This document shows, piece by piece, positions 1 through 64,000 of a stretch of DNA of 64,000 nt. The stretch's first letter is position 1. Every line of letters begins with the position of its first letter. The notes under the pieces are model-generated. The model was given only the letters and a program-made list of their open reading frames with translations. It searched no databases and was not told the origin of the DNA. The DNA lies in the NCBI RefSeq assembly GCF_003716585.1, contig NZ_PTJO01000005.1, positions 62,001 to 126,000 on the forward strand, given 5' to 3'. A program made the position numbers and the translations under genes. Source of the stretch: Corynebacterium alimapuense (GTDB taxonomy: Bacteria > Actinomycetota > Actinomycetes > Mycobacteriales > Mycobacteriaceae).

Positions 1-315
1 GCAGAGAACGTGGAATGAGTCCTTGTGGTCGAGCAACCAACGCAGGTACGAGAGCCCCTGGTTGATGACATTCTCGTTTTGGCCCTTCTTGTACTCAATA
101 ATGCACGGGTTGCCGTCATCGTCGATGCCGAGGGTGTCCATGCGCCCACCGAAGCTGGTTGAGTACTCGCTGGCCAAGAAGTGGACGCCAAGGATCTCAT
201 ACAGGCTGCCCTCGAAGATCTTCTGGATGTCTCGCTCCAGAACCTTCTTCCCATTGACGGTAGTCATGGGCTTAACCTGCTTGGCCGAGTCTTGGCCCAC
301 TTCAAAGAGAATCAT
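1..315 (-). CDS. DUF5655/predicted transport-like protein, N-terminal part (3' end outside window)
   Basis: This is the first 105 codons of a gene that continues past the left edge. It starts at ATG 315, giving MILFEVGQDSAKQVKP. The translated part contains FLASEYSTSFGGRMDTLGID, then CIIEYKKG and NENVINQGLSYLRWLLDHK. This is the characteristic N-terminal block of proteins annotated as DUF5655 or 'predicted transport protein', whose fold resembles PD-(D/E)xK nucleases: the D of RMDTLGID and the E and K of IEYKK fit a D...ExK arrangement. Its molecular role is not known to me. It lies 134 bp downstream of the UvrD-like helicase on the same strand, so it could belong to the same defence block. 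The family call is fairly sure; the function is not. Confidence 0.7.
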   Translation of the reverse strand, partial: MILFEVGQDSAKQVKPMTTVNGKKVLERDIQKIFEGSLYEILGVHFLASEYSTSFGGRMDTLGIDDDGNPCIIEYKKGQNENVINQGLSYLRWLLDHKDSFHVLC

Positions 316-449
316 ATTGGGATACTATATCACTTTGACCTGGGAGTTTATATGTCTCATTAGCTCGCTTCCCGGAATCATTCGGGCCGTTCAAAGGATG
401 AGAGCCAGTCCGCTACAACAACTATCCAACTGCCACGGCTATAAAACTG

Positions 450-1589
450 TCATTCCTGCATCGGTGACCAGATCTGAACTTCTGGCAGTAAGTTCTGCAA
501 AAACGGCTTGGTTGGCTTTTGAGGGACGATTGCCACCGAATACCTAGCTCGCGTCACTCCGACATAGAAGCCACAGGCCGATTTGTCGACAAGATATTCC
601 TTCCCCTTAAGGAAATTGTCGATAGGACCAGTTGCGGCAATCAACACCCGAGCAAACGTTCGCCCTTTAACTTGTCCGATGTTCTCGAATCCAAGATGAG
701 AGAGGTGTTTCGCGGTGGCCTTACTCCCACGAAGAGGAGTTGGCGAATAGAGTTTCATATATGCATCCAGATCATCTTTCAGGACTAGGAATACACCATC
801 GTGCCCGGTGACCGCCTTGTTCGCCGATCTGGTTGGGCTAAAACTAAACCTAGGAGGGAAAATTGAATCAGAAAAATGGGAAATCAAGGCGTTAGATCGG
901 TAAGTAGTCGATAATTCGCTGATCTGCAGTATCCCCGATTTCTCTCGACTTCTATACCAGTTAATCAGCTCAAGTCGGTCGGTGCTTTTATTGCGAGGAG
1001 AGAACAGACTACTGTCGATCAGGGACTGACGAGTATCTCCAACAGAATAGAAATTGAGTGCGTTCTGGTTTAGCAGGAGATCAATAATGTCGAGACCTTT
1101 TCTACTAATATCCTGAGCCTCATCGATGACAAGTTCATCATAAATCCGGGCCAATCTTGCTTCAACGAGACCACCCGCCTCCATCATTACGGCAAAAGCT
1201 AAATTTTCAATTGTTTCTTGAAAAATACACCAATTCGAATCAAAGTAGCGCAAAGTGCTGTCTCCACGCTGGAAGCGAATATACTTAGCCCTATCTTTCT
1301 TATCTTTACTGTCGTCGGGTGGAAACGAAAATCCCATGACCTTTGCATTTGGAAAGAGCAGCGGAAGGTACGGGCGAATACAATGATGAATCAAGAACGA
1401 GTACCAACCAGACACGTCTGGCAATCTTGCCGGAGAACAGGCTTCTTTTAGGCGACCCTCTAACTCATTCTGACCAGTCAGTGTCAAGGTGACGATCAGT
1501 CTCCGCGTGGATTTTTCATCGTTGACGCATCTGTCGATGATGCTCTGCGTCTTACCTGCGCCCGCACAAGCATGAACGAACTGGTGCAT
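450..1589 (-). CDS. UvrD/Rep-like superfamily 1 helicase, GajB-like
   Basis: A 379-residue SF1 helicase/ATPase. Walker A is ACAGAGKT at residues 7-14. Walker B is LVIDEAQD near residue 153, followed by VGDTRQS. STTYRSN (motif IV region) and VGVTRARYSVAIV (motif VI) lie further on. It is short for a UvrD-like protein; family members of the Gabija type are usually around 490 residues, so accessory subdomains are probably reduced. Its start shares one base with the stop of the upstream OLD-type nuclease gene (TAATG), which indicates translational coupling. OLD-type nuclease followed by UvrD-like helicase is the Gabija arrangement (GajA-GajB), in which the helicase is thought to sense or process DNA ends and work with the nuclease during phage infection. 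The assignment to Gabija is inferred from motifs and order. Confidence 0.8.
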   Translation of the reverse strand: MHQFVHACAGAGKTQSIIDRCVNDEKSTRRLIVTLTLTGQNELEGRLKEACSPARLPDVSGWYSFLIHHCIRPYLPLLFPNAKVMGFSFPPDDSKDKKDRAKYIRFQRGDSTLRYFDSNWCIFQETIENLAFAVMMEAGGLVEARLARIYDELVIDEAQDISRKGLDIIDLLLNQNALNFYSVGDTRQSLIDSSLFSPRNKSTDRLELINWYRSREKSGILQISELSTTYRSNALISHFSDSIFPPRFSFSPTRSANKAVTGHDGVFLVLKDDLDAYMKLYSPTPLRGSKATAKHLSHLGFENIGQVKGRTFARVLIAATGPIDNFLKGKEYLVDKSACGFYVGVTRARYSVAIVPQKPTKPFLQNLLPEVQIWSPMQE

Positions 1590-3217
1590 TAGCTTGATCG
1601 ACTCCCGGGCGGGCTCATCAGGAAGTCGAATGCCTCATTGAAATATACGGGCGGAAGAATCTTAGACTGGCTCTCTGCAATCTTGAGTGCCGCAGTGGTC
1701 TTGTTGCCAGTCATCCATGACTCAACGTCAGTGCCAGGGTCGAGGTCAAATAGTTCCCTTAGAGCCTCCGCCTTGTTCGCGTTGCAGATCTGTGGCTCCA
1801 AAGTGTGTCCCAGCCCCTTGTCTCCAATAAAAAACTGCCGGTGTCCTGGCTCAAGATACTGGGTCGACTTTTCCTCCCAGTGGCTCGCACTTTCCCCGTC
1901 ATTATCTCGAAGTGCAGCTAACCTAATTCCCAGCCGATCGGCCAATTCAAAGGCACGAGCAAAGCTCGTTCCTACAGTGACCACATCTATTCCTTGGTCT
2001 AGTGGCTCAACTCCAAAGCGGTCTTTGAAGAAGCGGTTGAACACTATCTCGTCAGAAGGTCCCTCGACTACCACGGCCAAATCCGCGAGCAATAATCTCA
2101 GACTATCGAAGCCCGAAAGCTTCTGAAAATATTCCACGGTTTCGGGAGACAACTGGTCAAACTTGCGGATCTCCCCCGACCTCAACATTGCTAAGTGATC
2201 TAGCCCGAGTCGGTTCAGCACAAAGGAACTATGTGTTGTCACGAAAAGTTGTTGATCTCCCACGTTCTTGCTCACCAAATCGAGAAGAATGCGAAGTTTT
2301 GTATGGCTAAGATGGTTCTCGGGCTCCTCAATTAGTACGCAGCTGACGTTTGCATGAGATTGATTGAGCGCGAGAATCGTCTTTGCTGTTACTTGCGCCC
2401 CCTGACCTGCAAGCCCCAGCGGGATACCGCCAATCTCAGGGATTAGGGTTGCGTCCCAAGAAGCTGAACGAGATTGATCTACCTGGATGCCAACTCCTAC
2501 CGATCCGGCCTCTTGTGCTTCCCTCCCCAGCTGTTTGTTAATCCCCTTTAGTACGTCTCCGCCGAGAGTCGAACGCATTTTACGATGCTCAACAGATATA
2601 CCGACTTTGGCCTTCTCGTCGATTCGTTGATCGAGCAATTGCCTCGTATGCGCGTCAAGACCATTCCGAGAAAATACAGCCTGGCCGTCGATAATCGACA
2701 CACCAAGCCCCTTTGGAGTTTTGAAGATCGGGCCACCGGAAAAATCAAGCCAATCTACCCGATAATACTCTACAGGCAAGATTCGAGGCCAACCCTCAAC
2801 ACTAAAGTAGTTCTCGATCTCTTGCGCATAAGCTGGATCAGGGTACGCGCGTATTGACATCCCTACAGAATCTTCCTCGCTTAGATTGTGGACGCCGCGC
2901 ATAGCTTCCAGCTGCTTGTTTCTCGTTCTCAGGTGTACATCTATTCTGAAATCTGGCATCGGTACACTTGCTCCGACAGACTTCTGGTTAAAGAACTCGT
3001 CTACGTTCGCTTGATTGAACCAGTAAGGATTGATCTCATCGACCGCTCTGAGTCGGCCAATTCTTCCAGTTAGAACCATTATCAGCGCCTCAAGAATTGT
3101 TGATTTTCCAGAGCCGTTTGCGCCAACAATGATGTTGCTTCTCGGGTGCGGTCGAAATTCCATATCCCGGAATTTTCGATAGCCTTTGATCCGCAATTTA
3201 GTTATCTGCATCGACAA
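1589..3217 (-). CDS. OLD-family ATP-dependent endonuclease (ATPase + TOPRIM), GajA-like
   Basis: A 542-residue protein. The N-terminal ABC/SMC-type ATPase half has Walker A GANGSGKST at residues 32-40 and a Walker B-like CVLIEEPENHLS followed by LFVTTHSSFVLN. The C-terminal half is a TOPRIM domain with VVVEGPSDEIVFNRFF (catalytic Glu), VVTVGTSFARAFELAD and LRDNDGES (acidic pair). The domain order and length match class 2 OLD nucleases and GajA, which nick DNA and are held in check by nucleotide binding. The start overlaps the end of the upstream Res fragment by 20 bp and the stop overlaps the downstream helicase start by one base, so the three genes form one transcription and translation unit. 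The OLD-family call is firm. 'Gabija' rests on the helicase partner next door. Confidence 0.85.
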   Translation of the reverse strand: MSMQITKLRIKGYRKFRDMEFRPHPRSNIIVGANGSGKSTILEALIMVLTGRIGRLRAVDEINPYWFNQANVDEFFNQKSVGASVPMPDFRIDVHLRTRNKQLEAMRGVHNLSEEDSVGMSIRAYPDPAYAQEIENYFSVEGWPRILPVEYYRVDWLDFSGGPIFKTPKGLGVSIIDGQAVFSRNGLDAHTRQLLDQRIDEKAKVGISVEHRKMRSTLGGDVLKGINKQLGREAQEAGSVGVGIQVDQSRSASWDATLIPEIGGIPLGLAGQGAQVTAKTILALNQSHANVSCVLIEEPENHLSHTKLRILLDLVSKNVGDQQLFVTTHSSFVLNRLGLDHLAMLRSGEIRKFDQLSPETVEYFQKLSGFDSLRLLLADLAVVVEGPSDEIVFNRFFKDRFGVEPLDQGIDVVTVGTSFARAFELADRLGIRLAALRDNDGESASHWEEKSTQYLEPGHRQFFIGDKGLGHTLEPQICNANKAEALRELFDLDPGTDVESWMTGNKTTAALKIAESQSKILPPVYFNEAFDFLMSPPGSRSS

Positions 3218-4004
3218 CCTGCCTAATCATCGTCACTATGTCATCGCTCTTCAGCTGTGGTCGGAACGTGACTTTGATTTTCTCCTTGTCAACTGATTCG
3301 AAGAACTTCCTCGATGCTTCAAGCCACATCTGCTCACTTTCACGCAGATCAGTAATCTCTTCAACGTCTTTAGTCTCGACGATAAAGTTCAATGACAGTT
3401 TTCCGTCCTTATCTTTTAGGACGTACATGAAATCGGGACTTATCGCGCCGCCGAAGTAAAGGGGCACCGGAATTGAGCGCCGAGGAATCTTACCGAACAC
3501 CACTACCTGGTCCAGGTGGGAATCCCGAATAGTCTGCTTCTCTTTTGGCGAATCATAGGCTAAAACGTCATACAAGAACTTCTCTGGAACGCGAGACTCT
3601 TCGTCCCGATAGACACCGATGTTGCCTTGGATGATCCTCTTGAGTGGCTGACCTTGATCATCAGTCAAAGCTGTAGCGCCTGCCAGCCCTTCGATCTTAG
3701 TATAGGAAAATCGACTGATCATCTCACGCTGCATCCAGACCTGGAAGCCGGTGACGAAATTTCCGAGCGTAGCCTTATCAAAGAAGTTCTTCGGCAGCTT
3801 CTTTTTCTTATCCGCAGCAACTAGGCCGGTATGAATACGATCAGGTGGAAGAAAAGTCTGTTCATATGCCAACTGCAGCCACTCGCCATACGGAATAGCC
3901 TCAGTACTGTCGTAGGTAGACCGAGTTTCTGATCGAGTATCGACCGTGCCGTCGTCATTTATCACGAACGTCTCCCGAAATCCACGTCCGAAGACCTGGC
4001 CCAT
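3198..4004 (-). CDS. C-terminal fragment of a type III restriction enzyme Res subunit
   Basis: A 268-residue open frame whose second half matches the C-terminal nuclease domain of type III restriction Res subunits: VVVFGKIPRRSIPVP, then GGAISPDFMYVL and FIVETKDVEE. The D of SPDF and the E and K of VETK form a PD-(D/E)xK site. Full Res subunits are about 900-1000 residues and carry a large SF2 helicase in front, which is absent here. The frame opens just after an in-frame TGA, only about 40 bp from the 3' end of tRNA-Glu, so the gene looks cut at the tRNA junction. The nuclease core itself is intact. It overlaps the OLD-type gene by 20 bp, so it was in, or became part of, that operon. It is either a relic or a re-used nuclease domain. 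Confidence 0.75.
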   Translation of the reverse strand: MGQVFGRGFRETFVINDDGTVDTRSETRSTYDSTEAIPYGEWLQLAYEQTFLPPDRIHTGLVAADKKKKLPKNFFDKATLGNFVTGFQVWMQREMISRFSYTKIEGLAGATALTDDQGQPLKRIIQGNIGVYRDEESRVPEKFLYDVLAYDSPKEKQTIRDSHLDQVVVFGKIPRRSIPVPLYFGGAISPDFMYVLKDKDGKLSLNFIVETKDVEEITDLRESEQMWLEASRKFFESVDKEKIKVTFRPQLKSDDIVTMIRQVVDADN

Positions 4005-4044
4005 TCTTCAAAAATTCGTACTCGTATGTGTAAGCATACATTGG

Positions 4045-4117
4045 TACCCCGTACGGGATTCGAACCCGTGTTACCGGCGTGAGAGGCCAGCGTCCTAGGC
4101 CACTAGACGAACGGGGC
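4045..4117 (-). tRNA. tRNA-Glu(CUC), copy 1, with encoded CCA
   Basis: The minus strand folds as a 73-nt cloverleaf. The acceptor arms are GCCCCGT and ACGGGGT (first pair a G-U wobble). The anticodon loop is CTCTCAC, with anticodon CUC. The T-arm is GGGTTCGAATCCC. CCA follows directly at 4044-4042. The 73 bp are identical to the copy at 4814-4886. The defence operon begins right after its 3' end, the usual place for islands to integrate. Confidence 0.95.
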
Positions 4118-4214
4118 TTGTTCGCTATATATGTGGTGTCCTGAACGGACTCCATAACAGTAGACGGAACATGCTGGTGGGAACAAATCGCACGCTCAGT
4201 GGCTATAAATAAAG

Positions 4215-4244
4215 AAATCCACCACAGAGACTGTGGTGGATTTT
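4215..4244. terminator. Hairpin terminator, AT-flanked
   Basis: A perfect 13-bp stem, aaatccaccacag / ctgtggtggattt, with a 3-nt loop and A/T tracts on both sides. It could end transcription in either direction. No gene directly precedes it on the plus strand. On the minus strand it would stop read-through from the right before tRNA-Glu copy 1. Confidence 0.7.
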
Positions 4245-4767
4245 CCGAACCGTGGACGGTGGCATGTCCACCGCTTCCGACTGCAGGTGCGAAAGTATCG
4301 TCAGTCTGAGTTGAAGTCCTCTTTGACTGCGTCCGCTGTGGTTCATTAGAACCTAGTTGCCGGGGATTGGCTTGTCCGTTCCGTGGGGTTCGGTTGACGC
4401 CATTCGCAACATGTCTCTCCCGTGTGGCTCCTGTGCTTCGCGCTAACTATGCGCTTGGAAGTTATGGATTATGGCTATGCCGCTCATGGGAGGAAGTCTA
4501 CGACGCGTCCGGGAATAAGATGCGTTCCACTTGCTGCCATATGCTCACCTTCCGCTCCTGTTGCAGTCGGAGTACCGATCTCCCTCTGCCCAACTAGCGG
4601 GCTTTTCAAGGTGTGATCCTCTCCGTTAATTGCAGCTTATTCCCTATCTGCAGGGTGTGGAAGGACTATTTTTACAATCATTATTTGCCCTACCCCCACA
4701 CCGTTAAACCGCCAGTTGCCGGCCACGCACTAAAAGTTAGTTCGGGGGTAAATACTATTTCGAAATC

Positions 4768-4807
4768 AAAAAATCACCTTCAAGCGTGATGCTTGAAGGT
4801 GATTTTT
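4768..4807 (-). terminator. Terminator after tRNA-Glu copy 2
   Basis: Arms aaaaaatcaccttcaagc and gcttgaaggtgattttt form a 17-bp stem around a 5-nt loop, with A/T tails on both sides. It lies 6 bp past the 3' end of tRNA-Glu copy 2, so it most likely ends the tRNA-Gln/tRNA-Glu transcript. Confidence 0.8.
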
Positions 4808-4813
4808 ATGTTG

Positions 4814-4886
4814 TACCCCGTACGGGATTCGAACCCGTGTTACCGGCGTGAGAGGCCAGCGTCCTAGGCCACTAGACGAACGGGGC
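4814..4886 (-). tRNA. tRNA-Glu(CUC), copy 2
   Basis: Identical over 73 bp to copy 1: anticodon CUC, T-arm GGGTTCGAATCCC, acceptor arms GCCCCGT and ACGGGGT. The CCA end is not encoded here (the next bases are CAA after the discriminator A), unlike copy 1. It is followed by a strong terminator and preceded by tRNA-Gln, so the two probably form one unit. Confidence 0.95.
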
Positions 4887-4921
4887 AAGGCGAACTTCAT
4901 CGCCCGCAGATTGCTCTGCAG

Positions 4922-4993
4922 CTGGCCTACCAGGACTCGAACCTAGAACGACGGTACCAGAAACCGCTGTGTTGCCAATTACACCATAGGCCA
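4922..4993 (-). tRNA. tRNA-Gln(CUG)
   Basis: A 72-nt cloverleaf on the minus strand. The acceptor arms are TGGCCTA and TAGGCCA, beginning with U1 as is usual for tRNA-Gln. The anticodon loop is TTCTGGT, with anticodon CUG. The T-arm is AGGTTCGAGTCCT and the discriminator base is G. It lies 35 bp upstream of tRNA-Glu copy 2 and near gltX, a sensible grouping of Glu/Gln decoding functions. Confidence 0.93.
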
Positions 4994-5236
4994 CTATGTT
5001 ATTATCTTCTGTTGCTCGCTCTCAGTGAGCAACGTTGAATACTATAACCACAATGGCCCATTTCTAACAAATCCGCAGGTTAAACGGCATATTTCCAAGT
5101 CTAAAAACTGACCTTTCAACGCCACTACTACCCTGCCGCTGACCCACGACAACTCCCATCGACAGTGCCGGCCCGAAGGAACAGGCTGCGGTGAGAATAC
5201 GGCGGCGTCGATAAGCATCTTTGGCATAGAAAAAGA

Positions 5237-5282
5237 CACCCGCTAGCGCCTAGACGAGCAATCGCCGAGGCACTAGCGGGTG
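5237..5282 (-). terminator. gltX terminator
   Basis: Inverted arms cacccgctag and ctagcgggtg enclose a partly paired loop. On the minus strand the hairpin is followed by TCTTTTTC. It starts 15 bp past the gltX stop. Confidence 0.75.
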
Positions 5283-5297
5283 GAAGAAAACTAACTG

Positions 5298-6800
5298 TTA
5301 GACAGCCGGCTGGAAGGGCGTGGCCTTGCGGGCAGCCTGCAACCGAGCCAGGGTCGACTCGCGGCCCAATAGCTCCATGGACTCGAACAGAGGCGGGGAA
5401 ATGGCCGCACCAGAGATGGCCACTCGAAGCGCGCCATAAGCCTTGCGAGGCTTGAGCTCTAGGTCCTCGAGCAAGGCCTTGGACAAGGTCGCCTCAAGCT
5501 CGGCGGTAGTCCAGTCCGAGACCGCTTCCAGGGCCGTGATAGCGGCCTCTAGCGGTGCGACGGCGTCTTCCTTGAGGTTCTTCTTCGCCGACTTCTCATC
5601 AAGCACCAGATCCTCATCAGCGGTGACCAAGAACTTTAAAAGGCCATAGGCATCCGAGAGAACCTTGATTCGGGTCTGGACCAGCTCGGCGGCCACCTGG
5701 AACTTCTCGGCCGGGTAATCGGCTGGGAAGTCGGTGTACTCGCTGAGGAAGGAACGCAGGCGCTGCTCGAAATCAGCAGGCTCCAGCAGGCGAATATGGT
5801 CGGCGTTGATCGACTCCAGCTTCTTCTGATCAAAGCGCGCTGGGTTGCCAAGAACGTCCGCAACATCAAAGTTGGCCACCAGGTCATCAACGCTGAAGAT
5901 GTCCTGGTCAGCCGACAAGGACCAACCCAGCAGTGCCAGATAGTTGAGCATGCCTTCCGGGATGATGCCATTGCGGCGGTGATTGAATAGATCCGAGCTC
6001 GGATCACGCTTGGAGAGCTTCTTATTGCCCTCGCCCATGACGAAGGGCAGGTGGCCAAACTCCGGGGTAGCCTCAGCTACGCCAATGCGCTTGAGGGCCT
6101 CATAGAGGGCCAACTGACGCGGGGTCGAGGGCAAGAGGTCCTCGCCGCGCAGGACGTGGGTGACCTTCATCAGCGCGTCATCGACCGGGTTAACCAGGGT
6201 GTAGAGCGGTGAGCCATTGGAACGGGCGACCACGAAATCGGGCTGGGTGGAAGACTTGAACTCGACCTCACCGCGAACCAGGTCGTTCCACTTCCAATTC
6301 TGCTCCGGCATCCGCAGACGCCAGACCGGCTTGCGATCCTGCTCTTCAAAAGCAGCGATCTGCTCAGCGGTCAGCTCACGGTCGAAGTTGTCATATCCAA
6401 GCTTGGGGTCGCGGCCAGCTGCCTTGTGGCGCTCCTCGACCTCCTGGGCGGTGGAATAGGCCGGGTAAACCTCGCCGGCCTCAATGAGCTTGTTGAGGAC
6501 ATCTTCGTAGATATCCATGCGCCGGGACTGGCGGTAGGGCTCATGCGGGCCGCCCTTTTCCACGCCTTCATCCCAATCCATTCCCAGCCAGGTCAAGGCA
6601 TCGAGGATGGCCTGGTAGGACTCTTCCGAATCGCGGGCAGCGTCAGTATCTTCAATACGAAAAACCAAGGAGCCACCGGTATGGCGGGCATAGGCCCAGT
6701 TGAACAAGGCAGTGCGTACCAAGCCCACATGTGGGGTTCCGGTGGGTGAAGGGCAAAAACGAACTCGAACGTCAGTCATGTCCGTCATGGTACTGCTCAC
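5298..6800 (-). CDS. gltX: Glutamyl-tRNA synthetase
   Basis: A class I aminoacyl-tRNA synthetase that charges tRNA-Glu in the cytoplasm; since gatCAB is also present in this window, it probably charges tRNA-Gln as well, for later amidation. The Rossmann fold begins with [13 protein letters not shown], where HVGL at residues 24-27 is the HIGH motif. The KMSKS-type loop is [11 protein letters not shown] near residue 260. The anticodon-binding half follows. The length of 500 residues is normal. Three start codons lie close together ([10 protein letters not shown]), so the true start may be up to 7 codons further in. tRNA-Gln and tRNA-Glu genes lie immediately downstream on the same strand, behind a terminator. 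Confidence 0.97.
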
Positions 6801-6958
6801 CGTTTTCTTTGGACACGCAAGTCCCAGGCTTTGGCCAACGCTATGACTATGCTGACACGGGAATCTGACTGACCTGCCCTGAGACCAGCCCCGCTGAGAC
6901 TGTTCGTCCAGGAAATCACCGCCCTGTCCAGATCTAAAATTTCTGGCTGAGAAACACC

Positions 6959-6979
6959 GGAGTTTAGCTGTGAAACTCC
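6959..6979. promoter_or_regulatory. Inverted repeat before the isochorismate synthase gene
   Basis: ggagttt and aaactcc are separated by 7 nt, 21 bp before the start codon at 7001. The stretch TAGACT lies 8 bp before the ATG and could be a -10 box, which would make the message nearly leaderless; no ribosome site is visible. The repeat could be an operator. This is inference only. Confidence 0.3.
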
Positions 6980-7000
6980 CCCGGTCTAGACTGTCTTTTT

Positions 7001-8113
7001 ATGTGTGCTCACCGCCCCTCATCCGCGCCGGACTTCCTACTGTCCCGCGCGCACGGCTCGGTGCGTACTCAAGGTTGCTTGGAAACCTTCACCGACCCCT
7101 GGGATGCGATTGCGGCGTTGGCCGAAGGTCGCGTCCAGATGGTCGTCGGCGCGATCCCGTTTACCCGTTCTTCTCCTGCCGCGTTGACGGTTCCAGCAAA
7201 GATCATCCGTGAGGATGGCCCCCTGGAGCCGCATGCTTACTACCGGCAGGGGCCAGGTGCCCGCATGCACGCCGAGCTTGCCAGCATGGACCCAGAACCA
7301 GAAGAGCACCTGCGCCGAGTAGAGGCAGCGGTGAGCACCATCCGAGAATCCAAGCTAGAAAAAGTTGTCTTAGCTCGTTCCGTGGATATCGCTTTCGACC
7401 CGCCAGTTGATCCCCTGTTGGTGGCTGCTCGGTTGATCGATAACTCGCTGAACAAGGATGGCTTCATCGTCGATCTCTCGCCGGCAGGCCAAGCAGGCCA
7501 CATTTTGGTCGGCTCCTCCCCCGAGGTGCTCATCAAGCGTCAAGGCTCTACTGTGTCGGCTTTCCCGTTGGCAGGCTCTGCCGCGAGGCAAGAAGATCCG
7601 GACCTCGATGCCGCAGTAGGAACTGAGCTATCTCAATCCATTAAAAACCTCGATGAACACCGCCATGTCGTCGAGCATTTACGCCAAGCGCTAGCTCCAT
7701 TGTGCTCACGTCTGGATATCGCGGAGCAGCCGGAGCTGACCAGCACCAGTGAAATGTGGCACCTAGCTACCCCGATCGTGGGCACCCTTCAGGACTCCAC
7801 CCTTAGTGCCTTGGAACTGGCCGTGCGATTGCACCCCACTCCGGCCATTTGCGGTACTCCTACCGACGCCGCCGAAGCGCTCATTGAGACCGCAGAGTCT
7901 GACCGTGGGTTCTACGCCGGCGCGGTCGGCTGGTGTGATGGATCAGGAGATGGCGAATATATGGTCGCTATTCGCTGCGCGGAGGTCTCCGGCGATGGCC
8001 GGTCTGCGCGCGCTTGGGCCGGCGGGGGCATCGTCGCCGATTCCGACCCAGAAGGCGAGCTCGCAGAGACCACCGCAAAACTGCGGACGATCCTGCGCTC
8101 CCTAGGGCTTTAA
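7001..8113 (+). CDS. Isochorismate synthase (chorismate-binding family)
   Basis: A 370-residue member of the MenF/EntC/DhbC family, which converts chorismate to isochorismate for menaquinone or catechol siderophores. Family signatures are visible: KLEKVVLARS, the core SAFPLAGSAAR, TSTSEMWHLATPIVG, HPTPAICGTP and the C-terminal GGGIVADSDPEGE, which carries the Mg-binding acidic residues. The length suits a stand-alone synthase rather than a fusion. It diverges from gltX, and its stop overlaps the stop of the opposing methyltransferase gene by a few bases. No other menaquinone or siderophore synthesis gene is next to it, so the pathway cannot be read from context. The start ATG lacks a clear ribosome site. 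Confidence 0.9.
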   Translation: MCAHRPSSAPDFLLSRAHGSVRTQGCLETFTDPWDAIAALAEGRVQMVVGAIPFTRSSPAALTVPAKIIREDGPLEPHAYYRQGPGARMHAELASMDPEPEEHLRRVEAAVSTIRESKLEKVVLARSVDIAFDPPVDPLLVAARLIDNSLNKDGFIVDLSPAGQAGHILVGSSPEVLIKRQGSTVSAFPLAGSAARQEDPDLDAAVGTELSQSIKNLDEHRHVVEHLRQALAPLCSRLDIAEQPELTSTSEMWHLATPIVGTLQDSTLSALELAVRLHPTPAICGTPTDAAEALIETAESDRGFYAGAVGWCDGSGDGEYMVAIRCAEVSGDGRSARAWAGGGIVADSDPEGELAETTAKLRTILRSLGL

Positions 8114-8688
8114 GCCCGTACTGCTCGCAGAACCAGATCCTCGCGGTGATGAGCGCCAGCTCCGTGGCTCACTGCACGGCTAACCCGGCTCACAGACACC
8201 TCGGCGAAGTGCTCTGCCACTAAATCCTTCAGAGCAGCCGGGCTCAAGAGCTCTGGATGCTCATCGCCAAAATCATGGTGGACCACCAATAGCGTGCCAC
8301 CAGGAGCGACCAACTTGATCAATGCCTGAGCAACGTCCGCAGTCGCGGGCAACGGGGTATAGAAACTGCTGACCAGATCGAAGGTTCTCCCCCGCTCAGA
8401 GAACTCAACTAGATCCGCCGCGATGAGCTCAACGTGCTCAGATAGTCCCTGAGCATCGATCAGCTGCTGAGTGCGTTCGATAGCGACTGCCACCGGGTCG
8501 ATACCGGTGACCTGCCACTGCTGGGCAGCCAACCACGCGACATCCGCGCCTTCGCCACAGCCGATATCGATTACTGTTCCGGCAGTCATTGCGCCAACTT
8601 CACGGACCAGATTCTCATTGGGATTACCCGACCATCTAGGTCCCTCGGCGTAGAACTGATCGAAATCAGTGTGACTATGCTCGGGCAA
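8110..8688 (-). CDS. Class I SAM-dependent methyltransferase
   Basis: The SAM-binding motif I is VIDIGCGEGADVAWLA, followed by motif II VTGIDPVA and post-motifs FDLVSSFYTPLP and GGTLLVVHHDF. The frame is open much further upstream (to 8787), but that part runs through the 3' end of the FAH-family gene and looks unlike the family. I choose TTG 8688, which gives MPEHSHTDFDQFYAEGPRW and overlaps the upstream gene by only 14 bp; the product is then 192 residues. The substrate is unknown. It follows the FAH-family gene on the same strand, so it is probably co-transcribed. Confidence 0.8.
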   Translation of the reverse strand: MPEHSHTDFDQFYAEGPRWSGNPNENLVREVGAMTAGTVIDIGCGEGADVAWLAAQQWQVTGIDPVAVAIERTQQLIDAQGLSEHVELIAADLVEFSERGRTFDLVSSFYTPLPATADVAQALIKLVAPGGTLLVVHHDFGDEHPELLSPAALKDLVAEHFAEVSVSRVSRAVSHGAGAHHREDLVLRAVRA

Positions 8689-9469
8689 CGGGATTTCCCA
8701 GCTTGCCGATGCCGGGGATCTCAATCTCGATGAAATCGCCCGGGGACATTGCCGCAGTGCCAGCCGGAGAACCCGTGCAGATGACATCTCCCGGCAGCAG
8801 CGTCATCGAAGCCGTAATGAACTCGATGATCTCACCCATTTTCATGATCATCTGATCAGAGTTGGAATCCTGCTTGAGCGCGGTCTGTCCCTCGTGGGTC
8901 AGACGAGCCTTGATCGGGAGGGAGTCAAGATTGACGCTATCGATGTCGGTTTCGATCCAGGGGCCGAGCGGGCAGAAGGTGTCAATGCCCTTGGCCCTAG
9001 CCCACTGGCCATCGGCGAACTGCAGATCGCGGGAGGAGACGTCATTGACAATAGTAAAACCGAGAACGACAGATTTCCAGTCTGCAGCCTTGACATTCTT
9101 GCAAGGCTTGCTCACGACGACGGCGAGCTCGCCTTCGAACTCGACCTTGGTAGCAAAGTCAGGAATGCGAATGGGGTTTCCGGGCCCCACCACTGCCGTC
9201 GACGGCTTCAGGAAGAGCGTCGGGGGAAGATGCTCCGCTGACTCCTTGAACACCTCAGCAACGTGATCGGCGTAGTTGCGGCCAATGGCCACTACCTTGC
9301 CGGGCAGCATCGGGGCAAGCAGTTTCACATCCGCCAGCGGCCATTCCCGGCCAGTGTAGGCCGGTGCAGTAAAGGGCGTACCTTCAACCTCTTTCGCAAT
9401 CAGGTCCTGATCACCATCGATAACGGCGAAGGACATTCCATCCGGGTGGGCAATTCTTCCAAAGCGCAT
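8675..9469 (-). CDS. Fumarylacetoacetate hydrolase-family protein (oxaloacetate decarboxylase-like)
   Basis: A 264-residue FAH-superfamily enzyme that acts on beta-ketoacids with a divalent metal. Signature segments are VAIGRNYADHVAE, PTLFLKPSTAVVGPG and VEFEGELAVVVSK (the metal-binding E.E), GFTIVNDVSSRDLQ and LPGDVICTGSPAG. The homologous gene at this position in C. glutamicum (Cg1458) has been described as a soluble oxaloacetate decarboxylase. I infer the same activity here from family and synteny; acylpyruvate hydrolase is the alternative. It lies in a leftward run between the exonuclease and methyltransferase genes. Confidence 0.87.
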   Translation of the reverse strand: MRFGRIAHPDGMSFAVIDGDQDLIAKEVEGTPFTAPAYTGREWPLADVKLLAPMLPGKVVAIGRNYADHVAEVFKESAEHLPPTLFLKPSTAVVGPGNPIRIPDFATKVEFEGELAVVVSKPCKNVKAADWKSVVLGFTIVNDVSSRDLQFADGQWARAKGIDTFCPLGPWIETDIDSVNLDSLPIKARLTHEGQTALKQDSNSDQMIMKMGEIIEFITASMTLLPGDVICTGSPAGTAAMSPGDFIEIEIPGIGKLGNPVARA

Positions 9470-9499
9470 GCCCGCAATCCTACAGCCCGGATACCTGCC

Positions 9500-10156
9500 C
9501 TAATCCATCAGATCGCGGAGGTTGTGCACCGAGAGACTAGCCCGGTGAGCAAGATACTGTTCGGCGCATGCCAGCGCATCCGTGAGGGCATTGTGATTGC
9601 GATAGCTGGGAAGACCATAACGCTGACGGACCCGGGCCAAGCGGAGATCTTCCCCGCGCGGATAGGTACCCATCCGCTCCATATGCCGTCGCTCAATGGA
9701 GAAAGTATCCACGATCGGCACGTTCAGTCCCGCGCCAAACGACTCTTGGCAAGCAGCGGAAATAAAACCGGTTTCCATCGGCGCAAAATGTGCCAACATC
9801 GCTCTCCCCTGCAGAGCCTCTAAGAACTGAGTCAGCGCCTCTTTGGGATCTACTCCAGCGGCAATCTCATCGTCGGTGAGATGGTGAATGGTCGCGGAAG
9901 GGCCGACGGAAAAACCCTCCGTTCCGCGCAGGATGACATAGCCTGCACCAGAGAGATCAATCTCTTGACCATTAACTGGTACCCAGCCAATGGAGACCAG
10001 CTGATGGCGATCGGGCTTGAGGCCAGTGGTTTCCACATCAACAGCCAATAGGCGCGCCTCATCCAGTGGGGTACCCGCATCAGGAGGGGTTACCTCATAG
10101 AATTCCCGGAGTGGGCCAGTTGCTTTTTTGGCTGGATCACTGCGAAATGGCCACAT
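9500..10156 (-). CDS. DnaQ-like 3'-5' exonuclease (DEDDh family)
   Basis: A 218-residue protein with Exo I LAVDVETTGL near residue 36 and Exo III HNALTDALACAEQYL near residue 195. Exo II reads AHFAPMETGFI, with Glu where classical DnaQ has Asp; the fold is clear, but activity should be tested. It starts inside the stop codon of the upstream CBS/DUF294 gene (TGATG), so the two are translationally coupled. The same pairing of a DUF294-type nucleotidyltransferase with an epsilon-like exonuclease is seen in many bacteria, suggesting a shared and still unclear nucleotide-signalling or repair role. Confidence 0.87.
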   Translation of the reverse strand: MWPFRSDPAKKATGPLREFYEVTPPDAGTPLDEARLLAVDVETTGLKPDRHQLVSIGWVPVNGQEIDLSGAGYVILRGTEGFSVGPSATIHHLTDDEIAAGVDPKEALTQFLEALQGRAMLAHFAPMETGFISAACQESFGAGLNVPIVDTFSIERRHMERMGTYPRGEDLRLARVRQRYGLPSYRNHNALTDALACAEQYLAHRASLSVHNLRDLMD

Positions 10157-12012
10157 CAGATGCTCCGGACCGGATACTTGGTGGCCAGGGCATTTTGCAT
10201 GTTTTTGATGATCTGGAAGCTATCGCGCAGGTGCTCCCGGTCCATTTTGGACAACCTATTGGGGTCAATATTGTAATCTGGGACCACCTTTTCTCGGACC
10301 TGCTGGGCCTGGTGCCGCAACGTGATCGTACGCAGGTACTCAAAAGCATCGAGCAGGTCGAGTGCGCCCTTCTGCGAGACCGCGCCAGCAGCAGCGGCTT
10401 CACTTAGTCGGCGACGGGTGCCCACTGCTTGTACCCCAGCGGTCAACGAGAACAGCCTGGCCATCTGCACGATCCCAGCAGTACCACCCTTTTTCACGTT
10501 CAGGGTGTTGGCATACTCTCCCGAGCGATCAACAACGAGTCCACGGAAAAAGCCCAGTGGCGGCTCCCGGCGCGCGGCCAAGGAGGCGAGGTGCGCGTGC
10601 ATCCGACGCGCTCCGTGGGCCATTCCTACCGCATTGCTGTGGACAGCATCTGCGAGTTCGGAATCACCGTGAATGCTTCGGAAATCAAAGAAGGTCTGCG
10701 CATGCAACAGAGCATCTGGGCTAGGGGCAGTGACCCAGAGATGGAAAGTGTCCATCCATTCCGAGGCGGTCATCCGCCATTGCGGATTCATCGCCATCAT
10801 GTCCCCCGGGCACAGTACCTGTCCTGCGGTATCGAGTCCTCGGCAAACGAACTCCGAAAGCTCAGCGAAGTACTCCCCGTGCTCGGATTCCACGTAGTCA
10901 TCCGATAACACCATGGCGTTGTCTTGGTCTGAAGCCAGACCCATCTCTCGGCGGCCCTGTGAGCCTAAGACCACGAAGGAATAGGACACCGGCGGGGCGC
11001 CAAAGCGTTCCTCTCCCAGAGTCAATAGCCGCCGTGCCAAAGCATCAGCGGCGATGGTCATCATTCCGGTGGTCTCTTCGGCAGAGGCTCCGCGCTCGAT
11101 AAAGCGCGCTGCTACCTCAGAGGCTGAAGAATAGGCATCGACCAATTCTTCCGGGGAGTTTCGCCGGGAAAGATCAGCGGTGAGGTAGATCGGATCATTG
11201 CGCAGCAGTCGCATGACGTCTGCGGTGGTGACAATTCCGGTGAGCTGACCTTCATCCACAATCGGTAGGTGATGGATACGTAATTCTGCCATCAGCAGCA
11301 TCGCTTCAAAGGCAAGCGTCTCAGAGTTCACCGTCCGAGGAGATGCTGTCATAACGTCAGTCACGGGCCGGTTGATGTCTAGGCCTTGAGCTATTACTCG
11401 TCCGCGCAGGTCACGGTCGGTGAGAATACCGTTGAGTCTTCCATCGGTAGTAATAAGCAACGATGACACCCGGTTTTCTTCCATCACCACCGCTGCCTGC
11501 TTAATGGTGGAATCCATGCCGATGGACACTGGGTCATTGATCTTAAAATCAGCCAAGCGGGTACGCAGTACATCCGCCGAGGTATCTTCGCGCAGCTCAT
11601 CTGCCGCAGCATGGATTCGGCGAGACTGTGAGGAATAGAAGCGCTCAATATCGGGATTGCGTTCGATCAACCCGCCAAATTCTGCACGTGGCAGGGTCAG
11701 CAGCAAGGAATCTTCTACCGCGATCATTGAGTACTGGCAGGCATTGTCACCCACCAAGGTGGAGTAGCCGAAGCTGCGACCAGCATCCCTGCGATCAAGG
11801 AGTACGCCGTCGTTGCCGAGAACATCCACGGCCCCCGAACGAATGACATAGAGCTTGTCATTGGGTTGACCAAGGGCGATAATCTCTTCGCCTCGGCGGA
11901 CGTAGTGGATATTCATCCGGCCGGGCAACTGATCCAATTCCTTGGCAGGCAGGCGGATGAAAGGCTCAAAGTCGGCGATAAATTCGCGGACCTCATCTAG
12001 TTCGACCGTCAT
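10156..12012 (-). CDS. Cyclic-nucleotide-binding/CBS/DUF294 nucleotidyltransferase-like protein
   Basis: A 618-residue multidomain protein. Residues about 15-135 form a cNMP-binding beta roll (LDRRDAGRSFGYSTLVGD). Residues about 160-285 are two CBS repeats (SSLLITTDGRLNGILTDRD and HHLPIVDEGQLTGIVTTADV). A GlnD-type nucleotidyltransferase domain (DUF294) follows with VVLGSQGRREMGLASDQDNA, where GSQGR and the D.D pair are the expected catalytic elements. A DUF294 C-terminal domain ends the protein. This architecture suggests an enzyme or sensor controlled by nucleotides, with an unknown partner. No membrane segment is visible. It is coupled to the exonuclease gene downstream. Confidence 0.88.
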   Translation of the reverse strand: MTVELDEVREFIADFEPFIRLPAKELDQLPGRMNIHYVRRGEEIIALGQPNDKLYVIRSGAVDVLGNDGVLLDRRDAGRSFGYSTLVGDNACQYSMIAVEDSLLLTLPRAEFGGLIERNPDIERFYSSQSRRIHAAADELREDTSADVLRTRLADFKINDPVSIGMDSTIKQAAVVMEENRVSSLLITTDGRLNGILTDRDLRGRVIAQGLDINRPVTDVMTASPRTVNSETLAFEAMLLMAELRIHHLPIVDEGQLTGIVTTADVMRLLRNDPIYLTADLSRRNSPEELVDAYSSASEVAARFIERGASAEETTGMMTIAADALARRLLTLGEERFGAPPVSYSFVVLGSQGRREMGLASDQDNAMVLSDDYVESEHGEYFAELSEFVCRGLDTAGQVLCPGDMMAMNPQWRMTASEWMDTFHLWVTAPSPDALLHAQTFFDFRSIHGDSELADAVHSNAVGMAHGARRMHAHLASLAARREPPLGFFRGLVVDRSGEYANTLNVKKGGTAGIVQMARLFSLTAGVQAVGTRRRLSEAAAAGAVSQKGALDLLDAFEYLRTITLRHQAQQVREKVVPDYNIDPNRLSKMDREHLRDSFQIIKNMQNALATKYPVRSI

Positions 12013-12064
12013 GGCCTACAGCCTAGGGAAAAACCCCTTCCCTAGTGCGGTTTCCCTCAAACTA

Positions 12065-13573
12065 CTATTGGTAGGAAACGAACCAGGGACGAGGCTCAAT
12101 GCTAAAGGTCTGCTCGGGGGTAAACATTGGGGTGTCTTCATCAATGAAGTTCTTCCACGCCAAGAAGAAATCCCCGCTCAAGTCTTGCTGCATAGCGCCC
12201 CACGTGTCGAACTTTTCGCTGGCGCCGCCATGTCCATCGACGTGGAGGACGAAGGCGATCTCTGGATAGGACGTATCGATCAACTCTCGATTGCGCACCA
12301 TCTGGGTTTGAAACTGGTGCACAATCAGCGATTTCTGCGGTAGATCATTGTCTTGGACTAGCGTGGCCAACCACTCAGAGACCTCATTGATCTCGGCCGC
12401 AGTGGTGTTTCCCACTCGGGTCATCGGTTGTTCACCCGGCGCAAGCTTCCATTCTGGGTCCAAGGCGAGACCAACATTGGGCAGTTTGAGTAGATCCTCG
12501 TAATATTTCGCTTGCTCCAGGAAGCTGCCTTGGCCCGGTTGGAGGTCAAGGTTGGCGTATCCGCCAGCTTGAGTAATCGCCTCAACATAGGGACGTAGTT
12601 CCTCGGGATCACTCTCATTCGAGTAATTGCCATCTGGTCCGGGAACATCCGAGGCGACGGTGGCAATGACCTCAAAAGCCGGAATAACGGGCTGCTCTTC
12701 TAAAGGCTGATATTGCGCAACCAACTCTTGGGCGCGAGTAACAGCCTCATCCGGAGACTGCTCCCCCATCACGCCTAAAGCCGCTCCGGAGGGGTGACCA
12801 TAGAGCGCAATCATGCGTCGGCCGGGGAAGACTAGTCCTCCGCCACCGGGCAACTCACCATTGGCCGCCAGATCCACCGCTCTGTCAAAGAGCTCTGGAT
12901 CGCCGAATTGAGCGCCTAGTGCGAGCACATCCGAATTATTAACCAAGTCCATGGATTCAGGACTAATGCGCGGATCGGGATACGGGAGCATCATCACTTC
13001 CGCACCAGCTGCCTTCGCCGTAGAAAGGCTAGCCAAAGTGGTCTCCGCAGTTGCCAGCATGGGCGGCATAGTCAACGGGTGCTCCAGAAAGCCCAGATCA
13101 TCGATCCCCGAAGCAGTTTCAGGCGTCAGCACAGCGATGTCTTCGATTGATTCCGGGAGCAAAGATTGCTCATCATCGATGAGCTCAGCGGTAGTTGCCA
13201 AGGCGCCGACCTGACCGACGGTAACCACCGTATCCGCTTGGAGCCGAGTGATTTCGCCTTCTAGAGTCGAATTATCTGCTCCCACAGCGGTAATCATCGG
13301 CGCCCCAGCAGCTATTGCGACGTGGGCAGCTCGAGTTTGCTCTGCTAGCTCAGGCCCGGAGACCACGACGATCTCAGCTGTTTCGAAAAGCCTCCGGGAG
13401 GTCTCGACACCGCTGCCATCACGATCTGCGATGACCTCTGAGGCTGGCAGAGCCAACGAAGCGGCATCGCTTTCTGACGCTGCGCCATCGTTGCCATTAT
13501 CTACCTGCGACGAACACCCAGCCACCAAGGACAGTGCTGTTGTCATCGCCAGCATCACTGCCAGTTTCTTCAT
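12065..13573 (-). CDS. Secreted lipoprotein of unknown function, cell-wall-binding-repeat-like N half
   Basis: A 502-residue protein beginning MKKLAVMLAMTTALSLVAGC, a signal peptide with lipobox LVAGC, so it is probably anchored to the outer face of the membrane. The first half alternates short alpha/beta segments (VVVSGPELAEQTRAAHVAI, ITAVGADNSTLEGEITRL) that resemble cell-wall-binding repeat 2 modules. The second half (AITQAGGYANLDLQPGQG, LALDPEWKLAPGEQPMTRVG, IAFVLHVDGHGG) reads like a TIM-barrel, glycosidase-like domain with conserved acidic residues. I do not recognise a characterised relative. It follows leuB by 46 bp on the same strand. Confidence 0.75.
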   Translation of the reverse strand: MKKLAVMLAMTTALSLVAGCSSQVDNGNDGAASESDAASLALPASEVIADRDGSGVETSRRLFETAEIVVVSGPELAEQTRAAHVAIAAGAPMITAVGADNSTLEGEITRLQADTVVTVGQVGALATTAELIDDEQSLLPESIEDIAVLTPETASGIDDLGFLEHPLTMPPMLATAETTLASLSTAKAAGAEVMMLPYPDPRISPESMDLVNNSDVLALGAQFGDPELFDRAVDLAANGELPGGGGLVFPGRRMIALYGHPSGAALGVMGEQSPDEAVTRAQELVAQYQPLEEQPVIPAFEVIATVASDVPGPDGNYSNESDPEELRPYVEAITQAGGYANLDLQPGQGSFLEQAKYYEDLLKLPNVGLALDPEWKLAPGEQPMTRVGNTTAAEINEVSEWLATLVQDNDLPQKSLIVHQFQTQMVRNRELIDTSYPEIAFVLHVDGHGGASEKFDTWGAMQQDLSGDFFLAWKNFIDEDTPMFTPEQTFSIEPRPWFVSYQ

Positions 13574-13619
13574 AGGTCTCCCTCATTGCTTTCACTGAGA
13601 ATACAATGTCAGGCTACCT

Positions 13620-14630
13620 TTAAAGAGCTGCAAGAATGCGGTCCCCCACCTCGGAGGTCCGGATATCACCGCTACGGTGCGCAACATCTTCGGTCACGGC
13701 CGCTTCAATCCGGGCAGCGTTGTCTTCATCGCCTAGATGACGAAGAAGCATCGCGGCAGAGAGGATCGCCGCAGTCGGGTCAGCAACGCCGGTTCCAGCA
13801 ATATCCGGGGCGGAGCCATGGACCGGCTCAAACATCGAGGGGTTAGCTCCGGTGGCATCAATATTTCCGGAGGCGGCTAGGCCGATTCCGCCGGAGATTG
13901 CGCCAGCTTCGTCGGTGATGATGTCGCCGAAGAGGTTATCGGTGACAATCACATCAAAGCGGGAGGGGTCAGTGACCAGGTAAATAGTTGCTGCGTCGAT
14001 ATGTGCATAATCGACGGCGACCTCTGGGTATTCGGTGGCGACCTCATCGACGGTGCGCTGCCAGAGTCCGCCGCCATGGACCAAGACGTTGGTTTTGTGA
14101 ACCAGGGTCAGGTGCCGGTTGCGGGTCATCGCCAGCTCGAAGGCGTAGCGCACGACTCGTTCTGCACCGTAGCGAGTATTTACAGAGGTCTCGTTGGCAA
14201 CCTCGTGCGGGGTGCCCACTCGAATGCCGCCGCCATTGCCGGTATAGGCGCCTTCAGTACCCTCACGAACTACGACGAAGTCGATCTCGCCGGGGTTGCG
14301 CAGAGGCGACTGCACTCCCTCATAAAGCTTGGAGGGACGCAGGTTGACGTGGTGATCAAGTGCGAAGCGCATCTTCAGCAGCAATCCACGCTCAAGGACG
14401 CCGGGGGCCACCTCACCCGGCGCGCCGATGGCACCGAGCAAAATCGCGTCATGCTCGCGCAGAGATGCCAGATCTGCGTCGGTGAGAAGTTCACCGTTGC
14501 GCAGGTAGCGGCGGGCGCCTAGATCGTAATCGGTGGTCTCGATGTCCTCGCGGACTGCGCGGAGGACGCGGAGGGCCTGATCGGTTACTTCCGGGCCGAT
14601 TCCGTCTCCGCCAATGACTGCAAGTTTCAT
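13620..14630 (-). CDS. leuB: 3-isopropylmalate dehydrogenase
   Basis: Catalyses the NAD-dependent oxidative decarboxylation of 3-isopropylmalate in leucine synthesis. It begins [15 protein letters not shown]. The substrate-binding and metal-binding region includes [53 protein letters not shown] (metal-binding Asp residues) and the NAD loop [13 protein letters not shown] place the start at 14630 (340 residues) rather than at the longer frame: the GAAGG before it is a good ribosome site and family members begin here. The gene is separate from leuA and leuCD, as in other corynebacteria. Confidence 0.96.
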
Positions 14631-14838
14631 TCTATGGGATTCCCTTCTCACCAGATGGACTCGTGGGCGAGTTTAGCAGCCCAGACCTCGCGCTGTGCCA
14701 GATACCGACGTTCTTTCAGCACTGCCCGGAAATCTCCGCAAGCCCGCAGGCCATTCCCCATCCCCCAGTCCCGCATCCTCCCCGAAAGGGCGCGCAGCCA
14801 CCACTCTTAAGCAGGCAAATATTGGTTAAATTTACTAC

Positions 14839-14857
14839 TTAGGCTAGGCTCACCTGA
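14839..14857 (+). promoter_or_regulatory. Candidate DtxR iron box upstream of efeU
   Basis: The 19 bp ttaggctaggctcacctga match the DtxR consensus TTAGGTTAGCCTAACCTAA at 15 of 19 positions and lie 38 bp before the efeU start. DtxR with Fe2+ represses iron uptake genes in corynebacteria, so efeUOB should be switched on when iron is short. The match is seen directly; binding is inferred. Confidence 0.65.
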
Positions 14858-14895
14858 GTAATTTTGCATTTCCTTATCGCACTGAAAGGCTGGCC

Positions 14896-15936
14896 ATGTT
14901 TTTTGCCGCATTTCTCATCGGCCTCCGCGAAGGCCTCGAGGCCGCCTTGATCATTGGCATCCTGCTGGCGTATGTCCGTCGCCGGGGCCATGACTCCGCC
15001 CGCACCAAGATTTGGTGGGGAGTGGGCATCGCCGTAGTTGGCTCCCTACTCATCGGTGCCGCCCTGACCTTCGGTCGCTACAGCCTGTCGTTTAAGGGAC
15101 AAGAGATCATCGGCGGGACTATGTCTATCCTCGCCGTCGCCATGGTGACCTGGATGGTCTTTTGGATGATGCGCATTGGCGGTCGTCTCAAAAGCGACTT
15201 AGAGGAAGGTGCCGACGCCGCTCTCGCCGCTGGAGCCTGGGGCATCTTCTGGATCGCCTTCGTTTCAGTAGGCCGCGAGGGCATTGAGACCACCATCATC
15301 CTCTGGGGCTGGACTAATAGCCCGGCTGCCCTGCTCGGCGCACTTTTGGGCATCCTCAGCGCAGTCGGACTGGGCTTTGGCCTCTACCGAGGCATTCTGC
15401 GGATCAACCTAGGCACCTTCTTCAACTGGTCCGGAGTCTTCTTGATCATCGTCGCTGCCGGCATCTTGGCTTATGGCATCCATGACCTCCAAGAGGCCGC
15501 AGTCTTGCCGGGACCTTTCTCTGGAGATCCGATTGCCCCGACGCATCCACGCACCGGCGAAGTCCTCACTGGTTTCGCTACCTACCCCTTCTGGGGCGCG
15601 GCTTATCCCTTCGGCTGGGCTTTCAACTTTGAGCACCTCATTGAGCCTTCCGGGGTCTTGGCCGCGTTCCTTAAGGGCACCGTCGGCTTCGTGCCGCAGA
15701 TGACGTGGCTGGAGGTCACCGCATGGGCGGTCTACTTGCTGGTGGTCTTCCCGGCGTTCCTGCGCCAGGTCAAAGCTAATCGACGCCCGCGCCCTAAGCC
15801 TGCCTCTGAAAGCCCGGCAGGCCCGGCAGATCCGGCTACCCCGGCCGGGCCCGATGAATTGGTACCCGCCGACACCCCGGCGGCACCGACCAGCTCGGCA
15901 AAACCTCAGGCCGATTCTTCCCCCACTAAAATTTAA
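14896..15936 (+). CDS. efeU: EfeU/FTR1-family iron permease
   Basis: A 346-residue inner-membrane permease with seven likely membrane helices. It carries the two REGxE iron-binding motifs: LREGLEA at residues 10-16 and GREGIETT near residue 124. The C-terminal tail (about residues 297-346) is rich in Pro, Ala and Ser and probably lies outside the bilayer. It is the first gene of efeUOB, 14 bp before efeO, and moves iron released by EfeO/EfeB. The start ATG follows GAAAGG. Iron regulation is suggested by the DtxR-like box. Confidence 0.94.
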   Translation: MFFAAFLIGLREGLEAALIIGILLAYVRRRGHDSARTKIWWGVGIAVVGSLLIGAALTFGRYSLSFKGQEIIGGTMSILAVAMVTWMVFWMMRIGGRLKSDLEEGADAALAAGAWGIFWIAFVSVGREGIETTIILWGWTNSPAALLGALLGILSAVGLGFGLYRGILRINLGTFFNWSGVFLIIVAAGILAYGIHDLQEAAVLPGPFSGDPIAPTHPRTGEVLTGFATYPFWGAAYPFGWAFNFEHLIEPSGVLAAFLKGTVGFVPQMTWLEVTAWAVYLLVVFPAFLRQVKANRRPRPKPASESPAGPADPATPAGPDELVPADTPAAPTSSAKPQADSSPTKI

Positions 15937-15950
15937 AAGGACTCTCTCCT

Positions 15951-17219
15951 ATGAAGATGACCAAGTACACCCTCGGCACTATTGCCGCATTGAGTACCAC
16001 TACTGTCCTGCTGCTTTCTGGCTGCACCGAGGTTTCCGAGACCTCGGCAGACGGCGCTATCTCAGTCTCCTCCACCGCTGATTCCTGCGAAGTCTCCACC
16101 GATTCCATCGATAGCGGCAACCACACCTTCTCCATCAGCAATGACGGCGAGCAGGTCACTGAGTTCTACCTGCTGGGATCCGATGGCCTAAGAATCGTCG
16201 CAGAAAGGGAAAACATCGCCCCCGGTGCTAGCGCTGAACTGGATCTAGCTCTGCCGCCAGGAGACTACTTCACCGCCTGCAAGCCAGGCCTGCGTGGAGC
16301 CAATGTCGGCGAAGCTGCCTTCACCGTCACCGGCGAGGCCGTCCCCGTTAGCGCCTCTGATCAGGAGCTCTACGACGAAGCTGTGGTCTCCTATGTCAAC
16401 TTCGTCAAAAACGAAGTCGCTACTCTCGTGCCCGCAGTAGGCGAGTTCGCAGCTGCTTATGCCGCAGGCGATGATGACACGGCTCGCGATCTCTACGCCG
16501 ATACCCGCGTCAACTACGAGCGCATCGAGCCGATCGCCGAAGCCTTGGGTATCCTCGATCCCCGCATCGATTACCGCGAGGTCGACTACCTAGCCGAAGC
16601 CGATGAGCTTGAGGCCGACGACCCCACCTTCACCCAATGGCTGGGCTTCCACCGCATCGAAAAGGATCTCTGGGTGCCCGAGGAGACCGACCGCAACGCC
16701 GATGGAACTCCCGCCTGGGAAGGATGGGAGCCCTCCACCACCGCTGAGCGTCAACAGGTCGCCGACTCCCTGATCGCGGACGTCGATAAGCTCTTTGACA
16801 CCGTCAACGACGAGAACTTCATCGAAGACCAAGAGCTGACTATTTCCAGCGTCTCCAACGGCGCGATGGAACTGCTCGAAGAGATCGCTGTGACCAAGGT
16901 GACCGGTGAAGAAAACTGGTGGTCGCACTACGACCTCTGGGATTTCCAGGCTAACCTGCAGGGCTCACGCATCGCCTTCGATCTTGTCGCCCCCATCGCA
17001 GAATCCAAGGGCGAAGAAGGCACCGAGCTAGTTGCCGAGATCAATGAGAACTTCGATGCCCTCCAGGCCCAGCTCGATGAGTACGGCAACTTAGAAGACG
17101 GCTACGTCCTCTACGACCAGGTCACCGCAGCCGAGCAGGCTGAATTAACCCGCGATATCGATGCCCTGCGCGAGCCGTTGTCGAACCTGACCGGCACCGT
17201 TTTGAGCATCTCAGAGTAG
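15951..17219 (+). CDS. efeO: EfeO iron-uptake lipoprotein (cupredoxin + M75 domain)
   Basis: A 422-residue exported lipoprotein; the signal peptide ends in LLLSGC. After this comes a short cupredoxin-like domain (about residues 40-120, NHTFSISNDGEQVTEFYLLG), then the M75 imelysin domain, with the conserved GFHRIEKDLW segment that supplies metal-binding His and Glu. It is thought to capture iron outside the membrane and hand it to EfeU. It sits between efeU (14 bp) and efeB (12 bp), as in other EfeUOB systems. Confidence 0.94.
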   Translation: MKMTKYTLGTIAALSTTTVLLLSGCTEVSETSADGAISVSSTADSCEVSTDSIDSGNHTFSISNDGEQVTEFYLLGSDGLRIVAERENIAPGASAELDLALPPGDYFTACKPGLRGANVGEAAFTVTGEAVPVSASDQELYDEAVVSYVNFVKNEVATLVPAVGEFAAAYAAGDDDTARDLYADTRVNYERIEPIAEALGILDPRIDYREVDYLAEADELEADDPTFTQWLGFHRIEKDLWVPEETDRNADGTPAWEGWEPSTTAERQQVADSLIADVDKLFDTVNDENFIEDQELTISSVSNGAMELLEEIAVTKVTGEENWWSHYDLWDFQANLQGSRIAFDLVAPIAESKGEEGTELVAEINENFDALQAQLDEYGNLEDGYVLYDQVTAAEQAELTRDIDALREPLSNLTGTVLSISE

Positions 17220-17231
17220 GAAGAACACATC

Positions 17232-18488
17232 ATGGCCACTATGAATCGCCGCCAGGTACTCGGCTTGCTCGGGGCTGGCGGGATCGGCGCCCTCGCTGGC
17301 GGCGGTACTGTCGCCATCGGTACTCAAGCTGCCGCACAGTCTGAAGTTCCCCCGGAAACTGATGAGCTGGCCTATCCCTTTGAAGGGGCTCACCAAGCTG
17401 GAATCATCACCCCAGCCCAAGACCGAATCCACTTTGCCGCCTTTACTGTCGACCCTGAAGCCACCCGCGACGATCTGATCGATCTGTTGGAACGCTGGAC
17501 TCATGCCTGCCGGCGACTCGTCCTGGGAGCAGAACTCAGCGCACGTGGCGCCTTTGGTGGCGGGGAGAATTTCCCGCCGGAAGACAGCGGCGAGGCATCC
17601 GATCTGGGTCCTTCGGGTCTCACCGTCACCTTCGGTTTCGGCCGGACGCTTTTCGACGATCGCTTCGGCCTTGCCGAGCATATGCCGGCCGACTTCACTG
17701 ACATTCCGGTCATGTCCAATGATTTTATTGATCCAGATCGCTCAGATGGCGACCTGTGTATCCAGGCTTGCGCCAATGATCCGCAGGTAGCTTCCCACGC
17801 CATCCGTAACCTCACCCGGATGGCCATTGGAACAGCGGTATTGAAGTGGTCGCAGATCGGATTCGGACGGACCTCCTCAACTTCTGAGAGCCAGAAGACT
17901 CCGCGCAACCTCTTCGGGCAAAAGGACGGTACCTCTAACCTCAAGGCAGAAGAGTCAGAGCTGCTCGATGAGCATGTCTGGATCAGCGATGAGCAAGCCC
18001 AGGACTGGGCCATCGGCGGAACCTATCTCACCGCCCGTCGGATCACCATGACCATCGAGGTTTGGGACACCCTCCAGCTGGAGGAACAAGAACGAGTCCT
18101 AGGTCGCGAGAAGTTCCACGGCGCTCCCCTGACCGGTACCGATGAATTCGATGAACCGGATTTCTCGGCCACCACCGAACGAGGTTTACCCGTTATCGAC
18201 GAGCGCGCGCACGTGCGCCGCGTCCATCCAGATAACAATGACGGCATCCAGATGCTGCGTCGTGGCTACAACTTCATTGACGGCAATGATGCTCAGGGGC
18301 GTCTCAATGCCGGGCTGTTCTTCATCGCTTTCACCAAGACACCTGCGAGGTTTGCCCAAGTCCACAGCAGCATGGCTCGTGATGACATGTTTGTGGAATA
18401 TCTCAAGACCACTAACTCCGGGGTCTATCTAGTTCCGCCGGGAGTTGGCACCGAAGACTATGTCGGCCAAACCCTCTTTGAGGCCTAA
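17232..18488 (+). CDS. efeB: EfeB, Tat-exported dye-decolorizing peroxidase
   Basis: A 418-residue haem peroxidase of the DyP family. The N-terminus MNRRQVLGLLGAGGIGALAG is a twin-arginine signal followed by a hydrophobic stretch and a cleavage region AAAQSE, so the protein is folded and loaded with haem before export. The DyP signature is FGQKDGTSN near residue 230, containing GxxDG. HVRRVHP and GLFFIAFTK lie near the haem pocket. In EfeUOB it is held to oxidise Fe2+ or release iron. A ribosome site AGGAAG precedes the ATG. The operon terminator lies just past the stop. Confidence 0.94.
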   Translation: MATMNRRQVLGLLGAGGIGALAGGGTVAIGTQAAAQSEVPPETDELAYPFEGAHQAGIITPAQDRIHFAAFTVDPEATRDDLIDLLERWTHACRRLVLGAELSARGAFGGGENFPPEDSGEASDLGPSGLTVTFGFGRTLFDDRFGLAEHMPADFTDIPVMSNDFIDPDRSDGDLCIQACANDPQVASHAIRNLTRMAIGTAVLKWSQIGFGRTSSTSESQKTPRNLFGQKDGTSNLKAEESELLDEHVWISDEQAQDWAIGGTYLTARRITMTIEVWDTLQLEEQERVLGREKFHGAPLTGTDEFDEPDFSATTERGLPVIDERAHVRRVHPDNNDGIQMLRRGYNFIDGNDAQGRLNAGLFFIAFTKTPARFAQVHSSMARDDMFVEYLKTTNSGVYLVPPGVGTEDYVGQTLFEA

Positions 18489-18531
18489 GGTGAGCTCTAA
18501 GCCACAGATCTAGCAAGAGCCACAGGCCTTA

Positions 18532-19020
18532 CTAGTCGGCCCAGTCATGGACCCGACCGCGCTGATAGAGCAGCGGTCGGGTTTTTTCATTGGCGCCACA
18601 TGCGTGGACCTCAACGGTGAGAATGGTGTGGTCGCCGCCTTCAAAGGCATTGACCACAGCGCCCACGAACCAGGCCGCAGCGCCGTCGATAAGCATGGGA
18701 CCATGTTCATCACGAATAGTCTCGACGCCCTCGAAGCGGTCGATTCCGCGCCGGGCAAAACGTGAGGCGATCTCAGCTTGACCTTCGGCCAGCACCGAGA
18801 TGCCTACGAAAGCTCCAACCTCAAGATGTGGCAGCGACCGCGAATTACTATCGACGCTAAAAACGACCATGGCCGGTTCCAAAGACAACGAGGAAAAGGC
18901 ACTAATCGTCAGGCCGATGTCTGCTCCCGTCTCGGCGTTCACGGTCACCACCGTGATTCCGGATGGAAACGTGCCGACGACCGCCCGCAGCTGATCTCCG
19001 CTGACTGTCGGCTCCATCAT
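18532..19020 (-). CDS. Flavin reductase-like FMN-binding protein
   Basis: A 162-residue flavin reductase domain protein. The N-terminal block VVGTFPSGITVVTV, then GLTISAFSSLSLEPAMVVFSV and FVGISVLAEGQAEIASRFA, are typical FMN-binding segments. The end contains HTILTVEVHAC. Such proteins reduce FMN for a partner monooxygenase or act alone. No partner monooxygenase gene is adjacent. The gene converges on efeB, and its last codons contain the efeB terminator hairpin. MM at the start leaves a one-codon doubt; AGGAG lies upstream. Confidence 0.87.
   Translation of the reverse strand: MMEPTVSGDQLRAVVGTFPSGITVVTVNAETGADIGLTISAFSSLSLEPAMVVFSVDSNSRSLPHLEVGAFVGISVLAEGQAEIASRFARRGIDRFEGVETIRDEHGPMLIDGAAAWFVGAVVNAFEGGDHTILTVEVHACGANEKTRPLLYQRGRVHDWAD
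18551..18587 (+). terminator. efeUOB terminator embedded in the opposing gene
   Basis: A 10-bp perfect stem, acccgaccgc / gcggtcgggt, with a 12-nt loop and a T6 tract on the plus strand. It lies 63 bp after efeB and within the last codons of the convergent flavin reductase gene, so the same bases serve as code and as terminator. Confidence 0.8.
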
Positions 19021-19180
19021 GGTGCTGCCACCTTCTCCTAGTTTTCTGGGCGGATTGAACCTCCACCTTCGAGGTAGTTTTAACGGAAACTATACGTGCG
19101 TGAGTCTCGCGGGTAAATGGTGTCATTACCGACGGACTGGCTTCTCCAAAGATTCAGCACAGCCCACTTTCAACAGCCAA

Positions 19181-19218
19181 GGCCCGCTCCCCCAGTAAAA
19201 TTTGGGGTGCGGGCCTGA
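19181..19218 (-). terminator. Probable serA terminator
   Basis: ggcccgctcccc and ggggtgcgggcc form a GC-rich stem with one internal mismatch, starting 15 bp after the serA stop. The T tract on the minus strand is weak. Confidence 0.55.
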
Positions 19219-19232
19219 CGTGGGTATGAGAC

Positions 19233-20822
19233 CTAGTCCAGGGTGATCTGGATAGCGTTGGTGGCCCCGAGGGCCTCGCTGATGGTCTGCTCAAGTGCCT
19301 CCGGGATCTCTGCGTCAACGCGCAGGATCAGGGTGGCACCATCGCCTTGAGCTTCCTGGGTCAGTGCAGCAGCGGCAATGTTGATGCCAGCTTCGCCCAA
19401 CAGGGAGCCAACCTTGCCCAGTGCGCCCGGAGCATCGGTGTACTGCAGGAAGAGGTTGCGACCCTCAGCACGCATATCCAGCCCACGGTCGTTGATGCGC
19501 ACGATCTTCTCCACGCGCTCCAAGCCAGTCAGGGCTCCGACCACAGTGGCGGTGGTGCCATCGGCAGCGATTGCCTTGACCTCGACGACTGAACGGTGCG
19601 AGGTGGACTCCGGAGCAGTGTCAACCTGGTAGTTCACGCCACGTGCCTCAGCGATGGAGGGAGCGTTGACGAAGGTAACCTGCTCATCAGTGATGCCGGA
19701 GAACAAGCCACGGACAGCCGACAGACCCAGCACGGAGAAGTCGTCCTCGGTGGAGAGCTCACCGCGAACCTCAACCTCAAGGCCAACCGGTGCGCCTTCG
19801 AGCAGCTTGCCGGAGAGGCGACCGAGCTTGCGGCTCAGTTCCAGCCACAGGGCGACCTCTTCGCCGACGCGACCGCCGGAGACGTTAACGGCGTCGGGAA
19901 CGAACTCGCCAGCCAGCGCCTTGAGTACGGAAGCTGCGACGTCGGTGCCAGCGCGGTCCTGTGCTTCAGCGGTGGAAGCACCCAGGTGCGGGGTCACAAC
20001 AACCTGCGGGAGCTTAAAGAGCGGGGAGTCGGTGCACGGCTCGGTGGAATAGACGTCAAAGCCTGCGCCCCAGATATGACCGGAGTTAATAGCATCAGCC
20101 AGTGCCTGCTCATCGACCAAACCGCCACGAGCGGCGTTGATGATGATCTGGCCCTTCTTCGACTTAGCCAGCAGCTCGGCGTTGAACATGCCGGCCGTTT
20201 CCTTGGTCTTGGGCAGGTGGATGGTGATGATGTCAGCGCGGCCGACCAGCTCATCTAGATCAACCAGCTCCACGCCCAGCTGTGCTGCGCGGGAAGGGTT
20301 GGCGTAAGGGTCGTAGGCGATGATATCGGTTTCGAAGGCAGCCAAACGCTGTGCGAAAAGCTGGCCGATGTGGCCAAAGCCAACAATGCCAACGGTCTTG
20401 CCGAAGAGCTCAACGCCCTTGAAGGACGAACGCTTCCACTCGCCTTCACGCAAGGTCGCATCAGCGGCCGGGATTTGGCGAATGGTGGCCATCAACAAAG
20501 CGATAGCGTGCTCGCAGGCAGAATGGATATTCGAGGTCGGGGCGTTGACCACCATGACACCACGCTCAGTGGCGGCGTCAATATCAACGTTGTCTAGGCC
20601 GACGCCGGCGCGGCCGACGATCTTCAGCTTCGGCGCGGCCTCAAGGACCTCGCGGGTGACGGTGGTCGCAGAGCGGACCAACAGAGCATCCGCCTCGGGC
20701 ACTGCAGCCAGAAGCTCCGGGGTGTTTGGGCCATCAACCCAACGCACCTCCACAGAGTTTCCGAGTGCTTCTACAGTGGAAGGGGCCAATTTATCGGCGA
20801 TGAGGACGACGGGCTTGCTCAC
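19233..20822 (-). CDS. serA: D-3-phosphoglycerate dehydrogenase
   Basis: First enzyme of serine synthesis, NAD-dependent. The 529 residues comprise a substrate domain, a Rossmann domain with VGIVGFGHIGQLFAQRL near residue 148, the catalytic segment NAARGGLVDE (Arg) and VVTPHLGASTAEAQDRAG (His), then an allosteric substrate-binding domain and a C-terminal ACT domain (about residues 455-529, LFLQYTDAPGALGKVGSLLG). The long, four-domain form is the actinobacterial type, in which ACT allows serine feedback. It starts with GTG. It is separated from ilvC by a variable region holding a DUF262 gene and mobile remnants. Confidence 0.96.
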   Translation of the reverse strand: MSKPVVLIADKLAPSTVEALGNSVEVRWVDGPNTPELLAAVPEADALLVRSATTVTREVLEAAPKLKIVGRAGVGLDNVDIDAATERGVMVVNAPTSNIHSACEHAIALLMATIRQIPAADATLREGEWKRSSFKGVELFGKTVGIVGFGHIGQLFAQRLAAFETDIIAYDPYANPSRAAQLGVELVDLDELVGRADIITIHLPKTKETAGMFNAELLAKSKKGQIIINAARGGLVDEQALADAINSGHIWGAGFDVYSTEPCTDSPLFKLPQVVVTPHLGASTAEAQDRAGTDVAASVLKALAGEFVPDAVNVSGGRVGEEVALWLELSRKLGRLSGKLLEGAPVGLEVEVRGELSTEDDFSVLGLSAVRGLFSGITDEQVTFVNAPSIAEARGVNYQVDTAPESTSHRSVVEVKAIAADGTTATVVGALTGLERVEKIVRINDRGLDMRAEGRNLFLQYTDAPGALGKVGSLLGEAGINIAAAALTQEAQGDGATLILRVDAEIPEALEQTISEALGATNAIQITLD

Positions 20823-20925
20823 GTGTGCTTACTCCAGCTTCTCAGTCAAGGATGTGGAACCAATGACACTCTAGCCGGTGGACAATCTCGCTGTCTGAGG
20901 ACCTACCTTTAAATTGTCTCCAACT

Positions 20926-22719
20926 TCACGCTTGGAAGGCATTAGGCCCTTCATCACCCCCAGAATAGTCTGCATCATCAACATCTCGGATAACTGGCTT
21001 GTTCATCGCATACTCCACCATTCCGAGGAAACGGGCTCTCCGGTCGCGCAGAAAATTGCGCACATCACCCTGATAAAGCAGTGATGCATTGAGCTCATGG
21101 GAAGACAACACAGTGTCAAACTCCGAATCTTCCATCAGCGACTTTGATTGCACTCGGCGAAGATAGCGGGCTGGCGAGTAACCATCAAGAATGACTTCTG
21201 TGCGCTTGCCCATCGGAGTGTGGTTGAGCACGCTATCTGCCAGGACTGGATCAACTCCTTGTTCGACACACCACTCTCGGGGAAATATTCGATAAAACCC
21301 CGGAGCTAGATCTGCGACGGTCCAGCGATCAAATGGCTGGGCGGTACGCCAGTCACGAGCGCCACGTCCCATCAACAAGGCATAAATCCCCCGGTAGACA
21401 CCAGAATCTTGGCGCACCGAGAAAAAGCGCGATTCAGAGAAAGCTGCGTCCCGAATAGTCTTCGGGACTTCCTCAGTCTCCTCACGAATCCAAGCGGTGA
21501 CCTGATCGACATCCCTAGCCGAGCGATTGATCACTGCAGCAGAGCCATAGAGCTCACCGAAGATGCCACACCAGAACCACTGGTTGAGCTTGTCCCAAGC
21601 GCTAGTGGAGGCCAAGTCACGAGGAGTATTAGCCAGCAGCGCAAAAATGGTCGCCAACGGAATCAGCTGTGCTGGATAGGGCACTTGCTCATTGGTGAAC
21701 ATACAACGTTGGGAAAGAAACTCTGCCGCTTCTTGGAAGGTGATCCGCAATTCATGGCGGGCCTGCAGATAGTCCTCCAGGCTGAGATTAAGAATGTCCT
21801 CGCGATGTCCCACCGCGTGGCCTTGCCTGGCGGTGACTAGCAGGGAGACCGCGGTGAGGAAATCGGTGCGGTTGATGGCATCTAAAGCAGGGTATTTGCT
21901 CAAGATGGCCTTCGTTTCGGCCCAATCATCTGAGAGCCGGAAACTCGGGTCTTCAGTGGCAAAAGAAGCCGTAAGGAGTTCAAAGACATCCATCTGCAGA
22001 CCCGCGGAGTTGGCCAAGGCAAAGATCGAGCCAATGCCAGTTTGCTCGGTCTCTCGATTGAGCCGGATCATCGGAATATCATAAGCCGCCAATGGTTTGA
22101 CAACCTGGTCATAGAAGCGCTTGACGTTTTCTCGACGACCATCACGGTCATCCGCGGCTACATCAAACAATAGATCAGTGCCAGATTCCCACAGCAAAGT
22201 TGATACCGGCAGGCAACCAGCGGCTACAGCGGCATCACGGTCCGGGATTCCCCCTGGGATCTGCGGGCCAAAGTGTGAACGCAATTGACCATTTTCATCC
22301 ACCGCAAAGACCGCTTCATCCGGCATGACCTGGGATTCAACAACCTTGGCAATGTCGACGTAGAAAGTCCGGCGGATCTTCTTGGAGCGGAAATCTACCG
22401 TGTTAACCACACCATCACCGGCTAGGCAGTGATAGAGAGTGGTCAGACGCTGCTGCCCATCGAGCAGTAATAGGCCTGGGGCTTCGCCAGTATCCGGAGC
22501 GCCTGAAATCGGGCGAGGACGGAAGCGAGTGGGCGCGTTTCGGGTATCGAGCGCCAGAAAAGAACCAGCCGGATAACCGCGCAAGACGGTCACCAGCAGT
22601 GCTCGAATCCGGTCAACGTCCCAAGCATAGGAGCGCTGAAAGTCCGGCAGTTGGAGATCCCCCCTGTCGATGCGCGCGAAGAGATCTGCGAGGTCGTAAC
22701 TCGGCGTCGTATAACCCAT
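20926..22719 (-). CDS. DUF262-domain protein (GmrS/ParB-like nuclease fold), solitary
   Basis: A 597-residue protein. The DUF262 motifs are clear: LQLPDFQRSYAWD near residue 23 and LLLDGQQRLTTLYH near residue 83. DUF262 is the N-terminal nucleotide-hydrolysing half of GmrSD-type modification-dependent restriction enzymes and of several other defence proteins. The rest is helical and ends in a FLRDRRARFLGMVEYAM segment common to long DUF262 proteins. I see no DUF1524 HNH half and no adjoining gene that would supply one. I start at ATG 22719 (MGYTTPSYDL), where family members begin, not at the longer frame. It sits beside a recombinase/IS30 scar, which fits acquisition by transfer. Confidence 0.85.
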   Translation of the reverse strand: MGYTTPSYDLADLFARIDRGDLQLPDFQRSYAWDVDRIRALLVTVLRGYPAGSFLALDTRNAPTRFRPRPISGAPDTGEAPGLLLLDGQQRLTTLYHCLAGDGVVNTVDFRSKKIRRTFYVDIAKVVESQVMPDEAVFAVDENGQLRSHFGPQIPGGIPDRDAAVAAGCLPVSTLLWESGTDLLFDVAADDRDGRRENVKRFYDQVVKPLAAYDIPMIRLNRETEQTGIGSIFALANSAGLQMDVFELLTASFATEDPSFRLSDDWAETKAILSKYPALDAINRTDFLTAVSLLVTARQGHAVGHREDILNLSLEDYLQARHELRITFQEAAEFLSQRCMFTNEQVPYPAQLIPLATIFALLANTPRDLASTSAWDKLNQWFWCGIFGELYGSAAVINRSARDVDQVTAWIREETEEVPKTIRDAAFSESRFFSVRQDSGVYRGIYALLMGRGARDWRTAQPFDRWTVADLAPGFYRIFPREWCVEQGVDPVLADSVLNHTPMGKRTEVILDGYSPARYLRRVQSKSLMEDSEFDTVLSSHELNASLLYQGDVRNFLRDRRARFLGMVEYAMNKPVIRDVDDADYSGGDEGPNAFQA

Positions 22720-22840
22720 GCTCGTGATTCTATCCCCGCATAGGTCAAGTCGCGCGTCGCCCCACAAGGAATTCTCAGACTCCCCAACCTACAAGGGATA
22801 ATTGAGGAAATCTGTCCGCTCGGACAGTCACAACCTGCGG

Positions 22841-22984
22841 TTCAAAGAGATCATTAACGACGATAAGAAATCTGCATCAACCACTAACCGCCCCGGGCTT
22901 CATCAAGCATTGGACCACGCCCGCGAAGGTGACGTCATCGTCGTTCACACTCTCGACCGGTTGGGCCGCACCGTCCGGGATACG
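22841..22984 (+). pseudogene. Serine recombinase (resolvase/invertase) remnant
   Basis: The plus frame reads NRPGLHQALDHAREGDVIVV followed by HTLDRLGRTVRDT, which matches roughly residues 30-75 of resolvase/Hin-type serine recombinases (RPGL..AL...GD.lvV..LDRLGR). The N-terminus with the catalytic Ser and everything after residue 75 are missing, so it is a dead fragment. Confidence 0.75.
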
Positions 22985-23007
22985 TGGCCCTTCGCGTTTT
23001 AGAGTGC

Positions 23008-23138
23008 GTGGCGGATTCTATGAGTCGTGGCAACACTGGTGTTTCAATAGCTTGAGGGGAATATCGGACCACCTCTGTCGGGGTGCGGTACTCCAGAGTT
23101 TTCCTCGGCCAGTTAGTTGACTGCTGGACCACCGACTC
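23008..23138 (-). mobile_element. IS30-family element remnant (transposase C-terminus and end repeat)
   Basis: The minus strand encodes ESVVQQSTNWPRKTLEYRTP, like the NxRPRKtLgyxTPaE end of IS30-family transposases. About 60 bp further the minus strand reads AGTGTTGCCACGACTC and AGAATCCGCCAC, similar to the terminal repeat of these elements. Only the right tip of the element remains. It abuts the recombinase remnant. Confidence 0.65.
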
Positions 23139-23234
23139 CAGATTTCCGACTGAGTACACCGAGGAGATGCAGGCGGAAGCCGGGAAGGTTCCTCCCTAAA
23201 CCGCTAGAACCCGCCCAGGTACCGATATACGAAA

Positions 23235-23266
23235 GCACCCCACAGAACGAATGTTCTGTGGGGTGC
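23235..23266 (-). terminator. ilvBNC terminator
   Basis: A perfect 14-bp stem, gcaccccacagaac / gttctgtggggtgc, with a 4-nt loop, about 165 bp past the ilvC stop and followed by TTTC on the minus strand. Confidence 0.75.
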
Positions 23267-23431
23267 AAGGCCAGGATTGCAGGCCATCGTTACAAGAGGC
23301 GACAGTGCCTAACTGACGTTAGATGCCTATCCGGTGTTCTTGACACCGGCGGGAACCCGAAACGCGAGTGGAGTTGGGATCAGGACACGTGCAAGCCGTG
23401 CGGTGATCCCCATCTCCCCTACTACCAAGAT

Positions 23432-24466
<1,035 letters not shown>

Positions 24467-24569
24467 TTATTTGGGTATTACTCTTGCCGTTGTACCACAT
24501 TATGAGACAATGCGACCCATTTAATGAGATATTCAGAGTAAATATCTCACCATATGGGATTTTATGGAA

Positions 24570-25085
24570 CTACTTCGACGGGGCCATGACCTTCGGTCCA
24601 CGGTTGAGCGCAATCTGACCGGACTGGATCAGCTCACGGATTCCGAACGGCTCCAGCACCTCGAGCAGAGCCCGAAGCTTACCGGGGGTACCTGTGGCCT
24701 CGATGACCACAGATTCCTGAGCAACATCGACCACACGAGCGCGGAAAATATTTGCTGCATCGACGACCTGAGGTCGGTTGGTGTTGTCCGCGTTGACCTT
24801 AACCAGCATGATTGCCCGGGCAATGGTGGTGGGAGTCTCAAGACGAACCACCTTGAGCACCGGAACAATCTTGTTGAGCTGCTTGGTGATCTGCTCGATG
24901 ATCAGATCATTGGCGTCAACAACGACGGTAATGCGGTTGACACCATCGGTGTCGGTCTTAGCTGAAACCAAAGACACCAGGCTGTAGCCGCGGCGGGTGA
25001 ACATGCCAGCGACACGGGAGATGATGCCGTCAGTATCTAGGACCAAGACGCTAAGAGTGTGGCGGCTGATATCAGTAGAGGCCAT
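24570..25085 (-). CDS. ilvN: Acetolactate synthase small (regulatory) subunit
   Basis: A 171-residue regulatory partner of IlvB. The N-terminal ACT domain reads HTLSVLVLDTDGIISRVAGM followed by FTRRGYSLVSLVSAKTDTDG, and a second domain begins near residue 85. It binds valine and passes feedback inhibition to the catalytic subunit. The start lies 3 bp after the ilvB stop, so the subunits are translated together in a matched ratio. Confidence 0.96.
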   Translation of the reverse strand: MASTDISRHTLSVLVLDTDGIISRVAGMFTRRGYSLVSLVSAKTDTDGVNRITVVVDANDLIIEQITKQLNKIVPVLKVVRLETPTTIARAIMLVKVNADNTNRPQVVDAANIFRARVVDVAQESVVIEATGTPGKLRALLEVLEPFGIRELIQSGQIALNRGPKVMAPSK

Positions 25086-25088
25086 GGC

Positions 25089-26963
25089 TTAGTTCTCCTT
25101 CTTCTCTGCGAGATCATCCATGACCCCATCGATGTCGGCCGGGGTCTCGGCTGCGGAAGCGTCCTCATCGAAGAGCGGGCGCAGCCCCAGAGCGTACTGA
25201 ATCTCCGAGTTGGAATGTCCAGCTGAGACCATCGGCCAGACTTGGGCGTCTTCGCCGACGATGAAATCGATGACCACGGGACGATCATTGATCGCACGGG
25301 CCTTTTCAATGGCAGGGATAACGTCTTCCTGTCGGGTAACCCGGATCGCTACGCACCCCAAGGCTTCCGACAGGCCGACAAAGTCCGGGACATATTCGCC
25401 TTGCTCGCGCAGCTTGGTGTTGGAATAGCGACCTTCATAGAACAGGGTCTGCCACTGGCGAACCATGCCGAGGTTGCCGTTGTTGATCAAGGCCACCTTG
25501 ATCGGGAAACCCTCGACCGCAGCGGTAGTCAACTCTTGGTTGGTCATCTGGAAGCAACCATCACCATCGACTGCCCAGACCTCTTTATCCGGCTGGCCAG
25601 CTTTAGCACCGAGCGCAGCGGGGATGGAATAGCCCATTGTCCCCAGGCCGCCGGAGTTGAGCCAGGTACGCGGCTTTTCAAAGTCGATGAACTGCGCAGA
25701 CCACATCTGGTGCTGACCAACACCAGCGGCATAGATCGCATCCGGGCCGACCACTTTCGATAGCGTCTCAATGACATACTGCGGCGAGATGGAACCATCC
25801 GACTGCTCTTCATAGCCACGGGGGAAAGTGTCTTTGAGCCCAGTCAAGTACTCGACCCAGGGGCCAATCTTTGGAGCTTCCAGGTTCTTAGCGGAGCGGT
25901 AGGTCCGCAGCATTGCAGACAGAACCTCTTTGGCATCGCCGACGATCGGGATCTTTACCGGACGAATCTTGCCGATTTCCGCCGGGTCAATATCGGCATG
26001 GATGACCTCCGCATCGGGTGCGAATGATTCCAACTCGCCGGTCACGCGATCGTCGAAACGCGCACCCACAGCGATCAACAGATCAGAACGCTGCATAGTG
26101 GCTACCGCGGAGACTGTGCCGTGCATACCTGGCATGCCCATGTTCAACGGATGGGAATGCGGGAACGCTCCCAGTGCCATCAACGTAGTCACGACCGGAA
26201 TGCCGGTGTACTCAGCGAACTCCAAGAGTTCCTGGTTGGCATCAGCTTTAATAACACCACCACCGATATAGAGGCACGGGCGCTTGGCCTCGGCGATGAG
26301 CTTGATCGCTTGAGAAATCTGTCGAGAGTGCGGAGTGGTTACCGGCCGATATCCCGGAAGATCCCGCGTCGGCGGCCACACAAAGTCCAGTTCCGCGTTC
26401 TGAATGTCCTTCGGAACATCGATGAGGACGGGGCCGGGGCGACCGGTGAGCGCCAGGTGGAAGGCTTCAGCCATCGCCTGCGGGATGTCTTTGGCATCAG
26501 TGATCATGAAATTGTGCTTGGTCACTGGCATGGTCACACCACGAATATCAGCCTCTTGGAAAGCATCAGTGCCCAAGAGACCACGGCCGACCTGGCCGGT
26601 GATCGCGACCATCGGCACCGAATCCAGGTTGGCATCAGCCAACGGAGTAACCAGGTTAGTGGCACCGGGGCCGGAGGTAGCGATACACACGCCGACCTTT
26701 CCGGTGACCTGTGCATAACCGGTTGCTGCGTGTCCTGCCCCCTGCTCATGGCGCACGAGGACGTGGCGGAGCTTAGTGGACAAAAATAGCGGATCGTACA
26801 GAGGGAGAATCGCTCCACCGGGCAGGCCGAACACGATGTCGGCACCTAGCTCCTCAAGACTACGGACGATCGCCTGAGCGCCAGTCATCCGTTCTGGGGT
26901 CTCGGCGGTGCCAGAAATCCTCCTGGCGACCGTAGCCGGGGTGGGCGTTTGCGAAGCTGCCAC
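25089..26963 (-). CDS. ilvB: Acetolactate synthase large (catalytic) subunit
   Basis: A 624-residue thiamine diphosphate enzyme that condenses pyruvate to acetolactate, or with 2-oxobutyrate. It contains [29 protein letters not shown] (catalytic Glu), [14 protein letters not shown], an FAD-binding middle domain and the ThDP motif [17 protein letters not shown] followed by LINNGNLGM. It starts with GTG 26963 behind AGGAG. The front of the operon carries a leader peptide and attenuator, so expression should rise when branched-chain aminoacyl-tRNA is short. Confidence 0.97.
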
Positions 26964-27090
26964 GTTATCAAGCTCCTAATTCACAGGATCATACGGTTTT
27001 GAAAGCCCCGGACCTCGCCCCGATGTGTGGGGACGAAACGCCGGAACATATACGTCGACGACAGTGTTTAAAGCGACCACAAAAAACAAA

Positions 27091-27128
27091 GCCCTCACAC
27101 AGCACTAATGGTGGGTGCTGTTGAGGGC
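27091..27128 (-). promoter_or_regulatory. ilvBNC attenuator terminator
   Basis: On the minus strand the stem GCCCTCAACAGCAC / GTGCTGTGTGAGGGC (nearly perfect) is followed by TTTGTTTTTT, a strong intrinsic terminator 128 bp before ilvB and 43 bp after a leader peptide rich in Ile, Leu and Val. Slow translation of the leader should favour an alternative fold and let transcription continue. The terminator is seen directly; the switch is inferred. Confidence 0.85.
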
Positions 27129-27171
27129 GCTTGTCGAGACAACTGGCTAAAAGCCGAGACGGCACGCGCCG

Positions 27172-27204
27172 CTAGGGTACTACCAGGAGTCGAATATTGA
27201 TCAT
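27172..27204 (-). CDS. ilvB leader peptide
   Basis: A 10-residue reading frame, MINIRLLVVP then TAG, with two Ile, two Leu and two Val. It sits between a promoter-like TATTAT and the attenuator hairpin, exactly as expected of a branched-chain amino acid leader peptide. The TATTAT lies 7 bp before the ATG, so the transcript probably starts at or near the A of the ATG and the leader would be translated without a ribosome site. C. glutamicum ilvB has a comparable Val-rich leader. Confidence 0.8.
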   Translation of the reverse strand: MINIRLLVVP

Positions 27205-27211
27205 AGATCTG

Positions 27212-27217
27212 ATAATA
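27212..27217 (-). promoter_or_regulatory. Probable -10 box of the ilvB leader promoter
   Basis: TATTAT on the minus strand, 7 bp before the leader ATG. No good -35 box is visible 17 bp further upstream, which is common in corynebacteria. The MscCG gene starts only 27 bp away on the other strand, so the two control regions overlap. Confidence 0.55.
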
Positions 27218-27243
27218 CACACCTCACAGGGAGCAGTCGTATC

Positions 27244-28938
27244 ATGGTCGACATGCTCGTTTCATTTTGGCTCAATTGGCTCAACAGAACCTGGGATTGG
27301 TTCATCAGCACAGGATTAACCCTGGCGCTCCTACTAGTCCTCGCCCTTCTCATCCCTCGACTCGGACGGTTTGCCCAGCGGTGGATTAACCGTCGATTGC
27401 AAGATTCTCACGACCCCGAAGATGCAAAAACCAAGCTAGCTATGGTGGGCGTCGGCATATATATAGCTCAGTTGATCGGGTTTTTCATTCTCGCGATAGT
27501 CACGCTGTCGACGTTGGGAGTCTCCCTAGCCGGGGTTGCGATCCCAGCAACCGTTGCTTCTGCCGCCATCGGCTTGGGAGCACAGTCAATCATCGCCGAC
27601 TTCCTAGCTGGCTTCTTCATCCTCACCGAAAAGCAGTTCGGCGTTGGCGACTGGGTCCGCTTCGAAGGAAACGGTGTCGTCGTTGAAGGCACCGTCATCC
27701 AGGTGACCATGCGTGCTACCCGAATTCGCACGCTCGCCGAAGAAACGGTGATCATCCCCAACTCCACCGCCCGGGTGTGCATTAACTCATCGAATTTCTG
27801 GTCTCGAGCGGTAGTGGTCATCCCCGTTCCTCTGCTGGGTTCTCAAGACCCCTATGAGGCAATCGAGCGGTCCGAGGCAGCCACCCGCCGAGCTATTGAG
27901 CGTGATTATGTCGCAGCTGAAGTAATTGGCGAGCTTGACGTTCAACCAGCCGTCGGCATTAATCCTCCGTCGACTGTCGGCATGCCGTGGACCGTGGACA
28001 TGCGGTTTCTGATCCAGGTACAAGCAGGCTCTCAGTGGTTAGTAGAACGAGCTATTCGTACCGCCATTCTCGAGGAATTCTGGGACGAATATGGTTCCGC
28101 CACCACCGTCACAGGTGAAGTCAAAGACAGTGTTGATCTTGTAGATACGGCGGAGGCGATTGCCAAGATTGTCGATGACCCTCGCAACACTGCTAGACGT
28201 TCGACCCACCCGGATGCAACAGCTGCCACAACGGCTGCAGCATCCGCCGCATCCGCCGAGGCGAACTCAACCACCCAGTCTGCATCTACTGAGGATCGCA
28301 CCCGCGAAGACTCCTCCGATATGCATTTTGCAGTGCCAGCACAGTTTTCCGACGGAGCTGGACATGATCCAGCTGCTAATCGACGCCGCCTGCAAATCGA
28401 CGGCCCAGAGCCAACTGCGCCGAAGGCCCCAGACGCTGTAGATCCAGACGGAGATGAGATTACTGAAGAAGAAGAGCTGTTGGCATCTGGTCAGCTGTTT
28501 CGCTCTGATGAGGTAACCACCCGGTGGCAGCGAATGATCTCCGCCGGTGGCCGAATCCGACCTTCGACGATGTACTTATTCATCGTGCTTTTTGTCATCG
28601 TCTTTGCCAAGGGATTGACTGCCGAACCTGATACATCTTACGAAGGATGGGGTAGCCGTTCTTCATCAGATGATGTGGTCATCTCCGAAGAAGTGGAGCC
28701 AGAACCGACGGTGAATACGAACCCGTCTTCCCCAGCCACGCCTACCCAGGAACCGGTGCCAACAACGACAACAACTTCTCCCTCATTCTCGGAACAATCA
28801 CCGCGGAACGCGATCGAAGAAGGTACCGAAACCACCACCACTCAAACCGCACCGCAAACCACCCAGACCACCCCGACGCAGACCCCAGCCCAGGCAACTC
28901 AGGAGACTGTTGTTCCGACCTCGACACCCGGGCAATGA
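27244..28938 (+). CDS. mscCG: MscCG-type mechanosensitive channel (MscS family)
   Basis: A 564-residue MscS-family channel. TM1 is near residues 18-38 and a second helix near residues 70-95. The pore helix and MscS core begin GVAIPATVASAAIGLGAQS, then IIADFLAGFFILTEKQFGVG. The cytoplasmic beta/alpha domain runs to about residue 300. Unlike plain MscS it has a long acidic linker, a fourth helix STMYLFIVLFVIVFAKGL near residue 440 and a Thr/Pro/Gln-rich outer tail ending STPGQ. This is the layout of C. glutamicum MscCG (NCgl1221), the glutamate efflux channel, which lies at the same place next to ilvB. Glutamate export is inferred from that likeness. AGGGAG precedes the ATG. Confidence 0.92.
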   Translation: MVDMLVSFWLNWLNRTWDWFISTGLTLALLLVLALLIPRLGRFAQRWINRRLQDSHDPEDAKTKLAMVGVGIYIAQLIGFFILAIVTLSTLGVSLAGVAIPATVASAAIGLGAQSIIADFLAGFFILTEKQFGVGDWVRFEGNGVVVEGTVIQVTMRATRIRTLAEETVIIPNSTARVCINSSNFWSRAVVVIPVPLLGSQDPYEAIERSEAATRRAIERDYVAAEVIGELDVQPAVGINPPSTVGMPWTVDMRFLIQVQAGSQWLVERAIRTAILEEFWDEYGSATTVTGEVKDSVDLVDTAEAIAKIVDDPRNTARRSTHPDATAATTAAASAASAEANSTTQSASTEDRTREDSSDMHFAVPAQFSDGAGHDPAANRRRLQIDGPEPTAPKAPDAVDPDGDEITEEEELLASGQLFRSDEVTTRWQRMISAGGRIRPSTMYLFIVLFVIVFAKGLTAEPDTSYEGWGSRSSSDDVVISEEVEPEPTVNTNPSSPATPTQEPVPTTTTTSPSFSEQSPRNAIEEGTETTTTQTAPQTTQTTPTQTPAQATQETVVPTSTPGQ

Positions 28939-28961
28939 GATCGTGCCAATGCTGAACTAGC

Positions 28962-29504
28962 ATGGTCAGCATGAGTTCTGAAGCTGCGGACGCAGAATCC
29001 GTGCAGTTCCGTCCGGACCGCGCCAATATCCTTGCTGCTTTGCTGATGATTGCCATCGCACTGCTGGTAGTTGGCGCGGCACCGGTATACCTGTTTTGGG
29101 TACTGGCGATTCCAGTGCTGTTTATCTACTGGATCCTCCGGTCCTCCACCACCGTCGATGAGCAGGGGGTGAGCATCAAGTACGCCTTCCGAGGTGGCAA
29201 AACCGTCGAATGGGAAGATCTCTCTGGTGTGGGTTTTAAGGGCTCCCGCGCACTTTTGACCACCACGGAGGGCAAGGAATATCCCATGCCCGGGGTGACT
29301 TTCAATTCTCTGCCGAAACTGTCGGAAGCTTCCTCTGGCCGGATCCCTGATGCCTTAACCGCTGGCCGGATTGCCGCGGACGAGAAGGTCGTGGTGATCA
29401 ACCGGGATGGTGAGCAGATTCTGCTAACCAAGGAAGAGTACGCTGCACGTCAAACCGATAAAGCTGCCGAAGCCGACAGCGAAAACCCGAGGAGTAATCA
29501 GTGA
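28962..29504 (+). CDS. PH-domain-like membrane protein
   Basis: A 180-residue protein with a hydrophobic N-terminal pair of helices ([18 protein letters not shown] and [16 protein letters not shown], about residues 24-63), followed by a small bacterial PH-like domain ([20 protein letters not shown] to about residue 155) and a charged tail. The same small gene sits between the MscCG-type channel and ilvD in C. glutamicum. Its function is not established. Its stop overlaps the GTG start of ilvD by 4 bp, so it is coupled to ilvD. MVSM at the start leaves a choice of start; the second Met is also possible. Confidence 0.8.
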
Positions 29505-31342
29505 TCCCGCTACGTTCCCGAGTCACCACCGTCGGTCGCAATGCCTCCGGAGCTCGTGCTCTGTGGCGAGCGACCGGAACGAAGGAGCACGAGTTTGGCA
29601 AACCAATCGTGGCGATCGTTAACTCCTACACTCAGTTCGTCCCCGGCCACGTCCACTTGAAAAACGTCGGCGACATCGTCGCTGAGGCGGTCCGGGCAGC
29701 CGGCGGTGTGCCCAAGGAGTTCAACACCATTGCCGTCGATGATGGCATCGCCATGGGGCATAGCGGCATGCTTTACTCGCTGCCTTCCCGTGAAATCATC
29801 GCCGACTCGGTCGAATACATGGTCAACGCCCATACCGCCGATGCCATGGTCTGCATCTCCAACTGCGACAAGATCACCCCAGGCATGCTTAACGCCGCCT
29901 TGCGCCTAAATATCCCGACCGTATTCGTCTCCGGTGGACCAATGGAGGCTGGCAAGGCCGTCGTGGTCGAGGGCGTCGCCCACGCCCCCACTGACTTGAT
30001 CACCGCTATCTCGGCTTCCGCTGACGAGGCAGTCTCCGATGAGGGACTTGCTGAACTTGAAGCAGCCGCCTGCCCGACCTGCGGATCTTGCTCCGGCATG
30101 TTCACCGCTAACTCAATGAACTGCCTTACTGAGGCGCTCGGTCTCTCGCTGCCGGGCAATGGCACCACCTTGGCTACCCACTCCGCCCGCCGCGAGCTTT
30201 TCACCAAGGCTGGCGAGATGATCGTGGATATGTGCCAGCGCTACTACGGCGAGGAAGACGAGTCTGTTCTTCCCCGCAGCGTGGCTACCAAGCATGCCTT
30301 CCACAACGCTATGGCTCTGGATATGGCGATGGGTGGTTCTACCAACACGATTCTGCATACCCTCGCCGCCGCTCAAGAGGGTGAAGTTGATTTCACCCTC
30401 CACGACATCGACGAGATCTCGCACAAGGTCCCCTGCCTATCCAAGGTTGCCCCAAACGGCATTTACCACATTGAAGATGTCCACCGTGCTGGTGGCATCC
30501 CCGCCATCCTCGGTGAGCTGCGCCGTGGCGGCTTGATCAATGAAGACGTCCACACCGTGGCTTATGACACCGTTGACGGCTGGCTCAACGACTGGGATGT
30601 CCGTGGCGGAAAGGCCATCGACCAAGCTACTGAGCTCTTCCATGCTGCTCCCGGTGGCAAGCGCACTACCGAGCCATTCTCGCAGTCCAACCGGTGGGGC
30701 AGCTTGGATCTGGATGCCCAGGACGGTTGTATCCATGATGTGCTCCACGCTCACAGCGCCGATGGTGGCCTCGTAGTCTTGCGCGGCAACCTCTCCCCCG
30801 ATGGCGCGGTGCTCAAATCCGCTGGCGTCGAAGAAGAATTATGGACCTTCACTGGCCCCGCCCGAGTGGTCGATAGCCAAGAAGAGGCTGTCTCGGTCAT
30901 CCTCAAGCGCGAGGTCCAGCCAGGCGAAGTCGTCGTTATTCGCTACGAAGGTCCCGCAGGTGGCCCGGGTATGCAGGAAATGCTGCACCCGACGTCCTTC
31001 CTCAAGGGTGCGGGCTTGGGTAAAAAGTGTGCACTGATCACCGATGGTCGCTTCTCCGGAGGAACCTCAGGTCTCTCAATCGGGCATATCTCCCCTGAGG
31101 CTGCCCATGGTGGTCTCATTGCTCTCATCCAAAATGGTGATCCGATCACCATCGATGTCCATACTCGCCGCTTGAGCCTAGATCTCGCTGATGAGGAGAT
31201 CGAAGCTCGCCGCGTGGAAATGGAGTCCCGAGAAAAGCCGTGGACCCCGTTGACCCGTCAGCGCGTTGTCTCCAAGGCACTGCGCGCCTACGCCAGCATG
31301 GCTACCTCCGCAGATAAGGGAGCCGTCCGACAGGTCGACTAG
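29501..31342 (+). CDS. ilvD: Dihydroxy-acid dehydratase
   Basis: Third step of valine and isoleucine synthesis, an Fe-S and Mg dependent dehydratase. The 613 residues include [20 protein letters not shown] and [20 protein letters not shown], whose Cys residues bind the cluster, and [23 protein letters not shown] near residue 510. It starts at GTG 29501 ([14 protein letters not shown]), overlapping the upstream gene by 4 bp. It lies on the strand opposite to ilvBNC, across the shared control region. Confidence 0.97.
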
Positions 31343-31352
31343 GGTGGTCGAA

Positions 31353-32681
31353 GTGACTTCGACCCTCGATAGCAACCAGGTAAAGCCCGCGATCTTGCCT
31401 CATAGCCTCATCTTAAAAGTGATGACGTTTTTGGGCTTGGCCGCGGGCTTCGGCGTTACCAGCCGACAGGTACTACTCACCGATTTTCCGGTGGATATGA
31501 TCATCTACCGCGAGGGCGTTCGGGCTTTCCTCGACGGCGGGGAAATGTATTCCGTACCCATGATGGCGGGAAATTTGGCGCTGCCGTTTATCTATCCGCC
31601 GTTTGGAGCCATGGCGCTGGTTCCATTGACCATCGGTGATCTCTTCAATCACAACATGGCCGGCAATATCCTGATCGTTTTATCTTCGGCCTTGATTCTG
31701 CTGTGTCTTTATCTCGTTGCACGCACGATTGCTTCACAGTGGCTCGATCGCCCGAGCTTGCTGGCGGTAACGGCAGTGGTCTGGCCGGCAGCGCTGCTGA
31801 TCGAACCGGTATGGCTCAATGCTGGTTTCGCACAGGTCAACGTGGTGATCATGGCCTTGGTAATCCTAGATCTCATCCCCCGTCGACGCTTTTTGCCACA
31901 GGGCACTCTCATCGGTATAGCTGCAGCGATCAAGATTTCTCCGCTGGCGATGCTGCTATTTTTTCTTCTTCGCCGAGATTTCAGAGCGATCGCCGTGGCT
32001 GTGGTCGCAGCGCTTTCGGCTACTGCGGTAGCCGCGGCTTTGAGGTGGGATGCCACCGTCGAGTATTTTTCGACAGTGTTGCTGGGCATGGGCACCGATT
32101 CGGAGTTCGGCGTCGATTCGACTTATCAATCCAATAGCTCACTCAAGGGCATGATCATGCGCTGGTACACCAGCTCCGAATCCCTTGAGGCTCATTCAAC
32201 CCAAGCCAACATCATCTGGTTAATTTTGGTGGTGGTCACCATCGGTCTTGGCTCTTGGCTAATGATCTCATTGATGCGACGAGAGATGCTTGTCGACGCC
32301 GTCTTGGTCAACGCAGTGATCATGTTGCTGATCTCCCCCATCTCCTGGTCCCATCACTGGGTGTGGCTGACCATATTGCTGCCCGTGGTGGCATGGCGCT
32401 GCTTGACAGTGCTGGGGGCTCCCAAGGCTTTATCTGCTATCACGCTGGTATTCAGTGCGCTGGTCTTGAGCAATCCTGCCAAGTGGTGGTTCGGAGATGC
32501 CATCGACGTCCATGCGCTGGGGTTCTGGGAGAAGCTCTTGGTCTCCGACTTCGTGTGGCTATCGATCCTGCTGCTGATGGCTTGGGCAATAGCACTTCGG
32601 ACAGTCCCACGGGTTGATCCTGCACCTTCCCAGGCAGCAAAAAACCCGGCTCCCCTAGAACAGGAGCCGGGTCGGAGTTAA
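31353..32681 (+). CDS. GT87-family alpha-1,2-mannosyltransferase-like membrane protein
   Basis: An integral membrane protein with about ten hydrophobic helices. The sequence SHHWVWLTILLPVVAW near the end, VDMIIYREG near the front and IYPPFGAM are typical of the GT-C glycosyltransferases of family GT87 (DUF2029) that add mannose from polyprenyl phosphate to lipomannan and lipoarabinomannan in this order. The frame is open back into ilvD, but a start after the ilvD stop is more likely. I choose GTG 31353 (442 residues), with AGGGTGG before it; GTG 31344 is an alternative. The exact acceptor cannot be read from the sequence. Confidence 0.82.
   Translation: MTSTLDSNQVKPAILPHSLILKVMTFLGLAAGFGVTSRQVLLTDFPVDMIIYREGVRAFLDGGEMYSVPMMAGNLALPFIYPPFGAMALVPLTIGDLFNHNMAGNILIVLSSALILLCLYLVARTIASQWLDRPSLLAVTAVVWPAALLIEPVWLNAGFAQVNVVIMALVILDLIPRRRFLPQGTLIGIAAAIKISPLAMLLFFLLRRDFRAIAVAVVAALSATAVAAALRWDATVEYFSTVLLGMGTDSEFGVDSTYQSNSSLKGMIMRWYTSSESLEAHSTQANIIWLILVVVTIGLGSWLMISLMRREMLVDAVLVNAVIMLLISPISWSHHWVWLTILLPVVAWRCLTVLGAPKALSAITLVFSALVLSNPAKWWFGDAIDVHALGFWEKLLVSDFVWLSILLLMAWAIALRTVPRVDPAPSQAAKNPAPLEQEPGRS
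32639..32672 (-). terminator. DoxX-gene terminator inside the end of the GT87 gene
   Basis: Stem acccggctcc / ggagccgggt with a 9-nt loop and six A on the plus strand, that is T6 on the minus strand. It ends the leftward DoxX transcript 20 bp past its stop, while the bases also encode the last residues of the rightward glycosyltransferase. Confidence 0.8.
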
Positions 32682-32692
32682 TCCGTGGTGGA

Positions 32693-33565
32693 TTAGTTGA
32701 GCGGGTTGATGCCCGCGCCAAACCACCAGAGTGCTACGCCGCCGGAAATCGCCAGCACCACAAAGATCCAAGAGCTAAACAGCGGACGACGTGCCCAGCT
32801 GCGCCCGTAGTCGAAGGAATACAGGCCTGGGCCGGTGAACTGCAGCGCCACGGAAACTCCCAGGAGCACCAGCGATAGCCAGACGCCCTCTGACCAAGCG
32901 AAGATGTTTAGTCCAGCGCCGCTACCTGCCAGGGCATCCAATGCGGTGAAGGAAGTAGCGACGGTGGCGATCATCGCAAAGAGCGGGGTAATTAGTCCCA
33001 GGACCAAGAAGACGCCCGCAGCAAGCTGCATCGCGGGTACCGCGATCGCAAGAGCGCTCGGCGCAAGGTAGTTGGCGTAATCGGCTTCAAGACCGGAGAT
33101 TCCTTCACTGCCGCCGAGCTGGAAGAAAGTACCCACCGATTCTAGGATCAACCAGACTCCCAGTAACAGGCGGATGATTAAGAGGCCTAGGTCAATGGTG
33201 CCACGACGATGATCGAACACCTTAGGTTCCGCTAGATCAGCAGCTGGGTCGGTGTTATCAAAGGCCGGGGCTGCGACCGGAGCGGCAGTAGGTGCCGGGC
33301 CGGGAGTGGAACCATAGCCAAAGGCCACCGTCTCGTGGCTGCCAGTGGGCGCGAAATCCTGGTCACTATAAGGGGCTGGCTTCGGCTCTGCCGGAATCTC
33401 CTGCGGAGCTGCGCGACCAGTGCGTTGGTAGGCCCCACTCGCCCCTTGTGGGAACTGAGTAGTGGAGTCTTGGGCAGGGTCTTTCCGGTAGGCAGGCACG
33501 TCGAGACCATCATCGGTCGAGGCTGCTCGATCTGGGAGGTCCGAGTTTTGATTGTTGTCACTCAT
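32693..33565 (-). CDS. DoxX-family membrane protein with long disordered N-terminus
   Basis: A 290-residue protein. About the first 130 residues are polar, rich in Pro, Ala, Asp and Gln, and probably disordered and cytoplasmic. The C-terminal part contains four hydrophobic helices starting with LGLLIIRLLLGVWLILESVG, with ALAIAVPAMQLAAGVFLVLG and a last helix SSWIFVVLAISGGVALWWFG. This matches the DoxX family, small membrane proteins linked in other actinobacteria to oxidative stress defence. The role here is unknown. It converges on the GT87 gene. Confidence 0.8.
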   Translation of the reverse strand: MSDNNQNSDLPDRAASTDDGLDVPAYRKDPAQDSTTQFPQGASGAYQRTGRAAPQEIPAEPKPAPYSDQDFAPTGSHETVAFGYGSTPGPAPTAAPVAAPAFDNTDPAADLAEPKVFDHRRGTIDLGLLIIRLLLGVWLILESVGTFFQLGGSEGISGLEADYANYLAPSALAIAVPAMQLAAGVFLVLGLITPLFAMIATVATSFTALDALAGSGAGLNIFAWSEGVWLSLVLLGVSVALQFTGPGLYSFDYGRSWARRPLFSSWIFVVLAISGGVALWWFGAGINPLN

Positions 33566-33876
33566 GCTTGCCAGATTAGGCCACAGGGAAGGTCCCGCGC
33601 CGACCCACTTCGGCGAGCCGTCCAGAAAAGCCTAAGGTGCTTCTGATAAGACCGCTGCTGAGACTTTGTGAACCTTGGATATTTCGGCTGCACGTAGCCA
33701 GCAGGGGGCACAATCTCCGGTAGTCAATGAGATATCTTCCACCGAAGTCTCAGAGGATACGAGGCTGGCTAGGTTCTTTGCTACGGTCCCTTTCTCCTGC
33801 TATTTCTAGCTGGCTAGCTGCGCTCATTGTCCATAATCATTGCCCTATCCCCTGCAATGACGTTAGTATTGTTGAT
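33566..33876. other. Non-coding gap between DoxX and the GST-like gene
   Basis: About 310 bp between divergent genes. An open frame in phase with the downstream gene runs through part of it, but its translation has no family likeness, so I treat it as promoter DNA. No clear operator or hairpin is seen. Confidence 0.45.
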
Positions 33877-34971
33877 ATGACAACAGACAATCCTCAGGCC
33901 CCGGCTGGAACCTATGCCTCCACTACCGGTGCTTTCGTCCGAGACACCAATTACATCGCCGATCGCATCACTGCTGCTGCCCCCGCAGGGGCAGCAACCA
34001 GTCAGGATGATGGCACCTTTCACTGGCCAGTGGAAGCCAATCGCTACCGATTAGTCGCCGCGCGTGCATGCCCTTGGGCACATCGTGCAGTCATCGTGCG
34101 CAGGCTCATGGGACTGGAGTCAGTCATCTCGTTAGCTCTAGCCGGTCCCACCCATGATCAGCGTTCGTGGACTTTCGATCTTGATCCCGACGCGGTGGAC
34201 CCAGTGTTGGGAATCACCCGCTTGCAGGAGGCCTACTTCAATCGCTTCCCCGACTACCCACGAGGCATTACCGTGCCTGCGCTGGTCGAAGAATCCAGCC
34301 GCAAGGTCGTCAGCAATGACTTTCCCAGCCTCGTGCGCGATCTGATCACGCAATGGGGAAAGTTCCAGCGCCCCGGAGCCCCGGATCTTTGGCCCAGCGA
34401 GCATGTCGAAGAAATGGAACGGCTGAATAAGTGGATCTTCACCGAGATTAACAACGGGGTCTACCGGTGCGGATTTGCCGGCAGCCAGGATGCTTATGAC
34501 GATGGCTACGATCGGCTCTGGAGTGCTCTCGACCAGATCGAGGAGCGGCTCTCTACCCGTCGCTATTTAGTGGGCGATCACATTACCGAAACGGATATTC
34601 GGCTCTTTGTCACGCTTATCCGCTTTGATGCCGTCTATTACAGCCATTTCAAAACAGCTCGCAATAAGATCACCGAGATGCCCAACCTCTGGGGCTATCT
34701 GCGGGAGCTGTTCCAGCTTCCAGGATTTGGCGATACTACTGATTTCACTGAAATCAAGCAGCACTATTTCTTGGTCCACCGAGATATCAACCCCACGGGA
34801 ATTATCCCTGGCGGCCCAGATCTATCCGGCCTAGCTACTGCGCATGGCCGCGAGATTTTCGGTGGTAGCCCCTTCGCCCCAGGAACGACCCTCCCAGGCG
34901 CCATGCCGCCCGGCGAGGAGCTTAAAAACCCTGAGCCATTCCAGAATCAGGCACCACACCTGCAGCCTTAG
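33877..34971 (+). CDS. Glutathione S-transferase-like reductase (glutathionyl-hydroquinone reductase/Ecm4 family)
   Basis: A 364-residue Xi-class GST relative. The thioredoxin-like domain carries the active-site motif RACPWAHRAVIVRRLMGL with a Cys. Further family segments are GITVPALVEES, VVSNDFPSLVRDL, the helical half with INNGVYRCGFAGSQDAYD and LVGDHITETDIRLFVTLIRFDAVYYSHFK. In actinobacteria, which lack glutathione, such enzymes are expected to use mycothiol. I start at ATG 33877 (MTTDNPQAPAG), since the 50 codons in front show no family likeness. The 3' end overlaps the lysG coding region by 50 bp, tail to tail. Confidence 0.86.
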   Translation: MTTDNPQAPAGTYASTTGAFVRDTNYIADRITAAAPAGAATSQDDGTFHWPVEANRYRLVAARACPWAHRAVIVRRLMGLESVISLALAGPTHDQRSWTFDLDPDAVDPVLGITRLQEAYFNRFPDYPRGITVPALVEESSRKVVSNDFPSLVRDLITQWGKFQRPGAPDLWPSEHVEEMERLNKWIFTEINNGVYRCGFAGSQDAYDDGYDRLWSALDQIEERLSTRRYLVGDHITETDIRLFVTLIRFDAVYYSHFKTARNKITEMPNLWGYLRELFQLPGFGDTTDFTEIKQHYFLVHRDINPTGIIPGGPDLSGLATAHGREIFGGSPFAPGTTLPGAMPPGEELKNPEPFQNQAPHLQP

Positions 34972-35815
34972 TGACTGCTTGGCTCAGCTTTTCTAGCAGT
35001 TCTGATTCCAGGCGCCAGCACTGCCAGTAGAGGGCGACTTCGGCCACGGTATCGTCCAACGCCACCAGCTCACCAGATTCGAGCAGCGGGCTGGCTTGGA
35101 GTTCAGGCACTAGCGCCCAGCCCAGGCCGGCTCGTGCCGCCTCGAGGAATCCTTCCGATGAGGGGATCTGGGAGATGACTCGGCGGCGACGCACGGCGGC
35201 GTCGAGACGCCCCTGCAAATCGACATCCTGCAAGGTGTCATTGGGGCCGAACCGCAGCGCTGGCAGGTGCGCCCAATCTATCTCGCCGTCGAAGGTATAG
35301 GCCTCACGCAGTTGTGGGGTGGCCACGGCCCGGTAATACATGCTCCCCAATGCCGTGGCCTGGCAGCCAGAAACTGGGGTGGCTTCCCTGGTGATCGCGC
35401 CCAGCACGTCACCTCGGCGCAGAAGCGCGAGCGTATGAGATTCATCCTCGATGCGCAGCCGCAGAGTTGCATTGCCAAAAGCTGCGACATCTGCCAGCAC
35501 TGGGCGAAACCAGGTAGCTAGTGAATCGGCGTTGACCGCCACCGACAGCGGCACCCGTTCCAACCGACCACTGAGCTGAGCATTGGTCTCATCTTGAAGT
35601 AGCGCCATCCGCCGAGCGGCTTGCACCAGTATCTCCCCGGCCTCGGTGGCGGTAGTTCTGCCAGTGCGGCGCACCAGGACTCGGCCGACGTGTCTTTCTA
35701 GGGCTTTGATCCGCTGACTGACCGCTGAGGGCGAGACGCCCAAGGTTGCGGCCGCGTATTCAAAGCTGCCTTCATCGACAATAGCTAGCAAGGTCTGCAG
35801 GTGAACTGGGTTCAT
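34922..35815 (-). CDS. lysG: LysR-type regulator of lysine export, LysG/ArgP
   Basis: A 297-residue LysR-family regulator. The winged helix is at residues 1-60 (SFEYAAATLGVSPSAVSQRI followed by KALERH), and an effector-binding domain follows. It diverges from lysE across 70 bp. LysG is known to activate lysE when lysine, arginine or histidine accumulate, and the arrangement here is the same. The binding site should lie within 35816-35885. The last 50 bp overlap the opposite GST-like gene. Confidence 0.93.
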   Translation of the reverse strand: MNPVHLQTLLAIVDEGSFEYAAATLGVSPSAVSQRIKALERHVGRVLVRRTGRTTATEAGEILVQAARRMALLQDETNAQLSGRLERVPLSVAVNADSLATWFRPVLADVAAFGNATLRLRIEDESHTLALLRRGDVLGAITREATPVSGCQATALGSMYYRAVATPQLREAYTFDGEIDWAHLPALRFGPNDTLQDVDLQGRLDAAVRRRRVISQIPSSEGFLEAARAGLGWALVPELQASPLLESGELVALDDTVAEVALYWQCWRLESELLEKLSQAVTKAAGVVPDSGMAQGF

Positions 35816-35885
35816 GAAGCAATTCTAACCTAAGGTGAAAATCTATCATTGGCCTTCATCGGCAATCTAGTCCACACTGTCAAAC

Positions 35886-36566
35886 ATGTCGATCGTGCTT
35901 GCCGGGCTCTTGCTCGGATTCTCCCTCATCGTCGCCATCGGACCGCAGAATATCCTGCTTATCCGACAGGGCGCTCGCCGCGAAGGCGTGACCGCAGTCA
36001 TCATCGTGTGTCTGATTTCCGATGTTCTTTTGCTCTCGCTGGGCACCTTGGGCGTCGGAGTCCTCGTAGCCAAAGCGCCCCTAGTTTTGGTCGTACTCAA
36101 ATGGGCCGGAGTGGCCTATTTGGCATGGTTTTCGCTCGCCGCGCTGAAAGATGCCGCCCGAGCTCACCAGCGTGAGGGCTCGACCGCAATCGAGAGCAGC
36201 GAACCTCAAAGCGCCGATCTGGGAACAGGCAGCACCGCAATTGCTACCCGCCAGGACACTAAAGTGGTTCCGCAGCGATCATGGGTCCGGCCTATGTGGC
36301 AGGCCATCGCACTCACCTGGCTTAATCCTGCGGCCTATCTAGATTCCCTAGTGATGATCGGCGGGATCGCCTCCCAATACGGCGAACAAGGACGCTGGCT
36401 GTTTACTGGTGGCGCACTATTAGCTAGCTTCATCTGGTTCCCTGTCGTCGGCTACGGCGCAGGGCTCCTATCTGGCCCATTGTCCAACCCGAAGGTCTGG
36501 CGGGTCCTTAACGTGATCATCGCGATCATCTTGGCGGGCCTCGCACTCAAACTCGCTTTGATGTAG
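35886..36566 (+). CDS. lysE: L-lysine/L-arginine exporter
   Basis: A 226-residue LysE-family membrane exporter with six hydrophobic segments. It begins with MSIVLAGLLLGFSLIVAIGP followed by QNILLIRQG, the family signature. LTWLNPAAYLDSLVMIGGIA is the second conserved half. It exports lysine and arginine when they build up, for instance on peptide-rich media. It is divergent from its likely activator lysG. Confidence 0.95.
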   Translation: MSIVLAGLLLGFSLIVAIGPQNILLIRQGARREGVTAVIIVCLISDVLLLSLGTLGVGVLVAKAPLVLVVLKWAGVAYLAWFSLAALKDAARAHQREGSTAIESSEPQSADLGTGSTAIATRQDTKVVPQRSWVRPMWQAIALTWLNPAAYLDSLVMIGGIASQYGEQGRWLFTGGALLASFIWFPVVGYGAGLLSGPLSNPKVWRVLNVIIAIILAGLALKLALM

Positions 36567-36580
36567 CCAAAAAAGTGCGC

Positions 36581-36616
36581 ACAAAAAAAGGATGAGGAAC
36601 AGCATTCCTCATCCTT
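36581..36616 (-). terminator. Terminator between lysE and the aldo-keto reductase gene
   Basis: A perfect 12-bp stem, aaggatgaggaa / ttcctcatcctt, with a 5-nt loop. A run of seven A just before it gives a T tract on the minus strand, so it best serves the leftward aldo-keto reductase gene. Confidence 0.8.
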
Positions 36617-36673
36617 GAATCTGGTGACCAGCACGCCCGCGGCGCGTCGATAAGCAGTAGTTAGAACCTAGTC

Positions 36674-37753
36674 TTAGTCGGCGTGACGACGAGACGCGGT
36701 CGCTGCCGCCCAGATATTGATGCCAGCATCGCTAGCGGCCTCATCGATCGCCTTGAGCTCAACATCGGAGAACTCTAGATTCTCGAGGGTATCGAGGTTC
36801 TCATCAAGCTGAGCAACGCTAGAGGCACCGATCAAAGCGGAGGTAACCGTGTCCGCGCCATAATCACCCTGCTCACGCAACACCCATGCCACTGCCATCT
36901 GGGCCAGTGACTGACCGCGATTGTTGGCGATGTCATTGAGCTGAGCGACCATCGCCAAGTTCTCTTTGCTGAGCATCTCGCTCGAGAGGGAGGACTGCGC
37001 AGCAGCACGCGAGTCAGCAGGAACGCCATTGAGGTAGCGATTGGTCAGCAGTCCCTGGGCCAGCGGGGAGAAGGCGATAACGCCCATCCCGGAATCCGCC
37101 GCGGTCTCCAAGAGCGAATCGCCATCCTCGCCGGGCTCTTCCACCCAGCGATTAACCAGGGAATAGCTCGGCTGATGAATCAGCAACGGGCAGCCTTCCT
37201 CAGCCATAAACTCAGCAGCCTCGGCGGTGAGCTCCGGACCATAAGAAGAAATGCCGACATAGAGCGCCTTGCCGGAAGCAACAATGTCACGCAGGGCATA
37301 CATTGTCTCCTCGAGCGGAGTCTCGGGATCCGGACGGTGATGGTAGAAAATGTCCACATAGTCCAGGCCCATCCGGGTCAACGACTGATCAAGCGAGGAC
37401 ATGAGGTACTTGCGGGAGCCACCAAACCCATAGGGACCAGGCCACATATCCCAGCCAGCCTTAGACGAAATAACCAACTCATCGCGGTAGGGCTTGAAAT
37501 CCTCGGCGAGCAGGCGTCCGAAGTTGCTCTCTGCCGAGCCTGCCGGAGGGCCATAGTTATTAGCCAAATCGAAGTGGGTGACCCCGCGGTCGAAAGCCCG
37601 GCGCAGGATGGCTCGCTGGGTCTCCAAGGGCTTGTCATTGCCAAAGTTGTGCCACAGACCCAAAGAGATGGCCGGCAGTTTGAGACCGGAACGACCCACC
37701 CTGCGGTAGGGCATCGAGTCATAGCGATCAGGAGCAGCTACATAGGTATTCAT
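36674..37753 (-). CDS. Aldo/keto reductase, YghZ (L-glyceraldehyde 3-phosphate reductase) type
   Basis: A 359-residue NADPH-dependent aldo/keto reductase. The front YRRVGRSGLKLPAISLGLWH and THFDLANNYGPPAGSAE contain the catalytic Asp and Tyr; SSKAGWDMWPGPYGFGGSRK and DYVDIFYHHRPD supply the catalytic Lys and His region; ALIGASSVAQLDENLDTLEN is the cofactor-binding end. The segment WPGPYGFGGSRKYLMSSLDQ is specific to the YghZ/Kv-beta-like subgroup, which clears toxic aldehydes and triose derivatives. It starts at ATG 37753, 14 bp after the gatB stop on the same strand, so it may be co-transcribed with gatB. Confidence 0.92.
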   Translation of the reverse strand: MNTYVAAPDRYDSMPYRRVGRSGLKLPAISLGLWHNFGNDKPLETQRAILRRAFDRGVTHFDLANNYGPPAGSAESNFGRLLAEDFKPYRDELVISSKAGWDMWPGPYGFGGSRKYLMSSLDQSLTRMGLDYVDIFYHHRPDPETPLEETMYALRDIVASGKALYVGISSYGPELTAEAAEFMAEEGCPLLIHQPSYSLVNRWVEEPGEDGDSLLETAADSGMGVIAFSPLAQGLLTNRYLNGVPADSRAAAQSSLSSEMLSKENLAMVAQLNDIANNRGQSLAQMAVAWVLREQGDYGADTVTSALIGASSVAQLDENLDTLENLEFSDVELKAIDEAASDAGINIWAAATASRRHAD

Positions 37754-37767
37754 TGTCCCTAAATTCC

Positions 37768-39273
37768 TTAGTTGAGCTTTTCGGCGATGAGCTTGTTGAC
37801 CTGAGCTGGGTCGGCTTTGCCACGGGTGGCCTTCATCACGGCACCGACGATCGCGCCGGTAACCTTGGTGTTGCCAGCGCGGTATTTCTCCACGATGCCC
37901 GGGTTAGCTGCCAGTGCCTCGTCGACGGCCTTTTCAATGGCGCCATCATCGCGAACGACCTCTAGGCCATGCTTGGCGATGACCTCATCGACGTTACCCT
38001 CGCCAGCAAGCACTGCGTCGACGGCCTGACGGCCTAGTTTATTGGTGAGCTTACCCTCGTTAATCAACGCTACGACGCGAGCAATCTGGACCGGCGTCAC
38101 TGCCAAGGCATCAAGATCGACCTCGGCTTCTTTGGCTTTCTTGGCTAGGTAGGACACCCACCAGGACCGTGCCTCATCAGAGGTGGCTCCAGCTTCGACG
38201 GTCTCAGTGATCATGTCGAAGGCGCCAGCGTTAACCAGGTCGCGCATCTCCGCATCCGAGAGCTTCCACTCCTGCTGGATGCGTGCCCGACGAATCCACG
38301 GCAGCTCCGGCAAGGTGGCACGAATCTCCTCGACCCACTCGGCCGGGGCGATAACTGGAGGCAGGTCCGGGTCATTGAAGTAGCGGTAGTCTTCCGCGGT
38401 CTCCTTGATGCGGCCGGCTAGCGTCGTGCCATCGGTTTCTTGGTAGTGACGAGTCTCCTGGCGGATCGTCTCGCCGTTTTCAATCGCGGCGGCCTGGCGC
38501 ATCATCTCAAAGCGCACGGCCTGCTCTACCGACTTCAAGGAGTTGATGTTCTTGGTCTCAGTACGGGTACCAAATTCCTGCTGGCCGATGGGGCGCAGTG
38601 AAAGGTTGGAGTCCACGCGGATAGAGCCCTGATCCATGCGAGCATCAGAGACTCCGAGAGATTTGACCAGCTCACGCAGTGCGGAGACATAAGCCTTGGC
38701 GACCTCAGGTGCGCGCTCGCCGGCACCTTCGATCGGCTTGGTCACGACCTCGATCAGCGGAATGCCTGCGCGGTTGCAATCCACCAAGGAGGCGGTCGCG
38801 CCGTGGATACGTCCGGCAGAGCCGCCGAGGTGGGTCAGCTTGCCGGTGTCCTCTTCCATGTGAGCGCGTTCGATCTCTACTCGCCACTCGGTGCCATCTT
38901 CTAGCTGGACATCCAGGTAGCCCTCGTAGGCGATGGGCTCGTCATACTGGGAGATCTGGTAGTTCTTCGGCTGATCCGGGTAAAAGTAGTTCTTCCGGGC
39001 AAAACGTGAAGATTCGGCGATGGAGCAATTAAGCGCCAGGCCGATCTTGATAGCCCATTCCACGCCCTTAGCGTTGACCACGGGTAGCGCGCCCGGCAGG
39101 CCGAGCGAGACTGGGTCAACGTTGGAGTTAGGGGCATCGCCAAATTCGGCGGAGCTGGCAGAAAACATCTTGGTCTTCGTGGCCAACTCCACGTGGACCT
39201 CTAGGCCCATGACGGGATCAAATTTCTCCAGGACTTCGTCAAGGTCCATCAAGTCATACGTCGTGGCAGTCAT
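37768..39273 (-). CDS. gatB: Aspartyl/glutamyl-tRNA(Asn/Gln) amidotransferase subunit B
   Basis: A 501-residue GatB. It phosphorylates Glu-tRNA-Gln and, in the GatCAB complex, makes Gln-tRNA-Gln. Conserved segments are [59 protein letters not shown] and the C-terminal YqeY-like tRNA-binding domain. It is located 9 kb away from gatA and gatC, the usual arrangement in corynebacteria, and near tRNA-Gln only in a broad sense. Confidence 0.97.
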
Positions 39274-39505
39274 GCCGGACAGTCTAGTTGCTCACCGAAG
39301 CGGCTGCGCCAGGTGGTCGAGCAGTTCTCGCGACCTCCCCGGTGCCAGCGATATTGCCCTCTCCGCGGAGACTTCGCCAAAGGCCTGAAGTACTGGGTGT
39401 GACGGTGGCTCGGGCCTTCTCCCCTACCTCCTCGCTCTGGCTTTCTCACCCCGGGATAGGCATGGCAGATGCAACGCTGATAGAAATCTTGCACAGGCAT
39501 TGCAC

Positions 39506-39532
39506 TTTCAATTATTTCAGTTTATATTGAAA
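39506..39532 (+). promoter_or_regulatory. Candidate operator of the GbsR/MarR-type regulator
   Basis: Inverted repeat TTTCAAT / ATTGAAA with a 13-bp AT-rich spacer, 30 bp before the regulator start. It is the only clear palindrome here and lies where an autorepressor would bind. Inference. Confidence 0.5.
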
Positions 39533-39561
39533 TCCATGAGAATCGATCTAAGATCGACATC

Positions 39562-40050
39562 ATGACTGACACTTCCGAATCCTCCGCCAACGACATCAAC
39601 CAATTCATCGAAAACATCGGACTAGTACTCGAATCTGCTGGTCTGACTCGGGCTGCCGGCCGAATTTTCGGCTACCTCTTGGTCTGTGACCCACCCGAAC
39701 AACATGCCCAAGCCATCTCTCACAGCATCTCGGCCAGCACCGGAAGCGTGAGTACCAACCTCCGTTTGCTCGTCCAACTCGGATTCGTTGAGAAAACCGC
39801 ACTACCCGGAGACCGACGCACCAGCTACCGCGTCGGCCCTGGAGCCTGGGACAGCGTCATGGAAGACCAGCTTCGCGCCACCATTGCACTGCGTGAAGTC
39901 GCTGAAACCGGATTGCAGATATTGCCCGACCACGCCCCCGGACGTCGAGAACGACTACAAGAGGCCGTCGACTTTTTCAGCTTCCTCGAAGAGAATTTCC
40001 CTCCACTATTCCAGCGCTACCACGATGAGAAAGGCAAGAATCAGACATGA
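39562..40050 (+). CDS. GbsR/MarR-family transcriptional regulator
   Basis: A 162-residue winged-helix protein. The DNA-binding part reads SISASTGSVSTNLRLLVQLG followed by FVEKTALPGDRRTSYRVGPG, the typical recognition helix and wing of the GbsR branch of MarR regulators. A C-terminal helical part probably dimerises. Its stop overlaps the ABC ATPase start by 4 bp (ATGA), so it controls, and is coupled to, the exporter genes that follow. The ligand is unknown. Confidence 0.87.
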   Translation: MTDTSESSANDINQFIENIGLVLESAGLTRAAGRIFGYLLVCDPPEQHAQAISHSISASTGSVSTNLRLLVQLGFVEKTALPGDRRTSYRVGPGAWDSVMEDQLRATIALREVAETGLQILPDHAPGRRERLQEAVDFFSFLEENFPPLFQRYHDEKGKNQT

Positions 40051-40964
40051 CTACACCTGCCATCCACACCACAGCCATGAGCAAGATGTACGGAGATTTC
40101 GCGGCTGTCAGCTCCCTCGATCTCACCGTGGACCAGGGCGAGATCTTTGGCTTCCTCGGTCCGAATGGTGCCGGTAAATCCACAACCATCCGGGTCCTGC
40201 TCGATCAGATTCGCCCCAGCAGCGGCTCCGCAAAAATCCTCGGCCATGACATCCGCACCGAGTCCCTCGAGGTCCGCCGCCGGATCGGGTATATCCCCGG
40301 CGACCTAGCATTTTATCCGTCGATGACCGGCGAACAGACCCTGCGCTACTTCGCGAAGCTTCGTGGCGGTGTCAAACAGCAGCGCATCGATGAACTGGCA
40401 GAGCGCCTCCAGGCTGATCTATCGAAGAAGATCAGCGAGTACTCCACCGGAAATCGCCAAAAGATCGGCCTAATTCAGGCGTTCATGCACGATCCTGACC
40501 TATTGATTCTTGATGAGCCCAACGCCGGGCTTGACCCGTTGATTCAGCAGGAATTCATGGAGATGATGCGAGAGGTAAGAGCCGACGGGCGAACAGTATT
40601 CCTCTCTTCCCACACCTTGTCTGAAGTTGAGCGAGTCGCCGACCGAGTCGGGATCATTCGCCACGGCAAGCTAGTGGTAGTTGAGAGTATCGATGGCCTC
40701 AAAAAGAAGGCTGTTCGTCGCCTCGATTTCGAATTCGGCAGTGTGGTGCCTGACACCCTTTTTGATGGGATTGACGGCGTCCGTAGTGCTGAGTTCAACG
40801 ACCATCACGTCTCGGTATCTTTCGACGGATCAGTCAATGCCGTCCTGCACACAGCCATGGACTATGAAGTAGTAAATCTCCATAGCCGGGAAGCCGACCT
40901 AGAAGAGATTTTCTTGGCTTACTACCGCGATGATTCCTCGGCAGGTGCTAAAAATGTCTCCTAA
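40047..40964 (+). CDS. ABC exporter ATPase subunit (drug/antibiotic-type)
   Basis: A 305-residue ATPase. Walker A is GPNGAGKST near residue 37, the signature YSTGNRQKIGL near residue 134 (with N in place of the usual second G), and Walker B LLILDEPNAGLDPL near residue 153, then SSHTLSEVERVADR. The C-terminal 80 residues form the small beta domain found in antibiotic-export ATPases. It works with the two permeases that follow. The nearest families move drugs, lantibiotics or lipids outward; the substrate is not known. Confidence 0.9.
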   Translation: MTTPAIHTTAMSKMYGDFAAVSSLDLTVDQGEIFGFLGPNGAGKSTTIRVLLDQIRPSSGSAKILGHDIRTESLEVRRRIGYIPGDLAFYPSMTGEQTLRYFAKLRGGVKQQRIDELAERLQADLSKKISEYSTGNRQKIGLIQAFMHDPDLLILDEPNAGLDPLIQQEFMEMMREVRADGRTVFLSSHTLSEVERVADRVGIIRHGKLVVVESIDGLKKKAVRRLDFEFGSVVPDTLFDGIDGVRSAEFNDHHVSVSFDGSVNAVLHTAMDYEVVNLHSREADLEEIFLAYYRDDSSAGAKNVS

Positions 40965-41730
40965 CCTGATCCTGCACGATCTCCGAGAGCGCCGGGTAGG
41001 CATCCTCGTCATAGGCTTTTCCCTTGGAGTATTGTCTTTTTTCGCTCTGGCGATGTCGGTGCCAATGGCCGATATGCTCAATTCCATCACCGACAATCTC
41101 ACTCCGGCATTGGAAGCCTTCTTGGGCGGAGAAGCACCCGGCGGCTATGTCGTCGGCGAGGTGTTCAATCTCATTGCCCCGATAGCTATCGTCGCTTACG
41201 CCATCAGCGTAGGAGCATCAATCCTGGCCGGTGAAGAGCAAACCAAGACCATGAGTTTACTCTCCGCCCAGCCTATTTCCCGGCTATCCATTTTTACTGC
41301 TAAAGCCGTTGTCCTGATCCTGGCATTACTCGGAGCGGTGGTGCTGTTCTGGGCTGGTCTAGCTCTAGGTGTTTGGCTTATCGACGTCGACGCAACCCTG
41401 ACTGAAGTTACTGCTGGCAGCGTTCATCTATTTTTCCTCGGGTTAGCCTTTGGCGGCCTATCGTTCGGTGTCGCCGCCGCTACCGGTCAATCACTGTGGG
41501 CAACCTCGATAGTCGGCACGATCGCCGTAGTCACCTACTTCATGAATGCGATGCTTCCGTTGGCTGGCTTTGATGCTGCTGCCAAGATCAGCCCCTGGTA
41601 TTACTACCTCGGCAGCGACCCGCTCAACAACGGCATCGACGCCGGCCACTTGCTCGTCTTAGCAGCCATCGCTGCAGTCGGGTTTGCCGTATCCGCATGG
41701 GCATTTCCTCGACGAGATCTGAAAGGCTAA
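40954..41730 (+). CDS. ABC-2-type exporter permease subunit 1
   Basis: A 258-residue membrane protein with six predicted helices, starting MSPNLILHDLRERRVGILVI. Typical segments are EEQTKTMSLLSAQPISRLSIF (the coupling region after helix 2) and LLALAAIAAVGF-like terminal helices, ending AFPRRDLKG. I use ATG 40954, 10 bp before the ATPase stop, rather than the slightly longer frame. It forms a heterodimeric channel with the next gene. Confidence 0.85.
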   Translation: MSPNLILHDLRERRVGILVIGFSLGVLSFFALAMSVPMADMLNSITDNLTPALEAFLGGEAPGGYVVGEVFNLIAPIAIVAYAISVGASILAGEEQTKTMSLLSAQPISRLSIFTAKAVVLILALLGAVVLFWAGLALGVWLIDVDATLTEVTAGSVHLFFLGLAFGGLSFGVAAATGQSLWATSIVGTIAVVTYFMNAMLPLAGFDAAAKISPWYYYLGSDPLNNGIDAGHLLVLAAIAAVGFAVSAWAFPRRDLKG

Positions 41731-41733
41731 GCG

Positions 41734-42558
41734 ATGACTACTACTAGCACACACATTGAGGCCTCCTCATACTCCCCGATGAGGGCACTCTTCGCTCGAG
41801 CTTTCAGCTCCCAGTTGAAAATCCTAGCCATGTTCGGATTTTATTCGATTGTCATGGGCTTGGTCATCGGACTGCTCTGGGAGCCGTTGCAAGATGCTTT
41901 CAGCTCCTTTGAGCTTCCCGAAGCACTGACCACCATTCTCCCCGGAGCTGACCTGACGACCCCGGCTGGCTGGGCTAATGCCGAGTTTCTTTCCATGATT
42001 GCCCCTGGCGGCATGATCGCGCTAGCCATAATGGCAGGACTACGTGCAACTGCCAAAGAGGAAGAATCCAAAACTCTAGGCATGTCCTTGTCCGCTCCAG
42101 TCTCTCGGAACCAATTCCTCGCGGCCAAGACCCTATCGGTGGTCAGTTACGTGCTCATCATGGGAGTGCTGATCTATCTCGGCCTATTAACAGCAGATAT
42201 CAGCGGATCTCTTGAATTATCCAGTTCTGGAATGATCGCTGCTGCCATCCATACGACGTTGCTGGGCTTGGTATTTGCCGCCATTACTCTCACAGTCGGA
42301 GTCGCCACTGGCCGGGCTAAACCAACCATGGGTATCGCCGCTCTATTGGCAGTGCTCTCCTTCGTGGTCGCTTCCTTCTTCCCATTGAGCGAAACCCTCA
42401 ACGACTGGACGAAGCTGAGCCCCTGGTTCCACTACAACGGACATAATCCGCTGGTCGAAGGCGTTGATGTCTCATCCGCGCTAGTCCTCGGCATCGCCGC
42501 ACTAGTTATCGGCGCTATCGGCTTCCTGCAGTTTCCCCGCCGGGATCTACACGGCTAA
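41734..42558 (+). CDS. ABC-2-type exporter permease subunit 2
   Basis: A 274-residue permease, similar in design to subunit 1: EEESKTLGMSLSAPVSRNQF follows the second helix and the end is LQFPRRDLHG. The two subunits share this EE.KT...PvSR and FPRRDL pattern, so they are diverged duplicates. It starts 3 bp after subunit 1. A long hairpin follows 14 bp after the stop. Confidence 0.87.
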   Translation: MTTTSTHIEASSYSPMRALFARAFSSQLKILAMFGFYSIVMGLVIGLLWEPLQDAFSSFELPEALTTILPGADLTTPAGWANAEFLSMIAPGGMIALAIMAGLRATAKEEESKTLGMSLSAPVSRNQFLAAKTLSVVSYVLIMGVLIYLGLLTADISGSLELSSSGMIAAAIHTTLLGLVFAAITLTVGVATGRAKPTMGIAALLAVLSFVVASFFPLSETLNDWTKLSPWFHYNGHNPLVEGVDVSSALVLGIAALVIGAIGFLQFPRRDLHG

Positions 42559-42572
42559 GAAGCTCTACTAAC

Positions 42573-42622
42573 CAGCCAACAGCCGGGGCACCAAAATATC
42601 TTGGTGCCCCGGCTGTTGGCTG
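42573..42622. terminator. 22-bp perfect hairpin between the exporter and the nuclease gene
   Basis: Arms at 42573-42594 and 42601-42622 are perfect complements (cagccaacagccggggcacc...) with a 6-nt loop. Neither strand has a good T tract. It lies between convergent genes and probably ends both transcripts. Confidence 0.7.
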
Positions 42623-42649
42623 TCTAAAACTGGCTCAGTCGATGCCTAA

Positions 42650-43762
42650 CTATGACTCGCAGTTGATCCCGTCGCCATCGCCATCGCGGTACCACTGGTA
42701 TTCCGGATCAACTCCGGAAATATAAGGGCCAAAGCCCGCGGCGATGGCAGCTTTACAGGTACCAAACTGCGGATCGGTGCCACCGGTTGATTGCGGAACA
42801 GTAAGAGGTTCGGGGGCAGGTGCTGGAGCAACAGGTATCACCACGGGGGCAGGTTCAACTACCGGGGCTGGTTCGACTACCGGGGCTGGTTCGACAACTT
42901 CTGCTTGCTGAACTCCAGTGGTGTCTACTTGGTAGGCGGCGGTGGCTGTCTCATCCGTCGGGAGTACTTGCTCCGGGCAATCAGACAAGATCCCAGCCAT
43001 GGCATCTTTTTCCGCGCTGGTAACCCACAGCTGATAGCGCGCCTTCACTGCAATTTGGCGGGAGACGTAGTCACAGCGGAAAGGCTGGTTGGCCGGCAAC
43101 CACGTCGCTGCGTCGCCATCACTCTTTTGCCCGTTCGCTGGCCCATCTACGGCCAAGAGATTCAACGGATCATTTGCAAAGAGGGTACGAGTATCAGTAT
43201 CGAGTTGCTGGGCACCCTTTTGCCAAGCATCCGATAATGCGACCACGTGGTCGATCTGAACCGCGCTGGAGGTGTCTTGACCGCGCACAAAGTGAATCTC
43301 AGTAGCGGTATAGGGATCATCCAACACGCCGGTAAGCACCACACAATCCTGCGTGCCCTCACGGAACGTCTCACCGTCAAGATCGCGGGCAAGAATGTCA
43401 TTGCGGGTATCGCAACCATTGTGATCAATATCTGACCAGGAAGCCCCAAACAGGTCTCGGTCATAGCCGGTTTTCGGTGCTCGACCCTTGACTTCTAGGG
43501 TATCGAGGGCTGCTCGAGCAGTACCAGTGGCCGCATCATCCGGAGTCTCCGCCGAGTCGCCTGCTACTGCTGCAGATTCCGGGGCTTCCGATTCCGCAGA
43601 AGAACTCCCCTCTGAATCTGCCGCTGAAGGATCGAGGCTGGCCGAAGAGATTCCGGAGCTTGCTGTATCCACGGATTCATCATCTGGCAGGCTGCAGCTG
43701 CTCATCCCCAGCGATAGCGCTGCGATAGCTGCGACAATGCTCGACCAACGCTTCAGCGTCAT
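42650..43762 (-). CDS. Secreted lipoprotein with HNH (DUF1524) nuclease domain and excalibur domain
   Basis: A 370-residue exported protein. The signal peptide MTLKRWSSIVAAIAALSLGM ends in a plausible lipobox MSSC. A Ser/Ala/Glu-rich linker follows, then a DUF1524-type HNH nuclease domain: YDRDLFGASWSDIDHNGCDT, TEIHFVRG and VQIDHVVALSDAW (the HNH His pair), NDPLNLLAVDGPANGQKSD. After a Pro/Val repeat linker (VVEPAP three times in a row) comes a C-terminal excalibur calcium-binding motif, DPEYQWYRDGDGDGINCES. Such secreted nucleases may degrade environmental DNA. Which substrate it cuts is unknown. Confidence 0.87.
   Translation of the reverse strand: MTLKRWSSIVAAIAALSLGMSSCSLPDDESVDTASSGISSASLDPSAADSEGSSSAESEAPESAAVAGDSAETPDDAATGTARAALDTLEVKGRAPKTGYDRDLFGASWSDIDHNGCDTRNDILARDLDGETFREGTQDCVVLTGVLDDPYTATEIHFVRGQDTSSAVQIDHVVALSDAWQKGAQQLDTDTRTLFANDPLNLLAVDGPANGQKSDGDAATWLPANQPFRCDYVSRQIAVKARYQLWVTSAEKDAMAGILSDCPEQVLPTDETATAAYQVDTTGVQQAEVVEPAPVVEPAPVVEPAPVVIPVAPAPAPEPLTVPQSTGGTDPQFGTCKAAIAAGFGPYISGVDPEYQWYRDGDGDGINCES
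42852..42899 (-). repeat. 18-bp coding repeat (VVEPAP units)
   Basis: ggttcaactaccggggct at 42852-42869 and ggttcgactaccggggct at 42870-42887, followed by a partial third unit. They encode Pro-Ala-Pro-Val-Val-Glu linker units of the secreted nuclease; the number of units may vary between strains. Confidence 0.8.
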
Positions 43763-44237
43763 GGTGGCTTCTCCTTAAGGTATGTACTGAGAAAAATAAA
43801 CGTGCCCTGGGCATCCGCGAGACGGACTTTTATGGACTCCAGCTGTTCAGAAGAACTGACTGCGGATTGATAATCCACGCTCTGGGGCAGTATTAACTGC
43901 CACATAAGTTCGAAAGGATACCCACTGGGGAGTCGATGGAGGTAGTCGACTGTCCACAGAAGCCACATTCCTCACTGGACTTGCCAGGTATGTGAAAGAT
44001 CCCAATCTGGGCTCAGTCAGATGTCTCTGACCACTCCTAACTGCAGGTTGTGGCTTGATAGGGCCTACTGAATTGCTAGCCATCAGCTAGCCCAATCTAG
44101 TCGGAATCGCAGAGCAGTCCGCGGGGGTAGCAGGCGCACGGTTTCGGCCACACTAAAGCTGGAGGCACTGCTCCCCTATTGCCCACTTGCTGCCAAATAT
44201 CAGCTACTCGAAGCTAGGGGCGCTCAGAAATGACTAA
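43763..44237. other. Gene-poor stretch upstream of the nuclease gene
   Basis: About 470 bp between the nuclease gene and the pfkA terminator. I see no credible coding frame. It should contain the promoter of the nuclease gene at its left end; nothing else is recognised. Confidence 0.5.
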
Positions 44238-44264
44238 AGCCCACCCCCGTTGTCGAGGTGGGCT
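44238..44264 (-). terminator. pfkA terminator
   Basis: An 8-bp stem, agcccacc / ggtgggct, with an 11-nt loop and TTTA on the minus strand, 31 bp after the pfkA stop. Confidence 0.6.
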
Positions 44265-44294
44265 AATCATCATGTGGTGCAGGTTGAGCAACTA

Positions 44295-45332
44295 TTAGCC
44301 AAACATAGCTTGGGCGGTATTAAAACGTTCCATTGGAACAGTCTTGAGCTTGCCCACGGCTTCTTCCAACGGAATGTTGATGATGCGCTCGCCGTTGAGC
44401 GCAACTGAAGTACCGAATTTTCCTTCATGCACTGCACGAGTAGCACGCACACCGTAACGGGTGGCTAGCACGCGGTCGAAGGCCGTCGGGGTGCCGCCGC
44501 GCTGAATGTGGCCGAGCACGGTAGTACGCACGTCATAGCCAAGACGGTGGTGAATCTCATCGGCGACCTGCTGGCCGATACCGGTGAAGATCTCGTGGCC
44601 GAATTGGTCGATGCCACCCGAACGCAGTTCCATGGTGCCCTCTGCCGGTGCAGCGCCCTCGGAGACGACGATGATGCCGTACTTCTCGCCCATCTGGAAG
44701 CGTCGTTCCATTGCTTTGCAGATCTCAGCGATATCGAAGGGCACCTCTGGGATCACGGTGTAGTGAGCTCCGCCAGCCATACCGGCATGCAGCGCAATCC
44801 AACCTACGTGGCGGCCCATGACCTCAACGATGAGAATTCGGTTGTGAGACTCTGCGGTGGTGTGGAGGCGGTCAACGGCATCGGTGGCTACCGCCACAGC
44901 GGTATCAAAGCCGAAGGTGTAGTCAGTACCATTAACGTCATTATCAATGGTCTTGGGCACACCAACGACCGGAATTCCGTTGTCGGAGAGCCACTTAGCT
45001 CCCTTGAGGGTTCCCTCGCCGCCGATGGGGATCAAGGCGTCAATGCCAGCGTCATCTAAGTTGCGCTTAATCTGATCCAAACCAGCTTTGAACTTATCGG
45101 GGTGAAGCCGACCGGTGCCCAAAATAGTGCCGCCGCGGAGAAGAATACGGTCAATATTCTCATCGTCGTAGAGATCGACGCGGCGGTCCTCGAGCAGACC
45201 GACCCAACCGTCTTCGTAACCGACGACGGTAGAACCGAACTCTGCGCTGGCGGTGCGGACGATTCCGCGGATGACGGCGTTGAGACCGGGGCAATCGCCG
45301 CCGGAAGTAAGAGTAGCTAGTCGCATAGGCAT
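44295..45332 (-). CDS. pfkA: 6-phosphofructokinase
   Basis: Commits fructose 6-phosphate to glycolysis. The 345 residues include [16 protein letters not shown] near the front, GEGTLKGA, the substrate loop [20 protein letters not shown] (catalytic Asp), [15 protein letters not shown], and [14 protein letters not shown]. The segment GEGTL, with the actinobacterial pattern around the nucleotide site, leaves open whether ATP or PPi is the donor. I start at ATG 45332 (MPMRLATL), 8 nt after GGAG; ATG 45335 and 45326 are also possible. It starts a few bases past the MFS gene stop, so the two are likely co-transcribed. Confidence 0.96.
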
Positions 45333-45336
45333 CATT

Positions 45337-46764
45337 CTATCTCCGAGAGCCCATCGGCGCGACGGCTGGCTCAAGTGTTGTCTTTTGGAAGAAGGACACG
45401 GCGATAAATCCTAAGCCGAGGGCAGCCACCGGGAGCAGCAGTGCATTTGCCATCCCGTCGATCAATCCATAGTTGAGCGCACCGATCTGCATCGCCGCCC
45501 CGACTGAAGCTGCACCCAGCACTGCTCCGGTCTGCCGGGTGGTGTTATAAACCCCGGAAGCTGCGCCCATGTAGGCAATATCAACATCACGCATAGTGGT
45601 TGCGGAATTTGGTGCCCAGACAAAAGAATTGCCAATTCCCAGCAAAGCGATGGGCAGCAGGAAGTAGATAACCGGGATGTCGGCACGCATAATTGCCCAG
45701 GCCAGAAGCAAAGCTCCGGCCGTGGTACCAAAGCCAATCATCGACATAATTCGGGGATGGTACTTATCGGCTAGCGGACCAACTAGTGGAGAGGCCACCA
45801 TCGCGATGACCGCCATCGGGATCATCATCAAGCCTGCTTGGCCGGAGTCCAATCCCCTGCCTTCTTGTAGCCACACCATGATCGGCAACATCATCGACGA
45901 GACCGTGAAACCCATCGTGGCGATCGAAAAAGCACCCAGCGAATAGTTGCGATTACGGAAGATAGTCAGTGGAACCAACGGCTCAGAGCCACGGTCCAGT
46001 GCAGTGGACTGTAAGCGGATAAACAATGAGACCATTCCCACTCCGAGGATAAGCAGTCCTATTGCCCACAGTGGCCAGCCGGATTCTGGTCCTTGTTGAA
46101 CGGCGAACACCAGCGCGGTCATGCCAATAAAGGAAACGGCTACAGAAGGGGCGTCGATACGCCGGGCGTAAGTAGGAAGAGTAGGCACCCACATCCCGGC
46201 TAAGACGATGGCAATAATTCCCACCGGCACGTGCAGCAGAAAAATCCCCTGCCACCCAACCGTTTGCACGATAAGTCCGCCTAATACCGGCCCAGTGAGG
46301 CTGGCCACCGACCCCACCGCACCCCAAGCTCCGAGTGCCATCCCGCGGTGTTCCCTGGCGAATACTCGGTTGATCACACTCATGGTTTGCGGGGTCAGGA
46401 TCGCTGCGCCAATGCCTTGGATGCCACGGGTGATAATAAGGAATTCGATAGATTGGGCCATCGAACCTGCCACCGCTGCCAGGGTGAACACCGCCACTCC
46501 CACTTGGAATACGGTGCGCTGGCCGAAGCGATCACCAAGCCGGCCGGTAAACAACAGCGGGACGACCACACACAGCAAATAGATCGAAGTCACCCACACG
46601 ACCTGGCTAAAGCTCGCTCCTAGCTCCTCTTGCAAAGAGGGAGTAGCCACCGCGACGATAGTCTGATCGAGCAAGATCATGAAAAAGCCCAGGCATAGGG
46701 CGGCTAATGCTCGCCAAGCCTGAGGCCTGGGCAATACCGTAGAAGCGGGAATCGCGGAAGTCAT
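45337..46764 (-). CDS. MFS drug exporter, DHA2 (14-helix) family
   Basis: A 475-residue membrane protein with about 14 hydrophobic helices. The start contains [20 protein letters not shown], the D1 motif of DHA2 exporters, followed by [12 protein letters not shown] (motif A) and [20 protein letters not shown] (motif C region). [11 protein letters not shown] is the second motif A. It probably exports drugs or metabolites with proton exchange. The substrate is unknown. It lies immediately before pfkA on the same strand. Confidence 0.9.
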
Positions 46765-46798
46765 TTACCAAAGCCTAGTCCGACGTAGAATATGAGCT

Positions 46799-47122
46799 AT
46801 GAGCATGATCGATATTAAAAAGCCAGAAGACGTCTCCACCGCGTCTGTAGTCACCCTTGGATTAATCGGAGGGTGGGTGACTGCTCGGGAAACCGGCATC
46901 CGTCCACTCGGCGGTGTGGTACTCGCGGCTGCCGGATATTGGGCAGCCCGTAGCTGGGTGGCTACCTCCGGCCCAGTGACCGCCACCGCATTGACTGCCC
47001 TCTACGTCGGTGCGTTCGGCGCCTCGCATCCTTTGGCTAAGAAAATCGGGCCGTGGCCTGCAGTTCTGACTGTCACGGCTGTGGCCGGTGGCGCAGCCTG
47101 TGTGGTCTCTGACCTGAAGTAA
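46799..47122 (+). CDS. Small conserved membrane protein of unknown function
   Basis: A 107-residue protein with several Gly/Ala/Val-rich hydrophobic stretches: VVTLGLIGGWVTA, GVVLAAAGYWAARSWVA, TATALTALYVGAFGAS and PAVLTVTAVAGGAACVV. It looks like four short membrane segments. I do not recognise a characterised family, but corynebacteria appear to carry a similar gene next to pfkA. It diverges from the MFS gene across 34 bp, and its stop lies 3 bp from the stop of the siderophore-interacting gene. Confidence 0.7.
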   Translation: MSMIDIKKPEDVSTASVVTLGLIGGWVTARETGIRPLGGVVLAAAGYWAARSWVATSGPVTATALTALYVGAFGASHPLAKKIGPWPAVLTVTAVAGGAACVVSDLK

Positions 47123-47125
47123 CTA

Positions 47126-47983
47126 TCAGTGGCCCTGGTTGAGTTCTTGGGCCTCTGATTGCTCCACCGCTGCGATGAATTCTTGCTTGGAACTTTGCCA
47201 CTGATCCTCGGTCATTCCGATGCGCCAATAACCAGAGATCGATACATCGGCTTTGTCTACCCCGCCGTCAACGAAGAGGAAGCGGCGCAGTTCACGGATC
47301 ATTTCTGCGACTCCGTGGATGAACCAGGAAGTGCGCTGCTGCGGGATACCTGCACTACGAACCTCAGCCGATAGCGCAGTGCCAGGAGTTGCACCATCGC
47401 GGTAGACCCAGTGAATGTTGACGTTTTCTCGTTCTGGCATCGAGAACTTGGTCTTGGCGTTGGCGATTTCTACATAGACCTCGGCGCTAGCGCCTTCCGG
47501 CAGCTTTTCGACGGCCGCAGCTAAAGCCGGCGCCGCAGTCTCATCACCTGCGAGCACGAAATGCTCATAGTCAGAATCTGGTGCCCAAGCACCACCGGGT
47601 CCAAGAAAAGCAATGGTATCGCCTTCTTCGGCACGCTGAGACCACGGGCCAGCCAGCCCTTCGTCACCATGGGTAACAAAATCCACCTCAAAATCACCGG
47701 TGAGAGTGTCTACCCGCCGCAAGGTATAGGTGCGAGTGACTGGATGCAGCTCCCGCGGCAGATTTTCCCTGATCTCAACAATATCGAACGGCCAAGCGTA
47801 ATCGGCTTCTTCGGGAACAAAGATCAGCTTGATGTAGTGATCGGAAAAGGCTAAATCCTTGCCGACTAGGCCGGGCGCGTTCAGGCTCAGACGGATCAGA
47901 TCCGGAGACAGACGGGTGGTTCCGGTAACTGTGGCTTCAATGGGCTTGCGGATCGGGCGATTTTTGCGTGCTGGTGCGGTCAT
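47126..47983 (-). CDS. Siderophore-interacting FAD protein (ferric-siderophore reductase)
   Basis: A 285-residue SIP-family reductase (FAD-binding 9 plus SIP C-terminal domain). RTYTLRRVDTLTGDFEVDFV and HGDEGLAGPWSQRAEEGDTI are the FAD-binding part, LAGDETAAPALAAAVEKLP the nucleotide-binding start, and SISGYWRIGMTEDQW the conserved end. It reduces Fe3+ from siderophores in the cytoplasm. A DtxR-like box lies just upstream of the start, so it should be induced by iron shortage. It is a single gene with no transporter gene beside it. Confidence 0.93.
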   Translation of the reverse strand: MTAPARKNRPIRKPIEATVTGTTRLSPDLIRLSLNAPGLVGKDLAFSDHYIKLIFVPEEADYAWPFDIVEIRENLPRELHPVTRTYTLRRVDTLTGDFEVDFVTHGDEGLAGPWSQRAEEGDTIAFLGPGGAWAPDSDYEHFVLAGDETAAPALAAAVEKLPEGASAEVYVEIANAKTKFSMPERENVNIHWVYRDGATPGTALSAEVRSAGIPQQRTSWFIHGVAEMIRELRRFLFVDGGVDKADVSISGYWRIGMTEDQWQSSKQEFIAAVEQSEAQELNQGH

Positions 47984-48006
47984 GGGTGTTGCTCCTAATA
48001 GTCGAT

Positions 48007-48025
48007 TTAGGACACCCTAACCTAT
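48007..48025 (-). promoter_or_regulatory. Candidate DtxR iron box upstream of the siderophore-interacting gene
   Basis: The 19 bp ttaggacaccctaacctat match the DtxR consensus at 15 of 19 positions and lie 24 bp before the start codon, where bound DtxR would block transcription. The match is seen; binding is inferred. Confidence 0.65.
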
Positions 48026-48105
48026 TTTGGATTCTGGACGGTTGGCGGGGTGAAAAATCAGCTTTCAGAGCGGATGTGAGGTTAGTACGACTAGCGAATT
48101 GCGCC

Positions 48106-48200
48106 GAGGCGTATTTTCTCACCGGCCGATTCGTGCCCTAGATTCCTGAACAGGGATTATACGTCTCTAGCCAAGAGCCCTATGTGAGAAAATACGCCTC
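48106..48200. repeat. 17-bp perfect inverted repeat with 61-bp centre
   Basis: gaggcgtattttctcac (48106-48122) and gtgagaaaatacgcctc (48184-48200) are perfect complements. A third, shorter copy, aaatacgcct, follows at 48205. The element contains no coding frame and lies between the siderophore-interacting gene and gatA. It could be a small non-autonomous element, a two-site operator or a large RNA stem. Confidence 0.75.
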
Positions 48201-48243
48201 CTGGAAATACGCCTTAGCGACAATGACCCCACCCACGCACAAA

Positions 48244-48273
48244 GCCCCGGAGCAGTAAAACTCGCTCCGGGGC
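48244..48273 (-). terminator. gatCA terminator
   Basis: A 10-bp perfect stem, gccccggagc / gctccggggc, with a 10-nt loop and TTTG on the minus strand, 26 bp after the gatA stop. Confidence 0.75.
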
Positions 48274-48298
48274 CTGCAGCACTGCAGCTGCTAAGAAC

Positions 48299-49789
48299 TT
48301 ATGCCTTGCTGCGACCTGCTTCGAAGGCAGCGCCGACATAGTAGAGGCGGTCATCAGCGAAAGCCGGGGCCATGATCTGCAGACCGACCGGCAGATTGCT
48401 ATCTGTGGCGAATCCGGAGGGCACCGACATACCGCACAGACCAGCCAAGTTCAGCGGCAAGGTGCACAGGTCGAAGTTGTACATCTCCAGTGGATCGGAG
48501 ACCTTCTCGCCAAGCTTGAAGGCTGTGGTCGGGGTGGTCGGAGTAACCAAGACATCGACCTTCTCATAAGCTGCAGCAAAATCCTGCGCGATGAGGGTAC
48601 GAACGCGCTGAGCCTGCAGGTAGTAGGCGTCGTAGTAGCCCACCGAAAGCGCATAGGTGCCCACGATGATGCGGCGCTTGACCTCATCGCCGAAGCCCTC
48701 TGCCCGCGAGATCGACATAACCTTATCGGCCGAATGGGTTCCGTCATCGCCGGCGCGCAGTCCATAGCGCATGCCGTCAAAACGAGCGAGGTTGGAAGAA
48801 ACCTCACACGGCATAATGAGGTAGTAGGCAGCCAAAGCGTCATCGAAGTGGGGGCAATCTACCTCGATAATTTCCGCGCCCTGGCTGGTCAACTGTGCCA
48901 GCGATTCATGGTAGTTATCCATGACACCGGGCTGCCAGCCTGCACGGTCAAATTGCTTGACCACACCGACTTTCAGTCCGCTGAGATCGCCAGTAGCACC
49001 CTTGCGTGCGGCAGCAACGACATTGGCAACTGGTCGGTCAACACTAGTGGCGTCAAAAGAATCATGGCCAGCAATAACCTCGTGCAGCAATGCAGTATCC
49101 AAGACAGTGCGAGCAGTAGGCCCGACTTGATCCAAAGATGAAGCAGCGGCGATGAGACCGTAACGAGAGACGGTGCCATAGGTCGGCTTAACGCCCACGG
49201 TATTGGTCAAGGCAGCTGGCTGACGGATCGATCCGCCGGTATCAGTACCAATGGCCAACGGTGCTTGACCTGCAGCTAGTGCAGCCGAAGATCCGCCACC
49301 GGAGCCACCCGGAGTCCGATCTAGGTCATAGGGGTTGCGCACCGGTCCGAAAGCAGAGTTCTCAGTAGAAGAACCCATGGCGAACTCATCGAGATTGGTC
49401 TTGCCCAGAATCGGGATACCAGCCTGGCGAATCTTGGTGGTGACGGTGGAGTCATAGGGGCTCATCCACCCTTCGAGCATTTTCGACGCCGCAGTGGTCG
49501 GGGCATCGGTGGTGGTGAGCAAATCCTTCAGTGCCAAAGGCACACCAGCCAGAGCAGAGGCCGGTGCCTCGCCCCGGTCCAGGGATTCGTCGACGGCATC
49601 CGCCGCGGCCAGCGCCTGCTCGGCACCAACGTGGAGGAAGGCGTTGATTTCTCCATCGGTATCGGCAATGCGATCCAAGTGGGCACTAGTGACCTCACGC
49701 GAGGTCACCTGGCGAGAATGAATCGCTTCTGCCAGATCGGCAGCGGTCATGGAGGTTAGCCCGGATTCGGGCACGGTGAAGCTAGTCAT
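48299..49789 (-). CDS. gatA: Aspartyl/glutamyl-tRNA amidotransferase subunit A
   Basis: The glutaminase subunit of GatCAB, a member of the amidase signature family. The 496 residues contain [19 protein letters not shown] (catalytic Lys), [17 protein letters not shown] and the Gly/Ser-rich [20 protein letters not shown] (cis-Ser), then [18 protein letters not shown] (nucleophile Ser). It supplies ammonia from glutamine to GatB. The start lies 5 bp after the gatC stop. Confidence 0.97.
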
Positions 49790-49794
49790 GGTGG

Positions 49795-50091
49795 TTACTC
49801 CTCCCCCAAGATCTGCGGCACAACGAAACGCTGGTCTTCGACGGCAGGTGCCTGGTCAAGGGCCTGCTCGGAGGTAAGAGTAGGAATGACGACGTCTTCT
49901 CGCATTGAAGTAGTAATCGAATGCGGGTGGCTCATCGGCTCAACTCCCTCGGCCTCGACTCGTCGAACGGCCGAGACATTGTCGACGATCTGGTCGATCT
50001 GGTCGGCGAACTGTTTGAGCTCGTCCTCGCTAAGAGCTAGGCGAGATAGCTTAGCGAGGTGGGCGACCTCATCACGCGAAATTTCGGACAC
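49795..50091 (-). CDS. gatC: Aspartyl/glutamyl-tRNA amidotransferase subunit C
   Basis: A 98-residue GatC that wraps between GatA and GatB and stabilises the complex. The front [20 protein letters not shown], then [16 protein letters not shown] and VEPMSHP are typical. It starts with GTG 50091. It is the first gene of the gatC-gatA pair, ahead of the divergent ACT gene. Confidence 0.95.
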
Positions 50092-50275
50092 GGCGGGCTC
50101 AATCCTTTACACATCTGTGAATGAACTTTTCTCATGGTACTGCAACCCCAGTCACTGCCAGACTCTGAGGGTTTGACTGCCAGTTGATCACGAGGAATGG
50201 GATGTTAACTATGATATGAAGAGTCACTCATGCATTTTCCGCATTAGCAACCCATGAAAGGGTGCCGTACACATC

Positions 50276-53040
<2,765 letters not shown>

Positions 53041-53060
53041 CTACGGCTAGGGTTGAGCGC

Positions 53061-53732
53061 ATGACCAATTTCGACGCGACCCGCATGTTGTCCTTCGACC
53101 TGGAGACCACCTCCGCCAATCCGTTAGAGGCCCGCATCGTCACCTCGGCAATGGTGCGGATCGATGGATCGCAGGTTAATGCTCTCGAGCACTTGGCCGA
53201 CCCAGGAATAGAGATCCCAGAAGAAGCTGCCAAGATCCACGGCATCACTACGGAAAAGGCCCAGGCTGAAGGCCGACCGCATGAGGAGGTACTGCGTGAG
53301 ACCGTCGAGCAAATCAAAGCCGGTTGGGCAGATGGCCTGACGCTTATTGTGTTCAACGCTAGCTATGATCTGACGGTTCTGCGCCAACTCACCGGTGATT
53401 TCACGGTCACCGGCCCGGTGTTTGACCCTTATGTGGTGGACAAAGTCAAAGACCGCTACCGCAAAGGCCGCCGGACGCTGACCGATCTTTCCGCGCACTA
53501 TGGCGTACGTCTAGACAACGCCCATGAAGCCACCGCCGACGCACTCGCCGCTGCGCGCATTGCCTGGAAGCAGGTCAAACAATGGCCGGAACTATCAAAA
53601 ATGGATACCGGTGAGCTGATGGAGCTGCAAGCGGTGGGCTACTACGAACGCCAAATGGATTTCGCCAAGTATCTCCAAGGGCAAGGTAAGGATCCCAACA
53701 CCGTCAATACCAGCTGGCCGATGCAGTCCTGA
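53061..53732 (+). CDS. DnaQ-like 3'-5' exonuclease (DEDDh family)
   Basis: A 223-residue exonuclease with all expected motifs: Exo I MLSFDLETTSANPLEARIV (Asp, Glu), Exo II IVFNASYDLTVLRQL (Asp) and Exo III HEATADALAAARIAW (His, Asp). It would proofread or trim DNA 3' ends. It begins at ATG 53061; the frame is open further upstream, but that part overlaps ligA on the other strand and shows no homology. It diverges from ligA, consistent with a DNA metabolism role. This is a different protein from the one at 9500-10156. Confidence 0.9.
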   Translation: MTNFDATRMLSFDLETTSANPLEARIVTSAMVRIDGSQVNALEHLADPGIEIPEEAAKIHGITTEKAQAEGRPHEEVLRETVEQIKAGWADGLTLIVFNASYDLTVLRQLTGDFTVTGPVFDPYVVDKVKDRYRKGRRTLTDLSAHYGVRLDNAHEATADALAAARIAWKQVKQWPELSKMDTGELMELQAVGYYERQMDFAKYLQGQGKDPNTVNTSWPMQS

Positions 53733-53794
53733 TTGGGCAAAGGTCACCTTCTGGGGCTGTTGCTTGCCCCAGCAACTAGGCGTTCAATGAAGAT

Positions 53795-54547
53795 ATGACT
53801 CCTTCGAGAGCGCACTCGCAGCACCCAGCGGTATCGGCTAGCGAGATGTCGGTCACCCGTGGCTCTGGGCGACGAGCTACTCAGGTCCTCCATGAGCTCA
53901 GCTTCGATATCCCCGCCGGCTCCATCACGGGGTTGCTTGGACCTTCTGGCTGCGGAAAGACCACGCTCATGCGCGCTGTCTCCGGCCTCCAAAAGTTCAC
54001 TGGTCGCTTGGAGGTCCTCGACCATGCGGCTGGGGAAAAAGATCTACGTGGCCGGATCGGCTATGTGACTCAATCTCCTAGCCTCTACCCAGAACTAACA
54101 GTGGAAGAAAATCTGCGCTATTTCGCGCTTCTCTCCGGAGGAGATACCGGCGAGGTACTGACTCGGTTAGGGCTCGAGGAAACCCGCCATAAACAGGTAG
54201 CTCAGCTATCGGGTGGGCAGCGCGGAAGGGCCTCCCTGGGTTGCGCTCTGGTGGGGGATCCCGAACTGCTGGTCATGGATGAGCCCACGGTTGGCCTCGA
54301 TCCAGTCGTCCGGGCCGAATTATGGGAGCAGTTCCGCGAATTGGCTGATGCCGGGGACACGCTGTTGGTCTCTAGCCACGTCATGGAAGAAGCCTCCCAT
54401 TGCGATCAGCTGATACTCATGCGCAAGGGCTTGATTGTCTGGCAAGGGACTCCGTCCGAACTATTAGCGCAGACCGGTGCGTCCTCTTATGAGGGAGCTT
54501 TCCTCTCCGCGATTGAATCCAGCCACGATAGCGAGGGGTCCACATGA
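53795..54547 (+). CDS. ABC-2-type exporter ATPase
   Basis: A 250-residue ABC ATPase. Walker A is LLGPSGCGKTTL near residue 48, the signature LSGGQRGRASLG near residue 136, Walker B LLVMDEPTVGLDPV near residue 157, then LVSSHVMEEASHCD. It powers the permease encoded next, whose start overlaps its stop by 4 bp (ATGA). The pair resembles drug or lipid exporters. The substrate is unknown. Confidence 0.92.
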   Translation: MTPSRAHSQHPAVSASEMSVTRGSGRRATQVLHELSFDIPAGSITGLLGPSGCGKTTLMRAVSGLQKFTGRLEVLDHAAGEKDLRGRIGYVTQSPSLYPELTVEENLRYFALLSGGDTGEVLTRLGLEETRHKQVAQLSGGQRGRASLGCALVGDPELLVMDEPTVGLDPVVRAELWEQFRELADAGDTLLVSSHVMEEASHCDQLILMRKGLIVWQGTPSELLAQTGASSYEGAFLSAIESSHDSEGST

Positions 54548-55281
54548 TCAATCCACGGCTGCTATTGGCTACTTCTGGCCGAGTACTTCGACAGCTCAAA
54601 GCCGACCCCAGATCTATGGCCATCCTCTTGGTCGTTCCGACGATGCTCCTCTTGCTGTTTTTCTATATTTATGAAAATAATCGGGAGCTGTTTAGCTTCA
54701 TCGCGATCGGGATGACTGTTATCCTCCCGCTGTCGTTGATGTTCATCATCTCCTCGGTGACTATGCAGCGCGAACGCGCCAATGGCACTCTCGAGCGGCT
54801 TTGGACTACCCGTTTGCACCGAGCCGATCTCATCGGCGGCTATGCCGGTGCCTTCGCACTGCTAGCGGTTATCCAATCACTGCTCCTGGTAACCGTCATG
54901 GGCCTATTCCTCGATGTCCATACTCAGGCTTCGTGGTGGACCTTGACGATGATCGCGGTGGTGACCGGCGTGACGGGCCTCTCGCTGGGGCTATTCGGCT
55001 CGGCTTTCGCCCGCTCGGAGTTCCAAGCCGTGCAGCTGATGCCGGTGCTCATCATCCCGCAGATCTTATTGAGTGGTCTGCTCATGCCGCGCAATGAACT
55101 ACCCCAGCTATTGGAGTGGATCTCCAATCTCTTGCCGCTGTCCTATGCCTTCGACGCCGCCACGGAAGCCTCTCGTTCAGGGTTCACCGGGGAGGTGGCC
55201 AAAGACATTGCTATTTGTTTGGCCTTTGCCGTTGGATTTCTGGTGCTCGCCTCTACTACGATGCCCCGGCGGACCTCATAA
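54544..55281 (+). CDS. ABC-2-type exporter permease
   Basis: A 245-residue membrane protein with six predicted helices. It begins with a short amphipathic segment and KADPRSMAILLVVPTMLLLL. RERANGTLERLWTTRLHRADL is the coupling region typical of ABC-2 permeases. LMPVLIIPQILLSGLLMPRN and the last pair of helices complete the fold. It is paired with the ATPase in front of it. Its end lies 13 bp from the end of the convergent MetE-like gene. Confidence 0.9.
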   Translation: MINPRLLLATSGRVLRQLKADPRSMAILLVVPTMLLLLFFYIYENNRELFSFIAIGMTVILPLSLMFIISSVTMQRERANGTLERLWTTRLHRADLIGGYAGAFALLAVIQSLLLVTVMGLFLDVHTQASWWTLTMIAVVTGVTGLSLGLFGSAFARSEFQAVQLMPVLIIPQILLSGLLMPRNELPQLLEWISNLLPLSYAFDAATEASRSGFTGEVAKDIAICLAFAVGFLVLASTTMPRRTS

Positions 55282-55294
55282 GGATTGTCCGGGG

Positions 55295-56290
55295 TTAGAG
55301 GTTTCCGGCATCGGTGCGCAGCATGGACTCCACGGCGACGGCCATGCGGTAGGCATGCGCGGCGTCGATAAGCGTTCCCTGGTTGATACCAGCGCGAGGA
55401 TGGACATCGACTCGATCGATGAGCAGCAGGCGGTCTAGGCCAAGTTCATCCCAGAATCTGGCTACCTCCACTGCCCTAGCGCGTGGGCTCTCGCCCAGGG
55501 CATCGATGCGGTCAGTGGGATCGGTGATGCCGAGACCAATCCGAACCCCCGCACTCACGGCCTGGCCGAAGCCATCTAATTGCGCGGTGCCACGTACTTT
55601 GTCCACGTTCAACAATGTGGTGGATGCGCCAGAGAGCGTAGCTACCTCCCACAATGGGGCGTAGCCGGTCTGATTGAGCAGGACTTGCGGGCGCTCAATG
55701 CCAGAGACTACGTGTTCTAAGCGCTCGGCTAAATCTCGCTCATTGACTGGACGAATCGGGTTGAAATCACTGGCCCCCACGAGGTTGCCAGTGTTGATCT
55801 CCGCGAGAAGAGGTTCATCTAGCTGCACGACTACTTCGGCGCCGAATCGCTTAGCCACCTCGCGGGCATGAGCATTGGTGCCCTCAATGAGGGCGTCACT
55901 GAGATCTCTCACTGCCCCGCGATCAGTAATCACGCGATGACCACTGGCCAGCTCTACTGAGGCCGCCAACGTCCAGGGGCCAGTGACCTGGATTTTCAAC
56001 GCTCCCAAGGACGTGCCCCAAGCCTCCTCGCACTCATCAAGATCACGAGCCATTTGGTCCCATGCGCGCCGGGTCAGTAGCTGCGGACGATCGCTCATAA
56101 TCCAGGAGCGCGGCCCGCGATCAAGTGCAATCGATTCCAATAATCCAGCAGTAGCGCCAACAGCATCGGCGCCTAATCCTCTCGTTGGAAGCTGCGGAAG
56201 GTGCGGGAGATCTCCAGTCTCGCTGAGGATGACATCAGCTGCCTGCTTAATCGAGCCGCCAGGCAGCGGGCCTAGACCAAAAGCACTCAC
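55295..56290 (-). CDS. MetE/UROD-like protein (cobalamin-independent methionine synthase family)
   Basis: A 331-residue protein similar in fold to the catalytic C-terminal half of MetE, but shorter. Seen are [20 protein letters not shown] (start), [54 protein letters not shown] and the end [19 protein letters not shown]. The usual Zn-binding His-x-Cys of MetE is not seen, so it may not make methionine. A homologue is located near mnmA in mycobacteria, which suggests a role linked to tRNA or methyl metabolism. It starts with GTG 56290, overlapping the mnmA stop by 4 bp. Confidence 0.82.
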
Positions 56291-57372
56291 ATGGACTCCG
56301 TATCAATGATGGTTCCCGATCCGATGACGATATCTCCCTGCCCATCTGGGTCCGGAAGATAAAGCACTGCCGCCTGACCCCGGGCCACGCCTTGGAGTGG
56401 GGAATGCAGGGTCAAGGTCATCGACTCCCCTTCGACTACCGCCCGGCACTCAGCGATGCCACCGTGAGCGCGAACCTGGACGATGGCTTCGAATTCTCCA
56501 GTCATCGCCGGGTGCAAGACCTTGAGCCGATCTGCCCGGATGAGGCCCACCGATAACGCTGAACGCGGGCCAACGGTGACTGTGCCCGTGGTGGCATCAA
56601 TATCGGTAACATAGCGTGGGCGACCATCGCTGGCAGGATTGCGCAGGTCAAGCCCCTTGCGCTGGCCGATGGTGTAGTTAAAAGCCCCATCATGTTCTTT
56701 CAACTCGGTGCCATCGCGATCCACGACCATCCCTGGGCGCAAACCAATACGCGCGCCAAGGAAGGCCTGGGTATCACCATCGGGGATAAAGCAGATGTCA
56801 TAGGAATCCGGCTTGGATGCGGTACTAAAACCATGCCGAGCGGCTTCTTCCCGAATCTGTGGCTTCGGGGTATCACCAATCGGAAATAGGCAGTGCTCCA
56901 GCTCCGTGCGGGTGAGCACGCCAAGCACATAGGACTGGTCCTTGTCCGGATCAGTCGAGCGACGCATATGCCCTTCGGCATCGAGAGTGGCGTAGTGGCC
57001 AGTGGCCACGGCATCGAAACCTAGCGCGATGCCACGCTCAAGCAGCGCTGCGAACTTGATCTTCTCATTGCAGCGCAGGCACGGATTCGGGGTCTCGCCG
57101 ATGGCATAGGATTCCACGAAATCATCGATCACCTCCGCCTGAAAGCGCTCAGAGAAATCCCAGACATAGAAGGGAATCCCTAGTTTGTCGCACACCCGGC
57201 GCGCATCAGCTGAATCTTCCAAGGAGCAACAGCCCCTCGAAGATTCACGCACTGTCTGCGGATCCCGCGATAGCGCTAGGTGGACACCGATGACCTCATG
57301 TCCGGCCTCGACCATGCGGGAGGCTGCCACCGAGGAATCGACGCCGCCACTCATCGCTGCGAGTACACGCAT
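56287..57372 (-). CDS. mnmA: tRNA-uridine 2-sulfurtransferase
   Basis: Makes 2-thiouridine at the wobble base of tRNA for Glu, Gln and Lys. The PP-loop ATP-binding site is [18 protein letters not shown] at the start. [19 protein letters not shown] carries the first catalytic Cys and [17 protein letters not shown] the second. The C-terminal beta barrel ends the protein. The length of 361 residues is normal. It needs a sulfur donor; the cysteine desulfurase at 58480 is the likely one. The downstream MetE-like gene overlaps its stop by 4 bp. Confidence 0.96.
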
Positions 57373-57560
57373 GTTCGCCCTTTCTTAAAAAATATCTTGT
57401 CCTTAGAGTCAACACCGCAGAGTAATCGTCTACACCGGCAAGTACGAATCTTCTGCTGCTTGATCCGAGCTGCTTTTTGATACTGGTTCCCTGCTGCCTA
57501 GCTCAGTACTCAGGCTTGAGCGCTAGCAGTAGTACCAGGGTATGAGACGATCGAGGGATT

Positions 57561-58406
57561 ATGGCACGCCGAAAATCCTCCCCCGCACCCGTTGCTGGCC
57601 TTCAAGCTGGCACTTTCGAGATTTCCACCGGTACCGCGGAGCTGGTGGCCGATGACTTTTATCCCAACGCTTGGACCCTCATGATCAATGGTGTGCCTTC
57701 CTCGCATATCCAGATCGGTCGGCCCGAGGAACTGGACTTTGAGTATATGCGCTGGATTGCCGCGATCATGGAGTCTTTTGTTGATGCCCATTTCGATCCT
57801 GCGGCACTACGAGTGACGCACTTGGGCGGCGCGGCTTGTTCCCTGCCTCGCTATTTTGCTCAACTCTGGCCCGATTCTCGGCACACCGTCGTCGAGCTCG
57901 ACGCCAAGCTAGCCACTTTGGTGCGGGAATGGTTCGATATTCCGCGCTCCCCGACGGTAAAAATCCGCGTCGGTGAAGCCGGGGAGGTTACCCGTAGTTT
58001 CCTAGCTGGCAGCCGGGATGTGCTCATCCGCGATGTCTTCGCTGGGGCAGTCACTCCCCCAGATCTGACCACCGCCTCGTTTTTCCGTGCTGCGCATTCA
58101 AGCTTGGCCGCGGGTGGTCTCTACTTAGCCAATTGCGGAGACCATTCTGATCTCCAAGGTGCGAAGGCTGAATTGGCCGGCATGGCGGAGGTCTTTGAAC
58201 ATCTGGCCGTTATCGCAGATCCGCCGATGCTCAAGGGGCGTCGTTACGGAAATATCATTCTCATTGGCTCTGATCGTGAGCTTCCCGCCGAGGGCAGCCC
58301 CCAGGCCAGTGCGATTAGCCGGCGGTTGCTCAAGGGCGCGGTGCCTGCCCAATACAAGGATGAGGCGTGGACCCGGAAGTTCTTTTCCGGTGCCAAGTCT
58401 CGCTAG
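57561..58406 (+). CDS. Spermidine synthase-like protein
   Basis: A 281-residue protein with the class I methyltransferase/spermidine synthase fold. The strand-turn VTHLGGAACSLPRYFAQLWP is the SAM-type glycine loop, followed by HTVVELDAKLATLVREWFDI with the acidic residue and RDVLIRDVFAGAVTPPDLTT. It lacks the N-terminal extension of polyamine synthases and some substrate residues, so I do not claim spermidine synthesis. Similar fused or stand-alone proteins are common in actinobacteria with unknown substrate. Its last codons form the first unit of a 17-bp tandem repeat. It converges on the cysteine desulfurase gene. Confidence 0.8.
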   Translation: MARRKSSPAPVAGLQAGTFEISTGTAELVADDFYPNAWTLMINGVPSSHIQIGRPEELDFEYMRWIAAIMESFVDAHFDPAALRVTHLGGAACSLPRYFAQLWPDSRHTVVELDAKLATLVREWFDIPRSPTVKIRVGEAGEVTRSFLAGSRDVLIRDVFAGAVTPPDLTTASFFRAAHSSLAAGGLYLANCGDHSDLQGAKAELAGMAEVFEHLAVIADPPMLKGRRYGNIILIGSDRELPAEGSPQASAISRRLLKGAVPAQYKDEAWTRKFFSGAKSR

Positions 58407-58473
58407 GTGCCAAGTCTCGCTAGGTGCCAAGTCTCGCTAGGTACCAAGTCTCGCTAGGTAGCAACTCTCGATA
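58389..58473 (+). repeat. 17-bp tandem repeat, five units, overlapping a stop codon
   Basis: Units ggtgccaagtctcgcta at 58389, 58406 and 58423 are identical, the one at 58440 has one change (ggtacc), and the one at 58457 is degenerate. The TAG stop of the spermidine-synthase-like gene straddles the first and second units. 17 is not a multiple of 3, so extra units never lengthen the protein. It lies between two convergent genes and looks like recent slippage duplication. Confidence 0.9.
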
Positions 58474-58479
58474 AAAGAG

Positions 58480-59607
58480 CTAGCCAGCCATCCCGGCCAA
58501 GCGTGCCCGCGTAGCTACCTCAGCAATAACCGCCAGCACCGCGTCCACATCGGCTCGAGTGCTCGTTCGCCCGAGCGTAAATCGCACTGCCCCGCGAGCA
58601 TCGTGCTCGCTGACCCCGGCGGCTAAGAGGACATGACTGGCGCGATTGACCCCGCTAGCGCAAGCCGAGCCAGTGGAAGCTTCGATGCCAGCATGGTCTA
58701 GCAGCATGATCAAGCTATCGCCTTCCGCGCCGGGGAAGGACAGATGAAGGTGCCCGGGCAAGGCTGGCTGCGTGGTGTGGACTAGGACGTTATCGACTTG
58801 GGCCACAATCCCGGCGAGTAAATCATCGCGAAGTTGGGCGATCCGGAGCTGTTCGGCTTCCAACTCCCCGACGGCCTCAGCTAGTGCGGCGGCGGTGGCT
58901 GCGGCACCGGCCACATCGATGGTGCCCGGGCGGATGCCTCTTTCTTGGCCGCCACCGTGGAGTACTGCAGCGGGTGCCGGAGAGCGTCGCGCCAACAATA
59001 AACCGGAGCCTCTCGGACCGCCGAATTTATGAGCGCTGGCGGCCAGGGTGGTGGCCCCCAACTGGTGGAAATCTACCGGTAGATGACCGACGGCTTGCAC
59101 GGCATCCACGTGGACTGGAGTGCCTGAAGCACTAGCCCGTTCGATGATTTCATGCAGCGGCATGATGGCGCCGGTTTCGTTATTGGCCCACATGCAGGTG
59201 GCTAATGCGGCTGGTTTAGCTAGTGGCTCATAGTCATCGACTCGCCCATCACTACCAACTGGAAGTAGCTCAATATCCGCCCCAATCAAGCCTAAAGACT
59301 TGATAGTTTCGAGAACTGCCGGATGCTCAACAGGAGTCGAGATCACTCGATTAGATGACCCCGCCTCATAGAGGCCTCGGATGGCAAGGTTATCCGACTC
59401 GGTCCCAGAGGCGGTGAAGATGACCTCGACGGGGTCAGCGCCGAGCAAGGAAGCGATGAGTTCGCGGGCGTCGTCAAGCACGCTGCGAGCCTTGCGCCCG
59501 GCGGAATATTGCCCGCCTGGGTTGAGCTTTCCAGCATGTTCAATCCAAGCCTCAACCGCCACCTGCCGCATGGGCGAGGTGGCGGCGTGGTCGAGAAAGC
59601 GTGACAT
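58480..59607 (-). CDS. Cysteine desulfurase (IscS/NifS family)
   Basis: A 375-residue PLP enzyme that takes sulfur from cysteine. It contains FLDHAATSPM at the start, IFTASGTESDNLAIRGL, ASAHKFGGPRGSGLLLARR (the Lys that holds PLP) and the catalytic Cys in STGSACASGVNRASH at Cys316. The short Cys loop is the group II-like pattern seen in tRNA thiolation desulfurases. In mycobacteria the matching gene lies beside mnmA (trmU); here the two are separated by a spermidine-synthase-like gene, so I infer supply of sulfur to MnmA. Its ATG overlaps the etfA stop (TAATG). Confidence 0.92.
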   Translation of the reverse strand: MSRFLDHAATSPMRQVAVEAWIEHAGKLNPGGQYSAGRKARSVLDDARELIASLLGADPVEVIFTASGTESDNLAIRGLYEAGSSNRVISTPVEHPAVLETIKSLGLIGADIELLPVGSDGRVDDYEPLAKPAALATCMWANNETGAIMPLHEIIERASASGTPVHVDAVQAVGHLPVDFHQLGATTLAASAHKFGGPRGSGLLLARRSPAPAAVLHGGGQERGIRPGTIDVAGAAATAAALAEAVGELEAEQLRIAQLRDDLLAGIVAQVDNVLVHTTQPALPGHLHLSFPGAEGDSLIMLLDHAGIEASTGSACASGVNRASHVLLAAGVSEHDARGAVRFTLGRTSTRADVDAVLAVIAEVATRARLAGMAG

Positions 59608-60557
59608 TAGCGTTGCGCGTTAATCTCGTTGATCAAGGCGGGGACAACCTCGAAAACATCTCCGACGACGCCGAGGTCGGCGATCTGGAAGATCGGGGCA
59701 TCCTCATCATTGTTGACCACGATGATCTTACGAGCGGTCTGCATTCCGGAGGTGTGCTGGATCGCTCCCGAGACTCCGAGCCCAATGTAGAGATCCGGGG
59801 AAACGGTTTGGCCAGTCTGGCCAATTTGATAAACCCCGTCGTAGTACTCCAGATCCACGGCGTCGCGGGTGGCGCCAACAGCGCCGCCGAGAGCATCAGC
59901 AAGCTGCTCGGCCAGTGCAAAGCCCTCGGCAGAACCGAGTCCTCGTCCGCCGGCGATGACGACCTTGGCCTGAGTGAGCTCCGGACGGTTGCCGCGGATA
60001 GCCGGGGCAAATCCAGTGACGGTGACATCTTTGGTGGTGGCACCCGGCAGAGGGAAAGCAGTAAGCGCACCAGCGGCCGCGACCGGAGCAGCCTCAATAG
60101 CGCCGGGACGAACGCTATAAATTGGGCTAGCCCCGCCGACGGCCGCCGAGATCTGGATTGAGTCGCCGAAGACGGATTGTGAGGCGGTGCGGTCGGCATT
60201 GATGCCGACGACATCGCAGAGCACACCAGAAGCCAAGCGGGCGGCTAGCCGGCCAGCGATTTCGTTGCCAGTGGGCCCAGCAGCAACGACGATTGGACCT
60301 GGGGTGGCAGCGGCGAGCATCGAAAGAGCATCAACCTGCGGAAGAATCAGGCGGTCAGCCAGATCGGCAGCTTCTGCGGCGATGACGGCTTCGGCACCAG
60401 CCTCGGCTAATTGTGGAGCCAACGTTCCGGCGATTCCAGGCGCTGCGATGACCACTGCAGTGACCTCCCCGAGGGGACGCGCAGCGGTGATCAGTTCTTT
60501 GGTGACATCGGTGATGGTGGCGTCATCGTGCTCGACCAGTACATAAACGGTGGACAT
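59607..60557 (-). CDS. etfA: Electron transfer flavoprotein alpha subunit
   Basis: A 316-residue ETF alpha (FixB). The N-terminal domain begins STVYVLVEHDDATITDVTKE. The FAD-binding signature is VVIAGGRGLGSAEGFALAEQ and the end YIGLGVSGAIQHTSGMQTA. With EtfB it carries electrons from acyl-CoA dehydrogenases or similar enzymes to the quinone pool. It follows etfB by 42 bp and precedes the cysteine desulfurase with a shared base. Confidence 0.96.
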   Translation of the reverse strand: MSTVYVLVEHDDATITDVTKELITAARPLGEVTAVVIAAPGIAGTLAPQLAEAGAEAVIAAEAADLADRLILPQVDALSMLAAATPGPIVVAAGPTGNEIAGRLAARLASGVLCDVVGINADRTASQSVFGDSIQISAAVGGASPIYSVRPGAIEAAPVAAAGALTAFPLPGATTKDVTVTGFAPAIRGNRPELTQAKVVIAGGRGLGSAEGFALAEQLADALGGAVGATRDAVDLEYYDGVYQIGQTGQTVSPDLYIGLGVSGAIQHTSGMQTARKIIVVNNDEDAPIFQIADLGVVGDVFEVVPALINEINAQR

Positions 60558-60599
60558 AACTGTCGTAGATCTCCCTAATGGTTTCGGGTCGGGCCGGAT

Positions 60600-61388
60600 T
60601 TAGAGGAACTTCTCAGCGGAGAGGTACTCGGCCACGCGGCCGGCAGAATCCTCGCCACGGATGACTTCACCAGCTACTCGGGCCGGGCGCGGGGCAGCGG
60701 CAGTAACAGCAGTCGCAGAATGCGCAAGGCCAACCTGCGCTGGGGCTACTCCAATAGCTGCGAGATCCAGCACGGTGATCTGGTGCTTCTTGGCAGCCAT
60801 GAGGCCCTTGAAGTTGGGGAAGCGCGGCTTAGCTGCCTTATCAGTCACGGAGACAATCGCGGGCAAGGAAGCACTGAGCTCGTGCCGGCCTTCGGTGGTC
60901 TCTCGTACTGCGCTGAGCATGGTTCCGGAAAGTTCAACCGAGGTGAGGTTGGTCAGTGCCGGAATCTGGCGATATTCAGCCAGGATTCCCGGGACCGCAC
61001 CCATGGCGCCATCGGAGGAAGCACCACCAGTGATGATGATCTGCACATCCTCGATCTGGTTGAGCGCGTTGGTCAACGTCCACGAGGTGCCTAAGACATC
61101 GGAGCCAGCCAGCGCATCATCGAGCACGTGGATCGCATCATCTGCGCCCATAGCCAATGCCTTGCGCAAGGTGGCATCGGCTCCGGCGGCTCCGACGGTC
61201 AGTGCGATGACGCGCCAACCGGCATCCGGCTGCGAATCCCTCAACTGGAGTGCTTGTTCCATGGAGTATTCGTTGACTTCATCGATCACGGAATCGACAT
61301 TGACGCGGTCGAGAGTGTTGTCTGGCTCTAGTGTCTTTGCGGACCAGGTGTCCGGGACATGTTTGACCAGCGCGACGATCGTGGGCAT
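60600..61388 (-). CDS. etfB: Electron transfer flavoprotein beta subunit
   Basis: A 262-residue ETF beta (FixA). MPTIVALVKHVPDTWSAKTL is the start, VNEYSMEQALQLRD follows, and the signature region VTDKAAKPRFPNFKGLMAAK completes the AMP-binding part. It forms the heterodimer with EtfA and binds AMP. It is the first gene of the leftward etfB-etfA-desulfurase unit. Confidence 0.96.
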   Translation of the reverse strand: MPTIVALVKHVPDTWSAKTLEPDNTLDRVNVDSVIDEVNEYSMEQALQLRDSQPDAGWRVIALTVGAAGADATLRKALAMGADDAIHVLDDALAGSDVLGTSWTLTNALNQIEDVQIIITGGASSDGAMGAVPGILAEYRQIPALTNLTSVELSGTMLSAVRETTEGRHELSASLPAIVSVTDKAAKPRFPNFKGLMAAKKHQITVLDLAAIGVAPAQVGLAHSATAVTAAAPRPARVAGEVIRGEDSAGRVAEYLSAEKFL

Positions 61389-61470
61389 CGGTGCTATGAC
61401 CTTTCGACGGGGATACTCGGTGTGATCCGACAGTCTACGCTAGGGTTCCACACCGGCGGTAAGGCAAACC

Positions 61471-62625
61471 TCACTCGGAAAACTCGCGGGCGCTACAGAT
61501 CAGCGCAACACCCTGACGTCCGATTCTGGTGCAGACCACCGCCATCGGCCTATCCCCCGCTAGCCGGAGCTTTTTCCGCAGCGCATCGGGGTCAATGTCC
61601 ACCCCGCGAACCAAGATTTCTAGACTGCCGGCACCGTGAGCGTGCAGTGCTGGGCGCAGCTTCTTCAGTGGTACCTGCTCGATGAATCTAAACCCGCTTC
61701 GACCCTGCGGAATCCGATCCCCGGTGAGGTAGGCGATGCGTTCGTCTAGCATCCACAGCCCCTCCCGGTGTGCGTAATGGCGCACCAGTCCAGCGCGTAC
61801 TACTGCACCATCGGGGTCAATAATCCAAGTGCCCGGTGCTGCTGCTGTTACGTCATCCGGACCAGCGTCAGTGATGCGATCGATCTTCTCGCCGGTGATC
61901 ATCGCAGCCTCCCGGGATGCTCCTTCACTGAGGCCAGGTGTGTAAAGACAAGCTTCTTTGACCCCACCGTCGACGCTGACCAAGCTCACTAGACCATCCC
62001 ATTCGGAAAAATCCAGCCCTGGTGCGCACTTGACGGCTAGTTCCTTCCCTGCCCAGGCTTTCAGTAGGTCCGGCAGTGGCGGCAGCAATTGGTCGGGGTG
62101 CACGATTCTGCGCCCACCTGCCCGGCGCGCCGGATCAGCGACGATTGCTTGTGCCCCGCTACTGATGGGCTCAAGCGCATCGGCTTGCGCCAGCCAAGCA
62201 CGGTTGCCGAGGTTGTGGCGCGCCATGGCTAGACGCACTCGGTCAAGGTCACTGCCTAGATAAGCCATCCCTGCGGCGCTTATCGACGCCCCCTCTGTCC
62301 CCACTGAGCACGTTACGTCATGGATCAGCGCGTCTTGCCCAAGATGGTCCAGCAGGCGTTGTGCACGCAGATCAGCCACCCGAGCCGGGGTAGCTTGCTG
62401 CGCAGAATCTACGTCAACAAGCCAAGAGTCAGGCACTTTGCCACGAGCTGACTGCCTGGCTCGGGCTAGTTCAGCGACGGCGCGACCATGTTCACCGAAG
62501 ATGCCGCGCAAGGCAGTGGCATCGGCGAGCACGGTTGTCGGTTTAAAACTCAGCTCTGCGGTGGCATTGACGATCTCGTCTGCATGAGTGGAAAGAAATC
62601 CCACTTCATCAAGAGTGAAAGACAT
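61471..62625 (-). CDS. Class I methyltransferase with THUMP-like C-terminal domain
   Basis: A 384-residue protein. ALIHDVTCSVGTEGASISAA and AYLGSDLDRVRLAMARHN form the SAM-binding core, AIVADPARRAGGRRI is the DPxR catalytic-type motif, and the C-terminal part (RPALHAHGAGSLEILVRGVD, DPDALRKKLRL) is the THUMP-like domain. It probably methylates a nucleic acid, most likely an RNA, but the target is unknown. I start at ATG 62625 (MSFTLDEVGFL), right after the NUDIX stop; the frame is open a little further. A mycobacterial counterpart lies in the same gene neighbourhood. Confidence 0.87.
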   Translation of the reverse strand: MSFTLDEVGFLSTHADEIVNATAELSFKPTTVLADATALRGIFGEHGRAVAELARARQSARGKVPDSWLVDVDSAQQATPARVADLRAQRLLDHLGQDALIHDVTCSVGTEGASISAAGMAYLGSDLDRVRLAMARHNLGNRAWLAQADALEPISSGAQAIVADPARRAGGRRIVHPDQLLPPLPDLLKAWAGKELAVKCAPGLDFSEWDGLVSLVSVDGGVKEACLYTPGLSEGASREAAMITGEKIDRITDAGPDDVTAAAPGTWIIDPDGAVVRAGLVRHYAHREGLWMLDERIAYLTGDRIPQGRSGFRFIEQVPLKKLRPALHAHGAGSLEILVRGVDIDPDALRKKLRLAGDRPMAVVCTRIGRQGVALICSAREFSE

Positions 62626-62626
62626 C

Positions 62627-63430
62627 TCAGATCCGATCGATCGGCCGAGCAGTGAAGTACTCCTGGTAGCGCGGATCATCGATAGGATCGCCTACGACTG
62701 GAGTCAGATCAGCTGCCGAAGCCGCGGCAATAGCATCAGCGCTAGTAGAAAACTGAGCCAGGAAGCGCATCTGCGCCCAGGTAGGAATGGCCAATCTCAC
62801 TAAGCCATGTTTCCATCCCTCCAGCAGCAGTGCGGGAGTAAACCAACCGGCATCATCTGCCTCTGAGGTATCTCCATCTGGGCCTTGACCGGGCGGGGTG
62901 ACTGCCAAAAAGGAGACGGTGTCGAACCAGTGATGTTCACGCCAGCCGCCGACCCATCTAGCCCAGGGATGCAATAGATCCGATCGCACCCGCAGCCCAC
63001 GGTTACTCAACATGTCAGTCAAGGAAATGCGGTGGGAGATCAAGTCCTCGCGGTCCTGCTGATAGGGCGAAACATCCTCGATGCTGGAGCCGTCTTCATG
63101 GACTGCCAAGAGAATGCCGGTTTCTTCAAACAACTCCCTGACTGCCGCAAAAACGACAGCATGAGTCTGCTCATCGGTCATTTCCAGGCGATCTGACATC
63201 TCTTGGAGTGGCGCTCCAGTCCACAGCGCTGCTGGGTCCCACTGCCCCGTGGGACAATCGCGGCGATCGACGCCGCCACCAGGAAAGACCGTCATCCCCG
63301 GATAGTTACGCATCGTCGAGACTCGTTCTTGAGCCCACACTTGCAAGGTTTCCGCATGATCTCGAACAAGAATGACCGTGGTCGACAGGCGGGCTTGTCC
63401 ATGCCCTAAGGGCGCTCCAGGTAAGGGCAT
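62627..63430 (-). CDS. NUDIX hydrolase
   Basis: A 267-residue protein with NUDIX features: MTVFPGGGVDRRDC (box start with Gly) and AAVRELFEETGILLAVHEDG with the REx2EE core. The gap between the front Gly motif and RELFEE is longer than usual, about 50 residues, as in the larger actinobacterial NUDIX proteins. It hydrolyses a nucleotide-linked diphosphate or a CoA derivative; the substrate is unknown. AAAGGAGG lies before the ATG. It is followed directly by the THUMP-like methyltransferase. Confidence 0.9.
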   Translation of the reverse strand: MPLPGAPLGHGQARLSTTVILVRDHAETLQVWAQERVSTMRNYPGMTVFPGGGVDRRDCPTGQWDPAALWTGAPLQEMSDRLEMTDEQTHAVVFAAVRELFEETGILLAVHEDGSSIEDVSPYQQDREDLISHRISLTDMLSNRGLRVRSDLLHPWARWVGGWREHHWFDTVSFLAVTPPGQGPDGDTSEADDAGWFTPALLLEGWKHGLVRLAIPTWAQMRFLAQFSTSADAIAAASAADLTPVVGDPIDDPRYQEYFTARPIDRI

Positions 63431-63492
63431 ATGCCCGCTCGCCTCCTTTAAAAAACTCGTTCGCTGTCCGAAAAAGTGTTGGATCTATCTTT

Positions 63493-64000
63493 TTAGTCTA
63501 GATGTGATCCGCGTCGGTGATTGCCACCCCGACGCACTCGATGTGCGAAGTAGCGATCGCCGATCCGAGAAACCTCAATGGGTTGATGGAACGCTCGGGA
63601 GAGATTCTCGCTGTTGAGCACAGAATCAATGAGCCCTTGGGCAACTACTTCGCCCTCATCGAGCAGCAGAGCGTGAGTAAACCCGGAAGGAATCTCTTCC
63701 ACGTGGTGAGTAATCATCACGATCGCAGGAGCATCTGCATCCATGGCCAGATCACTAAGATAGCCCACCAAGTCCTCTCGCCCACCAAGGTCCATTCCCG
63801 CGCCGGGCTCATCAAGAATCAACAGCTCCGGGTTCGTCATCAAAGCCCTGGCGATCAAAACTCGCTTTCGCTCACCTTCTGAGAGCGTGCCCCACTCACG
63901 ATCCATGAGGTGATAGGCGCCGACCTGCTCAAGGATTTCATGAGCTTGCTCGAAATCAACCTCTTCGTATTCCTCCCGCCACCTGCCCAAAACTGCATAA
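63493..64000 (-). CDS. ABC transporter ATPase, C-terminal part (5' end outside window)
   Basis: The last ~169 codons of an ABC ATPase that continues past the right edge; the frame stays open to 64000 and reads YAVLGRWREEYEEVDF. Seen are WGTLSEGERKRVLIARAL (signature, with SEGE), LLILDEPGAGMDLGGREDL (Walker B and D-loop) and IVMITHHVEEIPSGFTHALL (H-loop). Walker A lies outside. LSEGE in place of LSGGQ and the ...HHVEEIP end are typical of a stand-alone, ModF/YlmA-like ATPase family found in this place in mycobacteria. Any membrane partner is unseen. Confidence 0.88.
   Translation of the reverse strand, partial: YAVLGRWREEYEEVDFEQAHEILEQVGAYHLMDREWGTLSEGERKRVLIARALMTNPELLILDEPGAGMDLGGREDLVGYLSDLAMDADAPAIVMITHHVEEIPSGFTHALLLDEGEVVAQGLIDSVLNSENLSRAFHQPIEVSRIGDRYFAHRVRRGGNHRRGSHLD

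What the first reader, a model, noticed from the sequence alone, without database searches (positions are those of the whole stretch)
450..4004. Gabija-like nuclease-helicase operon fused to a type III Res nuclease domain
An OLD-type ATPase/TOPRIM nuclease and a UvrD-like helicase follow one another with a shared base. In front, overlapping by 20 bp, is a 268-residue protein holding only the PD-(D/E)xK end of a type III restriction enzyme. The GajAB pair is established as an anti-phage system; the helicase is unusually short (379 residues). A nuclease domain coupled to it may be an added effector or a relic. I do not know this three-gene form.
Basis: partly seen in the sequence, partly recalled or inferred. 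Interest (0 to 1): 0.7.

Follow-up and report, generated by a model that had tools for sequence, protein, structure and literature searches.

The report
Gabija pair behind broken restriction gene
An apparently intact two-gene anti-phage system (short-form Gabija) in a Corynebacterium sits behind the left-over tail of a restriction-enzyme gene, so the "third gene" is most likely a deletion scar, although relatives show that Gabija and restriction systems do share operons.

Summary
The genes are real, all on the minus strand. gajA (1589-3211/3217) and gajB (450-1589) are a complete short-form Gabija pair. GajB at 379 aa is normal for the subtype (median 370 aa over 80 loci). The 268-aa ORF (3198-4004) is most likely not a third system gene. 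It is the last quarter of a type III res gene, cut at its 5' end. About its first 14 codons lie antisense to the tail of a large serine recombinase gene that reads into the adjacent tRNA-Glu (3963-4076 +). In all 5 other Corynebacterium genomes of the same GajA clade, gajAB follows a type III res: one full-length ORF in 3, frame-broken in 1, decayed in 1. Two of them keep mod-res-gajA-gajB in single ORFs. The same tRNA-Glu cluster carries damaged type III genes in two more species. The wider point is that Gabija is repeatedly joined to restriction operons: three distinct type III pairings in Corynebacterium and embedded cases elsewhere, though a minority (7 of 80 loci). Embedding of defence genes in restriction operons is already a published idea, so interest is moderate.

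The parts
450..1589 (-). gajB: short UvrD-like helicase, 379 aa, motifs AGAGKT, DEAQD, VKGRTF, VGVTRAR present (motif names recalled)
   Evidence: (PDLC00148 E 5.6e-84)
1589..3217 (-). gajA: OLD-type ABC ATPase + TOPRIM nuclease, 542 aa from TTG 3217 or 540 aa from ATG 3211 (preferred); Walker A, Walker B, EGPSDE and DND motifs present (motif names recalled)
   Evidence: (PDLC00102 E 6.4e-147)
3198..3962 (-). res remnant: C-terminal quarter of a type III restriction subunit, PD-(D/E)xK residues present (SPDF...VETK); mod and about 735 residues of Res are missing
3963..4004 (-). first ~14 codons of the 268-aa ORF: antisense of the recombinase tail; deletion breakpoint lies about 3930-3990
3963..4076 (+). 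38 codons of the tail of a large serine recombinase gene, reading into the tRNA-Glu 3' end (68% identical to L178 recombinase residues 175-212, E 1.8e-11)
   Evidence: longer relatives L155:18071-19564 and L210
3975..4001 (-). remains of the terminator stem-loop (GCCAGGTC-TTCG-GACCTGGC in L178 and L148); the 3' arm is altered and the T-run absent
4042..4117 (-). tRNA-Glu(CTC), the recombinase-linked copy, possible source of read-through transcription into res'-gajA-gajB
4813..4886 (-). tRNA-Glu(CTC) with a strong terminator hairpin, next to tRNA-Gln (4921-4993) and gltX
1..315 (-). start of a 307-aa NucS-like/DUF5655 protein (PADLOC candidate PDC-S18) 135 bp downstream of gajB; complete in L009:16392-17315

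Best explanation
This is what is left of a composite defence operon mod-res-gajA-gajB after a deletion. The joint between the tail of a tRNA-Glu-linked serine recombinase gene and the inside of res is seen in the sequence; that one deletion removed the rest of the recombinase, mod and about three quarters of res is inferred from relatives. GajA and GajB remain a complete short-form Gabija pair and probably still work as Gabija does: GajA is a DNA nuclease held off by nucleotides, with GajB, a helicase, acting at DNA ends; these steps are taken from the family and were not tested here. The operon's own promoter would have gone with mod, and the terminator at the joint is weakened. The pair is therefore most likely transcribed by read-through from tRNA-Glu, with the 268-codon stub serving as a leader whose stop overlaps the gajA start (inferred). 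The stub's nuclease domain has no motor or methylase partner and most likely does nothing of its own (inferred).
For: Same-genus G247 (L010) has mod 622 aa, res 994 aa, gajA 543 aa and gajB 379 aa with overlapping junctions; G447 (L130) has the same four in single ORFs. All 6 Corynebacterium genomes of this GajA clade (window included) have type III res sequence directly upstream. The clade is 7 rows at 100% SH-aLRT in a quick tree; the seventh row is linked to a type I system. Window 3963-4076 (+) encodes the recombinase tail, E 1.8e-11, and the DNA alignment runs through its terminator. An 82-nt stretch over it folds at -22.3 kcal/mol in the window against -35.8 and -34.9 in L178 and L148. 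A similar recombinase-tail/res-interior joint exists in G114 (L178). The tRNA-Glu site holds type III genes in G316 too. No mod homologue was found in the window's genome. In 54 of 80 loci no complete same-strand ORF of 120 aa or more ends within 250 bp upstream of gajA, so gajAB need not have res before it.
Against: The stub keeps its PD-(D/E)xK residues, has no stop and is not clearly changing faster than full-length res lineages: 9 of 94 otherwise invariant columns broken, against 10 of 96, 5 of 94, 5 of 90, 4 of 89 and 1 of 86. The cut may therefore be recent, or the domain may be kept. The breakpoint is uncertain by about 60 bp. Read-through from tRNA-Glu was not shown: one weak promoter-like match (3727-3699) and one terminator-like match (3481-3463) lie inside the stub on its strand, both within chance expectation. 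Some of the 54 loci begin close upstream of gajA (for example L094, 107 bases), so a gene there could be missed. No strain of the same species could be compared. One search warns that its empty answer has no positive control.
Confidence: 0.85

Rival explanations
1. A genuine three-gene system: the Res endonuclease domain has been kept as an extra nuclease effector working with GajAB.
For: Catalytic motif SPDF...VETK present, open frame, no clear excess of changes at conserved columns; overlapping gene order.
Against: Not seen elsewhere: in the 5 other Corynebacterium clade members res spans full length (4; one of them frame-broken) or is decayed in a different way (1, L138). Among the 80 collection loci only 1 has a res-panel match within 400 bp upstream of gajA (L067). 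Its start codon and about its first 14 codons lie antisense to a recombinase gene. A fold of the stub alone was not confident (mean pLDDT 48), which says nothing either way.
Confidence: 0.07
2. The whole locus is dead: gajAB too is a decaying passenger after loss of its promoter.
For: The promoter of the parent operon and mod would be gone; GajA has a long end branch (0.71); gajB is frame-broken in one relative (L129).
Against: Both genes are complete with all motifs looked for. Conserved-column losses are ordinary: GajA 9 of 143 (other groups 2-10 of 136-151), GajB 5 of 85 (others 0-10 of 80-92).
Confidence: 0.1
3. The mod-res-gajA-gajB order in relatives is only neighbourhood: both kinds of gene are common in defence islands and fell side by side without working together.
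For: 6 of 12 res-bearing Corynebacterium genomes lack gajAB beside it; only 7 of the 80 collection loci have a restriction gene of the panel within 400 bp; the 2 relatives of the long GajA found in 376 genomes have no res match in the short flank upstream.
Against: Three distinct mod-res subfamilies pair with a GajA in Corynebacterium in the same order, and gajAB lies between mod and res in L093 and directly before hsdR in L090. Chance adjacency of 6 given 12 res and 11 gajA in 242 genomes is P 1.5e-6, not corrected for kinship.
Confidence: 0.5

Closest known systems
Gabija (GajA/GajB)
   Same: OLD-type ATPase/TOPRIM nuclease plus UvrD-like helicase, adjacent, matching PADLOC GajA/GajB models best
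   Different: Belongs to a short subtype (about 540 + 370 aa); sequence similarity to solved GajA is weak (8j4t, E 2.6e-4) and GajB has no PDB match at E 0.001
Type III restriction-modification (EcoP15I Mod/Res)
   Same: The stub aligns to EcoP15I Res 743-967, PDB 4zcf, E 1.1e-29
   Different: No mod beside it, no helicase/motor part; the stub cannot be a type III system
Defence genes embedded in restriction operons (prrC in EcoprrI, passage of PMC12707154; DarTG2 in an E. coli type I system, passages of PMC12255303; 'guilt by embedding', Payne et al. 2024 preprint, cited there, not held and not read)
   Same: A second defence system shares the restriction operon, as in G247, G447, L093 and L090
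   Different: Here the partner is Gabija and the host operon is type III; in the window the host operon is broken

Membership tests
Gabija | GajA with OLD-type ABC ATPase and TOPRIM nuclease domain | tested here: met
   (Walker A/B, EGPSDE, DND motifs)
Gabija | Adjacent UvrD-like helicase GajB | tested here: met
Gabija | Gene lengths within those of relatives | tested here: met
   GajA 531-563 and GajB 344-403 aa (5-95%) over 80 loci; window 540-542 and 379
Gabija | GajA-GajB complex; nucleotide-inhibited DNA cleavage; phage protection | not testable with these tools
   needs experiment
Type III restriction-modification | Mod methyltransferase present | tested here: not met
   none beside the stub; no hit in own genome (which had no positive control)
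Type III restriction-modification | Res with SF2 helicase motor and endonuclease domain | tested here: not met
   only the endonuclease end is present
Three-gene Gabija + Res-end system | Recurs at this length and order in other genomes | tested here: not met
   0 of 241 other Corynebacterium genomes at E 1e-10
Mobile element at tRNA-Glu | Large serine recombinase gene whose 3' end reads into tRNA-Glu | tested here: inconclusive
   only the tail is in the window; longer relatives in G316 and G423 carry Recombinase domains but as called lack the start of the Resolvase domain; element ends and integration were not shown

The most novel reading that the evidence does not exclude
Gabija is a recurrent built-in back-up of type III (and type I) restriction operons: mod-res-gajA-gajB, sometimes with a downstream NucS-like protein, acts as one defence unit in which Gabija fires when a phage escapes or inhibits restriction. 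Gabija has been reported to respond to the phage anti-restriction protein Ocr (passage of PMC12255303). The window would then show the guard outliving the system it guarded.
Probability: 0.3. Interest if true: 0.6.

Novelty: new member of a known kind. Interest (0 to 1): 0.32.

Why it matters
It removes a likely false "third Gabija gene" and shows how it probably arose: a deletion at a recombinase-linked tRNA-Glu. In doing so it brings out a composite type III restriction-Gabija operon in several Corynebacterium species that can be moved to a laboratory strain and tested for cooperation between the two systems.

Tried and rejected
Fold of the 268-aa protein with 9 homologues gave mean pLDDT 48 and pTM 0.37, too poor for a fold search, so none was run. 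The idea that the two tRNA-Glu copies are simply the two ends of one insertion was dropped: two or more copies at this locus are common in the genus, although the copy beside the stub is the recombinase-linked kind. A long end branch of GajA was not borne out as decay by conserved-column counts. The Pfam scan of L178:7651-8292 gave no family; its identity as a serine recombinase rests on longer relatives. Literature searches for Gabija with type III restriction, operon, hsdR, embedded, nested, Corynebacterium and Ocr listed no paper that, by title, start of abstract or the passages I opened in six of them, describes a type III-Gabija operon; only open-licence PMC papers are covered. Phage records gave 2 distant GajA hits. 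Phylum-wide searches found relatives of the long GajA in 2 of 376 genomes, neither with res in the flank seen, and of this res in 17 of 376 (the window's own included); none of the other 16 showed gajA in the flank seen, which is short and often cut. Neighbour scans of the 80 loci gave 3 of 26 upstream neighbours as type I specificity subunits among the families shown, and at most 2 of 40 downstream neighbours for any one family. Rows dropped: L138 and L093 (aligned pieces too short); L202, L203 and L137 were left out of the column counts; L204, L182 and L021 were left out of the counts.
Full report
What is there. The window lies in a 2.29-Mb genome (G000, contig C5:62001-126000). On the minus strand, reading from gltX, come tRNA-Gln, tRNA-Glu, about 0.7 kb, a second tRNA-Glu (4042-4117), then the 268-aa ORF, gajA, gajB and a NucS-like gene that runs off the window. 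leuR, leuC and leuD lie beyond. The first 4 kb have GC 0.49 against about 0.58 further right.

Gabija. Both proteins match the PADLOC Gabija models best and keep the motifs looked for. All 80 loci kept from the genome collection (of 306 confirmed) carry gajA followed by a gajB match, with medians of 538.5 and 370 aa; in one, L091, gajB is in two pieces. The "unusually short" helicase is therefore normal for this subtype. In 54 of the 80 no complete same-strand ORF of 120 aa or more ends within 250 bp upstream, so the pair often stands on its own; a few of these loci start close to gajA and could hide a gene.

The res end. The ORF is the end of a type III Res. In the genus, 12 of 242 genomes hold a relative at E 1e-10 and 11 of 242 hold a GajA relative at E 1e-20. 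In 6 genomes (window, G247, G417, G447, G310, G321) the two are neighbours in the order res-gajA-gajB. Outside the window, res is one full-length ORF in G247, G447 and G310, spans full length but broken in frame in G417, and is a decayed remnant in G321; mod and both gaj genes are also in single ORFs in G247 and G447, while mod is broken in G310 and gajB in G417. In the other 6 res-bearing genomes no gajAB of this kind is beside it. The window's GajA falls in a fully supported clade of 7 rows: these six plus an Actinomycetaceae GajA that precedes type I genes.

The joint. After the 3' end of tRNA-Glu 4042-4117 the window matches the sequence after recombinase-linked tRNA-Glu copies in G114 (L178) and G217 (L148), through most of their terminator stem-loop. 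A search with the G114 recombinase fragment hits the own genome at 3963-4076 on the plus strand (68% over 38 residues, E 1.8e-11), reading HERLPKSTSEDLAHSSKIRTRMCKHTLVPRTGFEPVLP. Longer relatives (open frames of 510 and 489 aa) carry large-serine-recombinase domains and end in the same residues; in G316 that end overlaps tRNA-Glu. As called, neither includes the start of the Resolvase domain. So the start codon and about the first 14 codons of the 268-aa ORF lie antisense to the recombinase tail, and a deletion most likely joined this tail to the inside of res. Alignment to Res relatives starts at codon 3-6, so the exact joint within 3930-3990 is open. In G114 a longer recombinase tail likewise meets the inside of another type III res, followed about 0.5 kb on by the same NucS-like gene. 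In G316 the same site carries tRNA-Glu, a recombinase gene, transposase-like ORFs (read by eye, not scanned), a mod without its N-terminal half, a frameshifted res and then leuR. In the three species where I saw type III genes at this tRNA-Glu cluster they are damaged in all three.

State of the stub. Its catalytic residues are present. Over the 193 columns shared with G316 it breaks 9 of 94 otherwise invariant columns; the other groups break 10 of 96, 5 of 94, 5 of 90, 4 of 89 and 1 of 86. A first count over all columns with other groupings gave 19 of 125 for the window against 1-7 of 107-118, but there near-sisters in the other groups and the recombinase-derived start bias the comparison. 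The stub is thus not visibly decayed; the cut may be recent or the domain tolerated. GajA and GajB show ordinary conservation, although GajA has a long end branch.

Expression. An 82-nt stretch over the terminator at the joint folds at -22.3 kcal/mol against -35.8 and -34.9 in L178 and L148, and the scan found no terminator-like site between tRNA-Glu and the stub; one weak terminator-like and one weak promoter-like match lie inside the stub, both within chance numbers. Read-through from tRNA-Glu is a reasonable inference, not a result.

Restriction and Gabija together. Beyond this clade, G317 has mod (615 aa), res (977 aa), a long GajA (607 aa), a long GajB (560 aa) and the NucS-like protein in a row, with other mod/res and Gabija subfamilies. 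A Corynebacterium marinum plasmid has a third mod-res subfamily 152 bp before a short GajA; its gajB would run across the record start and was not checked. Two Rhodococcus plasmids and L016 have gajAB before type I genes. In Sulfurospirillum L093 gajAB lies between mod and res, and in Bacteroidales L090 between hsdM and hsdR, directly before hsdR. But only 7 of the 80 loci have a panel restriction gene within 400 bp (L016, L042, L064, L067, L083, L090, L093), so the link is recurrent, not general. Published work describes other defence genes inside type I operons and names the approach guilt by embedding (PMC12255303, passages; PrrC in PMC12707154, passages). My searches found no paper on Gabija with type III operons (listings and passages only).

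Mechanism. GajA is reported to be a DNA-nicking enzyme held off by physiological nucleotide levels (PMC8136825, abstract), and GajB to sense DNA ends (passage of PMC11514479). A passage in PMC12255303 says Gabija responds to the phage anti-restriction protein Ocr. Joined to a restriction operon, it could act as a guard when restriction fails. This is the boldest reading left open; nothing here tests it.

Verdict. Ordinary short Gabija with a truncated restriction-gene relic in front; the relatives' intact composite operon is the part worth following.

Noticed in passing
window 1-315 (-), complete in L009:16392-17315: NucS-like/DUF5655 protein (PDC-S18) is found in 5 of 242 Corynebacterium genomes, each time next to Gabija or type III genes of different subfamilies (window, G340, G367, G317, G114), at 77-92% identity to the window's: a candidate partner or an island anchor.
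   Followed up: partly
L177:1535-11016: Second, distinct type III mod-res followed by long-form GajA-GajB and the NucS-like gene in Corynebacterium G317.
   Followed up: partly
L093:8055-17975 and L090:366-10435: gajAB lies between mod and res (Sulfurospirillum) and between hsdM and hsdR, directly before hsdR (Bacteroidales).
   Followed up: partly
L178:4463-8292, L148:3534-3790: Extra tRNA-Glu copies each followed by a truncated serine recombinase tail: signs of repeated integration and decay at tRNA-Glu in Corynebacterium.
   Followed up: partly
L204:1298-7620: Corynebacterium marinum plasmid with a third type III subfamily (mod 668, res 836 aa) just before a short GajA.
   Followed up: partly
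window 4200-4800: About 0.7 kb between the two tRNA-Glu genes without an obvious gene; it contains a strong hairpin with a T-rich tail (4243-4215, -) of unknown origin.
   Followed up: no
L009:15129-16313 (-): YHYH-domain protein between the NucS-like gene and leuR; the search found it in none of the relatives' stretches examined there.
   Followed up: no
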